The notes under the pieces: model-generated
Databases searched by the model: none
Seen by the model: only the letters and a program-made list of their open reading frames with translations
Told to the model about the DNA's origin: nothing
Part shown: positions 1 through 23,641 of the stretch, piece by piece
How the letters are laid out: every line of letters begins with the position of its first letter
Position numbering within the stretch: position 1 is the first letter of the stretch
Program-made: the position numbers and the translations under genes
From: a virus
Strand: one strand, 5' to 3'
Virus record (IMG/VR): IMGVR_UViG_3300042328_000232
Location: 1-23,641 of that record
Length of the DNA: 23,641 nucleotides

Positions 1-476
1 ATTTGAATAGCACCGATTGATTTTGGATAACATTCATGTAGATTGATTTTATAAACTTCATTGTCTTCTAAATCTTCAACATGAATATTAACGTTAGTGA
101 TATATTGATCATAATAATTAAATGTTCTATCCACCGGATTCATAATATTTCGTTGCCAATCATCAAAGAATTTCTTTTCTTTTAAATCAGCACCTACATA
201 AAAAGTCAATGTGATATTATCAAATAGTCTTTCATAAGGTACTTCTCTGGATTCGCCATATGTTCTATTAGGATTTGTTGAATAACTCATGCCTGGTAAT
301 TGCACGGAATCGCACATCATCAATAGAGTATTCATTTCTGATGAGCTGTAGTTTTTATTCAACAAACATCTTGGTAGAGGGATCAATACAGAATACCGAT
401 TAGTTCTTGCAAATCCATTATTTTTTAAATTGGATATAAACTTACCCAGTTTATCTGAATCTTTATGATTAAACAT
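1..476 (-). CDS. Tail-tube-family protein (T4 gp19/gp54 type), C-terminus cut off by window edge
   Basis: The leftward reading frame opens at an ATG (476-474), one base after the stop of the upstream gene, and stays open to the window edge, so at least 158 residues are present and the C-terminus is missing. It starts MFNHKDSDKLGKF and then has a segment on the pattern of the T4 tail-tube fold: an N-terminal 'ARTNRYSVLIPLP' strand, a central 'REVPYERLFDNITLTFYV', and 'FFDDWQRNIMNP' followed by an FNYYD segment. Members of this superfamily are the major tube protein gp19, which polymerises into the inner tail tube, and the longer gp54, which starts the tube on the baseplate. Closeness to gp48, the partner of gp54, makes gp54 attractive, but gp19 is about 163 residues long and the visible piece cannot decide. 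The family call is firm; the exact paralogue is open. Confidence 0.78.
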   Translation of the reverse strand, partial: MFNHKDSDKLGKFISNLKNNGFARTNRYSVLIPLPRCLLNKNYSSSEMNTLLMMCDSVQLPGMSYSTNPNRTYGESREVPYERLFDNITLTFYVGADLKEKKFFDDWQRNIMNPVDRTFNYYDQYITNVNIHVEDLEDNEVYKINLHECYPKSIGAIQ

Positions 477-477
477 T

Positions 478-1080
478 TTAATATCCTATCCGTCTTTGTG
501 AGTCCTTCCACACGGCAGTTGTACTTGCACCAATGAAGTTTTCTACTGGTAATAACATTGCTGTTGCAAAATCTTTGGGATAAATTTGTTTCAACCCAGA
601 ATGCAGGTGATTATATAAGTACATATGAACACACGCTTGTAATGGCTTTAATTTTGCAGCATTTGAAATTAAGTCCCAAGATAATAGTAATTTTTTCTTA
701 TCTGTATTTTTACTTAAATCGATAGTAATTAATTGATTTAATATTTTTATTCTATATTCATAGGGAAGATAATGCATATTTAATCCATAGAAACCTTTGC
801 CATCTTTGGATGTGCTGAAAGGAAATACTAATGGAAATTGATCCCAATATGGTAATGTGGCTTTATGTTTTGCATCGTATTTGTACAGATACAATCTGCC
901 TGGTATAATCTTTCTATCCCAGTTTAAATCGTCATTATCTTTAAGCATTCTGTTACCAGTAATGCCTAGCTTTTTCAATCCTCTTGCTTGTTGAGAGAAC
1001 CAATTTTTACTCATCACCGCAGCATACTTTAACTGGTAACGATTATTATCAAATACTTCTTGTAGACTAGGTGCTGCCAT
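478..1080 (-). CDS. Conserved T4-like virion protein next to gp4 (possibly gp2-type DNA end protector)
   Basis: This 200-residue protein has no signal peptide or membrane segment. The middle (about residues 60-110) contains 'PGRLYLYKYDAKHKATLPYW', then 'FPLVFPF' and 'GFYGLNMHYLPY', a pattern I associate with a conserved structural protein of T4-like phages. The C-terminal part is basic and ends in 'VWKDSQRRIGY'. In T4, gene 4 is followed on the same strand by gene 2, whose product protects DNA ends in the head, and this gene occupies the matching position directly after gp4. That synteny is the only reason to suggest gp2; T4 gp2 is longer (about 274 residues) and I cannot confirm homology. 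The start at 1080 is the only ATG upstream of the conserved core. A one-mismatch late-promoter box lies 28 bases upstream. Confidence 0.5.
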   Translation of the reverse strand: MAAPSLQEVFDNNRYQLKYAAVMSKNWFSQQARGLKKLGITGNRMLKDNDDLNWDRKIIPGRLYLYKYDAKHKATLPYWDQFPLVFPFSTSKDGKGFYGLNMHYLPYEYRIKILNQLITIDLSKNTDKKKLLLSWDLISNAAKLKPLQACVHMYLYNHLHSGLKQIYPKDFATAMLLPVENFIGASTTAVWKDSQRRIGY

Positions 1081-1107
1081 TACTGTTCACTTATTAAATT
1101 GATACTA

Positions 1108-1115
1108 TATTTATT
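1108..1115 (-). promoter_or_regulatory. Possible late promoter box, leftward (AATAAATA)
   Basis: Read on the minus strand this octamer is AATAAATA, one mismatch from the T4 late consensus TATAAATA. It lies in the 37-base gap between gp4 and the 200-residue gene, 28 bases upstream of that gene's ATG, which is a workable distance. The gap is AT-rich, so chance is a real alternative. Confidence 0.3.
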
Positions 1116-1117
1116 AA

Positions 1118-1558
1118 TTAAAAAAGGTGTTTCTCAGTAAGAATGGTAAATTCCCACCCACGTTGTCTGGCATATTCTGTTGCAGCTTTCCATTTAGATT
1201 GGTTCTTTACATACGTCATTGATTCTGTAATATATCGTCTAGTTTGTTTTCCAGGAAACTTCGGCATAATTGTTTGTGCTTCGGGTTTAATTTCCACAAT
1301 ATGCGTTTTTATTATTCCTGATGACGTTTTTACCTGCATCCAAAAATCCAAATGGTATCGGTGGGGTTTATTATCTGTGCCACAAATATAAGGTACAATC
1401 AAATCTTCGGAATTCCACTTTACTATGGCAGGATTATTATCTGCCCATATCATGAATTTTAATTCCCAAGATGACCTTGAAATGATATTATTGACATCAC
1501 CTAGATATTTTTCTGGCTGTTTAGGAAAATACTTTCTAGGGGTGGGGTATTTACTCAT
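1118..1558 (-). CDS. gp4: Head completion protein gp4 (nuclease-like fold)
   Basis: The 146-residue protein matches the T4 gp4 (gp50/65) head-completion family in length and sequence pattern. This protein acts late in head assembly, before heads join tails. The start 'KYPTPRKYFPKQPEKYLGD' and the following 'RSSWELKFMIWADNNP' are typical of the family. It has the layout of a TnsA-like PD-(D/E)XK nuclease: Glu32 in 'SWELKF', Asp71 in 'HLDFW', and Glu89-x-Lys91 in 'VEIKP'. Those residues would form a metal-binding catalytic site; nuclease activity is inferred. It is the first gene of the leftward block, as in T4 where gene 4 runs opposite to gene 53 and the baseplate genes. No clear ribosome binding site precedes the ATG at 1558, and the upstream DNA is almost pure A/T. 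Confidence 0.88.
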   Translation of the reverse strand: MSKYPTPRKYFPKQPEKYLGDVNNIISRSSWELKFMIWADNNPAIVKWNSEDLIVPYICGTDNKPHRYHLDFWMQVKTSSGIIKTHIVEIKPEAQTIMPKFPGKQTRRYITESMTYVKNQSKWKAATEYARQRGWEFTILTEKHLF

Positions 1559-1610
1559 ATATCAAATATTTTTATTAAATTATTGTTCATTTTTTAATTT
1601 CTTTTTTAAA

Positions 1611-1618
1611 TATAAATA
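1611..1618 (+). promoter_or_regulatory. T4-type late promoter box TATAAATA
   Basis: A perfect TATAAATA lies in the divergent intergenic region, 33 bases before the gp48 start codon. In T4, this octamer is the -10 element read by host RNA polymerase carrying gp55 and activated by the sliding clamp gp45 through gp33. No -35 element is needed. Its position before the first rightward gene supports function. A purine-rich AAAGG at 1641-1645 then serves as the gp48 ribosome binding site. Confidence 0.72.
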
Positions 1619-1651
1619 ATGATAAACTAATTATGTTCCCAAAGGTTATTT

Positions 1652-2791
1652 ATGACTCCAGAGCAATCGGCACTGTTAGAAAATCAATTAGATGTAACAG
1701 GAGTTCCGCAAAGTACATTTAAAAGTACCGATTACGGTAAATATACTATTGATCAATTATCCTATCCTGACGGGCTGGATAATATGACCGAGTATGGCGG
1801 TAATAAAGTAATCTTCTATATTAACATTGCCAATGCCTCTAAGTTTCAAGCAGATCCTGCTGGTGGCTCAATTGATATGCGAGACTTGGATGTACCTAGA
1901 CATCGAGGAGAAGTTGTTGCAACTGATTTAGGATTAAATGGATGGGGAACTGTTGGTAGCGCGGTTGGCGTAGCAGTTGGTGCTAAAATGCTGTCGGGTA
2001 TCGCTAACAATGGCGGTATAATGGGTTCGTTCGCTAAAGCAGCGACATCAACGTTGACAAAAATCGGAGTCGGTACAGTCGCAGGTGGTGCAGTATTAAC
2101 AGGTGCTGCAGCATCAATTTCAGGCACTACAACGAGGGATCAAAGAAGATTAAAAGCGGCAATTGCTCTTCACGTGCCACATAATCTTTCTATTCGATAT
2201 ACCGCAGATTGGCAATCAGATGAAATGCTAGGTGCATCTATTGCTGAAGCAGGATTGGATGCAATGGGATTGATTAAATCTGTCAATGAGAACAATAATA
2301 GCAATTTAACGGATAGCGGCATGAAATCTATTGCCACAAGTCTTGGTCTATCTAAATTACCAGGCGGTAATTACGCTTCAGCTAAATCAGGATTAGCGTC
2401 CAATCCAAGAAAGGAATTATTATTCAAAGGCGTTGATTTCCGCACCTTCAATTTTGACTATTCATTTTTCCCGAGAAGCGAAGCAGAAGCAAAGAATGTT
2501 GAAAATATTATCAAAACATTCAAGTTTCATATGCACCCAGAATATAAAGATGCAGGTAAGTTTCTATACTTATACCCATCAGAATTTGATATTTCTTATT
2601 ATACCAATGATGGCGAAAATCAACATATTCATAGACATACTTCCTGTGTATTAACAGAAATGAATATTAACTATACGCCAAATGGTAATTTCAATACTTT
2701 TAGAAATGGTATGTCCACGCAAGTTAATATTTCATTATCATTCAAAGAATTGGCACTTATGTCTAAAGAAATGATTCAAGAAGGTTTCTAA
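1652..2791 (+). CDS. gp48: Baseplate tail-tube cap gp48
   Basis: The 379-residue protein is close to T4 gp48 (364 residues), which caps the central hub and, with gp54, forms the platform on which the tail tube grows. The C-terminal half carries the family signature: 'NPRKELLFKGVDFRTFNFDY', then 'FFPRSEAEA', 'FKFHMHPEYKD', 'FLYLYPSEFDI', 'HRHTSCVLTEMNINYTP' and 'SLSFKELALMSKE'. Residues about 95-160 form a Gly/Ala-rich, weakly hydrophobic insertion ('VGSAVGVAVGAKM', 'GVGTVAGGAVLTGAAASI') just before the 'IALHVPHNLSIRYTADWQ' strand. It might be a buried or flexible linker rather than a true membrane helix. It is the first gene of the rightward hub operon, with a late promoter and an AAAGG ribosome site upstream. 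Its stop overlaps the gp53 start by one base (TAATG). Confidence 0.93.
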   Translation: MTPEQSALLENQLDVTGVPQSTFKSTDYGKYTIDQLSYPDGLDNMTEYGGNKVIFYINIANASKFQADPAGGSIDMRDLDVPRHRGEVVATDLGLNGWGTVGSAVGVAVGAKMLSGIANNGGIMGSFAKAATSTLTKIGVGTVAGGAVLTGAAASISGTTTRDQRRLKAAIALHVPHNLSIRYTADWQSDEMLGASIAEAGLDAMGLIKSVNENNNSNLTDSGMKSIATSLGLSKLPGGNYASAKSGLASNPRKELLFKGVDFRTFNFDYSFFPRSEAEAKNVENIIKTFKFHMHPEYKDAGKFLYLYPSEFDISYYTNDGENQHIHRHTSCVLTEMNINYTPNGNFNTFRNGMSTQVNISLSFKELALMSKEMIQEGF

Positions 2792-3282
2792 TGTATTTTG
2801 ATAAGTTCCCAAAAATATTATATGAATTTAATATAAATGGTGTTGATACTGCCATTTATTTAACTGATATAACTCGCAACATTCGATTTAGACGAGATGT
2901 ATTATCGAATATTTCCGTCTATGATTATTATGATATTCAGGATGGTGATACGCCTGATAAGATTGCGGAACTTGTCTACGGTAATGCAAAATATCACTGG
3001 ATAGTCATGTTAATGAATGATTGTTACGATTATCGAAACGATTTTCCAATGACTACGCACACGCTAGAAAAATATATTCAGAGTAAATATGGCGATGATC
3101 TGTATGCTATACATCATTATATTGATGATAATGGCTATATCGTCAATTCTGATTATTCAGGTGCAACGTCAGTTTCTAATTATGATTATGAAATGAACGT
3201 CAATGAAACTAAGCGCAGAATAAAAATAGTTCCCAAAGAATTAATAGACAAAGTATTATCCGATTACGATAAATTAATATGA
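2791..3282 (+). CDS. gp53: Baseplate wedge subunit gp53 (LysM-like fold)
   Basis: The 163-residue protein belongs to the T4 gp53 family (196 residues in T4), which clamps neighbouring wedges together around the hub. The start 'MYFDKFPKILYEF' and the central 'VYDYYDIQDGDTPDKIAE' followed by 'VYGNAKYHWIVMLMNDCYD' are diagnostic. This second part (residues about 48-78) has the pattern of a LysM-like domain: a 'DGDTPDKIAE' helix and a 'YHWIVMLMN' strand, known in gp53 as a structural fold rather than proven sugar binding. The C-terminus ends 'ETKRRIKIVPKELIDKV'. The ATG overlaps the gp48 stop, and its own TGA overlaps the next ATG by four bases (ATGA), so translation is coupled at both ends. Confidence 0.93.
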   Translation: MYFDKFPKILYEFNINGVDTAIYLTDITRNIRFRRDVLSNISVYDYYDIQDGDTPDKIAELVYGNAKYHWIVMLMNDCYDYRNDFPMTTHTLEKYIQSKYGDDLYAIHHYIDDNGYIVNSDYSGATSVSNYDYEMNVNETKRRIKIVPKELIDKVLSDYDKLI

Positions 3283-4556
3283 ATGATACTACAAAATTAG
3301 TCAATGCAGGTGACGTATCTGTTGATGAGGTTGTAATTACTACCTCTCGGGGATTCTATCAGGACATCACCAATCAAATCATTGGTATTCAGATATTTGA
3401 AGATATATTCTCGCCTTTTATAACAGGCACATTGTCAATTAAAGATGGCTTGGATTTAATGAATGCCTTTCCATTTCAAGGCGAAGAATATCTTGAGATG
3501 AAAATATCTACACCAACATTGAACTCAGGTAATATTGATAACAAATATTATATATTTAAAATGTCAAATCGAGTCATGTCAGGTGATAGAGCAACTGTCT
3601 ATGATTTACATTTTATATCGGAAGAAGCAGTCATCGATGTCAATAAAAAGATTAGTCGATCTTATGGCGGTAAATGTTCTGATATTGCCAAGAAATTAAT
3701 TCAAGATGATGAATTTGGTCTACAGGTAAAAAGACCTGTTTATATTGAGGAAACTAAAAATTCAACGAAATTCATTTCTAATTTTTGGTCGCCTGTATTT
3801 AATATAAACTATTTGACCGAAACATCCATCAATTTAAATGGATCAGCTTCTTATCTTTTTTATGAAGATAGAAATGGATTCAATTATGTGTCAATGGAAT
3901 CATTGTATAGAACAGAAATCTATCAGGATTTCATATACGATAATTATGTTCGCGATATATTACCTGATGGCACTGCAGTAAGAAATATTCATCAAGATTA
4001 TAAACGCATTCGTGACATTAAAATCCCCGTTGCCTATGATTATATCGAACGCGCAAGAAATGGCATGTTTGGTTCAAGAATTGTAACCTACGACACGACC
4101 ACTAAAATTTATAACACTAAAAATTATGATATGCTACAAACGTTCAATGATCAGTATCATTTGAATAATTATCCCGTAGCATCCAGTAAAAATATATACA
4201 AATATAATTCTTTAATCATCACTATGCCAAAGTATAGTGGTAGTTTCAGCGGCTGGGGTGATGTCACCAACGCTAGTTCAATTCAGAATAGAACATCATT
4301 GATGACCATGCTCAATGCAAATAAAGTTGAGATTACAGTACCAGGTCGGTGCGATTATACGGTAGGCATGAGAATACAGGTCACTTTGTATAAAGTTCAA
4401 CCAGAAGATAAAACGGATACCGATTTAATTGATAATATGTTTTCTGGTTCTTATCTAGTTACCGCCATTAACCATTATATTAATAAGAATACGCATGAAT
4501 GTACAATGGAAATCGTCAAGGATTCCTTGTTAATTGATTTGAATAGGACAAAATAA
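3279..4556 (+). CDS. gp27: Baseplate central hub protein, gp27-like
   Basis: The 425-residue protein (T4 gp27 is 391) sits directly before the gp5 OB-fold gene, as expected for the trimeric hub that holds the spike and adapts six-fold wedges to the three-fold needle. The N-terminal part has 'VDEVVITTSRGFYQDITNQI' and 'IQIFEDIFSPFITGTLSI', followed by 'DLMNAFPFQGEEYLEMKI', a pattern I recognise from hub proteins of T4-like aquatic phages. The C-terminal part 'VEITVPGRCDYTVGMRIQVT' resembles the second tube-like barrel domain typical of hub proteins. 'YLVTAINHYINKNTHECTME' near the end matches the closing strand of phage hub/late-control (gpD/VgrG N-terminal) folds. Assignment rests on these patterns and on synteny; sequence identity with T4 gp27 itself is expected to be low. 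Confidence 0.8.
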   Translation: MNDTTKLVNAGDVSVDEVVITTSRGFYQDITNQIIGIQIFEDIFSPFITGTLSIKDGLDLMNAFPFQGEEYLEMKISTPTLNSGNIDNKYYIFKMSNRVMSGDRATVYDLHFISEEAVIDVNKKISRSYGGKCSDIAKKLIQDDEFGLQVKRPVYIEETKNSTKFISNFWSPVFNINYLTETSINLNGSASYLFYEDRNGFNYVSMESLYRTEIYQDFIYDNYVRDILPDGTAVRNIHQDYKRIRDIKIPVAYDYIERARNGMFGSRIVTYDTTTKIYNTKNYDMLQTFNDQYHLNNYPVASSKNIYKYNSLIITMPKYSGSFSGWGDVTNASSIQNRTSLMTMLNANKVEITVPGRCDYTVGMRIQVTLYKVQPEDKTDTDLIDNMFSGSYLVTAINHYINKNTHECTMEIVKDSLLIDLNRTK

Positions 4557-4557
4557 T

Positions 4558-5238
4558 ATGTTGTACTTAGGATGTTGTGAAAATAGGTTAGATCCACTCA
4601 AACTTGGTAGATGTCAAGTAAGAATATCGGGTTTACATACCGAAAATAAAACCATTCTACCGACCGATGAATTGCCTTGGGCGATTACCATGATGCCAGC
4701 CCATAATGCATCAATATCAGGTCTAGGATGGTCGCCAACAGGTATAGTTCCTGGTACTTGGTGCGTTATTGATTTTCTGGATGATTCACAACAACAACCA
4801 ATTATTATGGGTACTATTCCTGGCATTCCACACACGCGAACAGCGGCATTCATCAATGAAGCATCCAATAGCATTGTTACTACCGATGAAGCAGGGGAAT
4901 TAGTTAGTTCTAATGGTGATAGTCTATCCAGCATATTTGAATCCTTGCTAACATCAGATGCACAGGTTGATGTACAAGAAACAGGTAGCAAATATCAAAT
5001 TAGCGCAGTATCAACTACAACGGATTCGGGTACAACCGTTAGTTATAGTATTGTAAGAATTGGCACTAGTGAGAAAATTGCAACTGCTACCTATGATGAA
5101 ACAACGCAATTATATTCTGTTACCTTATTGAAACCAGAAGATTATACACAAGAACAGTATTTGCCATTCGCGGGTAATACATTAAAAACATTTGCATCAA
5201 CACAAGAAATAACAACCTATTTCGATACCAATTTCTAA
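4558..5238 (+). CDS. Baseplate hub/spike OB-fold protein (gp5 N-terminal part as separate gene)
   Basis: The 226-residue protein corresponds to the N-terminal OB-fold domain of T4 gp5. The match is clear over residues 1-100: 'CCENRLDPLKLGRCQVRISG', 'LHTENKTILPTDELPWAI', 'MMPAHNASISGLGWSPTG', 'VPGTWCVIDFLDD' and 'QQPIIMGTIPGI'. In T4 this barrel joins the spike to the gp27 hub. T4 gp5 continues into a lysozyme and a needle in the same chain; here the chain instead continues into about 120 further residues of Ser/Thr-rich, weakly conserved sequence that end in 'TFASTQEITTYFDTNF', and the enzymatic needle is encoded by the next gene. The tail may form the interface to that protein (inference). 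The gene begins one base after the hub stop, and nine bases separate its stop from the next ATG, with an AAGGA ribosome site between. Confidence 0.82.
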   Translation: MLYLGCCENRLDPLKLGRCQVRISGLHTENKTILPTDELPWAITMMPAHNASISGLGWSPTGIVPGTWCVIDFLDDSQQQPIIMGTIPGIPHTRTAAFINEASNSIVTTDEAGELVSSNGDSLSSIFESLLTSDAQVDVQETGSKYQISAVSTTTDSGTTVSYSIVRIGTSEKIATATYDETTQLYSVTLLKPEDYTQEQYLPFAGNTLKTFASTQEITTYFDTNF

Positions 5239-5247
5239 GGACATATA

Positions 5248-8034
5248 ATGGCAGATCCAATTGAAAGCACGCCTATTCCAGATACTCCACCTTCGGGGTC
5301 GGGCGCAACTAAAGATGCAATGCGTGGTATTGCTGCGATTAAAGCAGCGTGTGATGCTGGTGGACTAACTTCAAAATATGCCAAATGTTCTTTATTGGGT
5401 ATTATCGGGGTTGAAAGTAAATGGGTTCCTGTTGAAGAAATTCATAAGTATAGCTACAAGAATCTTAAATCAAAACCAAGAGTATCGGAAGAAGATGCTA
5501 TAAAATATTCTTATGATAAAGGCGCTGGCGTATCTAAACAAGAATTTTTTGGTTGGTTCTATGGCACTCGTAATGGTAAAGCACCTGCTGCCGGTCAGTA
5601 TTATGGCAGAGGATTCGTGCAATTAACATGGAAAGAAAATTATGCCGCTCTGGGTAAATTGACTGGCTATGATTTAGTTAATGATCCAAGTTTAATGGTT
5701 GGTACTACCGATCAAGCGATGGAAGTTTGCGCTAAGGTTGCCGTTGAATTTATTAAAATGAGAATTCCAGATTGGAAATCTGAACAATGGAAACCAGGGT
5801 TTATATTTAAGGCAATGCATGCTGTAAATCCAGGCGATCCAACGGGTTCTTCTTCGCATCAATTAAAATTATCTTACTATGAATATTTTCTCGGTGGCAA
5901 AGCAGCACCTGCACCGTCCGATAAAGATGCCGCAAATACTACCGTTAATAAATCAAAATCAGAAATAAACTCAGCGCCACCAGCAAAACGAGAAGCATAT
6001 ACAGAAGACAGAACTTCTAACTTTTCTGATTATGGGTTTTGCGATCCAGAAGGAAAATATCCACTCAGAGATTATATGAATGAACCTGATACTAATCGCT
6101 TAGCGAGAGGTATTATTGATGGTACGCACATAAAATTTAAAGATTCAACACGCAAACTTAATATTCCAACCGCAAATGGTGGCTATTACGATCAGCCACA
6201 ATCTGCTTATAATACAGTATATCCTTACAATAAAGTAATGGAATCGGAATCAGGTCACGTACTTGAGTTTGATGATAGCCCAGACGGCGAACGAGTTAAT
6301 CTCTATCATAGAAAAGGTACGTTCATTGAAATAGACCCAAATGGTACACAAGTCAATTATATTGTCGGTGATGGGTTTTGGATTACCGAAAGAAATGGGA
6401 ATATATTCATTAATGGTACTGCCAACTTAACAGTATCTGGCCCAATGAATATTTTGTGTCAAGGTGATGCTAATCTTGAAGTAAAAGGTCAAGTAGACGC
6501 AGTATTCCATAATGACGCAAATATTGGCGTTGCTATGGATTTAAATGTTGCTGTGGGCGGTGATTATAATGTACTAGTCGAAGGAAATTATAATATCGAA
6601 GTTGGCAAGACAATGAATACCCGAACTATCGGCACAATGTCATTAGAATCGACTGATGCATTAAAACTAAAAACTGCAAAATCAATGTCATTGGAAGGTG
6701 GCGATACACAATCTACAGCCGAAACTCTAATGAAAATGTCAAGTGCTATTCGATATGAAACATCAGACGCATTTGAAATTAAAGCAAAATCATTTAAAGT
6801 TGAAGTTGAAGAAACTGCAGAAATTAAAAGTAAAACTACACAAATTGATACATCAGAAAAATTAATTTTAAATGCATCGGGCAATTTAGAAGCGAAAGGC
6901 CAACAGATTCAATTGAATAGCGGAGAATCTTATACGCCCATTACACCAATTGATAATCTTGGCGAACCAAAGAAACCTGTTGATTTTGCTGGTAATGAGA
7001 TTGATGGCAGAGAAAAAGAAAATGTATTGGTTGATACAGTATTAAATCCTGCTGGAGAATACAACCCAAATACACTACCTAAGAATGTCATTGATTCCGT
7101 ATTGGGTGATATTCCATTATCAAGTGATGCATTGTCTACATTTGGTGGCAGTACACCTAATGTATACGATTTAAAATATTCTGGACCAGTTGAGAACAAA
7201 ACTTCGTTAGCAGCGGCAAATAGTGCAAGCAGTCATCGATTGGTCGTGCCTAAACCAGAAGCAGCCTATAATCAACCATTTAAAAATTTAACACCGCCCG
7301 CAAGACACACGGATGCTGTTTATAAGTATGAAGAAGAATCAGATTGGTTGACCGCTTCTGGTCAAAAAGCAAAAAAAGAAATGACATCAACCAGCGATTA
7401 TGAGCATAATGGTGGAGTGCCAAGCGAACCATCAGAATCTTATTCTGGTACAGGTGGATCTAGTTCAGTATCAAATGTACCATCGGATAAATTAAATGAA
7501 ATTAATAATAGCGAAGAATTTCCTGCTAATTTTAAATTGAGTGATAATTTTACATTGGGTATGTTAGTACACCAACAAGGACATATTCTACAAAATACCA
7601 CTTTACCCGATGGGCAATATACTAAACAGAAATTAGTTGCAAATCTATCCGCATTGGCTATTAATATTCTAGAACCCATTTATAAAGAATTAGGACCATG
7701 TAAACAACAAGGTTCTGGTATCTGGCAAATTACATCGGGTCTAAGAAATGAAAAAACGGGTAGCGATCATAACAAAGGTTGTGCGGTTGATATTCAATTA
7801 ACTACTAGAGATATCAATCAACAATATGATTTATGTAAGAAACTTGAAAAATTATTACCTTATCATAAAATATTATTTGAATATAGAAATAATGGTACAA
7901 GTAATTGGATTCATATTTCTTATGTAAGCGAAGGAAGGATGAAGTTATGTTCCACTATGATCGATGATAAAATTGTCGATTCTAAAGGTAGCATAACGCA
8001 CGGATCGACGGGTATTAATTTATTTTATGTCTAA
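5248..8034 (+). CDS. Tail spike with GH19-type muramidase, gp5-like needle and M15-type peptidase domains
   Basis: This 928-residue protein has three recognisable modules. Residues about 25-215 resemble GH19 chitinase/lysozyme domains: 'GVESKW' with probable catalytic Glu56, and 'YYGRGFVQLTWKENY' at 118-132. Residues about 330-460 match the T4 gp5 triple-stranded needle: 'GHVLEFDDSPDGERVNLYHR', then short strands of eight-residue type such as 'NGNIFINGTANLTVSG' and 'NYNIEVGK', with further needle-like repeats to about 560. After a disordered Ser/Glu/Pro-rich linker (about 560-760), residues 770-905 form an M15 (VanY/D-Ala-D-Ala peptidase-like) domain: 'SGLR' at 830, 'SDHNKGCAVD' with His841 and Asp848, and 'NWIHIS' with His889, the expected three zinc ligands. 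T4 gp5 has a single lysozyme. The combination suggests cleavage of both glycan and peptide bonds while the tube penetrates the murein. Catalytic assignments come from motif pattern only. The last eight bases overlap the PAAR gene. Confidence 0.85.
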   Translation: MADPIESTPIPDTPPSGSGATKDAMRGIAAIKAACDAGGLTSKYAKCSLLGIIGVESKWVPVEEIHKYSYKNLKSKPRVSEEDAIKYSYDKGAGVSKQEFFGWFYGTRNGKAPAAGQYYGRGFVQLTWKENYAALGKLTGYDLVNDPSLMVGTTDQAMEVCAKVAVEFIKMRIPDWKSEQWKPGFIFKAMHAVNPGDPTGSSSHQLKLSYYEYFLGGKAAPAPSDKDAANTTVNKSKSEINSAPPAKREAYTEDRTSNFSDYGFCDPEGKYPLRDYMNEPDTNRLARGIIDGTHIKFKDSTRKLNIPTANGGYYDQPQSAYNTVYPYNKVMESESGHVLEFDDSPDGERVNLYHRKGTFIEIDPNGTQVNYIVGDGFWITERNGNIFINGTANLTVSGPMNILCQGDANLEVKGQVDAVFHNDANIGVAMDLNVAVGGDYNVLVEGNYNIEVGKTMNTRTIGTMSLESTDALKLKTAKSMSLEGGDTQSTAETLMKMSSAIRYETSDAFEIKAKSFKVEVEETAEIKSKTTQIDTSEKLILNASGNLEAKGQQIQLNSGESYTPITPIDNLGEPKKPVDFAGNEIDGREKENVLVDTVLNPAGEYNPNTLPKNVIDSVLGDIPLSSDALSTFGGSTPNVYDLKYSGPVENKTSLAAANSASSHRLVVPKPEAAYNQPFKNLTPPARHTDAVYKYEEESDWLTASGQKAKKEMTSTSDYEHNGGVPSEPSESYSGTGGSSSVSNVPSDKLNEINNSEEFPANFKLSDNFTLGMLVHQQGHILQNTTLPDGQYTKQKLVANLSALAINILEPIYKELGPCKQQGSGIWQITSGLRNEKTGSDHNKGCAVDIQLTTRDINQQYDLCKKLEKLLPYHKILFEYRNNGTSNWIHISYVSEGRMKLCSTMIDDKIVDSKGSITHGSTGINLFYV

Positions 8035-8332
8035 AGTAGCAAGAAAAAATGGTGCAGATACTGTAAATACAGGACATGGATGCGATTCTACAACAGTGAC
8101 CGATGTAGGTTCTAGTTCTGTATTTGTCAATGGTATAGGCGTTTGTAGGAAAGGTGACAGAATTAAAATACACACTATACCATCGGGTTCAAGTTGTGTA
8201 CCACATACTGCTGTAATTAATGTAGGTTCTAGTTCTGTATTTGTCAATGGTATTGCAATTGCCAGACTTGGTGATTCAGCTGATGCGGGTAATATTTCGT
8301 CGGGTTCAAATAATGTATTTGCAGGTGGGTGA
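8027..8332 (+). CDS. gp5.4: PAAR-repeat spike-tip protein (gp5.4-like)
   Basis: The 101-residue protein is a PAAR protein like T4 gp5.4 (97 residues), which sharpens the tip of the trimeric needle and binds one metal ion. It has the two-lobe layout of the family: 'VGSSSVFVNGIGVCRKGDRI' and a second 'VGSSSVFVNGIAIARLGDSA', each after a 'T.V.DVG'-like strand, and it ends 'SGSNNVFAGG'. Possible metal ligands are the His/Cys residues in 'TGHGCDS', 'IKIHT' and 'SSCVPHT'. The two lobes are identical over 34 bases of DNA. The ATG lies inside the last codons of the spike gene, which points to coupled and roughly matched synthesis of needle and tip. Confidence 0.93.
   Translation: MSKVARKNGADTVNTGHGCDSTTVTDVGSSSVFVNGIGVCRKGDRIKIHTIPSGSSCVPHTAVINVGSSSVFVNGIAIARLGDSADAGNISSGSNNVFAGG
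8103..8136 (+). repeat. 34-base direct repeat in PAAR gene, copy 1
   Basis: The sequence from 8103 to 8136 is identical to 8220-8253. The copies are 117 bases (39 codons) apart and in the same frame, and both encode VGSSSVFVNGI. Identity down to third codon positions suggests recent duplication or gene conversion between the two PAAR lobes. Confidence 0.9.
8220..8253 (+). repeat. 34-base direct repeat in PAAR gene, copy 2
   Basis: Second copy of the repeat at 8103-8136, with no mismatches. It encodes the second PAAR lobe. Confidence 0.9.
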
Positions 8333-8523
8333 TGGAAACAGATAACAATAAGTACTACTACAAACCAGTACCAGATGCACGAACTTACGAATTTGCTATG
8401 AAAAAAGCGACTTTTCTAACGGAAAACCTTTATGTGACGTTAACGACTGGTTACACATTTGAAGACTTAGTGGAAGAACTAATTCAGAAAGAAACAAATA
8501 ATAAGAGTTACATCAACCGCTAA
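8332..8523 (+). CDS. Small hypothetical protein at end of hub operon
   Basis: This 63-residue protein is not one I recognise. It begins 'METDNNKYYYKPVPDARTYE', is charged, and has a predicted helical C-terminal half rich in Glu and Leu ('FEDLVEELIQKETNN'). No signal peptide, membrane segment or metal motif is visible. I chose the ATG at 8332, whose A is the last base of the PAAR stop codon (TGATG); a GTG immediately upstream at 8329 would add one residue. It is the last gene of the hub operon and ends in a short hairpin, so it may be a small baseplate accessory or chaperone; that is a guess from position. Confidence 0.6.
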   Translation: METDNNKYYYKPVPDARTYEFAMKKATFLTENLYVTLTTGYTFEDLVEELIQKETNNKSYINR

Positions 8524-8533
8524 CACAGTTAGC
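8519..8533 (+). other. Short hairpin spanning the stop codon
   Basis: GCTAAC (8519-8524) and GTTAGC (8528-8533) can pair in a perfect six-base stem with the loop ACA; the stop codon TAA lies in the left arm. No run of T follows directly, so it is not a standard intrinsic terminator. It lies at the boundary between the hub block and the wedge block and might pause polymerase or protect the 3' end of the upstream message. Confidence 0.35.
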
Positions 8534-8584
8534 ATACCTTAGTTACAAAGAAAAGTAAAGGAGTTCGGTAAAATATTTTTATTA

Positions 8585-8592
8585 TATAAATA
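8585..8592 (+). promoter_or_regulatory. T4-type late promoter box TATAAATA
   Basis: A perfect TATAAATA lies in the 93-base gap before gp25, 24 bases upstream of its ATG. It is flanked by A/T-rich sequence typical of T4 late promoters. The box marks the start of a second late transcription unit for the baseplate wedge genes. The sequence ACTCCT just upstream of the ATG is not a usual ribosome site; the GGAG at about 8560 lies upstream of the box and is too far away. Confidence 0.75.
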
Positions 8593-8616
8593 ATAAAATA
8601 AAAGCAGATTACTCCT

Positions 8617-9009
8617 ATGGCAAGAAACACTAGACTCTTTTCAGACTTAGATTTGAACTTTACAGCACATCCTGTTACGGGCGATGTTGCTATGCGCTAC
8701 GATGAAAATGCAGTAAAGACGGCTGTCAAGAATCTAGTCCTGACTCAAAACTATGAAAGACCGTTTCATTCTGAGATTGGTTCGCCGATCCATGCCTTAC
8801 TATTCGATCTATCGTCGCCGCTGCTTGCATTCTCATTGAAGCGAGCCATTGTAGATTTGGTGAACAATTTTGAACCCAGAGTAAATCTTCAAGATGTCGA
8901 GGTCAGCGTATCTCAACCCAATAACTCGGTTTACGTGTCAATTTACTTTACTGTATTGAACACAATTAACCCAATAAAATTAGACCTTGTACTAGAGAGA
9001 TCCAGATAA
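8617..9009 (+). CDS. gp25: Baseplate wedge subunit gp25
   Basis: The 130-residue protein is nearly the length of T4 gp25 (132 residues) and carries the strongly conserved features of this sheath initiator family: 'LDLNFTAHPVTGDVAMRYDE', 'NLVLTQNYERPFHSEIGSPI', and the invariant 'EPR' (Glu86-Pro87-Arg88) in 'NFEPRVNL'. gp25 joins gp6 and gp53 in the inner wedge and provides the first handshake strands for the contractile sheath; related proteins (TssE, GPW) do the same in type VI secretion and other contractile tails. It is the first gene after the late promoter at 8585, and its TAA overlaps the gp6 ATG by one base. Confidence 0.96.
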   Translation: MARNTRLFSDLDLNFTAHPVTGDVAMRYDENAVKTAVKNLVLTQNYERPFHSEIGSPIHALLFDLSSPLLAFSLKRAIVDLVNNFEPRVNLQDVEVSVSQPNNSVYVSIYFTVLNTINPIKLDLVLERSR

Positions 9010-10832
9010 TGGCAAGCAAGAAAATAAATGTATCTGAATTAGATTTTGATAATATTAAACAGAATCTAAAAACCTTTCTACAAGGTCAAGAAACGTTTCA
9101 AGATTATAATTTTGAAGGTTCTGGTCTGTCGGTATTACTTGATATTTTAAGTTACAATACTCATTATAACAATTTGTATAATAACTTAGCAGTCAATGAA
9201 ATGTTTCTGGATTCTGCCAGAAAAAGAAACAGCGTTGTATCATTGGCTAAGATGTTGAATTACGCCCCAAAATCTGCCGCTTGTTCTAAAGCATTAATTA
9301 CTTTAACCGTAACTACGCCATCTGCTGGCCCAGCATATCTCGTTCTGCCGTCAATGACGCCGTTTACTACTATTATCAATGGTAGTTCATATACATTCTA
9401 TACCAAATCTTCTTATACTGCGGTTGGTTCGACTTCCTATACATTCAGCGACGTAGAAATTGTGGGTGGTACACCATTATCATTTAAATATACAGTAGCA
9501 GTAGGTTCTAAATTCATTATTCCTAACCAGAATGTTGATACGTCCACAATGAATGTAAGAATTCAAGAAAGCGAATCATCTTCTGTAGTGACTTCGTTTA
9601 ATTTAGCAGAGAATATCACTAAAATTAAATCGACCTCAAATGTATATTGGGTAAAAGAAATTGATAATGGTCTATATGAATTAACCTTCGGCGATGGTAT
9701 TATTGGCACTGCATTAACCAATGGTAATATCGTGCATATTGACTATATGATTTCTGATTTGGGTGCGTCCAATGATGCGAAAATATTCTCTTATAATGGT
9801 TCGCCTTTATTATCGGGTAATACTATTGTTGTAGCGACACAATCGCCTGCATCGGGTGGCGTTAGTGCCGAAGACATTGAATCAATTCGTTTTGTTGCAC
9901 CTAAGTTTTATTCTGCACAGAACAGAGCTGTCACAGCCGAAGATTATGAATCTATAATCTACGCTAATGTACCTTATGCAGAATCTGTTTCAGTTTGGGG
10001 GGGAGAAGATGCAGTCCCACCAATCTATGGGAAGATGTTTATCTGCGTAAAACCTTATAATGCGGATGTATTAACGCCATTACAAAAAACTGAATTATTA
10101 AGCACCGTTGTACATCCAAAAGCAGTGTTAACCATCACACCAGAAATAGTAGACCCAGAATATATCAATGTTGTTATAGATTCTACTGTTTATTATAATG
10201 AATTTGAAGCAATTAGAAGTGCGACTGATATTCAAACTATTGTTAAGGATGCAATTATCAATTATGATAATACTGAATTACAACGATTTGATAAAGTATT
10301 GCGTTATTCAAAATTGACTAAATTAATTGATGAATCAGAACCATCAATCATAAATAATATTACAACCGTTATATTAAAACGGTCGGTTGTGCCTAAATAT
10401 AATGTAACTGCAACTTATACCATTAATCTATTAAATCCAATTTATTCTTCCGGCGTTGCAGAAGATTCTGTATTAAGTTCTGGTTTTTATATTGCTGGTA
10501 ATACTAATCTGCATTATTTGGTTGATGATGGAGTCGGCGGTATTAATTTATTCTATATCTCAAGCAATCAAAGAGTTGTTACCAAATATAATATTGGTAC
10601 GGTCGATTATGCGAACGGTATTATTACGATTAATGGATTAAATATTACTTCAGTATATGGTAATAAATTTATATTTACTATTAAACCACAATCTAATGAC
10701 GTTGCATCTATTTTTACGCAGATTGTTAGAATTTCACAACCGGAAATAATCATTAATGTACTGCCCGATTCTTCCGCCAATGGCGATTTTCGTGGCGGCA
10801 CAAATTATAAATTTACATCGGCAAGAATTTAA
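9009..10832 (+). CDS. gp6: Baseplate wedge subunit gp6 (baseplate J-like)
   Basis: The 607-residue protein (T4 gp6 is 660) has the family start 'INVSELDFDNIKQNLKTFL' and then 'GSGLSVLLDILSYNTHYNN', which form the helical N-terminal part of the wedge core. 'ELTFGDGIIGTALTNGNIV' near residue 220 and the 'VTAEDYESIIYANVPYAESV' segment near residue 315 are the conserved baseplate-J elements. gp6 dimers join adjacent wedges into the inner ring and drive the hexagon-to-star change during contraction. The later part (residues about 470-607) is Asn/Ile-rich and ends in 'NGDFRGGTNYKFTSARI', the usual C-terminal pattern. Overlaps with gp25 and with the next gene (TAATG at both ends) suggest coupled translation. 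Confidence 0.95.
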   Translation: MASKKINVSELDFDNIKQNLKTFLQGQETFQDYNFEGSGLSVLLDILSYNTHYNNLYNNLAVNEMFLDSARKRNSVVSLAKMLNYAPKSAACSKALITLTVTTPSAGPAYLVLPSMTPFTTIINGSSYTFYTKSSYTAVGSTSYTFSDVEIVGGTPLSFKYTVAVGSKFIIPNQNVDTSTMNVRIQESESSSVVTSFNLAENITKIKSTSNVYWVKEIDNGLYELTFGDGIIGTALTNGNIVHIDYMISDLGASNDAKIFSYNGSPLLSGNTIVVATQSPASGGVSAEDIESIRFVAPKFYSAQNRAVTAEDYESIIYANVPYAESVSVWGGEDAVPPIYGKMFICVKPYNADVLTPLQKTELLSTVVHPKAVLTITPEIVDPEYINVVIDSTVYYNEFEAIRSATDIQTIVKDAIINYDNTELQRFDKVLRYSKLTKLIDESEPSIINNITTVILKRSVVPKYNVTATYTINLLNPIYSSGVAEDSVLSSGFYIAGNTNLHYLVDDGVGGINLFYISSNQRVVTKYNIGTVDYANGIITINGLNITSVYGNKFIFTIKPQSNDVASIFTQIVRISQPEIIINVLPDSSANGDFRGGTNYKFTSARI

Positions 10833-12841
10833 TGGACATCAGACCTAAAGTATCATCGCTGGTATCTGGTCAACTTCCCGCGTTTATACAGGAAGATTAT
10901 CAGACGTTTATTGCTTTCCTCGAAGCATATTATGAATACCTTGAAAGCGAATCGGTGGGCGAGTATAAATCACTACGAGATATCGATGATACATTAGATT
11001 CATTTGTTCAATATTTTAGACATGAATTGTCTAATTTTACTAATGCGCCATTAGTCGATGAACGATTCTTAATACAACATCTTAAAGAATACTATAGTTC
11101 AAAAGGTTCGGAAGCATCCTACCAATTTCTATTCAGAATATTATTTAATGCAGAGGTAGAACTCAAATATCCTAAAGAAAATATTCTTAGATCATCTGAC
11201 GGTAGATGGAATCAGGATACCAGTATTATTTTAAGCCAAGATGAAGGTGATATTTTTGACATCGTGGGTAATGGCGTAACGGTTACTACTGCCACGCAAT
11301 CATTTACTATATTTGCTACCAGAATCAAAGTACTGGGTAATAATTACGAAGTATTTCTTGATAAGTTTTACTATGGTACATTATCAATCGGTGACATTAT
11401 TACTTATGGCGATTTTGTTGGTACTGTACAACCTGCGGCAACTAAAGTTTCCATCATAAAAGCAGGTACTGGATTTAATATCGGTCAGACTTATAATATT
11501 GATTCTGATATTGGCACACCAACATTAATTAAAGTTACCAAGGTTGGTTCTAATGGTGAATTACTTGGAATACAAATAATCAAGTTCGGCACAGGTTATA
11601 CGAGTGATTTTTATTCCGCTTTGGTATCTGGATACGGCACAGCAGTTATCGATCCTACTAAACATTATTCTTATACTGGCGGATTCATTGATTCCGGTAG
11701 AATTACGCAACAGACCTATTTCTTGGATGGGTATACCGAAGAAGATTATACCGGCGAAGTATTAAAAACGTTTTACAATGATTATAGTGTACCAGCCGAT
11801 GGTTCTTATATGGATGATGCCAAGACTGCGATATTATCATTGCAGGTAGGATCGATTCAGAAATATCCTGGTTATTACACAGCCGTAAATGGATTCTTAT
11901 CCGATGATATGTATCTGGAGGATAATAGATTCTATCAAACGTTCTCCTACGTGATCAAGGTCAATCAATCAATTGATACCTATAGAACTATTATAAAATC
12001 ATTGATACACCCTGCTGGTCTGGCGTTATTCGGTGAGTATTCATTAACCAATGTATTCGATTTATCGGCATCCGTTGAATTATTGATTAGATACTTGTCT
12101 TTGGATTTACAAGAGGAAGTATTTACAGACGATAGTGAATTTTATTTACTGAATAAAGTATTTAATGATTTAATAACAACTTCCGAATCAGATACCTATT
12201 TACTGAATAAAGCATTAACAGAAACTATCGTTACAACTGAGTCAGATACTTATTCGTTGAGTAAACCATTAACAGATAGTTTTACATCGACTGAACTGTA
12301 CAGTTCATATGTAACTAAAGTATTATCAGATTCTATCACCAGTTCTGAATCGATTAGTTCTTTTCAAAGCAATAAATCATTAACCGAAACGGTGACCGTT
12401 GCTGCCGAAACCGAGGATTATTTCTTAGAAGATTATTTGGTTGATCCACAAGATTACGCTAATGAGGTTTCGGTTCTTCATACTTTTGATTTTACTAAAA
12501 ACTTAACGGATTCTGTTTCTATATCGGATGATATATCCGTAACTTCTCAATATGGTAGAAGTTTCAGCGATTCTGTGACAGGAAATGATTTAATTAATGT
12601 ATCGGCAGCGTCTACTATATCGGATTCTGCGGCTACTAATGACAATATACTTTATACTTTAATAAATAAAGTATTATCGGATTCTGCATCGATATCTGAA
12701 TTGTATGCGTCTTCGTTGAGTAAAGGATTGACCGATTCGGTAACGCCATCGGATTCTGGATCGATAACCATTTCTGGATATTTCCTTGAGGATTATGCAG
12801 TAGATTATGCGCCACTAACAACCGTTATAACAACATTTTAG
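10832..12841 (+). CDS. Baseplate wedge protein, gp7-like, with C-terminal repeat tail
   Basis: The 669-residue protein follows gp6 where T4 has gp7 (1032 residues). Its N-terminus 'FIQEDYQTFIAFLEAYYEYL' and 'VDERFLIQHLKEYYSSKGS' followed by 'YQFLFRILFNAEVELKYPKE' is a conserved block in T4-like phages of aquatic hosts and is likely to anchor to the wedge. A short GxGY-type segment ('IIKAGTGFNIGQTYNID' and 'IIKFGTGYTSDF', around residues 206-260) and a 'SLIHPAGLALFGEYSL' block (around 390) follow. From about residue 430 to the end the chain becomes a degenerate Ser/Thr-rich repeat with 'LTDS(V/I)T.S(D/E)S' units and two copies of 'YFLEDYxVD'. Calling it gp7 depends on position and the N-terminal block; the repeat tail is absent from T4 gp7 as I know it. 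Confidence 0.68.
   Translation: MDIRPKVSSLVSGQLPAFIQEDYQTFIAFLEAYYEYLESESVGEYKSLRDIDDTLDSFVQYFRHELSNFTNAPLVDERFLIQHLKEYYSSKGSEASYQFLFRILFNAEVELKYPKENILRSSDGRWNQDTSIILSQDEGDIFDIVGNGVTVTTATQSFTIFATRIKVLGNNYEVFLDKFYYGTLSIGDIITYGDFVGTVQPAATKVSIIKAGTGFNIGQTYNIDSDIGTPTLIKVTKVGSNGELLGIQIIKFGTGYTSDFYSALVSGYGTAVIDPTKHYSYTGGFIDSGRITQQTYFLDGYTEEDYTGEVLKTFYNDYSVPADGSYMDDAKTAILSLQVGSIQKYPGYYTAVNGFLSDDMYLEDNRFYQTFSYVIKVNQSIDTYRTIIKSLIHPAGLALFGEYSLTNVFDLSASVELLIRYLSLDLQEEVFTDDSEFYLLNKVFNDLITTSESDTYLLNKALTETIVTTESDTYSLSKPLTDSFTSTELYSSYVTKVLSDSITSSESISSFQSNKSLTETVTVAAETEDYFLEDYLVDPQDYANEVSVLHTFDFTKNLTDSVSISDDISVTSQYGRSFSDSVTGNDLINVSAASTISDSAATNDNILYTLINKVLSDSASISELYASSLSKGLTDSVTPSDSGSITISGYFLEDYAVDYAPLTTVITTF
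12130..12780 (+). repeat. Degenerate Ser/Thr-rich protein repeat region (gp7-like C-terminus)
   Basis: This stretch encodes about ten imperfect copies of a unit of roughly 18-30 residues with the core 'K.L(T/S)DS(V/I)T.S(E/D)S'. Examples are 'NKALTETIVTTESDTY', 'SKPLTDSFTSTELYSSY', 'TKVLSDSITSSESISSF' and 'SKGLTDSVTPSDSGSI'. At the DNA level the copies have drifted apart, so it is an old array. It is likely an extended fibrous or beta-strand spacer. Confidence 0.7.
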
Positions 12842-12850
12842 GAATTAACA

Positions 12851-13297
12851 ATGGAATTAAAAGAAAACATGGGCATTACTGGTGCTCTTACAATCGTAAA
12901 AACAAATCAAGAAGGTATTGTTACTGAAAAACTGCATGTACCAAATCTTGTTGTTACTGTGGGTAAAGATTGGATTGCTTCTCGTATGGCAAGTGCATCT
13001 GACAGTGTAATGAGTCACATGGGCGTTGGTGCAGGTACAACTTCACCAGTTGCGGGTAATACTACATTAGAATCTGCGTTAGGCGCAAACGTTGCATTGA
13101 CTTCAACCACTCCAAGCTCGAACACTGTCACTTATGTTGCTACATTTGGTGCTGGCGTTTCAACGGGTGCTATTACCGAAGCGGGCATCTTTAATGCATT
13201 ATCATCTGGTACTATGCTGTGTCGTACTGTATTTCCTGTCGTCAACAAAGCGGCTGGCGATTCAATTACTGTAAGTTGGACAGTTACACTTTCTTAA
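12851..13297 (+). CDS. Small virion structural protein between gp7-like and gp8
   Basis: The 148-residue protein has an N-terminal segment 'MGITGALTIVKTNQEGIVTE', a 'NLVVTVGKDWIASRM' helix, then 'HMGVGAGTTSPVAGNTTLES', 'TYVATFGAGVSTGAITEAGI' and a 'RTVFPVVNKAAGDSITVSW' C-terminus. This layout is a widespread small phage structural protein of unknown detailed role that I have seen near tail-fibre or collar genes; no enzyme motif is present. It is all-beta in appearance and Gly/Thr-rich. In T4, gene 7 is followed directly by gene 8, so this gene is an extra in the wedge operon. An AGGA ribosome site lies eight bases before the ATG, and gp8 starts one base after its stop. It may decorate the baseplate rim or a fibre (inference). 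Confidence 0.65.
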   Translation: MELKENMGITGALTIVKTNQEGIVTEKLHVPNLVVTVGKDWIASRMASASDSVMSHMGVGAGTTSPVAGNTTLESALGANVALTSTTPSSNTVTYVATFGAGVSTGAITEAGIFNALSSGTMLCRTVFPVVNKAAGDSITVSWTVTLS

Positions 13298-13298
13298 T

Positions 13299-14831
13299 AT
13301 GACTGCTACCATTAACCCAATCATTCATAATACTATCGCAGAATCAATTCTACATGATTTGATTACTAAGTCGTCCAAGTATTATTATTTTCTAGGTAAA
13401 ACACTCCCATACAATACTGGTGTGGAAGTTGTCGAAACTCCGACTAGCGATTACAAATATGAGTTATCAACTCGTAGGGAGATAATTGAACTAAAGCAAA
13501 TTACTGCAAGTGATGTTAGTTATGTTGTGCCTAGATACGATTGGGTTAGCGGGACTGTTTATAGCCAGTACGATGACATAATTGACATTTCAAGCACTCA
13601 GTTTTATGTCCTAACCGATGAATATAATATCTATAAATGTTTAGATAATAATTACGATTCTAGTTCTACCGTAAAACCAACAGGTACTGATACTGATCCA
13701 TTTAAAACTTCCGATGGTTATAAATGGAAATTTGTTATGTCGATGCCATTGTCATTAAGAAATAAATTCTTATCATTGGCTTATATGCCTGTTACTACTG
13801 CAATCAAATCGTCATTCTATAATAATGGCGGTATTGATTATGTTACCATTGAAAATGGTGGTAGCGGTTACGTTGATGGTGAAACTATTATTGTCGTGCA
13901 AAGTACAACAGGTATTAACGCAGAATTAACGCCTATCATAGAAGATGGGTCAATCGCAGGCGTTATTATTGAAAACGCTGGCGAAGGTTATACTTACGCG
14001 GATCTTACTGTCATGGGCGATTGTACGACCACAGCAATATTATTAGCATCAACGGGTCAAGGTAATATAGAAACAATTCAAGCAGATGTCGAATTGTTAG
14101 CAGTTTCTGGTGCTATTGATTGCATTAAAGTGATCAATAATGGTGCCAACTATGGATATGCCAGCGTCATAATCGACGGTGATGGAACCAATGCTTCTGC
14201 AGAAGCAGTTATTGATAATGGAGTTATCACTGGCATTAATATTATTGATAGAGGATATGGGTATACTTATGCTACTGTCACTATTAATGGGAATGGCGCG
14301 GGTGCTACTGCCCGTGCAATTATGTCACCAATTGGTGGACATGGTAAAGATGCCATAACAGAATTATATGCTAATACGCTTGTCTTTTTCAGCAATATCT
14401 CAACTGAAAAAAATCAAGGAATGACAGTTAGTAATGATTTTAGACAATTTGGTATCGTTAAAAATCCTAGAAAATATGGATTGACAGAATATTTCAACCA
14501 AAGACTAGGATCAACTTGTTATGTGTTGAATACGTCTAGCAACACTGTTTATTTTCCAACTGATTCAAATCTAATTGATAATGATGGTAAACGATTTAAA
14601 GTAATTGCGATTGATACAGCTAAAGTACTAGTGCAATCTTATGATAATGCTGTTCCAGTTTCGGGTAGCACTTTAACTAATACGGAAAATGGTCAAACGC
14701 TGATAATACAATCGACAGTTGATCCTACGGTTGATAAGTACAGCGGTAAAATACTATACATTGATAATAGGGCAGCATTCTTCCAGACTGAAGATCAATC
14801 AATTTCATTTCAAACCGTTATAAAGTTTTAA
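13299..14831 (+). CDS. gp8: Baseplate wedge subunit gp8 with inserted GxGY-repeat domain
   Basis: The 510-residue protein (T4 gp8 is 334) has the gp8 core: 'SSKYYYFLGKTLPY' near the start, 'YDDIIDISSTQFYVLTDEYN' and 'IYKCLDNNYDSSSTVKPTGT', followed by 'TSDGYKWKFVMSMPLSLRNKF' minus its last residue and 'FYNNGG'. gp8 forms a dimer that bridges gp7, gp10 and gp6 in each wedge. Residues about 178-345 are an inserted all-beta domain of repeats with 'NGGSGYVDG', 'NAGEGYTYADLTV', 'NNGANYGYASVIIDGDG' and 'DRGYGYTYATVTINGNG'; this accounts for the extra length. The core resumes at about residue 350 with 'LYANTLVFFSNIS' and 'FRQFGIVKNPRKYGL', which are typical of the C-terminal half. Translation is likely coupled to the preceding gene. 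Confidence 0.88.
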   Translation: MTATINPIIHNTIAESILHDLITKSSKYYYFLGKTLPYNTGVEVVETPTSDYKYELSTRREIIELKQITASDVSYVVPRYDWVSGTVYSQYDDIIDISSTQFYVLTDEYNIYKCLDNNYDSSSTVKPTGTDTDPFKTSDGYKWKFVMSMPLSLRNKFLSLAYMPVTTAIKSSFYNNGGIDYVTIENGGSGYVDGETIIVVQSTTGINAELTPIIEDGSIAGVIIENAGEGYTYADLTVMGDCTTTAILLASTGQGNIETIQADVELLAVSGAIDCIKVINNGANYGYASVIIDGDGTNASAEAVIDNGVITGINIIDRGYGYTYATVTINGNGAGATARAIMSPIGGHGKDAITELYANTLVFFSNISTEKNQGMTVSNDFRQFGIVKNPRKYGLTEYFNQRLGSTCYVLNTSSNTVYFPTDSNLIDNDGKRFKVIAIDTAKVLVQSYDNAVPVSGSTLTNTENGQTLIIQSTVDPTVDKYSGKILYIDNRAAFFQTEDQSISFQTVIKF

Positions 14832-14838
14832 ATAAATA
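14831..14838 (+). promoter_or_regulatory. Possible late promoter box (AATAAATA)
   Basis: AATAAATA lies just downstream of the gp8 stop, one mismatch from TATAAATA and 32 bases before the next ATG. A second one-mismatch form (TTTAAATA) overlaps it at 14827-14834. The gap has a TAGG ribosome site at 14857-14860. This may give an additional start for the peripheral genes, but the AT-rich context makes chance likely too. Confidence 0.35.
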
Positions 14839-14869
14839 GATAATACACGAATTTAATAGGATACACCCA

Positions 14870-17800
14870 ATGGGAATGAATTTTAACCAAGAACCCTACT
14901 TTGATGATTTTGATGAAACTAATAATTTCCATCAGATATTATTTAAACCAGGGTGTGCCGTACAAACTCGTGAATTAAATCAAGTTCAAAGTATTTTACG
15001 CGATCAAGTTAAAAAATTTGGTAATAGTATATACCAACATGGTTCTGTTGTAATTCCTGGTAATTCATTGAGCGATTTGAGCGTACCTTATATTAAAATA
15101 GAACCAACTTATTCCTCATCTGATATTATTCTGTCTAATTTTGACGGTAAAATAGTTGTTGGGCAAACGACTGGTATAGAAGCAGTTGTTAAGAAAGCGG
15201 TTGCTATTGAAAATTCTGATCCTATTACATTTTATCTAAGTTATATTTCAGGTTCCGCTACTGGAGACATCGTTTTTCAAGATGGCGAAGAAATCCAAGT
15301 TAAAGATGATTCGTCGAAGGGTGCTACTTTGATATCCAGCAACGCAACTGGCGTTGGGTCGATGGCATTCATCAATAAAGGTGTTTATTATATAAATGGC
15401 AATTTTGTCACCGTGACTGCACAGAGCGCAGTTATATCAAAATATACATCAATCCCTTCGTGCTATGTGTTACTTAAAATTAATGAATCTGTGGTTGACA
15501 GCACAGCCGATGAAACATTATTGGATAATGCAAATGGTTCATTCAATTATGCTGCACCGGGCGCAGATCGTTATAAAATAGCATTAGAGTTAATTTCATT
15601 ACCGCTATCAACAACATTAACCGATGATTATGTTGAGATTATGCGGTATGTTGATGGCGAATTACTGGAACATTCGACTAATCCAAAATATTCTGAATTA
15701 GAAAAATCATTGGCTCGCAGAACATTTGATGAATCTGGTAACTATGTCGTTGAAGGTTTATTACCCACGATCAGGGAACATCTTAAATCTAACGGTAATG
15801 GTGGCGTTTATTCTGACGGCGACGAGTCGAAATTAGTCATTGAAACATCACCAGGTAAAGCGTATATCAATGGATTTGAAGTTCAGAAAATAGGCAAAAC
15901 TGATATCACGATTGATAAAGCAAGAACTGCTAGTCATATCAAAGATACCAATATTATTATGAGACCAGAATTTGGTCAATATTTAATTGTATCTAATTTC
16001 GTAGGTTCATTTTCTATTAATGCGCATGATACAATTACCTTGTATAATGACAATGATCCTTCTAATGGTTCAGCAACTGCCATAGGTACTGCTAAAGTTT
16101 GTGGTATTGACTATCTAATTGGTGATGTTATTACTGGCGCTATTTATAAATTGTGGGTGACTGATGTCACACTCAATACTGGCTATACACTAGAATCTGC
16201 TGGTGGTATTCGATATGGCTCTGGATATAGCGCATATGTATTAACCATGTATAATGCACCAATCAATTCTGGCGCATTTACTGCTGGCGAAATTATTAAC
16301 CATAATTCAGTCAGAACTGCCACGGTAAAATATTGGGACGCCACCTCCGCCACCCTGTACGCGTACAAACATGATCATACTAAAGGTACACCAATCAAAG
16401 GCGATAATATCATTGGTGCTACTTCATCCACTACTAGTAATGTAACGTCAAAAGATATTTTAGTATCGGTGGGTCAGTCAGGATTAGTCTTCCGTTTACC
16501 AAAATCAGTTCCTTATTCGCTCAAAAATCCAGATACGTTAATGTATGATTTAATGTATACGGTGCAGAAAGAATTAATTATCGTCACTAATGGTAGCGGT
16601 ACGGGTTCTGTGTCTGTTTCCTCTGGCGAAACAATTAACCCAATTGAAGTGGGTACATTTCAAGCAATCGGGACAAGCGGTATTGTACAAAATTCTTTAT
16701 TCTCATTGAATATTTCAGGCACTACATTAACATTAACGGGCGGACCAGTTTCATCCTCTGTTAAAGTATACGCGGCTGTATTGAAAGATTCAGTTTCGCC
16801 TAAAACCAAAACATTAACAACCTATACGCAAATTGTTGCTTCGCCAACATCAGTAATTACTCTTGATAAAACTGATATTGTTAATATTACATCCGTAATT
16901 GATTCTGTTGGCGATATTACATCTAGTTATACTACGTGGAATGGTCAAACAGATTATTCTTATAATAGAGGCACATTAACGCTAAAATCGGGTAGCAGTG
17001 CGCCAAGCGGTAGTATTACCATTACTTATAATTATTACGAACAAAGTATATCAGGCGATTTTTTCTGTATTGATTCCTATCCCGCTGGTGTATTAGGTTC
17101 AACTGTAAATTATAATTCATTATCGACGGGTCAACTGTATGATCTACCGTCTTGTTTAGATTTTAGACCATCAGTTGGTCAAAATGGATCATTCACTGGC
17201 ACAAATGCAAGAAGAAATGATTTAATTATTAGCGGCACAACGTTTACGAGTTCATTACAATATTATGTTTCTAGGATAGATATATTGGTAATTGACGCTA
17301 GCGGAAAAATGTCAATTATTAACGGACTACCCGCAGAAACGCCAACATTACCGCAAATCCCCATTGGGAAGTTTGGGTTGAATATATTGTACATTCCAGC
17401 GTATACAAAAACATCGGCGAGCGTGGCTGATAAAAGATTGGATGTAAATCGTTTTACTATGAATGATATCCAAAAATTATCAATGCGGGTCAGTAATGTA
17501 GAAAATTTTGCCACATTGACATCAAGCGAATTATCTGTTACTACGCTGAAAATAGCCGATGCCGCAACTGGTTTAGATATGTTTAAAACCGGATATTTGG
17601 TCGAAAATTTTACTGATCCATTAACCATTGGTAGAACAACAGCTCCTGATTATTCTGCAACATTCGTGGCGGGTACTTTACATCCCGCGATGGAATCGCT
17701 CCAATGCGATTTAAATCAATCTGGCGCTAGCGATATTGTTAATAAAAGTGGATATTTAGTTTTGCCATACACAGAAGAAGTATTTGCATCACAAACATTA

Positions 17801-18463
17801 AGTTCACGGACTACGAATATTAATCCATTTTTGATGATTAAATGGGATGGTATTTTAAGCGTCAACCCGCCCGCAGACGATTGGGTTGAAACTAGAGAAT
17901 TGCCAGTCATTTTTGAAAAATCCACCGAATATGTGGATGTTAAACAGTACATACCTTGTCCTATTCCACCAAAACCAAGTCCGCTCCCGCCAGTTCCTGT
18001 GCCACCTGTGCCAGTTCCTGTGCCGCCAGTTCCTGTGCCACCGCCAGTTCCTGTGCCGCCTGTGCCTGTGCCACCGCCAGTTCCTGTGCCACCGCCAGTT
18101 CCTGTGCCGCCAGTCCCATCGCCTACTGTGATAGGAACATCAGTCAGTTATGGTGGCATATACGGTAATTTATTGAATAGAGAAGTAGAACAAGGCGGTC
18201 TTGAATTTTGGTCGGCAGAATTTAAAACTATGGATAAAACTGCAGTTCTTAATAATATACTTTATGCCGCACATGAACGAGCGCCAGGCGGATCGCATGC
18301 ATATAATGGGACTGAATATAATGTTAATTTCGGTTTAACTGTAGATGATCTTGCAAAAGAAACAGCAATTTCGACCGCCACTAAAACCATTACTTATTCC
18401 AATGGGTCAACGAAAACCGTAACTACGGGTTATGATTTAAATGGCGTAGCATTTACTCGTTAA
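14870..18463 (+). CDS. DUF4815 baseplate/fibre protein with proline-rich hinge and DUF4214-like tip
   Basis: The 1197-residue protein begins with a DUF4815-type segment: 'NQEPYFDDFDETNNFHQILF', 'KPGCAVQTRELNQVQSILRD' and 'FGNSIYQHGSVVIPGNSL'. Such proteins are found in T4-like phages of aquatic hosts and are probably baseplate periphery or fibre-base components, in the position of T4 gp9-gp10. The long middle is beta-rich; 'YDLPSCLDFRPSV' and 'LSMRVSNVENFATLTSSEL' near residues 760 and 870 are conserved blocks. Residues about 1032-1083 are almost pure Pro/Val (PVPVPP units). The final 110 residues contain 'YGGIYGNLLNREVEQGGLEF' followed by a short helical stretch, which resembles DUF4214, a domain often found on surface-binding proteins. 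The hinge and tip look like an added module. No counterpart of the C-terminal part is known to me in T4. Confidence 0.75.
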   Translation: MGMNFNQEPYFDDFDETNNFHQILFKPGCAVQTRELNQVQSILRDQVKKFGNSIYQHGSVVIPGNSLSDLSVPYIKIEPTYSSSDIILSNFDGKIVVGQTTGIEAVVKKAVAIENSDPITFYLSYISGSATGDIVFQDGEEIQVKDDSSKGATLISSNATGVGSMAFINKGVYYINGNFVTVTAQSAVISKYTSIPSCYVLLKINESVVDSTADETLLDNANGSFNYAAPGADRYKIALELISLPLSTTLTDDYVEIMRYVDGELLEHSTNPKYSELEKSLARRTFDESGNYVVEGLLPTIREHLKSNGNGGVYSDGDESKLVIETSPGKAYINGFEVQKIGKTDITIDKARTASHIKDTNIIMRPEFGQYLIVSNFVGSFSINAHDTITLYNDNDPSNGSATAIGTAKVCGIDYLIGDVITGAIYKLWVTDVTLNTGYTLESAGGIRYGSGYSAYVLTMYNAPINSGAFTAGEIINHNSVRTATVKYWDATSATLYAYKHDHTKGTPIKGDNIIGATSSTTSNVTSKDILVSVGQSGLVFRLPKSVPYSLKNPDTLMYDLMYTVQKELIIVTNGSGTGSVSVSSGETINPIEVGTFQAIGTSGIVQNSLFSLNISGTTLTLTGGPVSSSVKVYAAVLKDSVSPKTKTLTTYTQIVASPTSVITLDKTDIVNITSVIDSVGDITSSYTTWNGQTDYSYNRGTLTLKSGSSAPSGSITITYNYYEQSISGDFFCIDSYPAGVLGSTVNYNSLSTGQLYDLPSCLDFRPSVGQNGSFTGTNARRNDLIISGTTFTSSLQYYVSRIDILVIDASGKMSIINGLPAETPTLPQIPIGKFGLNILYIPAYTKTSASVADKRLDVNRFTMNDIQKLSMRVSNVENFATLTSSELSVTTLKIADAATGLDMFKTGYLVENFTDPLTIGRTTAPDYSATFVAGTLHPAMESLQCDLNQSGASDIVNKSGYLVLPYTEEVFASQTLSSRTTNINPFLMIKWDGILSVNPPADDWVETRELPVIFEKSTEYVDVKQYIPCPIPPKPSPLPPVPVPPVPVPVPPVPVPPPVPVPPVPVPPPVPVPPPVPVPPVPSPTVIGTSVSYGGIYGNLLNREVEQGGLEFWSAEFKTMDKTAVLNNILYAAHERAPGGSHAYNGTEYNVNFGLTVDDLAKETAISTATKTITYSNGSTKTVTTGYDLNGVAFTR
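17964..18123 (+). repeat. Proline-rich (PVPVPP)n coding repeat
   Basis: About 160 bases made from variants of a CCAGTTCCTGTGCC(A/G)CC unit, repeated at least five times in frame (for example at about 17990, 18011, 18026, 18045 and 18077) and giving alternating Pro-Val-Pro tracts. It is markedly more GC-rich than the rest of the window. Copies are nearly identical, so the array probably varies in length by slippage. The encoded stretch should form a stiff polyproline rod. Confidence 0.9.
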
Positions 18464-18503
18464 TTGAAATATATACATTAAAAATATAAAAGAGGATTAT
18501 TAA

Positions 18504-20960
18504 ATGGCTGGTACTAGAGTTGTATCAAAAACTGATCTCGTAAATCAAGAATCGATTCAATTTATAAGAGGTCAAGTTCTTACGCTTACTCTAATTGAAG
18601 CAAGACCTAATACAAAAATGTATGTATTTTTTGATGGTATTGACGTTACTCATAAATGTAATTTAATCGGAAATGATATTGGAACATCAATAATCACCGA
18701 TTCATTAGGACAGGCATCAATTCATTTTACCGTTGATGGCGGCATTTATAACGTTGGTAATAAAGTCATAACGGTATGCGATGTTAATGATTTATCATTA
18801 TTAGATACTGCCGGTTCTGTATACGGTTCTTCTAAAGCAACATTTCGATCAAATGGTGTTGTAAAGGTTTTTCAAACAACAGAAACCACAATAACAACTA
18901 AATCTAGAACAATACCCGTAAAACTTGACCCGTTAGCGCAATCATTCTTTACATATGGCGTTACTGGCGGTATGTTTTTGACTTCAATTGAAGTATATTT
19001 TCAAACTAGAGATATCAGTTTACCCGTCAGATGTGAAATTCGTCCAATGGTAAACGGATATCCTGCGCCATTAGAATCAATCAATTCGCATCTAGTATCT
19101 ATACTACAACCATATAGCGTTAATACATCTACTGATAGTTCGGTGCCTTCAAAATTTATTTTTAATCCCCCTATTTACTTAAAAGAAGATTCTGACTATT
19201 GTTTTGTATTAAGAAGCAACTCTAATAATTATAATGTTTTCACTTCTAAAATGGGAGAATCTTCCTTAGAAGATGGTAGAAAAATATTTGATAATCCTTA
19301 TATTGGATCAATATTCAAGTCAGAAAATAACGTTACATGGGCGGCAGAACAGTTTGAAGATATTAAATTTAAAATAAACAAAGCAGTATTTGATACCGCC
19401 AGCAAAACTGTTCAATTTAAAGCTAATATCCCAGAAACCGGTGCATTGGGTTCGCAATTTAGCACAGTTTCTGGGTCTAATTTAATTACCTATAGACATG
19501 ATCAAGAACATGGGTTAGAGGTCGGTTCTAAATTTACAATTTTTACAAGAACAGATTCATTGTACACAAACGCCAGCTTCAACGGTATTCCGTATGCACA
19601 ATTTAATCAAACACAAACAGTAACTTCAATTATTGATAGAAATACTTTACAGTTTCAAGTTACAAATACTGCAACTAGCACGGGGACTTTAACAACTGCC
19701 TCTATATTATGCTATGTCGGGGTAATTTCCGAAGGTATCAATTATTCATCATCGGATACAATTACCTTTTCCGCACCAACAACGGGTATTACTGCCACAG
19801 GTACATTAAATGTAATTAATGGTAAAATCAAATCAGTTACTATTACTAATGCTGGAACTGGATATACATCAACGCCAACGATAACAATTAATACTACAAC
19901 AGGAACGGGTGCTTCATTATATACCTCAGTTCTACCAACCTTTTCGGTATCAGTTAATAAACCATACCAAGGATTTATTCCAACAATTAATATCGAAAAC
20001 TATGGCACAAGTAGCACTACCAATAATATTTCAACCACTATTGGTAATTATGATGGTGGTAATTTAGTCTCTTATACTGCAGGTAAAAGTTTTGAATTTA
20101 TTGATAAAAAGCCATTGGTAAATATCAATCAAAATTCATTGATTGCGTCAAGTTATAATGAAAGTGCTTTAATGTCTGGCATGAATTCTGCCAAAATTAC
20201 TATCACTATGAATACAGATAATCCTAATGTATCGCCTATCATTAATACTAATGCACCACAATATTTGAATGCTTATTCTTATAAAATTAATAATCAAGAA
20301 GGCGAAACTATAACAGCAACTGCTTCGTCGGGGACTATAGATACAATTTCATTGACGAGTGCTGGCACTGGATACTCGGTTGATCCAACTGTCGTCATTT
20401 CTGCACCTGATTTGGTCGACGGTGTACAGGCAATTGCTCATGCGACCAGAAGTGGCACGGCAATCAATGCAATCATAGTTGATACGCATGGTTCTGGCTA
20501 TACCTCAACACCAACGATTACCATTACTAGAGGAACGGGTGATACTACGGGTGCGGGTGGTGCTGGTCAAGCGGTAATGACGCCATATAATACAGAATTA
20601 TTACCCACTGGCGGTAACGCAAAATCTAAATATATTACCAGAAGAACAATGCTACAGATCATTTCCAGTGGCATTAGATTGTATTCAGTATTAAGTTCAG
20701 TGCAAGGTTCATCCATTGATTGGTATATTAGAACATCATTATCGGCATCAGGCGCGGTTCATGAAGATTTAGAATGGAAACGTCTAAGTTGCGACACAGT
20801 AAGAAATAAGTCATCTTATAACGGTGAATTATTTGAATATTTATTTTATCTTGATAACATTGATGAATTTGACACCTATGATTTAAAATGTGTATTTACC
20901 ACGGATAATCCAGTTAATGCTCCATTTGTTAAATCATATAGAGTCATCGTAGTTGCATAA
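18504..20960 (+). CDS. Large baseplate/fibre-attachment structural protein
   Basis: The 818-residue protein starts with a pattern I recognise from large virion proteins of T4-like aquatic phages: 'SIQFIRGQVLTLTLIEARPN', 'TKMYVFFDGIDVTHKC' and 'STDSLGQASI'-type strands, then 'SRTIPVKLDPLAQSFFTYGV' and 'GMFLTSIEVYFQTRDISLPV' with 'EIRPMVNGYPAP'. The 'DPLAQSF' block is typical of T4 gp10-like and fibre-hub proteins. Two GxGY-type beta insertions lie at about residues 405-475 ('NAGTGYTSTPTITINT') and 610-690 ('SAGTGYSVDPTVVISAP', 'DTHGSGYTSTPTITITRGTG'). The end is a compact domain ('SSGIRLYSVLSSVQGSSIDW' to 'SYRVIVVA'). No enzyme motif is visible. A strong AGAGG ribosome site precedes the ATG, and the stop overlaps the next start by one base. 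The family is fairly clear; the T4 equivalent is not. Confidence 0.68.
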   Translation: MAGTRVVSKTDLVNQESIQFIRGQVLTLTLIEARPNTKMYVFFDGIDVTHKCNLIGNDIGTSIITDSLGQASIHFTVDGGIYNVGNKVITVCDVNDLSLLDTAGSVYGSSKATFRSNGVVKVFQTTETTITTKSRTIPVKLDPLAQSFFTYGVTGGMFLTSIEVYFQTRDISLPVRCEIRPMVNGYPAPLESINSHLVSILQPYSVNTSTDSSVPSKFIFNPPIYLKEDSDYCFVLRSNSNNYNVFTSKMGESSLEDGRKIFDNPYIGSIFKSENNVTWAAEQFEDIKFKINKAVFDTASKTVQFKANIPETGALGSQFSTVSGSNLITYRHDQEHGLEVGSKFTIFTRTDSLYTNASFNGIPYAQFNQTQTVTSIIDRNTLQFQVTNTATSTGTLTTASILCYVGVISEGINYSSSDTITFSAPTTGITATGTLNVINGKIKSVTITNAGTGYTSTPTITINTTTGTGASLYTSVLPTFSVSVNKPYQGFIPTINIENYGTSSTTNNISTTIGNYDGGNLVSYTAGKSFEFIDKKPLVNINQNSLIASSYNESALMSGMNSAKITITMNTDNPNVSPIINTNAPQYLNAYSYKINNQEGETITATASSGTIDTISLTSAGTGYSVDPTVVISAPDLVDGVQAIAHATRSGTAINAIIVDTHGSGYTSTPTITITRGTGDTTGAGGAGQAVMTPYNTELLPTGGNAKSKYITRRTMLQIISSGIRLYSVLSSVQGSSIDWYIRTSLSASGAVHEDLEWKRLSCDTVRNKSSYNGELFEYLFYLDNIDEFDTYDLKCVFTTDNPVNAPFVKSYRVIVVA

Positions 20961-21175
20961 TGTTGAAGGTCAAAGACGAATACAACAATATCATCCCTAA
21001 TTTAATGAAAAATGAGTTAGGCGGTATTGTTGTATCAAAAACAGCAGAATACGATCAGTTCATGGCACAGAAGAATAATGCCAATAAATTGAACTCATTA
21101 GAAAATGAAATAAATAATATAAAAGAAGATATGTCAGAGATCAAGCATCTTCTTATCACTCTATTAAATAAGTAA
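20960..21175 (+). CDS. Small coiled-coil virion-associated protein
   Basis: The 71-residue protein begins 'MLKVKDEYNNIIPNLMKNEL' with 'GGIVVSKTAEYDQFMAQKNN' after it, and the last 30 residues ('LENEINNIKEDMSEIKHLLI') form a clear heptad pattern (L/I at a and d positions), suggesting a short trimeric or dimeric coiled coil. Small genes of this type commonly follow the large baseplate/fibre protein in T4-like phages of aquatic hosts. It might trimerise or connect fibres to the baseplate (inference). It overlaps the preceding stop by one base, and is followed twelve bases later by the first fibre gene. Confidence 0.7.
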   Translation: MLKVKDEYNNIIPNLMKNELGGIVVSKTAEYDQFMAQKNNANKLNSLENEINNIKEDMSEIKHLLITLLNK

Positions 21176-21187
21176 AAAAGGATTGTA

Positions 21188-22594
21188 ATGTCTACATTAA
21201 CACTTAGAACGGCAAAAGGTTCTCCATTAACAAATGCTGAGGTAGATGCCAACTTCACTAACCTACTTGTTGCTTTAGGTGGCGTAAACACATCTCCTTA
21301 TACTGTTCCAACGCCAACAGGTACTGGTAGCCCAGTTTTATCTACTGCGCCAACGCTATCGACTGCGTATATTGGTACACAAGCAAATGCTACCAGATTT
21401 CCACATGCTTTAGCAGTCGTTGCTAGTACTGCTTCTGGTATTCAATATAATGAAAGTCACAACATTGGTTTAATTGCCGAGGGTACTGCCCATGCTTCCG
21501 ATGCCAACGTTTATGGTATTGGTTTATATGGCGTTGGCTATACTTCTGCTACTACGCGTTGTGGTGGCGTAGTTGGTGGAGCACATGTATCGGCAAGTTC
21601 TGATGTTGGTTCTGCTATCGGTGTTAGAGGTTATTCAAATGATACTCATGCTGGTGGATTAAATGTTGGTTTATATGGCGACGCTACAAGCGGTTCATCA
21701 AACTATGCTTTATATCTGAATAGCGGTGACATCTATACGGCAGGTGCTAAATCTTGGTTACTAAATGGAAATTTATCATTCAGCGGCGCATACAGCGTTA
21801 GTATTCCCACATTAAATCTAACCAATGCATTGGGTACTGCTAATGGTGGTACTGGTTTAACAACAGTCGGTACTGATGGTCAAGTATTAACCAGTAATGG
21901 TACTACTTTATCATGGGCAACACCTGCATCTGGATTACCCACACAGACTGGTAACGTTGGTAAATATCTAAAAACTGATGGCTCTACTGCTTCTTGGGAT
22001 GCATTGGATATTTCTACCTCGGATATTTCCGGTGCATTGGGTACTGCTAATGGTGGTACTGGTTTAACAACAGTCGGTACTGATGGTCAAGTATTAACCA
22101 GTAATGGTACTACTTTATCATGGGCAACCCCATCAGGCGGTGGTGCTACATTATCCGATGATACTGCAACTAACGCCACGTATTATCCAACATTTGCCAC
22201 TGCTACTTCAGGTAGTATGACTACTGCTAAGGTATCGAGCACACAGTTACAGTTCAATCCTAGTACTGGTATGTTCAGTGCAACCAATTTTACCTCATTA
22301 TCCGATGCTTCTTTGAAGGAAAATGTACAACATATAAATAATCCTATAGATACATTAAATCAATTAGAGGGCGTATCTTATAACTGGAAATCAAATGGGT
22401 TATTAAGTTATGGTTTCATTGCTCAAGAAGTCGAAAAAGTATTGCCTGCTATTGTTGCAACTGATGATGCCGGTATTAAAAGCATTCAGTATAATTCATT
22501 AATTGCATTCTTAACAGAAGCAGTTAAACACCAGAATTCTGTCATTGAAACTTTGGATACTCGTCTAAAGGAACTTGAAAAACCTCGTCAATAA
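21188..22594 (+). CDS. Tail fibre protein with C-terminal S74 intramolecular chaperone
   Basis: The 468-residue fibre starts 'MSTLTLRTAKGSPLTNAEVD', a common phage fibre N-terminus that precedes 'ANFTNL'. Residues about 40-210 are Gly/Ser/Thr-rich beta sequence, probably the shaft and receptor-binding part. Residues 213-315 contain two copies of a collar-type unit ('LGTANGGTGLTTVGTDGQVL'). The C-terminal part is an S74 chaperone: 'SDASLKEN' with Ser372 and Lys377 (the Ser-Lys cleavage pair spaced five apart), 'GYNW-like' 'VSYNWKSNG' and 'YGFIAQEVEKVLPAIV'. The S74 domain trimerises the fibre and then cuts itself off. A final coiled-coil stretch ends in 'TRLKELEKPRQ'. A good AAGG ribosome site precedes the ATG. 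The next gene repeats this C-terminal module. Confidence 0.9.
   Translation: MSTLTLRTAKGSPLTNAEVDANFTNLLVALGGVNTSPYTVPTPTGTGSPVLSTAPTLSTAYIGTQANATRFPHALAVVASTASGIQYNESHNIGLIAEGTAHASDANVYGIGLYGVGYTSATTRCGGVVGGAHVSASSDVGSAIGVRGYSNDTHAGGLNVGLYGDATSGSSNYALYLNSGDIYTAGAKSWLLNGNLSFSGAYSVSIPTLNLTNALGTANGGTGLTTVGTDGQVLTSNGTTLSWATPASGLPTQTGNVGKYLKTDGSTASWDALDISTSDISGALGTANGGTGLTTVGTDGQVLTSNGTTLSWATPSGGGATLSDDTATNATYYPTFATATSGSMTTAKVSSTQLQFNPSTGMFSATNFTSLSDASLKENVQHINNPIDTLNQLEGVSYNWKSNGLLSYGFIAQEVEKVLPAIVATDDAGIKSIQYNSLIAFLTEAVKHQNSVIETLDTRLKELEKPRQ
21826..21921 (+). repeat. 96-base perfect direct repeat, copy 1 (fibre collar unit)
   Basis: Bases 21826-21921 are identical to 22033-22128. The offset is 207 bases, a whole number of codons, so an exchange between copies would delete or add 69 residues in frame. 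It encodes the collar unit beginning with ALGTANGGTG. Confidence 0.92.
22033..22128 (+). repeat. 96-base perfect direct repeat, copy 2 (fibre collar unit)
   Basis: Second copy of 21826-21921 with no mismatch. Between the copies lies a short unit with 'GLPTQTGNVGKYLKTDGSTA', an alternative collar segment. Confidence 0.92.
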
Positions 22595-22597
22595 ATA
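22590..22597 (+). promoter_or_regulatory. Possible late promoter box (AATAAATA)
   Basis: AATAAATA overlaps the stop codon of the first fibre gene, 39 bases before the next ATG. It is followed by a weak five-base inverted repeat (TAGGC 22596-22600, GCCTA 22613-22617). A one-mismatch box alone is thin support. Confidence 0.25.
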
Positions 22598-22636
22598 GGC
22601 AATAGTCAAATCGCCTAGTTCAAAAAGGAAACGAAA

Positions 22637-23248
22637 ATGGCAATAAAAGTAAGCGGGACAACCGTTATAGACGACACTCGTGCGTTAACTAATATTACAT
22701 CCGCAACATTCTCAGGTGCATTATCTGTTGGTAGTACACCTTCCACCGGTACTGCTGGTCAAGTATTAACATCTGCTGGTGCTGGCGCTGCTCCTACATG
22801 GTCAACCGTATCATCTGGCAGTAGTGCTACTTTATCTGACGATACTGCGACTAATGCAACCTATTACCCAACATTTGTGACTACTACTTCAGGTAGTATG
22901 ACTGCTGCTAAAGTATCAAGCACACAGTTACAGTTCAACCCTAGTACTGGTATGTTCAGTGCTAAAAACTTTACTTCATTATCTGATGCGACATTGAAAG
23001 AAAATGTTGCGCCATTGGTTGGTTCATTGGCTGTATTGAAGCAGTTGGATGGTGTATCATACGATTGGAAAGACAATGGTATGGTTGGCTATGGTTTCAT
23101 TGCTCAAGAAGTCGAAAAAGTATTACCTGCGATCATTGCTACCGATGATGCTGGTATTAAAAGTATTCAATATATTTCACTGATTGCTTTCTTAACAGAA
23201 GCGGTAAAAGAATTGAGTGACCGAGTAGCAACTCTGGAAAACAAATAA
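22637..23248 (+). CDS. Short tail fibre protein with S74 chaperone, paralogue of preceding gene
   Basis: The 203-residue protein begins 'MAIKVSGTTVIDDTRALTNI', a fibre-tip N-terminus common in T4-like phages, followed by one collar unit ('TAGQVLTSAGAGAAPTWSTV'). From about residue 57 onward it is a close copy of the C-terminal part of the previous gene: 'ATLSDDTATNATYYPTFV', 'VSSTQLQFNPSTGMFSA', and the S74 pair Ser116/Lys121 in 'SDATLKEN', then 'YGFIAQEVEKVLPAII'. It has almost no receptor-binding region of its own, so it may be a minimal fibre, a chaperone-only trimerisation unit, or a leftover from module exchange. The C-terminal 'AVKELSDRVATLENK' is a coiled coil. A strong AAGGA ribosome site lies upstream. 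Confidence 0.9.
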   Translation: MAIKVSGTTVIDDTRALTNITSATFSGALSVGSTPSTGTAGQVLTSAGAGAAPTWSTVSSGSSATLSDDTATNATYYPTFVTTTSGSMTAAKVSSTQLQFNPSTGMFSAKNFTSLSDATLKENVAPLVGSLAVLKQLDGVSYDWKDNGMVGYGFIAQEVEKVLPAIIATDDAGIKSIQYISLIAFLTEAVKELSDRVATLENK

Positions 23249-23257
23249 GGGGGTCAT

Positions 23258-23641
23258 ATGGCATTTTATGATCAAGATGGTGAAGATGTTACTAACGTCT
23301 ATATGACAACTGAGATGCTTGATAACTTTGTTGGTACTGGGTTGTGGAGTTGTGGCTATAATACCATGGGTCAATTAGGTCAAAATGATATTGTTCCTAG
23401 ATCAAGTCCAGTTCAAGTGGGTTCATTGACGAATTGGAAATCAGTTGCAAGTGGTTATTATCATACCGTAGCAATTAAGACTGATGGTGCGCTATGGTCA
23501 TTTGGCAACAATGGTCAGGGTCAATTAGGTCAAGGTGAAAGAACGCATAGATCTAGTCCTGTTCAAGTTGGATCATTAACGAATTGGAAATCAGTTGCAA
23601 GTGGTTATTATCATACCGTAGCAATTAAGACTGATGGTACG
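23258..23641 (+). CDS. RCC1-repeat (beta-propeller) tail fibre protein, 3' end cut off by window
   Basis: The reading frame opens at the ATG 23258-23260 behind a GGGGG-rich ribosome site and is still open at the window edge (128 residues seen). The N-terminus 'MAFYDQDGEDVTNVYMTTEM' is a short anchoring segment like those of other fibre genes. From about residue 30 it consists of RCC1-type repeats: 'LWSCGYNTMGQLGQND', 'SSPVQVGSLTNWKSVASG', 'YYHTVAIKTDGALWSFGNNG' and a second full unit starting 'GQGQLGQGERTHRSSPVQVG'. The period is about 50 residues, the size of one blade of a seven-bladed RCC1 propeller, so a full gene would need several more units. RCC1 propellers are protein and chromatin binders in eukaryotes and occur in bacterial surface proteins; here a receptor-binding head is likely (inference from position after the fibre genes). 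Confidence 0.88.
   Translation, partial: MAFYDQDGEDVTNVYMTTEMLDNFVGTGLWSCGYNTMGQLGQNDIVPRSSPVQVGSLTNWKSVASGYYHTVAIKTDGALWSFGNNGQGQLGQGERTHRSSPVQVGSLTNWKSVASGYYHTVAIKTDGT
23429..23488 (+). repeat. 60-base exact repeat in RCC1 gene, unit 1
   Basis: Bases 23429-23488 are identical to 23579-23638. The period is 150 bases, one RCC1 blade of 50 codons. It encodes the segment from TNWKSVASG to AIKTDG. Confidence 0.92.
23579..23638 (+). repeat. 60-base exact repeat in RCC1 gene, unit 2
   Basis: Second exact copy of 23429-23488. The array probably continues past the window edge. Confidence 0.92.

Follow-up and report, generated by a model that had tools for sequence, protein, structure and literature searches.

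The central spike of phage T4 is among the closest described systems. There, contraction drives the gp5 needle through the outer membrane, the needle keeps the gp5 lysozyme at about 10% activity until dissociation of the needle releases it, and gp5 is proteolytically cleaved between S351 and A352 (PMC3004832). Virion lysins with two lytic domains are described as well, and a 2017 review attributes all of them to phages that infect Gram-positive bacteria (PMC5380687). A 2018 review gives one lytic domain as typical for the virion lysins of Gram-negative phages and places virion endopeptidases almost exclusively in Gram-positive phages (PMC6116005).

We analyzed a virus record of 23,641 nucleotides (the window, meaning the whole stretch), in which an intact ORF with boundaries at exactly 5,248-8,034 (+) encodes a 928-aa protein. 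We conclude that this T4 gp5-type central spike, with two predicted peptidoglycan hydrolases of different chemistry, very probably acts as a two-enzyme device for breaching murein at entry. The identity and order of the domains, the conservation of both active sites, purifying selection, the baseplate-operon context, and the recurrence of the arrangement with exchangeable enzymes support this reading.

Split gp5 and the baseplate operon

The neighborhood of the spike gene on the 23.6-kb record is a predicted T4-type baseplate operon, with the following genes:

1,652-2,791: tail tube cap
2,791-3,282: gp53-like wedge
3,279-4,556, + strand: hub/tail protein in the gp27 position (phrog_350, 3.8e-79)
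4,558-5,238, + strand: OB-fold half of split gp5 (P0002, 226 aa; Pfam Gp5_OB, 4e-17; phrog_430 positions 21-188, 4e-39)
5,248-8,034, + strand: spike ORF, needle half of split gp5 (P0001, 928 aa; GH19, neck, needle, linker, and M15, in that order)
8,027-8,332, + strand: plain PAAR tip protein, 101 aa (Pfam PAAR_motif, 1.4e-12; phrog_281, 1e-21)
8,617-9,009, + strand: gp25-like wedge gene (phrog_261, 1e-44; GPW_gp25, 5.8e-11)
9,009-10,832, + strand: baseplate wedge subunit (phrog_219, 1.8e-166)

Synteny with Sinorhizobium phage phiM12 suggests the gp27 role for the product of 3,279-4,556. The PAAR gene overlaps the end of the spike gene, and its product, which contains no M15 domain, is probably the needle cap. 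An evolved VgrG of a type VI secretion system (T6SS) was considered and set aside, as the locus is a phage baseplate operon on a virus record with a separate hub gene.

Pfam searches with the 928-aa protein returned Glyco_hydro_19 (2.2e-6) and the C-terminal piece of Gp5_OB (residues 261-295, 8e-6); the match to a gp5 trimerisation model was weak. In PHROGs, residues 305-546 matched phrog_430, 'baseplate hub subunit and tail lysozyme' (5e-55), and two endolysin families matched as well, phrog_181 at 21-150 (2e-20) and phrog_894 at 757-897 (7e-11). NCBIfam gave no hits. A previous reading of this DNA, made from the sequence alone, had called the protein a tail spike. Judged by its sequence, ORF 5,248-8,034 encodes the central (gp5) spike and not a receptor-type tailspike, with the OB part on a separate gene. 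The window is accordingly predicted to encode gp5 as two genes, with the OB fold on 4,558-5,238 and the needle and enzymes on 5,248-8,034. In the product of the first gene, the OB fold occupies residues ~1-95 and is followed by ~130 more residues; this protein may serve as an adapter to the hub or tube.

Chance and an assembly artefact were both excluded as sources of the fusion, since a second contig is 100% identical across the spike ORF and ~70 further contigs retain the module order. A search for the three-module order in other phages had been proposed as a check; the order recurs in ~70 contigs of viruses, and Synechococcus phage BUCT-ZZ01 is an isolate that has it. Our survey covered 80 IMG/VR loci, which include near-duplicates and yield 50 distinct full-length proteins; a single gene carrying OB, GH19, neck, needle, and M15 was found in 35 intact loci. 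In the tree built from the neck/needle region, the split clade branches from within the single-gene relatives, which indicates that the gp5 split is derived; this clade comprises the relatives of the window plus L036, the latter placed with weak support. The OB fold also lies on a separate gene in Melnitz phages and in Delftia phage PhiW-14.

At the junction of the OB and GH19 genes, most members have a Shine-Dalgarno-like AGGA or similar sequence formed with the stop codon and an ATG 7-9 nt on. The two ORFs of the window are in frame, the second beginning 9 nt after TAA. Across the split clade the spacing is 7, 8, or 9 nt after TAA or TAG, and of 26 loci, 14 have the two genes in frame and 12 do not. 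Because the reading frame varies in this way, conserved stop-codon read-through joining the two genes was rejected as the mechanism.

Domains of the spike protein

We assigned the following features within the spike ORF:

5,311-5,895, + strand: GH19 domain, residues ~22-216 (Pfam, alignment A1, AlphaFold, Foldseek, PDB profile)
5,413-5,415 and 5,437-5,439, + strand: codons of E56 and E64, the conserved GH19 catalytic glutamates
6,028-6,126, + strand: neck segment GFxDPxGKYP...EPDTNRLARG, residues 261-293 (Pfam Gp5_OB model positions 79-110)
6,163-6,927, + strand: gp5C-type trimeric beta-helix needle, residues ~306-560 (T4 gp5 PDB matches, phrog_430, period-8 signal)
6,928-7,512, + strand: linker, residues 561-755 (conservation, composition, low pLDDT at 705-720)
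7,513-8,031, + strand: M15 (LAS-fold) metallopeptidase domain, residues ~756-928 (phrog_894, invariants of alignment A2, Pfam M15_3, model, Foldseek)
7,768-7,770, 7,789-7,791, 7,879-7,881, and 7,912-7,914, + strand: codons of H841, D848, E878, and H889, in the motif SxHxxGxAxD ... E ... WxH

The sequence YYGRGFVQLTWKENY occupies residues 118-132 of the spike protein, and E56, H841, D848, and H889 are at the positions that the sequence-only reading gave. The OB fold on the adjoining gene, the active-site residues E64 and E878, and a conserved block in the linker had been overlooked there.

The N-terminus, proposed earlier to be GH19-like with Glu56, matched GH19 chitinases among PDB sequences and carries the YxGRGxxQLT motif with two catalytic glutamates. 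In alignment A1, which comprises the GH19 region of 45 IMG/VR homologue sequences, E56, E64, Y68, GRG 120-122, Q125, and T127 are invariant; Pfam detected GH19 in 44 of these sequences, and the A1 profile reached 8p8e at 7e-20 among PDB sequences. The AlphaFold model had block-mean pLDDT values mostly above 90 over residues 11-210, and its top Foldseek matches were phage GH19 endolysins (8p8e at 3.9e-5, 9eoi, and 4ok7 from SPN1S). By predicted fold and catalytic residues, the N-terminal domain is a GH19 of the endolysin type, in agreement with the proposal. Substrates of the GH19 family include chitin-type glycans as well as murein glycans.

For the C-terminus, where an M15-like domain with His841, Asp848, and His889 had been suggested, alignment A2 comprises the M15 region of 46 IMG/VR homologue sequences, with H841, D848, E878, W887, and H889 invariant. 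Pfam Peptidase_M15_3 was detected in 15 of the 46, and the window protein itself fell under the Pfam cut-off (0.21). The A2 profile had no match among PDB sequences, and it matched a free-standing M15 protein of BUCT-ZZ01 at 2.8e-24, in which Pfam M15_3 scores 2e-16. An AlphaFold model of the fragment (mean pLDDT 89.5) resembled LAS-fold proteins, hedgehog domains, and the zinc DD-peptidase 1lbu (probability 0.97, E 0.018) in Foldseek, at E-values of 0.012-0.018 (best 0.012) that are not significant by E-value. The motif and the Pfam and phrog_894 matches bear out the suggestion and predict an M15 zinc-peptidase, probably of the LAS fold.

Both catalytic centers are strongly conserved among relatives. 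Of 82 homologues aligned at those positions, 81 have glutamate at both E56 and E64, the exception being the degenerate L099, and H841, D848, E878, and H889 are identical in 133/133. Median pairwise dN/dS was 0.089 for GH19, 0.077 for M15, and 0.042 for the needle, indicating purifying selection on both enzymes. These catalytic residues and medians below 0.1 make it very improbable that either domain, or both, persists only as a structural remnant with no catalysis, a reading favored by KVP40-type spikes, which carry no enzyme and work, and by L099, where loss of GH19 activity appears tolerable; enzymes on such spikes are therefore not always needed.

The gp5-type beta-helix needle that had been placed between the two enzymes was confirmed by matches to T4-type gp5 chains in the PDB at 1e-16 to 1e-18 (2.5e-18), the phrog_430 match, and an 8-residue hydrophobic period that runs through residues 376-560 and is gone in 561-755. 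The most conserved stretches of the protein are GFxDPxGKYPLRDYxNEPDTNRLARG (263-288) and the start of the needle (321-360), and Pfam found the Gp5_OB neck piece in 45/45 homologues. The neck segment is probably the docking site for the OB trimer. T4 gp5 has the equivalent DPTGQYP at about residue 113, ahead of its lysozyme, and in KVP40 gp5, which lacks a lysozyme domain according to a note in its record, a DPxGxYP-type neck runs directly into the needle; a T4-type lysozyme is therefore not needed for membership among gp5 spikes. The GH19 domain of the window lies before the DPxGxYP neck, whereas the T4 lysozyme lies after it, so the two enzymes have different insertion points. The sequence-only reading had noted that T4 gp5 carries one lysozyme of another family before the needle; the position relative to the neck refines that statement.

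A disordered linker of ~200 residues had also been described. This holds for residues 707-755, which are tether-like and rich in G/S/P/T/N/Q, with pLDDT below 50 at about 705-720 in the AlphaFold model. Residues 561-660 are indel-rich, but a block at ~676-706 (7,273-7,365), NLxPPxR..YExxxxW, is conserved in most members, so the linker is not all disordered. The idea that the M15 domain hangs on a tether fits the composition of 707-755 and the low model confidence at 705-720.

Exchangeable enzymes in related spikes

The spike C-terminus carries M15 in 70 of the 80 IMG/VR loci and CHAP in five (L048-L051 and L061), and the remaining five end at the contig end. GH19 is kept in the CHAP loci, which group together on the tree, consistent with a single exchange between M15 and CHAP. 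Outside the family of the window, the N-terminal slot holds Phage_lysozyme2 in Caulobacter phage Cr30 (5.5e-29) and in L103 (9e-27), and in L106 it holds a VgrG3-like muramidase domain (2.5e-52); all three have a C-terminal M15. Either slot is filled in different phages by different enzymes that share a broad chemistry: at the N-terminus GH19, Phage_lysozyme2, or a VgrG3-like domain, and at the C-terminus M15 or CHAP. Pairing of a sugar and a peptide hydrolase was rejected as a strict rule, because Melnitz has VanY on the OB protein in addition to M15, and thus VanY/M15-type domains in both slots, and because the spike of pf16 has M15 only.

In a GH19 tree, the spike domains of BUCT-ZZ01, L098, and PhiW-14 clustered with free-standing GH19 endolysins, apart from the family of the window (branch 1.31, support 100/99). 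This tree, which is small (23 rows, no outgroup), suggests that spikes captured GH19 more than once. IMG/VR scans with the Cr30 protein and with PAAR-M15 proteins gave two loci each, and a scan with BUCT-ZZ01 gave mostly unrelated free-standing M15 proteins.

M15 domains also occur on the PAAR tip. We found PAAR-M15 fusions in Astolliot, Milchi, Vibrio phages 1.244 and 207E48.1, PA5oct, Voja-6, and the IMG/VR loci L108, L150, and L151, and the record of the PA5oct protein is marked ESI-MS/MS. By our own HMM, the PAAR-fused M15 belongs to the same family as the needle M15 (isolates 3e-24 to 2e-28). At the six PAAR-M15 loci where the spike was also visible, the spike had no M15, and in the needle-M15/CHAP family the PAAR ORFs seen, 64 in total, were without exception short and plain; among the loci examined, none had M15 on both needle and PAAR.

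These exchanges bear on whether the M15 domain acts on protein, leaving only one domain to cut the wall. It could be a maturation protease for its own spike or linker, as T4 gp5 undergoes proteolytic processing (PMC3004832) and the conserved linker block could be a processing site, or it could cut a host surface protein. We consider this improbable: the domain belongs with an endolysin family (phrog_894) and is homologous to the free-standing BUCT-ZZ01 protein, the replacement of M15 by a cysteine CHAP in one clade suggests a shared murein substrate, and M15 on PAAR proteins is off the gp5 chain altogether.

Isolates with a two-enzyme spike or with M15 at the tip or needle infect Synechococcus, Caulobacter, Pseudomonas, Vibrio, and Methylophilales bacteria. 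For the phage of the window, assignment of a cyanobacterial host through psbA was dropped, as no PF00124 match was found in the contigs of ten relatives, including those of 162 and 168 kb. Collectively, these comparisons show a two-enzyme arrangement on the gp5 spike that is widespread and modular.

Proposed entry mechanism and comparison with known systems

Both domains resemble phage endolysins (phrog_181 and phrog_894; 8p8e and SPN1S), which raises the alternative that the enzymes serve host lysis late in infection, the protein being a structural product with an endolysin fused to it. T4 encodes gpe in addition to gp5. Two near-complete relatives of the window (G001 and G002, 162 and 168 kb) encode an extra free GH19 protein of 206 aa, and BUCT-ZZ01 encodes an extra free M15 protein of 176 aa; both are endolysin-sized and fit separate endolysins, and no PF00959 lysozyme was found in the near-complete relatives. 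Given these proteins, the position of the gene in a baseplate operon, and its fusion to a gp5 needle, we rejected a purely endolysin role and give the lysis alternative hardly any credence.

For the two-enzyme entry device, we propose the following sequence of events by analogy with T4. Three copies of the spike would form the needle, which the separate OB-fold protein (4,558-5,238) would fix to the hub, probably at the DPxGKYP...DTNRLARG neck. As the sheath contracts, the needle with its PAAR cap would be driven across the outer layers. Murein would be reached first by the M15 domains, which are on tethers beyond the end of the needle and would cleave peptide stems or cross-links; the GH19 domains next to the base of the needle would cut glycan strands. 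Jointly, the enzymes would open a local hole through which the tube then passes. Since the split lies before GH19, a needle leaving the tube might take both enzymes along, unlike in T4.

A broader model, which we offer tentatively and hold to be less than evenly likely, is that the spikes of many T4-related phages work as murein tools with two slots, their geometry dictating which enzyme acts first. Cross-links would initially be loosened by a peptidase carried on the needle tail or the PAAR cap, at the tip or past it, and a glycosidase at the needle base would cut strands next. In the window clade, the split before GH19 would further let the needle detach with both enzymes as one unit, with the T4 lysozyme instead staying with the OB part. 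Murein with modified sugars or cross-links, as suggested earlier, is one possible reason for having two enzymes.

All parts of the spike belong to known families. A literature search of partial coverage found no paper on a gp5 spike with GH19 and M15, or on PAAR-M15, and the combination on a gp5 spike appears undescribed in the literature so covered. The analysis points to a common T4-related spike family that pairs a glycan and a peptide hydrolase, with lineages assembling the pair from unrelated enzymes. Whether a contractile tail can get across murein with a single enzyme, and what keeps the peptidase at the tip, thereby become testable questions.

The exchange of M15 between needle tail and PAAR parallels T6SS effectors and ties phage entry enzymes to secreted toxins. 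Like the phage M15, the enzymes of evolved VgrG and evolved PAAR effectors sit after the spike beta-helix or on PAAR; unlike the phage spike, these effectors are toxins with immunity proteins. The VgrG2b metallopeptidase family is found on VgrG or on PAAR; VgrG2b itself is a gluzincin (HEXXH) and not M15, and it gave no murein hydrolysis in that study (PMC6899460). Two lytic domains that differ in specificity are similarly joined in single virion proteins of Gram-positive phages (CwlP of SP-beta, HydH5, and phi11 Gp49; PMC5380687).

Two annotated hub proteins are also close. The Cr30 baseplate hub subunit and tail lysozyme shares the OB fold, a glycan hydrolase, the needle, and a C-terminal M15 with the window, but has Phage_lysozyme2 in place of GH19 and is a single gene of 701 aa. 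The BUCT-ZZ01 hub subunit (UTS51949.1) has OB, GH19, neck, needle, and M15 in the same order as the window, but on a single gene of 939 aa annotated only as a hub subunit; its GH19 clusters with endolysins and not with the family of the window, which suggests independent capture.

T4 gp5 with the gp5.4 PAAR protein shares the basic plan with the window: an OB fold, the neck motif, a trimeric beta-helix needle, a glycan hydrolase between OB and needle, and a PAAR gene downstream. The window differs in having GH19 instead of a T4-type lysozyme, before and not after the DPxGxYP neck, and an extra M15 after the needle. In both systems OB and needle end up on separate chains, by cleavage in T4 and by separate genes in the window. 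The break in the window falls before the enzyme, so that the hydrolase stays with the needle, whereas the T4 hydrolase stays with the OB part.

The split gp5 and broken spike genes

The OB-fold half of the split gp5, P0002 (226 aa; 4558-5238, + strand), extends well past its recognizable domain:
4843-5238, P0002 residues 96-226, about 130 residues C-terminal to the OB fold.
This region had no family match. It is kept across the split clade, the window's relatives with the same split, and aligns with the OB-to-GH19 stretch of some single-gene relatives.

In the compared locus L037, an otherwise single-gene spike lies in three overlapping ORFs (4643-7092). The breaks are probably sequencing or assembly frameshifts, and the gene is unbroken in L032, a close relative. 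We also observed a gp5-like ORF (423 aa, OB and needle) in Pseudomonas phage Astolliot (L085, OM982621), at about 2-3.2 to 4.4 kb, which is unannotated in the GenBank record and leaves a gap between annotated genes.

Two consecutive genes of the window encode tail-fibre-like proteins:
21188-22594, protein 1, ending C-terminally in a Peptidase_S74 self-cleaving chaperone domain.
22637-23248, protein 2.
Both products matched the same PHROG fibre C-terminal families, and together they possibly represent a duplicated fibre end.

Domains of other needle proteins

Four further loci carry the following needle proteins:
L106, 3980-6670, phage spike with OB fold, VgrG3-like muramidase domain, needle and C-terminal M15.
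L100, 5368-7437, spike with OB, needle and M15.
L107, 3977-6112, spike with OB, needle and M15.
L099, Bacilli MAG contig, ORF 4288-6924, residues 567-852, gp5-like needle protein.
The L106 muramidase domain, of a type VI secretion system (T6SS) family, was detected between OB fold and needle (PF21277, 2.5e-52). The N slots of L100 and L107 share a region (..PEKxAGILxxxHxxGTxxxIxxV..YNxGY..) that received no Pfam name when L100 was scanned and is possibly another enzyme. The GH19 domain of L099 is apparently a pseudo-enzyme: neither catalytic glutamate is retained, and the GRG..Q motif is mostly gone. The OB fold of this spike is encoded by a separate gene (229 aa).

M15 peptidases away from the needle

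A third placement of the peptidase, besides needle and PAAR, is found in Sinorhizobium phage phiM12 (L094):
4090-5649, 520-aa protein with M15 at the C-terminus (8e-19).
Its gene adjoins gp5, and the M15 is neither on the needle nor on any detected PAAR. C-terminal M15 domains were also observed on PAAR proteins of 328-340 aa in nine loci (L085, L086, L090, L091, L092, L096, L108, L150 and L151); they are the phage equivalents of the evolved PAAR effectors found in T6SS.
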